Shown: one piece after another, positions 1 to 10,916 of the stretch
Numbering within the stretch: position 1 is the first letter of the stretch
Layout: every line of letters starts with the position of its first letter
Source of the DNA: Clostridia bacterium
GTDB lineage: Bacteria > Bacillota > Clostridia > Oscillospirales > CAG-272
Assembly: GCA_017395885.1 (NCBI GenBank)
Contig: JAFQNM010000114.1
Location: forward strand, 1 to 10,916
Direction: 5' to 3'
DNA: 10,916 nt
Notes under the pieces: generated by a model
Told to the model about the DNA's origin: nothing
The model's input: only the letters and a program-made list of their open reading frames with translations
The model's database searches: none
Program-made: the position numbers and the translations under genes

Positions 1-2
1 CT

Positions 3-170
3 CGGGCTTTGAATGAAGGGATCAAACGGCCGCAGGGCATTATTTTTGACCTTCAATGCAACCACGGGTGGAGAACTGACAAAAAGACAGACGAGGGCGG
101 CGGCGGCGGTGTTATCGTGCTTCCCGAAATTGAGCGACCCGTGCCTCCAGAGGAGGAAACCGATGGATAA
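3..170 (+). CDS. Probable terminase small subunit, C-terminal end (5'-truncated by window edge)
   Basis: An open frame enters from the left edge (first full codon at base 3) and gives 55 residues before TAA at 168-170. The visible tail contains an RPQGIIFDLQ stretch, a run of five glycines encoded by GGC repeats (about bases 96-110), then a hydrophobic VIVLPEI strand and an acidic PPEEE end. A Gly-rich linker followed by a short hydrophobic strand and acidic tail is common at the C-terminus of phage small terminase subunits. The stop overlaps the start of the large terminase (ATGGATAA), a coupling typical of terS-terL pairs. The small subunit binds the packaging site and regulates the large subunit. 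The assignment rests mostly on position. The DNA-binding part lies outside the window, so another small packaging-module protein cannot be excluded. Confidence 0.6.
   Translation, partial: RALNEGIKRPQGIIFDLQCNHGWRTDKKTDEGGGGGVIVLPEIERPVPPEEETDG
151..156 (+). promoter_or_regulatory. Ribosome binding site that fixes the terL start
   Basis: A perfect AGGAGG lies six bases before ATG 163. The reading frame stays open upstream to an ATG at 13, but that extension overlaps the small terminase frame, has no Shine-Dalgarno sequence and gives an unlikely basic low-complexity leader. ATG 163 is therefore the start. Confidence 0.9.
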
Positions 171-1584
171 CAAAAAAGTTATCTGGACGCCTCAGCCGAG
201 GCAGGAGATATTTATGCGCCGAGGAGAGGACGAAGCTCTTTACGGCGGTGCTGCAGGTGGCGGAAAGAGTGATGCGCTTGTTATTGAAGCGCTGAGGCAG
301 GTTGAGATACCTCACTACAAGGGATTGATCCTTCGAAAAACATACCCTCAGCTGAGGGAGCTTATAGACAAGAGCCTGAAATATTACAAGTTGGCCTATC
401 CGCGTGCTCGGTACAATGCATCAGAGCACATGTGGACATTTCCATCGGGGGCGAAAATCATTTTCGGTTCCATGAACCACACAAATGACAAGGTGCAGTA
501 TCAGGGTCAAGCTTACGACTTCATAGCATTTGACGAGCTTACACATTTTACATACGACGAATACATCTACCTCGTCGGACGAAATCGCTCGAACGGTCCC
601 GGCACGATGTGCTATATGAGGGCTACTGCCAACCCCGGAGGCGTGGGCCACGGTTGGGTGAAGGAAAGATTTGTTACCGCCGCAGAGCCTATGACAACGT
701 TCTGGGGTAAGGTCACCTATGAAGATCCCGAAAAAGGAATGGTGACGAAGCATCGCTCCCGAGTTTTTATACCTGCAAAAGTATGGGATAACAAGGAGCT
801 TCTAAAAAATGACCCCGGCTACGTTGCAAACCTCGCATCCCTTCCCGAGGCGGATAGGGCGGCGCTTCTTGACGGTAACTGGGACAGCTATGCGGGCCAG
901 TTCTTCTCTGAATGGAGAAACGATCCCGAGCACTACCACGACCACAAATGGACCCACGTTATTGAGCCCTTCGATATTTCGATGGCCAACGTTAATATCT
1001 ACCGATCTTACGACTTCGGTTATGAGCATCCCTTTTCCTGCGGATGGTGGGCGGTTACTCCCGACGGGACATTTTACCGCATTATGGAGTGGTACGGCTC
1101 GAACGGTACACCCAACAAGGGCCTTGAGATGGGGCCTGACGAGCAATTTGAGGAAATTGCTCGTATTGAACGGGAGCATCCCTGGCTTCGGGGACGGGAC
1201 ATATACGGGGTTGCAGACCCTTCCATTTGGGACGGCTCTCGCGGCGTTGCCGTTGCGGAAACGGCAGAAAAGCACGGTATTTACTTTGAGCCCGGTATAA
1301 ACGACCGAATACCCGGCTGGATGCAATGCCACTACCGCTTGCAGTTCAACGAGCAGGGATATGCCCGTATGTACGTTTTTAAAAACTGCAAGGATTTTAT
1401 AAGAACGATCCCAAACCTTGTTTATTCGCAAAAGAGGATCGAGGATCTTGACACGGATGGTGAGGATCACGCGGCGGACGAGTGGCGCTACTTTTGTATG
1501 AGCCACCCCGTATCTCCAAGAGTTCCCGCAAAGCCTCCCAAATTCAGGCACGTTGCAGATCCTCTTAACACGTTAAAAAAGTAA
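163..1584 (+). CDS. terL: Terminase large subunit (packaging ATPase/nuclease)
   Basis: This is the DNA-packaging motor: an N-terminal ATPase translocates DNA through the portal and a C-terminal RNase H-fold nuclease cuts the concatemer. From ATG 163 the protein has 473 residues, a normal length. The Walker A loop is GGAAGGGKS (residues 28-36). Walker B is FIAFDE (120-125), with D124 and catalytic E125, followed by the coupling motif ATANPGG (154-160). The nuclease half starts near 280 and shows three well-placed acidic residues: D284 in RSYDFGYEHP, D352 in YGVADPSIWDG and D439 in HAADEWRYF. All catalytic elements are present, so the gene looks intact. The C-terminus (about 448-473) is Pro/Lys-rich, as expected for a portal-contacting tail. 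The gene overlaps the upstream frame by eight bases and is followed by a palindromic repeat rather than directly by the portal gene. Confidence 0.96.
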   Translation: MDNKKVIWTPQPRQEIFMRRGEDEALYGGAAGGGKSDALVIEALRQVEIPHYKGLILRKTYPQLRELIDKSLKYYKLAYPRARYNASEHMWTFPSGAKIIFGSMNHTNDKVQYQGQAYDFIAFDELTHFTYDEYIYLVGRNRSNGPGTMCYMRATANPGGVGHGWVKERFVTAAEPMTTFWGKVTYEDPEKGMVTKHRSRVFIPAKVWDNKELLKNDPGYVANLASLPEADRAALLDGNWDSYAGQFFSEWRNDPEHYHDHKWTHVIEPFDISMANVNIYRSYDFGYEHPFSCGWWAVTPDGTFYRIMEWYGSNGTPNKGLEMGPDEQFEEIARIEREHPWLRGRDIYGVADPSIWDGSRGVAVAETAEKHGIYFEPGINDRIPGWMQCHYRLQFNEQGYARMYVFKNCKDFIRTIPNLVYSQKRIEDLDTDGEDHAADEWRYFCMSHPVSPRVPAKPPKFRHVADPLNTLKK

Positions 1585-1683
1585 CCCGCTGAGATCCTGC
1601 CTGCGGCACCATCCTAAGTGATGGTTCGACTGCACAAACAACGTACTGTGGTGTTTGTTCCGCTCAGGATGACAGGCAGCGGG
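1585..1683 (+). repeat. Palindromic intergenic repeat (MITE/REP-like, host type)
   Basis: The element begins at the base after the terL stop and ends two bases before the portal Shine-Dalgarno. The outer arms CCCGCTG (1585-1591) and CAGCGGG (1677-1683) pair perfectly. Next inside, ATCCTG (1594-1599) pairs with CAGGAT (1665-1670). Two internal hairpins follow: ACCATC/GATGGT (1608-1613 with 1620-1625) and a nine-pair stem with one mismatch (1634-1642 with 1650-1658). The whole can fold as a branched cruciform. Read on the minus strand it begins TGTCATCCTGAGCGGA (1659-1674), then GCAGTCGAA (1625-1633), then GGATCTC (1591-1597). From memory, this word order resembles a dispersed intergenic repeat seen in many anaerobe genomes. 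No ORF, clear promoter or T-tract is present. It may be a mobile repeat or an RNA processing/stability structure. Strand is nominal. Confidence 0.75.
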
Positions 1684-1695
1684 TAAGGAGTTTAT

Positions 1696-3564
1696 ATGAA
1701 TATCTTTGACATATTCAAAAAAAAAGATCCTGCATCTCCCGAAGAAGCAAACGGGAGAGGGCAGGTTCAGAAACCAAATGTCATTGACCGGCTTCAGGTG
1801 AAGCGGGCCGGTGAGCTTTTGGAAAAATACAAGTCCGGCAAGGCTCAGCTTGAGGCGAGGATCATTGAAAACGAGCAGGCGTGGCGTCTGAAGCTTTGGG
1901 ATCACACACAAAAGAACGTAAATCCCAACGATCGCCCTTCAAACACTGCGGTGCTCTGGAACTGCATTGCCTCAAAGCACGCGGATTTTATGGACGGATA
2001 TCCTTCTCCCAACATCGTTCCCCGTATGGGTGACGACGAGGATGAGGCAAAGAAGCTCTCTTATATCGTACCCTGTGTGCTTGAGCACGCGAAATACAGA
2101 AAGATCTACGATATTACCTCTCTTGAGAAGCTGAAGCAGGGCTGCGGCATTACCGGAGTTTTCTGGGATCCTTCACTTCACGGAGGTCTGGGAGACATAA
2201 TTTACAAGGTTATTGATCCCCTTATGCTCTTCTGGGAGCCCGGCCGCAGCGATATTCAGGAATCGGCAAACATTTTCCTTTGCGATCTTGTTGACAACGA
2301 AGCCCTCAAGGCTAAGTACCCCGATATTTTAAACGACAAGGTCCTCGGGCAGGACAAGAGCGTTTCAAGATACGTATACGAGGACAACGTTGACACAACG
2401 GGCAAGAGCCTTGTTGTTGACTGGTATTACAAAAAGCAGGTGGGGGCTCGCAAGGTCCTCCACTTTGCAAAATTCGTAGGAGATACTCTTCTCTACTCTA
2501 CGGAAAACGAAGGGCTTCCCTATCTTTATGCACACGGCCGTTATCCCTTTGTTCCCGACACGCTTTTCCCCTCAAAGGGCACGTGGTTCGGCTTCGGATA
2601 CTCGGACGTTGGCAAGGGCGAGCAGAAGACCATCGACCTTATCTCTCAGGCGGTTGTTAAAAACACGATAGTGGGTGCAAAGCCCCGTTACTTTGTAAAA
2701 AAAGGCGGCGGTGTAAACGAGAAGGAATTTGCAGATCAGTCCCGAGATCTCGTTAGCTACGAGGGCAATGCCGATTCCATAAAGCCTATTGAATACAAGC
2801 CCATCCAGGGCAATTATCTCACCTTCCTTGACTCGAAGATCCAGCTTCTCAAGGAGGTTACGGGTAACCGCGACGTTAACACGGGAGGCACAACCAGCGG
2901 CATTACTGCCGCAAGTGCCATTGCGGCTCTTCAGGAATCGGGATCCAAGCTCTCACGCGATGCGATAAGCGGTACATATGACGCTTTTGAGGACATTATT
3001 TACCTCACTATCGAGCTTATACGTGAAAAATACGATCTTCCGAGATGCTTCCGTATTCTCGGAGAGGATGGAAGGCCTCAGTTTATCAAATATACGAACG
3101 AGGGCCTTGCGGACAAGCCCCAGGTCACCGAGGACGGACGGGACATGGGTGTTCGCCGTCCCGAATTTGACATAATCGTTACAGCCGAAAAGGCTTCCCC
3201 TTATAAAAAGATCGAGCGCAACGAGCTTATGATACAGCTCTATAACCTGGGTGTGCTTCAGCCTCAGAACGCACCTGCTGCACTTCAGCTCCTCTCTCTT
3301 ATGGACTTTGAGGGAAAGGACAGGATCGTTGCCAAGGTATCTGAGAACGGTACCCTTCAGCAGAGACTTGAGGAATACCAGCTGATAGCACTTGAGCTTG
3401 CGGAGAAATACGATCCGGAAATGGCCAAGGGAATTGCAGCAGCTATTGAAGCCGGAATGCCGAGGCAGCTTGCTGTAGCTACGGACACAAGCGGTATGAG
3501 CTCAGAGGAGAGCCGTATGGAGCGTGTACGTGACGAGGCTCAGGAAAGGGCTCAGCCGCAATGA
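1696..3564 (+). CDS. Portal protein (P22-like type)
   Basis: The portal forms the dodecameric ring at one capsid vertex through which DNA enters and leaves, and it docks the terminase and the head-tail adaptor. The protein has 622 residues, within the range of large portals. AAGGAG lies five bases before the ATG. Recognisable parts are the N-terminal helix with QLEARIIENEQAWRL (about 51-65), the clip/stem region GFGYSDVGKGEQKTIDLI (299-316), and the family-typical Gly/Thr/Ser-rich segment EVTGNRDVNTGGTTSGITAA (387-406) followed by SAIAALQESGSKLSRD. The C-terminal 60 residues are helical and charged, ending in a Ser/Glu/Arg-rich tail. Placement after terL and before the protease and scaffold fits. 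Its stop overlaps the next start as ATGA, so the two genes are probably translationally coupled. Family assignment is by recognised sequence pattern, not a search. Confidence 0.93.
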   Translation: MNIFDIFKKKDPASPEEANGRGQVQKPNVIDRLQVKRAGELLEKYKSGKAQLEARIIENEQAWRLKLWDHTQKNVNPNDRPSNTAVLWNCIASKHADFMDGYPSPNIVPRMGDDEDEAKKLSYIVPCVLEHAKYRKIYDITSLEKLKQGCGITGVFWDPSLHGGLGDIIYKVIDPLMLFWEPGRSDIQESANIFLCDLVDNEALKAKYPDILNDKVLGQDKSVSRYVYEDNVDTTGKSLVVDWYYKKQVGARKVLHFAKFVGDTLLYSTENEGLPYLYAHGRYPFVPDTLFPSKGTWFGFGYSDVGKGEQKTIDLISQAVVKNTIVGAKPRYFVKKGGGVNEKEFADQSRDLVSYEGNADSIKPIEYKPIQGNYLTFLDSKIQLLKEVTGNRDVNTGGTTSGITAASAIAALQESGSKLSRDAISGTYDAFEDIIYLTIELIREKYDLPRCFRILGEDGRPQFIKYTNEGLADKPQVTEDGRDMGVRRPEFDIIVTAEKASPYKKIERNELMIQLYNLGVLQPQNAPAALQLLSLMDFEGKDRIVAKVSENGTLQQRLEEYQLIALELAEKYDPEMAKGIAAAIEAGMPRQLAVATDTSGMSSEESRMERVRDEAQERAQPQ

Positions 3565-3920
3565 TAAAGATCGAATACTGCCCTGAAGCCTTCACTTTAC
3601 GGGCTTCGGGGCACGCAGGATACGCGCCGCCGGGACAGGACATTGTTTGCGCGGCGGTCTCGACCCTTATACAGACCCTTGCTCTTTGTGTTTTAGGATA
3701 TACACACGGGCTTGAGGGTGAGCCGACCGTAACGATCGGCGACACGAGAGACGAAGCAACGGAGATCTCCTGTACTCCCCTTCCCGAGAGGGAGAGGGAA
3801 ATCTCACTTATTTACTGGTACTGCATATGCGGGCTTGACGCCCTTTGTGAGAGGTACCCCGAAAACATTGGTATTACCGTCCTCCGGCACGAGGACTTAC
3901 ATACAGAGTCGCAGGCTTAA
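3561..3920 (+). CDS. prp: Prp-like cysteine protease, probable capsid/scaffold maturation enzyme
   Basis: The protein has 119 residues, close to bacterial Prp (ribosomal-processing cysteine protease, formerly DUF464). It carries the family signature GHAGYAPPGQDIVCAAVSTL (residues 17-36), with catalytic His18 and Cys30. The 12-residue spacing equals the His22/Cys34 pair of Staphylococcus aureus Prp. The adjacent Asp27 is also in its family place. In Firmicutes Prp removes the N-terminal leader of ribosomal protein L27, and in S. aureus it also trims the scaffold and capsid proteins of phage 80alpha. Here the gene sits between portal and scaffold, where many phages keep their head-maturation protease, and overlaps the portal stop (ATGA). 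Both downstream genes begin with a Prp-like cleavage motif, so the inferred job is processing of these two phage proteins. Whether it also acts on host L27 is unknown. Confidence 0.93.
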   Translation: MIKIEYCPEAFTLRASGHAGYAPPGQDIVCAAVSTLIQTLALCVLGYTHGLEGEPTVTIGDTRDEATEISCTPLPEREREISLIYWYCICGLDALCERYPENIGITVLRHEDLHTESQA

Positions 3921-3960
3921 CCTGCAGATGCGATGAGTTTACTCAGAAAGGTTTTTATTA

Positions 3961-4908
3961 ATGCTTTTTAAAATTTTTAACCTTCAGCTGTTCGCAGAGG
4001 CTGAGGGAGCTACGGGCGCCGCCCCTAATGAGGGTGCGGGAGGTCAGGCCGCCGCTGACACGGGAGCGACTGCGCCTGCCATGCAGTCAAATGCCACCGA
4101 CGGAGCCGCGCAGGGAGCGGACACAGGAAATGCCGCCGGCGGTATGGGAGAACGCAAACCCTGGGAGCAGGTGCGTGAGCTCTACAAAGCTGAGATCGAT
4201 GCTGACGCAAAGGCTTATGCGAAGGAGTATTCAAAGGACGTTGTAACAAGACGTCTTTCAAAGCAGAAGGCCACTGTGGATGAATACGAAGCTATCAAGC
4301 CCTTCCTCGATCAGGAGCTTTACCGCAGGGGTCTTCCCTCCGGTGACTACAAGGCACTTGTAAAGGCTATGGAAACGGACAAGTCTATGTTCCGCGAGAG
4401 GGCTATTGCACACGGCACCACCGAAGAGGTGGAGGAGGCGCTTTACAATTCGAGGCGCGAAACAGAAAGAGCAAATGCCGAAAACGCGAGGCTGAAGGCG
4501 GAGCAGGAGGAAGAAAGACATCTTGGTGCTATTCGCGAGCAGTACAAGAGAATCGAAAGTGACGTTCGCGCTATCCGCGATCAGTTTGATCCTTCCTTCG
4601 ACCTCAAGGCTGAAATGGCCGCGAATCCCCTTTTCAAGCGCTATGCAGAGGAGCCTCACAACTCTCTTATGGATGCCTACAAGCTGAGCCATCACGACGA
4701 TATCGTGAAGAAGGCCGCGGCAAAGGCTGCCGAGGATGCCGTTGCAAAGACCACAAACGCTATCCGCTCAGGTACTATGCCCGATGAGGGCGCAGTTAAT
4801 GCAGGTTCTCCCGTTTCTACCAAAAAGGATCCTTCAAGCCTCAGTCTTGAAGAGATCAACCAGATGATTGAAGAGGCGGGCAGAGGAATCAAGCACAATT
4901 TCTCTTAA
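3961..4908 (+). CDS. Scaffold protein with Prp-type cleavable leader
   Basis: The scaffold guides capsid assembly and leaves or is degraded before DNA fills the head. The product has 315 residues. It starts with MLFKIFNLQLFA, a Prp-like leader with predicted cut between F11 and A12, leaving about 304 residues. Residues 13-63 are an Ala/Gly/Thr-rich, probably disordered stretch. A long charged helical region follows, with coiled-coil character around 154-208 (Glu/Arg/Gln-rich), and a Lys/Ala-rich helix near 249-268. The C-terminus is polar with a short helix, SLEEINQMIEEAGRG. No enzymatic motif is seen. This composition and the position directly before the capsid gene are typical of scaffold proteins. 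AGAAAGG (3945-3951) lies nine bases before the ATG, and the intact leader confirms that start. A head-internal protein other than scaffold is a less likely alternative. Confidence 0.88.
   Translation: MLFKIFNLQLFAEAEGATGAAPNEGAGGQAAADTGATAPAMQSNATDGAAQGADTGNAAGGMGERKPWEQVRELYKAEIDADAKAYAKEYSKDVVTRRLSKQKATVDEYEAIKPFLDQELYRRGLPSGDYKALVKAMETDKSMFRERAIAHGTTEEVEEALYNSRRETERANAENARLKAEQEEERHLGAIREQYKRIESDVRAIRDQFDPSFDLKAEMAANPLFKRYAEEPHNSLMDAYKLSHHDDIVKKAAAKAAEDAVAKTTNAIRSGTMPDEGAVNAGSPVSTKKDPSSLSLEEINQMIEEAGRGIKHNFS
3979..3996 (+). other. Predicted Prp cleavage motif in scaffold (NLQLF|A)
   Basis: The codons specify N-L-Q-L-F-A at residues 7-12. Prp recognition in L27 follows LxLQFFA with the cut before the final Ala. 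The P1 Phe, P3 Gln, P4 Leu and P1' Ala are all kept here; P2 is Leu instead of Phe. Confidence 0.8.
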
Positions 4909-4910
4909 TC

Positions 4911-4932
4911 TTTCCCACCTCTCGGAAAGGTG
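4911..4932 (+). promoter_or_regulatory. Possible hairpin over the capsid gene ribosome binding site
   Basis: Just after the scaffold stop, CACCT (4916-4920) can pair with AGGTG (4928-4932), or TTTCC (4911-4915) with GGAAA (4924-4928). Either pairing hides the GGAAAGG Shine-Dalgarno (4924-4930) of the capsid gene. The stems are only five pairs, so ribosomes finishing the scaffold gene would easily open them. This would link capsid to scaffold translation. It may also be chance. Confidence 0.35.
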
Positions 4933-4936
4933 AACT

Positions 4937-5956
4937 ATGACAAGACTTAATCACTTTAGCTTTGACATTCAGCTGTTTGCGGCGGCACCTCTTGCACCCG
5001 CGGCAGGTCAAGGCGATGCAGGCCCCGTTAACGTTTCAACCGGCAGCGGTCTCACTGCCGAAATGAAGACGTTCTACAACACCCAGCTTCTGAAGAACGT
5101 GCGTGCAAGGCTCGTTTTCAACCAGTTCGGTAAGAAAACAAGCCTTCCCAAGGGTCACGGTAAAAACGTTGAGTGGAGAAGAATGAAGACCTTCGAGAAG
5201 ATCGATACTCCTCTCGTTGAAGGTCAGATCCCTACGGGCAACTCTCTGGAGATCGAGACTCTTACTGCTGACATTGCTCAGTACGGTGACTATACCGCGA
5301 TCTCCGACGTTCTTGAGTTTGCTTCCGTCGATCCTATTATCGGCGAGGCAAACAACGAGCACGCTGCAAACGCTGCTCTTTCACTCGACGCGCTCACCAG
5401 AGACATCGTATGTGCCGGCACAAACGTTTACTACGCAGGCGCCGTAGAAGACGAGGACGATCTTACTGCCGCTTCTCTTATGACCTACGAGGACGTAGCA
5501 AAGATCGCAAATCTTCTCAAGAGAGTTAATACTCCCACCATCGACGGCTACTTCGTTGCCATCGTCCATCCCGACGTGGCCACTGACCTTATGCTCAACG
5601 ACAAATGGATCGACGTGCAGAAGTACTCCGCTGCGACAAAGATCTTCAACGGTGAGCTTGGTACACTTCACAAGGTTCGCTTCGTTGAATCCACTCAGGC
5701 GAAGATCGAGAAGAATTCTGCAAACCTTGCCGTATACAACAATATCTTCTTCGGCGCTGATGCCTGGGGCGTTATCGATCCCGAGGGCATGGGCCTTGAG
5801 ACTATCGTTAAGGGCAAGGGCGAGATCGGCGGTCCCCTTGAGCAGTTCTCCACCGTTGGCTGGAAGTCAATGCACGGTGCGAAGATCCTCTACGAGGAGA
5901 GAATGGTCAACTATATGTGCACATCCTCTCTCAGCTCTATCGCTGAAGCTAACTGA
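4937..5956 (+). CDS. Major capsid protein, N4-gp56 family, with Prp-type leader
   Basis: This is the main shell subunit, 339 residues with an HK97-type fold expected for the family. Family landmarks seen are TFYNTQLLKNVRARLVFNQFG (residues 45-65 with small differences to relatives), LPKGHGKNVEWRR, the QYGDYTAISDVLEFASVDPII segment near 115-135, RDIVCAGTNVYYAG, and a C-terminal GGPLEQFSTVGWKSMHGAKIL stretch. This pattern is that of the N4-gp56 family. The N-terminus contains DIQLFA (residues 10-15), a Prp-like site. A cut between F14 and A15 would leave about 325 residues. GGAAAGG lies six bases before ATG 4937. Codons lean strongly to C-ending forms (TTC, AAC, ATC, CTC), as expected of a highly expressed gene. 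Neighbours are scaffold before and a small head protein after. Confidence 0.95.
   Translation: MTRLNHFSFDIQLFAAAPLAPAAGQGDAGPVNVSTGSGLTAEMKTFYNTQLLKNVRARLVFNQFGKKTSLPKGHGKNVEWRRMKTFEKIDTPLVEGQIPTGNSLEIETLTADIAQYGDYTAISDVLEFASVDPIIGEANNEHAANAALSLDALTRDIVCAGTNVYYAGAVEDEDDLTAASLMTYEDVAKIANLLKRVNTPTIDGYFVAIVHPDVATDLMLNDKWIDVQKYSAATKIFNGELGTLHKVRFVESTQAKIEKNSANLAVYNNIFFGADAWGVIDPEGMGLETIVKGKGEIGGPLEQFSTVGWKSMHGAKILYEERMVNYMCTSSLSSIAEAN
4964..4981 (+). other. Predicted Prp cleavage motif in capsid protein (DIQLF|A)
   Basis: The codons specify D-I-Q-L-F-A at residues 10-15. The P1 Phe, P3 Gln and P1' Ala agree with the L27 and 80alpha capsid sites. P4 is Ile, a conservative change from Leu, and P2 is Leu. 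Confidence 0.78.
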
Positions 5957-5973
5957 TTTTTTAGGAGATAACT

Positions 5974-6297
5974 ATGGCAGATACAACTAAAAATACTCAG
6001 ACAACTGAGAACACAACTCAGGCGCCTGACAATGCAAATGAATCCGCAACTGCTGCTACTGCAGCTAAGCCTAATAAGCCTGAAATGGTAAAATTCATCG
6101 CCCCTTATCATCCCGGAGCGCTGGAAAATGACCTTCATCTTATGCACAACGGAAAACCCATCACCGTCAAGCGCGGTGAGGAGGTTGAGATCCCCCGCGG
6201 CCACAAGAAGGTCTACGACCGTTCTCAGAGGCTTCTCAAGGAAGCTCAGGAACGCGCTCGCAAGAGACAGGAGCAGTATAAAAACGCAGGCAAATAA
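5974..6297 (+). CDS. Small head-associated protein of unknown function
   Basis: A 107-residue protein is encoded directly behind the capsid gene, with AGGAG (5963-5967) six bases before the ATG. Residues 1-35 are a Thr/Asn/Ala-rich, probably disordered arm. Residues 38-76 look beta-rich and contain FIAPYHPGALENDLHLMHNG followed by KPITVKRGEEVEIPRG. The C-terminus (77-107) is a basic, charged helix rich in Arg, Lys and Gln. Small proteins with a similar NGK-x-I-x-VKRG-x-EVEIP core often follow N4-gp56 capsid genes in prophages of Gram-positive anaerobes, but their role is not established. A decoration or capsid-stabilising role is possible from the position and expected high expression. It has no enzyme motif and no membrane segment. 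Confidence 0.8.
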   Translation: MADTTKNTQTTENTTQAPDNANESATAATAAKPNKPEMVKFIAPYHPGALENDLHLMHNGKPITVKRGEEVEIPRGHKKVYDRSQRLLKEAQERARKRQEQYKNAGK

Positions 6298-6307
6298 GCC
6301 CATTCTT

Positions 6308-6330
6308 CGGGGAAGCTTCGGGCTTCCCCG
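6308..6330 (+). terminator. Strong hairpin after the capsid block, weak or partial terminator
   Basis: CGGGGAAGC (6308-6316) pairs perfectly with GCTTCCCCG (6322-6330) around the loop TTCGG. Nine pairs, six of them G-C, make a stable stem. The following ATTTCCTATTT is only moderately T-rich, so full intrinsic termination is doubtful. A partial terminator or RNA 3'-end protector that keeps capsid mRNA more abundant than the downstream tail genes fits the position. The next gene's AGGAGG follows within 20 bases. Confidence 0.6.
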
Positions 6331-6351
6331 ATTTCCTATTTAGGAGGAAAT

Positions 6352-6708
6352 ATGAAAGTTAATGAAATTATCGCTGACGTTCGAAACACCTGCCGAGGTA
6401 TTGCCCTCGACGACGATCAGCTCATAAAGATGCTCAGGGAGCTTGAGGGGCGCTTATATTCAAGCATTTATGAAAGCTATGAGGATGCGCCCGTATATAC
6501 TCCCGTAGAGGATTGCAGCTCTTCCCTTCTTATTCCCGAAGAATACGCTGACGTTTACAGATACTGGCTTTCATCAAAGATCTATCTCTCCGTCGGCGAT
6601 TATGACAGATACAACACCTTCGCCTCTCTTTATGCAACTGCTCTTGATGCTTTCAAGTGCTTTTACATAAGGAACCATATGCCGAAGAGAGTAAACATCC
6701 GTTATTGA
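6352..6708 (+). CDS. Putative head-tail adaptor/connector protein
   Basis: The product has 118 residues and a clear AGGAGG (6342-6347) four bases before the ATG. It looks mostly helical: an N-terminal helix pair (KVNEIIADVRN and DDQLIKMLRELEGRLYSSIY), a short beta-like stretch ending in LLIPEEY, then DVYRYWLSSKIYLSVGDYDRYN and a final helix ending with the MPKR segment. Small helical proteins of this size between capsid and tail genes are typically head-completion proteins (HK97 gp6 and P22 gp4 occupy this position). Similar IPEEY-x-D-x-Y-x-YWL and GDYDRYN patterns recur at this place in prophages with N4-gp56 capsids. The function is inferred from position and predicted shape. No catalytic residues are recognised. 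Confidence 0.7.
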   Translation: MKVNEIIADVRNTCRGIALDDDQLIKMLRELEGRLYSSIYESYEDAPVYTPVEDCSSSLLIPEEYADVYRYWLSSKIYLSVGDYDRYNTFASLYATALDAFKCFYIRNHMPKRVNIRY

Positions 6709-6715
6709 GGTGCCT

Positions 6716-8965
6716 ATGATAGTGACAAAGCTTGACAGCATCGGAAAGGACACGGAGATGCTCTCCTCCTTCGGAGGCCTTGACCGAAACGTTCTTATAT
6801 CGGAAAACTGCTTTTCTGAAATGAAGAACATGACGGGAGATTTCTATCCGATGGCGGCATCAAGGCAGTCTCGTGGTAGAGTTGACCTTCCCGGCGGCGT
6901 TTTTGCGATGCAGATGTGCAACACCTACGGCACAAGAGAGGATGCGGCTCAAGGTGCTGTGAGAGAGGACGTATTTGCTATCGTGACTTCCTCCGACCAG
7001 AACGGAGAGGCGTTCCTTGAGCTCAGAGACTCAAGCGGCGAGGAAGCGAAGGCTCCCTTTATGCTCGGAGGCTCAGCCAAGGACACTACCCTCATATGCC
7101 GTGCAGGATACGTATACGCCTTTCCTCAAGGAGTACGCCGTGCCACCTACGAGGGCGAGAACGGCTCTCTCTCAAACACCACCATAACACGCAGAATGTT
7201 CGCTCACGATGAGGCGCTGATTCCCGGAGGGGCATATTTTGAGATGAGGCCCTGTGACTCAGAGGGAATCGTTGACGGAGGCCCTATCGCTTCAAGGGCG
7301 GCTACCAAGCTATTTGATGGCACAGATCCTTCTGTTTCAAGGCAGAGCGGAGACCTTATTATCGTCAGGGCATCGGGACTGGCGGTCAACGAATTCGGCA
7401 CGACTGTCAAGGTGAGCAGTGAGGGCAAGGTGCTTGAGAAGAATTACGGTGTGGCTGAGACTATTGAACTGCCTGACGGTGGCTTTGCACTGACGGCCAA
7501 CGGCGATTCCGCAAGCTGGCTCTCAAACAATGCCAAGGAGGGCAGATTCATCTCCATTAGCGGTATGAACTTGAGCATTTTCGAAACGGCAGACAGCTCT
7601 GTGGTATTTGAGAAACCCGACTCTCCCTTTAACGGTCAGAAGTGGTACGACAGAGCGACCTCAAAAAAGTACGTTTACTCAACGGTGCAGGGCGAATGGA
7701 TGCCTTACACCTTGAACTACATATTCTTCACGTTTGTGCCCGGTGTTGGAGACAGCGCATATCTCTATGACGTTTTGCACAACGGCAAAATCGATCTGAA
7801 GCTTGACGGAACAGAGGCTCTTCTCCCCTTCGAGGGATTCAAGGAGGGCGATGCCATTAAGATAAAGGGCTTCTCAGAGGAACTTGACGGCTCGTACATA
7901 ATTGAGAAGGTGGCAGGCGGCGGTCTCGTGCTGAGAGGCATTATCTTTGACTCTGCGGTCAAGATGCTCTCAGACGTTGACGATGAAGAATACTCAAAGG
8001 CTGTGATCGTTTCAAGAGCTCTCCCCAAGATGGACTACGTTATTGAAAGCGGCAACCGACTGTGGGGATGCTACTACGGAATCGGTGAGGACGGCAAGGT
8101 CATAAACGAGATATATGCCTCGGCGCTCGGAGATCCTACAAACTGGTACAAATATCAGGGCATATCAACCGATTCGTGGACGGCCACGATAGGAGCGGAC
8201 GGCCCCTTTACAGGTGCTATTCAGTACGGAGGGTATCCCCTCTTCTTCAAAGAGAACGCCATTATCAGAGTTTACGGAACAGCTCCCTCCTCCTTCTCTA
8301 CCGCCGAATACAACTACAGAGGCGTTCAGAAGGGATCGCACCGTTCTCTCTCCGTTTGTGACGAGGTTCTTTACTACCTCTCGGATGACGGAGTTATGGC
8401 ATACAACGGCTCGGTTCCCCGCAAAGTATCTGATGCACTTGGCCGCGAGCGCTATAAAAGCGGTGTTGCGGGGGCTATCGGCTCAAAATATTATCTTTCC
8501 TGCCTTGATGCTTCTGAAAACTGCCATCTTTTTGTTTTTGACGCTTCTCTCGGGGTCTGGCACCGCGAGGACGAGCTTCGGGTAGGCCAGTTTCTTCGAC
8601 ACAAGACACAGCTTTATATGCTGACAGGCGGCGAGGTGAAGACCGTTTACGGCAGCGGTGAGACGGTTGAATTTGAAGCTACCACGGGTGAGTGGGGGCT
8701 TTCAGATCCTTTCAAAAAGCATTTCGACAGATTTATAATCCGCGCGATCATACCGTTCTCAGGTGAGCTTTCCGTTTATATTTCCTATGACGGAGGAGAA
8801 TGGACACCCCAGGGCGGCTACGTTTCCAACGGTATGACGGTATTTGATATAAGAAACGTTCCAAACAGATGCGACAGCGTGCGCCTTCGCTTTAAAGGAA
8901 AGGGCAACGTTAAGATCGTATCCGTTTACAGAAGTGTTTCGGAAGGAGGACGGGATGTATATTAA
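6716..8965 (+). CDS. Tail nozzle/stabilisation-like protein (podoviral type)
   Basis: This is a large, beta-rich protein of 749 residues. ATG 6716 is chosen because GAGG (6707-6710) lies five bases before it. An in-frame GTG at 6710 would have no ribosome binding site. The most telling region is NRLWG (447-451), then ALGDPTNW (470-477) with ISTDSW after it, then RGVQKGSHRSL (535-545) and repeated short strands such as VLYYLSDDGVMAYNG and KYYLSCLDASENCHLFVFD. The N-R-L-W and A-x-x-x-P-x-x-W order is that of phage tail tubular B/nozzle and P22 gp10-like stabilisation proteins, which use propeller-like blades to close the connector and carry fibres. The N-terminal third (about 1-250) looks less typical and may hold extra domains. 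It follows the adaptor gene by seven bases. Cysteines are few and no hydrolase motif is seen. Confidence 0.8.
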   Translation: MIVTKLDSIGKDTEMLSSFGGLDRNVLISENCFSEMKNMTGDFYPMAASRQSRGRVDLPGGVFAMQMCNTYGTREDAAQGAVREDVFAIVTSSDQNGEAFLELRDSSGEEAKAPFMLGGSAKDTTLICRAGYVYAFPQGVRRATYEGENGSLSNTTITRRMFAHDEALIPGGAYFEMRPCDSEGIVDGGPIASRAATKLFDGTDPSVSRQSGDLIIVRASGLAVNEFGTTVKVSSEGKVLEKNYGVAETIELPDGGFALTANGDSASWLSNNAKEGRFISISGMNLSIFETADSSVVFEKPDSPFNGQKWYDRATSKKYVYSTVQGEWMPYTLNYIFFTFVPGVGDSAYLYDVLHNGKIDLKLDGTEALLPFEGFKEGDAIKIKGFSEELDGSYIIEKVAGGGLVLRGIIFDSAVKMLSDVDDEEYSKAVIVSRALPKMDYVIESGNRLWGCYYGIGEDGKVINEIYASALGDPTNWYKYQGISTDSWTATIGADGPFTGAIQYGGYPLFFKENAIIRVYGTAPSSFSTAEYNYRGVQKGSHRSLSVCDEVLYYLSDDGVMAYNGSVPRKVSDALGRERYKSGVAGAIGSKYYLSCLDASENCHLFVFDASLGVWHREDELRVGQFLRHKTQLYMLTGGEVKTVYGSGETVEFEATTGEWGLSDPFKKHFDRFIIRAIIPFSGELSVYISYDGGEWTPQGGYVSNGMTVFDIRNVPNRCDSVRLRFKGKGNVKIVSVYRSVSEGGRDVY

Positions 8966-9092
8966 TATTCCCAAGGGTAAGAGCCCCGAGGAGCTCTTTG
9001 AATGGGCGTTGGAGCTATGTGAACAGCTTAACCGGGAGAGGGATACGGAAAAAAAGGAGGTAATAACCGGTGACAACGACAAAAAAGCTTGA
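8955..9092 (+). CDS. Small 45-residue phage protein, unknown function
   Basis: A short gene starts at ATG 8955, overlapping the end of the nozzle gene by 11 bases and the next gene by 23. It has an excellent ribosome binding site, AAGGAGG (8943-8949), five bases before the ATG. The product begins MYINIPKGKSPEELFEWA and continues with LELCEQLNRERDTEKK, then a polar end. After a short beta-like strand it is one charged amphipathic helix. Small proteins with an ELCEQLN-like helix appear next to tail genes in related phages, possibly as oligomerising helices, but no role is known to me. The good ribosome binding site and tight two-sided overlap argue that it is real and cotranslated. Confidence 0.75.
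   Translation: MYINIPKGKSPEELFEWALELCEQLNRERDTEKKEVITGDNDKKA
9054..9060 (+). promoter_or_regulatory. Ribosome binding site for a GTG start
   Basis: AAGGAGG ends nine bases before GTG 9070. No in-frame ATG occurs until residue 80 (AQLM), and the GTG is the only start with a good site, so it is taken as the start of the 367-residue gene. The site lies inside the 45-residue gene. Confidence 0.85.
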
Positions 9093-10173
9093 CGAGCTTG
9101 AAAAAAACAAAAAAACAACTGCAGCTGATGCTGTCAGCGGAGGCGGAGCTCTTCCCGTTACGGGATACAAAGCGCCTGCCTCTCAGAATCAGAGTGCGGC
9201 AGGCGAGCAGAATCCCCGTGTAACGGCTCTCAGGCAGTATCTTGAGAATACTGTGGGCGGCACACCTACGGAATCGGATCTTTTAAAGAACGTGCGAGCG
9301 CAACTGATGAACCGAACGGGATTTACGTACGATCACAACAACGATCCGAGATTTCAGCAGTATTTCGAGACTGCAAAGCGCAGCGGAAAGATGGCGATGC
9401 AGGACACTATGGGACAGGCCGCCTCTCTTACCGGAGGCTATGCCAATTCCTGGGCGCAGTCTGCAGGACAGGCAGCATACAACGGCTACCTACAGGATGC
9501 AAACGAGATGATCCCCGAATTTGAGGAGTTGGCACGTGCTCGGTATGATGCGGAAACTGCGGCGCTCGGAGATCAGTACGCAATTCTTAAAGGCGAGCAC
9601 GATGAGGCTCTCGAGGATTATTGGAACCGCTACGGTATTGCCCGAGAGGACTGGTACACAGAGCAGGACAGACAGACTGCCGAAAAACAATATGACTACG
9701 AAAAGAAGCAGAGAGAGATCGAGCTTCTTCTCTCCATCGGAGATTACGATGCGCTTGACAAGCTTGGAATAAACACGACAGCGCTGAGATCTCAGCAGAA
9801 TGCGAGTGGAGCCTCTGCTGCTTTTGATCAAAACTACAAGCTTCTTCAGGTACTTATGGAGCTTGGAGATTATGACTCTATCCGTGAGCTTGGATACGAT
9901 CCTTCAACACTGAAAGCTAAGAACGATGCTGCCTTTAAAAATGCAAACGCCGGATACGGTGTTACATCAAAGGACATTGAATCTCTCAAAAAGCTGAACG
10001 GTGACCGTGATAAAGTTGGAGCTCTTCTTGAAAAATGGATAGAACAAGACAAGATCGATGAAGAAATCGGAGAATTCTATTTTGAGTATTACACCAAAGA
10101 TCAGAACAGCGGTAGCGGATGGCTATCTAAGTTTACAAACAAACTGAAGGACACATTTAATCTGGTCAAATAG
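9070..10173 (+). CDS. Probable internal virion/ejection protein with Gly-Ala-rich conserved core
   Basis: The product has 367 residues from a GTG start. Residues 1-50 are polar and disordered-looking. A core at 84-141 contains GFTYDHNNDPRFQQYF, then MAMQDTMGQAASLTGGYANS (108-127) and WAQSAGQAAYNGYLQ. This pattern of small residues with a DP-x-F-x-Q-Y lead recurs in proteins near the tail genes of Gram-positive phages and prophages; the function is not known to me. Residues 145-220 form a long charged helix. Two related units follow, IGDYDALDKLGIN (223-235) and LGDYDSIRELGYD (265-277), 42 residues apart. The C-terminus (350-367) is a short amphipathic Lys/Phe/Leu helix. Helical, Ala-rich proteins after the nozzle gene are often injected internal proteins of podoviruses, hence the suggestion. 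A tail fibre is unlikely, as no beta-helix or repeat-fibre pattern is seen. Confidence 0.65.
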   Translation: MTTTKKLDELEKNKKTTAADAVSGGGALPVTGYKAPASQNQSAAGEQNPRVTALRQYLENTVGGTPTESDLLKNVRAQLMNRTGFTYDHNNDPRFQQYFETAKRSGKMAMQDTMGQAASLTGGYANSWAQSAGQAAYNGYLQDANEMIPEFEELARARYDAETAALGDQYAILKGEHDEALEDYWNRYGIAREDWYTEQDRQTAEKQYDYEKKQREIELLLSIGDYDALDKLGINTTALRSQQNASGASAAFDQNYKLLQVLMELGDYDSIRELGYDPSTLKAKNDAAFKNANAGYGVTSKDIESLKKLNGDRDKVGALLEKWIEQDKIDEEIGEFYFEYYTKDQNSGSGWLSKFTNKLKDTFNLVK

Positions 10174-10184
10174 CGGGAGGAAAC

Positions 10185-10916
10185 ATGGGTGCGTTTAAAG
10201 AATGGCGAGAAAGCAACGGCGCCAACGAAAAAAAGAAAACCACAAAGGCTACTCTTAACGAAAGCGGCGGCGGTTTCTCCGACTGGAGAAAAAAGCGAGA
10301 TGAATATACAAAGCTGGGATTTAAGAGCGAGGTTGATTATGACCGTTTTAAGTCCTTTCAGGATATTTATAACAACTTTTCCGAAAGATATAACTCCTGG
10401 GGCGAAAATACTTACAAGTATTTGAAGCACGATGTTGGAGAAAAAGAACCTTCTGTTATTTTATCCAGAAGCAACGCCATACCCGGTACTATTGAAGCAA
10501 TCAAGCCAAACAGTTACCGTGCCGCTATCGGAGCTGAAAATGCCATTGCAAGAAGCGATACTTCTTGGAATGATGATGAAATGGCTACAGATCTGCAGAT
10601 GAGAGGCAAATCACTTCGCCGCGAAGCAGGAAAAATCCTTGAATCAATGGAACAATATAAGGATGTTCTCTCCGAAGAATCATACAAGGAACTCTCTGAA
10701 TACTTTAAAAGCATCTCTGAATCCGATCTTGATACGATTATATCTGCCATTGACGATGAGTTGACGTTTAGAAGCGGCTACACAAACAAGGAAGAATATC
10801 TTAATTTAAAAAACAGAGCGGAAAGACACTCCGAGCTTGACGTTTCACTTCCTTCAAAATACGGAATTGACGAGAACACTTCCCTGCTTGAGATCACCGC
10901 GCTTGCAGAAGAAGCA
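10185..10916 (+). CDS. Probable large virion/ejection protein, 3'-truncated by window edge
   Basis: A reading frame opens at ATG 10185 with GGGAGG (10175-10180) four bases before it, and stays open for 244 codons to the window end. The visible part is polar, highly charged and mostly helical. Two copies of an F-x-x-W-R motif occur near the start, FKEWR (4-8) and FSDWR (31-35), separated by a Lys/Thr/Gly linker. Helices with EYTKLGFKSEVDYDRF, MEQYKDVLSEESYKELSEYF and YTNKEEYLNLKNR follow. No signal peptide, transmembrane segment or catalytic motif is seen in this part. The position after another probable internal protein suggests a second, possibly very long, ejection protein. Base composition is clearly lower in G+C than the head genes (two 60-base lines counted by hand gave 32% and 38%, against about 55% in the capsid gene). 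The function cannot be settled without the missing 3' part. Confidence 0.7.
   Translation, partial: MGAFKEWRESNGANEKKKTTKATLNESGGGFSDWRKKRDEYTKLGFKSEVDYDRFKSFQDIYNNFSERYNSWGENTYKYLKHDVGEKEPSVILSRSNAIPGTIEAIKPNSYRAAIGAENAIARSDTSWNDDEMATDLQMRGKSLRREAGKILESMEQYKDVLSEESYKELSEYFKSISESDLDTIISAIDDELTFRSGYTNKEEYLNLKNRAERHSELDVSLPSKYGIDENTSLLEITALAEEA

Follow-up and report, generated by a model that had tools for sequence, protein, structure and literature searches.

A phage-encoded Prp protease with matching leaders on scaffold and capsid proteins: a probable self-contained head-maturation module in an N4-gp56-type phage

The phage described here encodes its own Prp cysteine protease (MEROPS C108-type), which we infer, at a probability of roughly 85%, to act as the head-maturation enzyme by cutting the leaders of the scaffold and capsid proteins. 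The preliminary description of this DNA had proposed a self-contained Prp maturation module, and the co-occurrence of enzyme and capsid leader, together with the persistence of enzyme and leaders in hosts that have no Prp, supports such a module, in which cleavage is the predicted step. Expressed from the head operon, where its gene follows that of the portal and precedes that of the scaffold, Prp would bind the hydrophobic N-terminal leader of each protein, [DN]-[LI]-Q-x-F, and would cut at F↓A, taking 11 residues off the scaffold and 14 off the capsid. Such trimming would parallel the action of host Prp on L27 and on 80alpha head proteins. The bond that is cut, the timing of the cut during assembly and its importance for assembly are likewise predicted.

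The window, that is the whole stretch of 10,916 nucleotides analysed, carries the following genes on the forward strand. A terminase large subunit (163-1584; PF03237, 63 bits; phrog_979, 215 bits), for which the scan started at base 169 and the ATG lies at 163, and a P22-type portal protein (1696-3564; PF16510, 94.5 bits; phrog_156) precede the gene of the 119-residue Prp (3561-3920), the portal stop and Prp start overlapping in ATGA. The next gene (3961-4908) encodes a putative scaffold protein of 315 residues, which falls in phrog_13908 (unknown function) and is so named for its position between Prp and capsid; its homologues precede the capsid gene in relatives. The 339-residue major capsid protein (4937-5956; PF25209, 42.6 bits; phrog_1357) retains the N4-gp56 family name given to it previously, as the sources of two relatives, P0114 at 57% and P0163 at 46% identity, call both of them N4-gp56 family major capsid protein. 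The capsid model has an overall pLDDT of 75.1, with values below 50 for residues 1-39. Downstream lie a small head-region protein (5974-6297; phrog_15239) and another small protein (6352-6708; phrog_12105), both of unknown function, and an internal virion protein-like gene (6710-8965; phrog_511, 190 bits).

The Prp signature with His18 and Cys30, recognised earlier in the gene at 3561-3920, is borne out by several lines of evidence. The PF04327 profile score is 54.4 bits against a curated cut-off of 27, the structural model matches S. aureus Prp (7kld, 7jvs), and the catalytic residues His18 (codon 3612-3614) and Cys30 (codon 3648-3650) are each invariant in an alignment of 128 Prps from hosts and phages. 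The spacing is of Prp type, His18 and Cys30 being 12 residues apart and Asp27 three before the cysteine (SaPrp numbering from PMC9405229). The gene sits between portal and scaffold and not beside rpmA, the location expected of an L27-processing host Prp. Among relatives, the distance from portal stop to Prp start is between -60 and +30 nt in 62 of 89 rows, a set in which some loci occur twice, and in seven loci Prp and scaffold are fused in one ORF; the Prp domain of one locus (L258) was misplaced by the best-stretch rule. In a tree that also includes 32 host Prps and 16 Prps from other phages, the 80 Prps of the short-tailed-type phages group into a single clan (support 91/83) and are recovered together in 89% of bootstraps, with many inner forks open. 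A recent capture of prp from a host was rejected, the phage enzymes forming a single clan apart from host Prps.

The leaders NLQLFA and DIQLFA, previously reported on the two genes after Prp, stand out in the window, where the motif xLQxF↓A is found solely in the scaffold and the N4-gp56-type capsid protein. The scaffold leader, MLFKIFNLQLF (3961-3993), has a predicted cut before Ala12, and the capsid leader, MTRLNHFSFDIQLF (4937-4978), a predicted cut before Ala15, so that, as in 80alpha-type Prp head processing, scaffold and capsid each carry a site. The capsid motif is kept in relatives: it lies within the first 32 residues in 105 of the 120 database relatives listed (of 1076), with 8 matches per 38,947 positions elsewhere in the same proteins. 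A chance origin of the leader motifs was rejected on the motif counts in the window, the loci and the database relatives.

Co-occurrence was examined in a sample of 94 places taken from among the matches listed, with partial or fragment matches omitted (for example G012:C77, G092:C20, G083:C190, G027:C110, G003:C160, G199:C57 and G006), and in 9 of the 73 phage records carrying the capsid; a search for close relatives among viral contigs, made with the window capsid, gave no match. Portal and Prp are both present in 80 of 107 capsid loci. L064 and L066, near-copies of L067, were removed ahead of the profile counts (80 to 78), and L125 and L126, apparently copies of each other, were both retained in locus, motif and leader counts. 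Absence of co-occurrence in relatives had been put forward in the preliminary description as grounds for refutation. When this check was run, the expected association appeared for the capsid leader, which by profile is present in 68 of 78 loci with portal and Prp compared with 2 of the 11 that have a portal but no Prp (Fisher p 6e-6; this and the other p-values are optimistic because the loci are related), and failed to appear for scaffold leaders, which are equally common in the two groups (35 of 78 and 5 of 11). Ten of the 78 loci lack a capsid leader by profile; L087, L184, L185 and L190 look leader-like by eye, and in the others none is visible. Within the host's order, a relaxed pattern picks up the capsid leader in only 18 of 25 loci with portal and Prp, and among the 5 portal loci for which no Prp was called it does so in 1. 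Loci with neither portal nor Prp in the stretch keep the capsid leader in 12 of 14 cases (by eye, 7 of 9 within the host's order), and therefore another Prp must cut those leaders, if they are cut. As several of these loci end at a contig edge, their Prp may lie outside.

Leaders and enzyme also vary together. Scaffold and capsid have the same P2 residue in 13 of 21 non-redundant loci, whereas shuffling predicts 7.5 (p 3e-4), with no excess agreement at P4 and P1' in the same comparison. In loci whose nearest relative has another P2 residue in its capsid, the scaffold agreed with the capsid of its own locus 19 times, with that of the neighbour 0 times and with neither 13 times. In addition, capsid leader variation tracks Prp even after relatedness of the capsid core is taken into account (partial Mantel r 0.27, p 5e-4). 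The natural leaders that accompany phage Prps include ones with Leu, Arg, His or Ala at P2.

The alternative that survives best, although we consider it improbable, is that host Prp cuts the leaders, as in 80alpha, the phage copy being redundant or a relic. Most host relatives have prp adjoining rpmA and a long L27 ending in QFF↓A. In the host's order, seven loci bear leaders and have neither portal nor Prp in the stretch, and each of their hosts has a long L27 with prp beside it. Moreover, P2 is Phe, as in the host site, in 7 of 7 leaders of portal-bearing loci without Prp (L085, L140, L162, L167, L168 and L170; perhaps three lineages). Host Prp is thus probably used by some phages. Host-site-like leaders were rejected as a general trait of Prp-less loci, being confined to the portal-bearing ones; in loci without portal or Prp, P2 is Leu 19 times and Phe once. 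For phages that encode a Prp the evidence runs the other way: P2 is Phe in just 2 of 103 leaders of portal and Prp loci (with one further case in the host's order, the L257 capsid), and His and Cys are retained in every aligned copy.

Hosts without a Prp of their own bear directly on this alternative. In nine bacteria L27 is short and leaderless and the rplU-rpmA locus contains no prp; PF04327 matches were found in six of them, only beside N4-gp56-type capsid genes, and G335, G055 and G561 gave none. Among the phage loci of these nine hosts, a Prp accompanies the leaders in 8 of 8 cases (one of these Prps being sub-threshold) and is missing from all 3 loci that lack leaders (Fisher p 0.006, or 0.024 if L249 is scored as Prp-less and 0.06 with strict Q-at-P3 leaders only; the leaders of L253 and L277 were assigned by eye). 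L249 has leaders and no called Prp, but the ORF in its Prp slot keeps GHA and CCS (PF04327, E 0.037) and by its sequence is probably a Prp, while L247 has a Prp-like ORF of 22.5 bits, under the PF04327 cut-off. In the window's source genome, which is incomplete, rpmA was not found. In the nine hosts lacking Prp and long L27, leaders persist solely where the phage has a Prp, which makes the phage Prp very probably the leader peptidase, one that would be able to work without host Prp.

Two further explanations are weaker still. The LQxFA segments might be conserved assembly or chaperone-binding peptides rather than cleavage sites, with Prp doing another job; in 80alpha, according to PMC5744158, the N-terminal scaffold leader is essential for assembly and cleavage of either head protein is dispensable. 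This reading appears quite unlikely, since the known Prp site is matched by these segments, which also covary with Prp and are absent from the three Prp-less loci of Prp-less hosts. That the phage Prp instead serves the host ribosome by processing L27 during infection, the head leaders being a side matter, is very unlikely: L27 is the established substrate of the family (PMC9405229), but phages carry Prp in seven of the nine hosts with a leaderless L27 (one sub-threshold), and prp is located in the head operon, as one ORF with the scaffold in seven loci.

Phage Prp genes followed by leader-bearing head genes are not confined to one capsid family. That the phage carries the enzyme itself, as the preliminary description stressed, holds for the window but is not without precedent, since Cp-1 and cultured 'peptidase' phages do likewise. 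Prp occurs in cultured phages as phrog_4478, 'peptidase' (Lactococcus PLgT-1, Oenococcus phiS13 and Krappator27, Acutalibacter Fontainebleau), and as 'unknown' in Lactococcus TP712. In these phages, as in the window, Prp lies after the portal and ahead of scaffold and capsid, both with L27-like leaders; they differ in the extra genes that several have between portal, Prp and scaffold, and in their capsid family (phrog_10, tested for Fontainebleau). Phages of the phrog_10 capsid family also have Prp upstream of leader-bearing scaffold and capsid genes, and the records of the cultured phages draw no connection between gene and leaders. Of the 17 Prp loci listed with other capsids, both following genes bear leaders in 7, no leader was seen in 2 (L082, L083), and the script made no call for 8. 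With appreciably less certainty than for the window, we favour the view that a leader-peptidase module, self-contained and independent of the host, is carried by Firmicute phages from at least two capsid families. It would consist of their own Prp lineage and of scaffold and capsid leaders that change with the enzyme. In some, Prp and scaffold would form one frame joined at the cleavage site, from which the protease could release itself, and phages lacking the enzyme would have lost the leaders, or would retain one and rely on host Prp. A family labelled just 'peptidase' would gain a testable function, and the known head proteases encoded by phages would gain another type, common among the prophages examined. 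These loci also offer a large natural set of matched enzyme-site pairs for work on a protease studied as an antibiotic target, and in hosts that have neither Prp nor a long L27 the question can be tested directly, with an essential host gene left untouched. Laboratory E. coli, too, has a short L27 and lacks Prp (PMC9405229).

A literature search of open-licence PMC articles recognised no paper on a phage-encoded Prp with head leaders. The precedents (the Cp-1 protease, 80alpha with host Prp and the cultured 'peptidase' phages) limit the novelty to the module of enzyme and two leaders in the N4-gp56-type capsid family, its co-variation and the Prp-scaffold single ORFs. Host Prp (C108) shares Pfam family, fold and catalytic His/Cys with the phage enzyme, but its gene adjoins rpmA, it is placed outside the N4-gp56-type phage branch and the L27 site in the host's bacterial family is QFF↓A (loci read). 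For Streptococcus phage Cp-1, we take orf13, hypothetical in the record, to be the maturation protease. A Prp-family protease (MEROPS C108, clan CR) trims the N-terminus of the Cp-1 major head protein (PMC12445089). Cp-1 differs in that orf13 is divergent (PF04327, 18.5 bits, under the cut-off) and lies after collar genes rather than between portal and scaffold, and in that 48 residues are removed, the sequence around position 48 not being LQxF↓A. The 80alpha capsid belongs to a different capsid family than that of the window. Scaffold and capsid of 80alpha each have an L27-like leader cut at F↓A (PMC5744158 and PMC9405229), and the cutting enzyme is host Prp, in contrast with the window, where Prp is encoded by the phage.

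The contig, C9 of a fragmented and incomplete assembly (303 contigs totalling 1.68 Mb, completeness 72%), carries ten main genes, all on the forward strand. Terminase comes first, followed by the P22-type portal, Prp, scaffold and capsid genes, then by genes for two small proteins, one internal-virion-type protein and two unknown products; the portal stop and the Prp start overlap by four bases. The Prp ORF (3561-3920) matches PF04327 at 54.4 bits against a curated cut-off of 27, as well as PHROG 4478 'peptidase', and the best structural matches of its AF2 model (pLDDT 88.4; 43 sequences) are solved Prps, among them substrate-bound S. aureus Prp. All 128 Prps aligned, from hosts and phages, have both His18 and Cys30. 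The Prps of the short-tailed-type phages studied here group into a single clan that excludes host Prps and the Prps of the other phages (support 91/83; recovered in 89% of bootstraps), and because of this separation they look like an old phage lineage rather than recent captures. Names given to viral Prp-like proteins in BFVD include 'Cysteine protease' and 'YsxB-like protein', and the Prp gene among the head genes of Dorea phage DO134P1 (L222, 4001-4285) is unannotated in its record. A second prophage remnant in the window's assembly (G000:C45, L003; 4255-6630) comprises a terminase end, a portal and a Prp with the same overlap; an apparent IS30-type transposase lies ~1 kb further along, and neither scaffold nor capsid was recognised in the remnant.

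The motif xLQxF[AGSDT] occurs at only two sites in the window, residue 7 of the scaffold (3961..4908) and residue 10 of the N4-gp56-type capsid protein (4937..5956). Elsewhere in the head proteins its background rate is 9 in 132,299 positions. Of the 120 capsid relatives listed from another protein collection, 105 present the motif within their first 32 residues, with 8 matches in the other 38,947 positions. The capsid was found in 90 of 295 genomes of the host's family, the window's own counted. The 107 capsid loci examined (94 from the family search, three viral contigs, nine phage records and the window) comprised 80 with portal and Prp, 11 with portal and no Prp, seven cut by a contig end and nine with no portal in view, two of which contain Prp. 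Leaders were called by a profile whose cut-off was the 97.5th percentile among 1,343 background windows; training on strict matches from the same loci favours finding leaders, equally in all groups. The preliminary description had looked to co-occurrence of Prp and leaders in relatives, which held for the capsid leader (68/78 portal-plus-Prp loci vs 2/11 portal loci lacking Prp); the scaffold leader showed no difference between the two groups (35/78 vs 5/11). The strict motif alone gave 60/80 vs 1/11 for the capsid. Leaders are absent from five Prp-less portal loci (L175, L177, L180 and, outside the family, Bacillus L091 and Paenibacillus L092), and no Prp-like ORF was found in nine Prp-less portal loci by an ORF check and a His-Cys pattern. 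Of 14 loci that lack both portal and Prp, 12 have a capsid leader by the profile.

In five loci of the window's genus (L226-L230: G004:C32, G016:C6, G000:C248, G015:C37, G011:C103), an N4-gp56-type capsid lies among housekeeping-like genes, one of them uvrA-like, with a scaffold in four and proteins that resemble, on visual inspection, the product of 6710-8965 in the window. Terminase, portal and Prp matches were absent from the stretch read, and leaders (xLQLF|G and similar) are kept in most; these loci may represent a satellite or a capsid that has been domesticated.

The L27 site in loci read from the host family is [SGD]LQFF|AHKKG. The same Phe at P2 is found in 7/7 leaders (six loci) of portal-bearing Prp-less phages that keep a leader vs 2/103 leaders of portal-plus-Prp loci (Fisher p 1e-9, kinship ignored); the capsid leader of L257, from the wider order, is a further Prp-associated case. 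Leu occupies P2 in 19/20 leaders of Prp-less loci lacking a portal. At P2, the scaffold and capsid leaders of a locus are alike in 13 of 21 non-redundant loci (7.5 under shuffling; p 3e-4), with no excess agreement at P4 and P1'. Where the nearest relative's capsid differs at P2, the scaffold matched the capsid of its own locus in 19 cases, that of the neighbour in 0 and neither in 13; only three of the 19 matches involve a residue other than the common Leu. Capsid leader distance tracks Prp distance after removal of capsid-core distance (partial r 0.27, p 5e-4). Unusual leaders paired by eye include LHT[HQ]MF|D in L087, LQAF|A in L166 and LTLF|S in L190. A bacterial-looking L21-prp-L27 locus is present in three records filed as phages (L223-L225: OR846610, MT836103, MT837018), which therefore seem to include host DNA.

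Among 39 further capsid loci read in the order Oscillospirales (25 with portal and Prp, five with portal and no called Prp, nine without portal), a relaxed pattern identified the capsid leader in 18/25 of the first group and 1/5 of the second; by eye it is present in 7/9 of the third, all seven lying in hosts that have a long L27 with prp adjoining. In nine host genomes rpmA directly follows rplU with no prp between, and L27 begins MAHKKG; the host loci L309, L310 and L312-L318, from several families of the order, have rplU directly before rpmA and neither prp nor an L27 leader. PF04327 matches occur in six of these nine hosts, every one beside the capsid genes, and none in G335, G055 and G561 (G514 is only 68% complete). 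Eight phage loci in these hosts bear leaders on both scaffold and capsid, and Prp occupies the usual slot in 8/8 (L240, L249, L253, L257, L258, L265, L267, L277), sub-threshold in L249; in L253 and L277 the leaders have no Gln at P3 and were identified by eye. Three loci (L248, L275, L276) have neither leaders nor Prp, one sharing its genome with a Prp-bearing locus. Fisher's p is 0.006, 0.024 if L249 is counted as Prp-less and 0.06 for strict leaders only. The phage prp in these nine hosts is explained neither by host cleavage nor by service to L27.

Prp and scaffold lie within one stop-to-stop ORF in seven loci, L088 (4562-5785), L089, L257, L258, L260, L263 and L267, an arrangement reminiscent of phage lambda, whose protease and scaffold genes are nested. 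In L088, L089, L257, L258 and L267 the junction is the cleavage motif itself, M-x-[DE]-LQLFA, and the scaffold may start there or be fused to Prp; L089 has a possible ribosome site ahead of the junction, and its motif is present in two copies. The order Prp, scaffold, capsid, with a leader on each of the latter two, recurs in seven of 17 listed viral-contig loci with a different capsid (phrog_10; eight of 17 not resolved) and in six cultured phages. Among cultured phages, Fontainebleau bears NLQLF|D twice, phiS13 and Krappator27 NLQRF|A twice and TP712 NLQRF followed by A or S, while the two leaders of PLgT-1 and of DO134P1 differ from each other.

Pneumophage Cp-1 has a C108-family protease that cuts 48 residues off the phage's own head protein (PMC12445089), and in 80alpha scaffold and capsid are trimmed by host Prp, the cutting itself being dispensable (PMC5744158). 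In the open-licence literature no paper was found tying a phage-encoded Prp to paired L27-like leaders. The proposed pairing of a phage-encoded Prp with two leaders is therefore a new variation on the theme known from Cp-1 and 80alpha, and is well supported by comparison.
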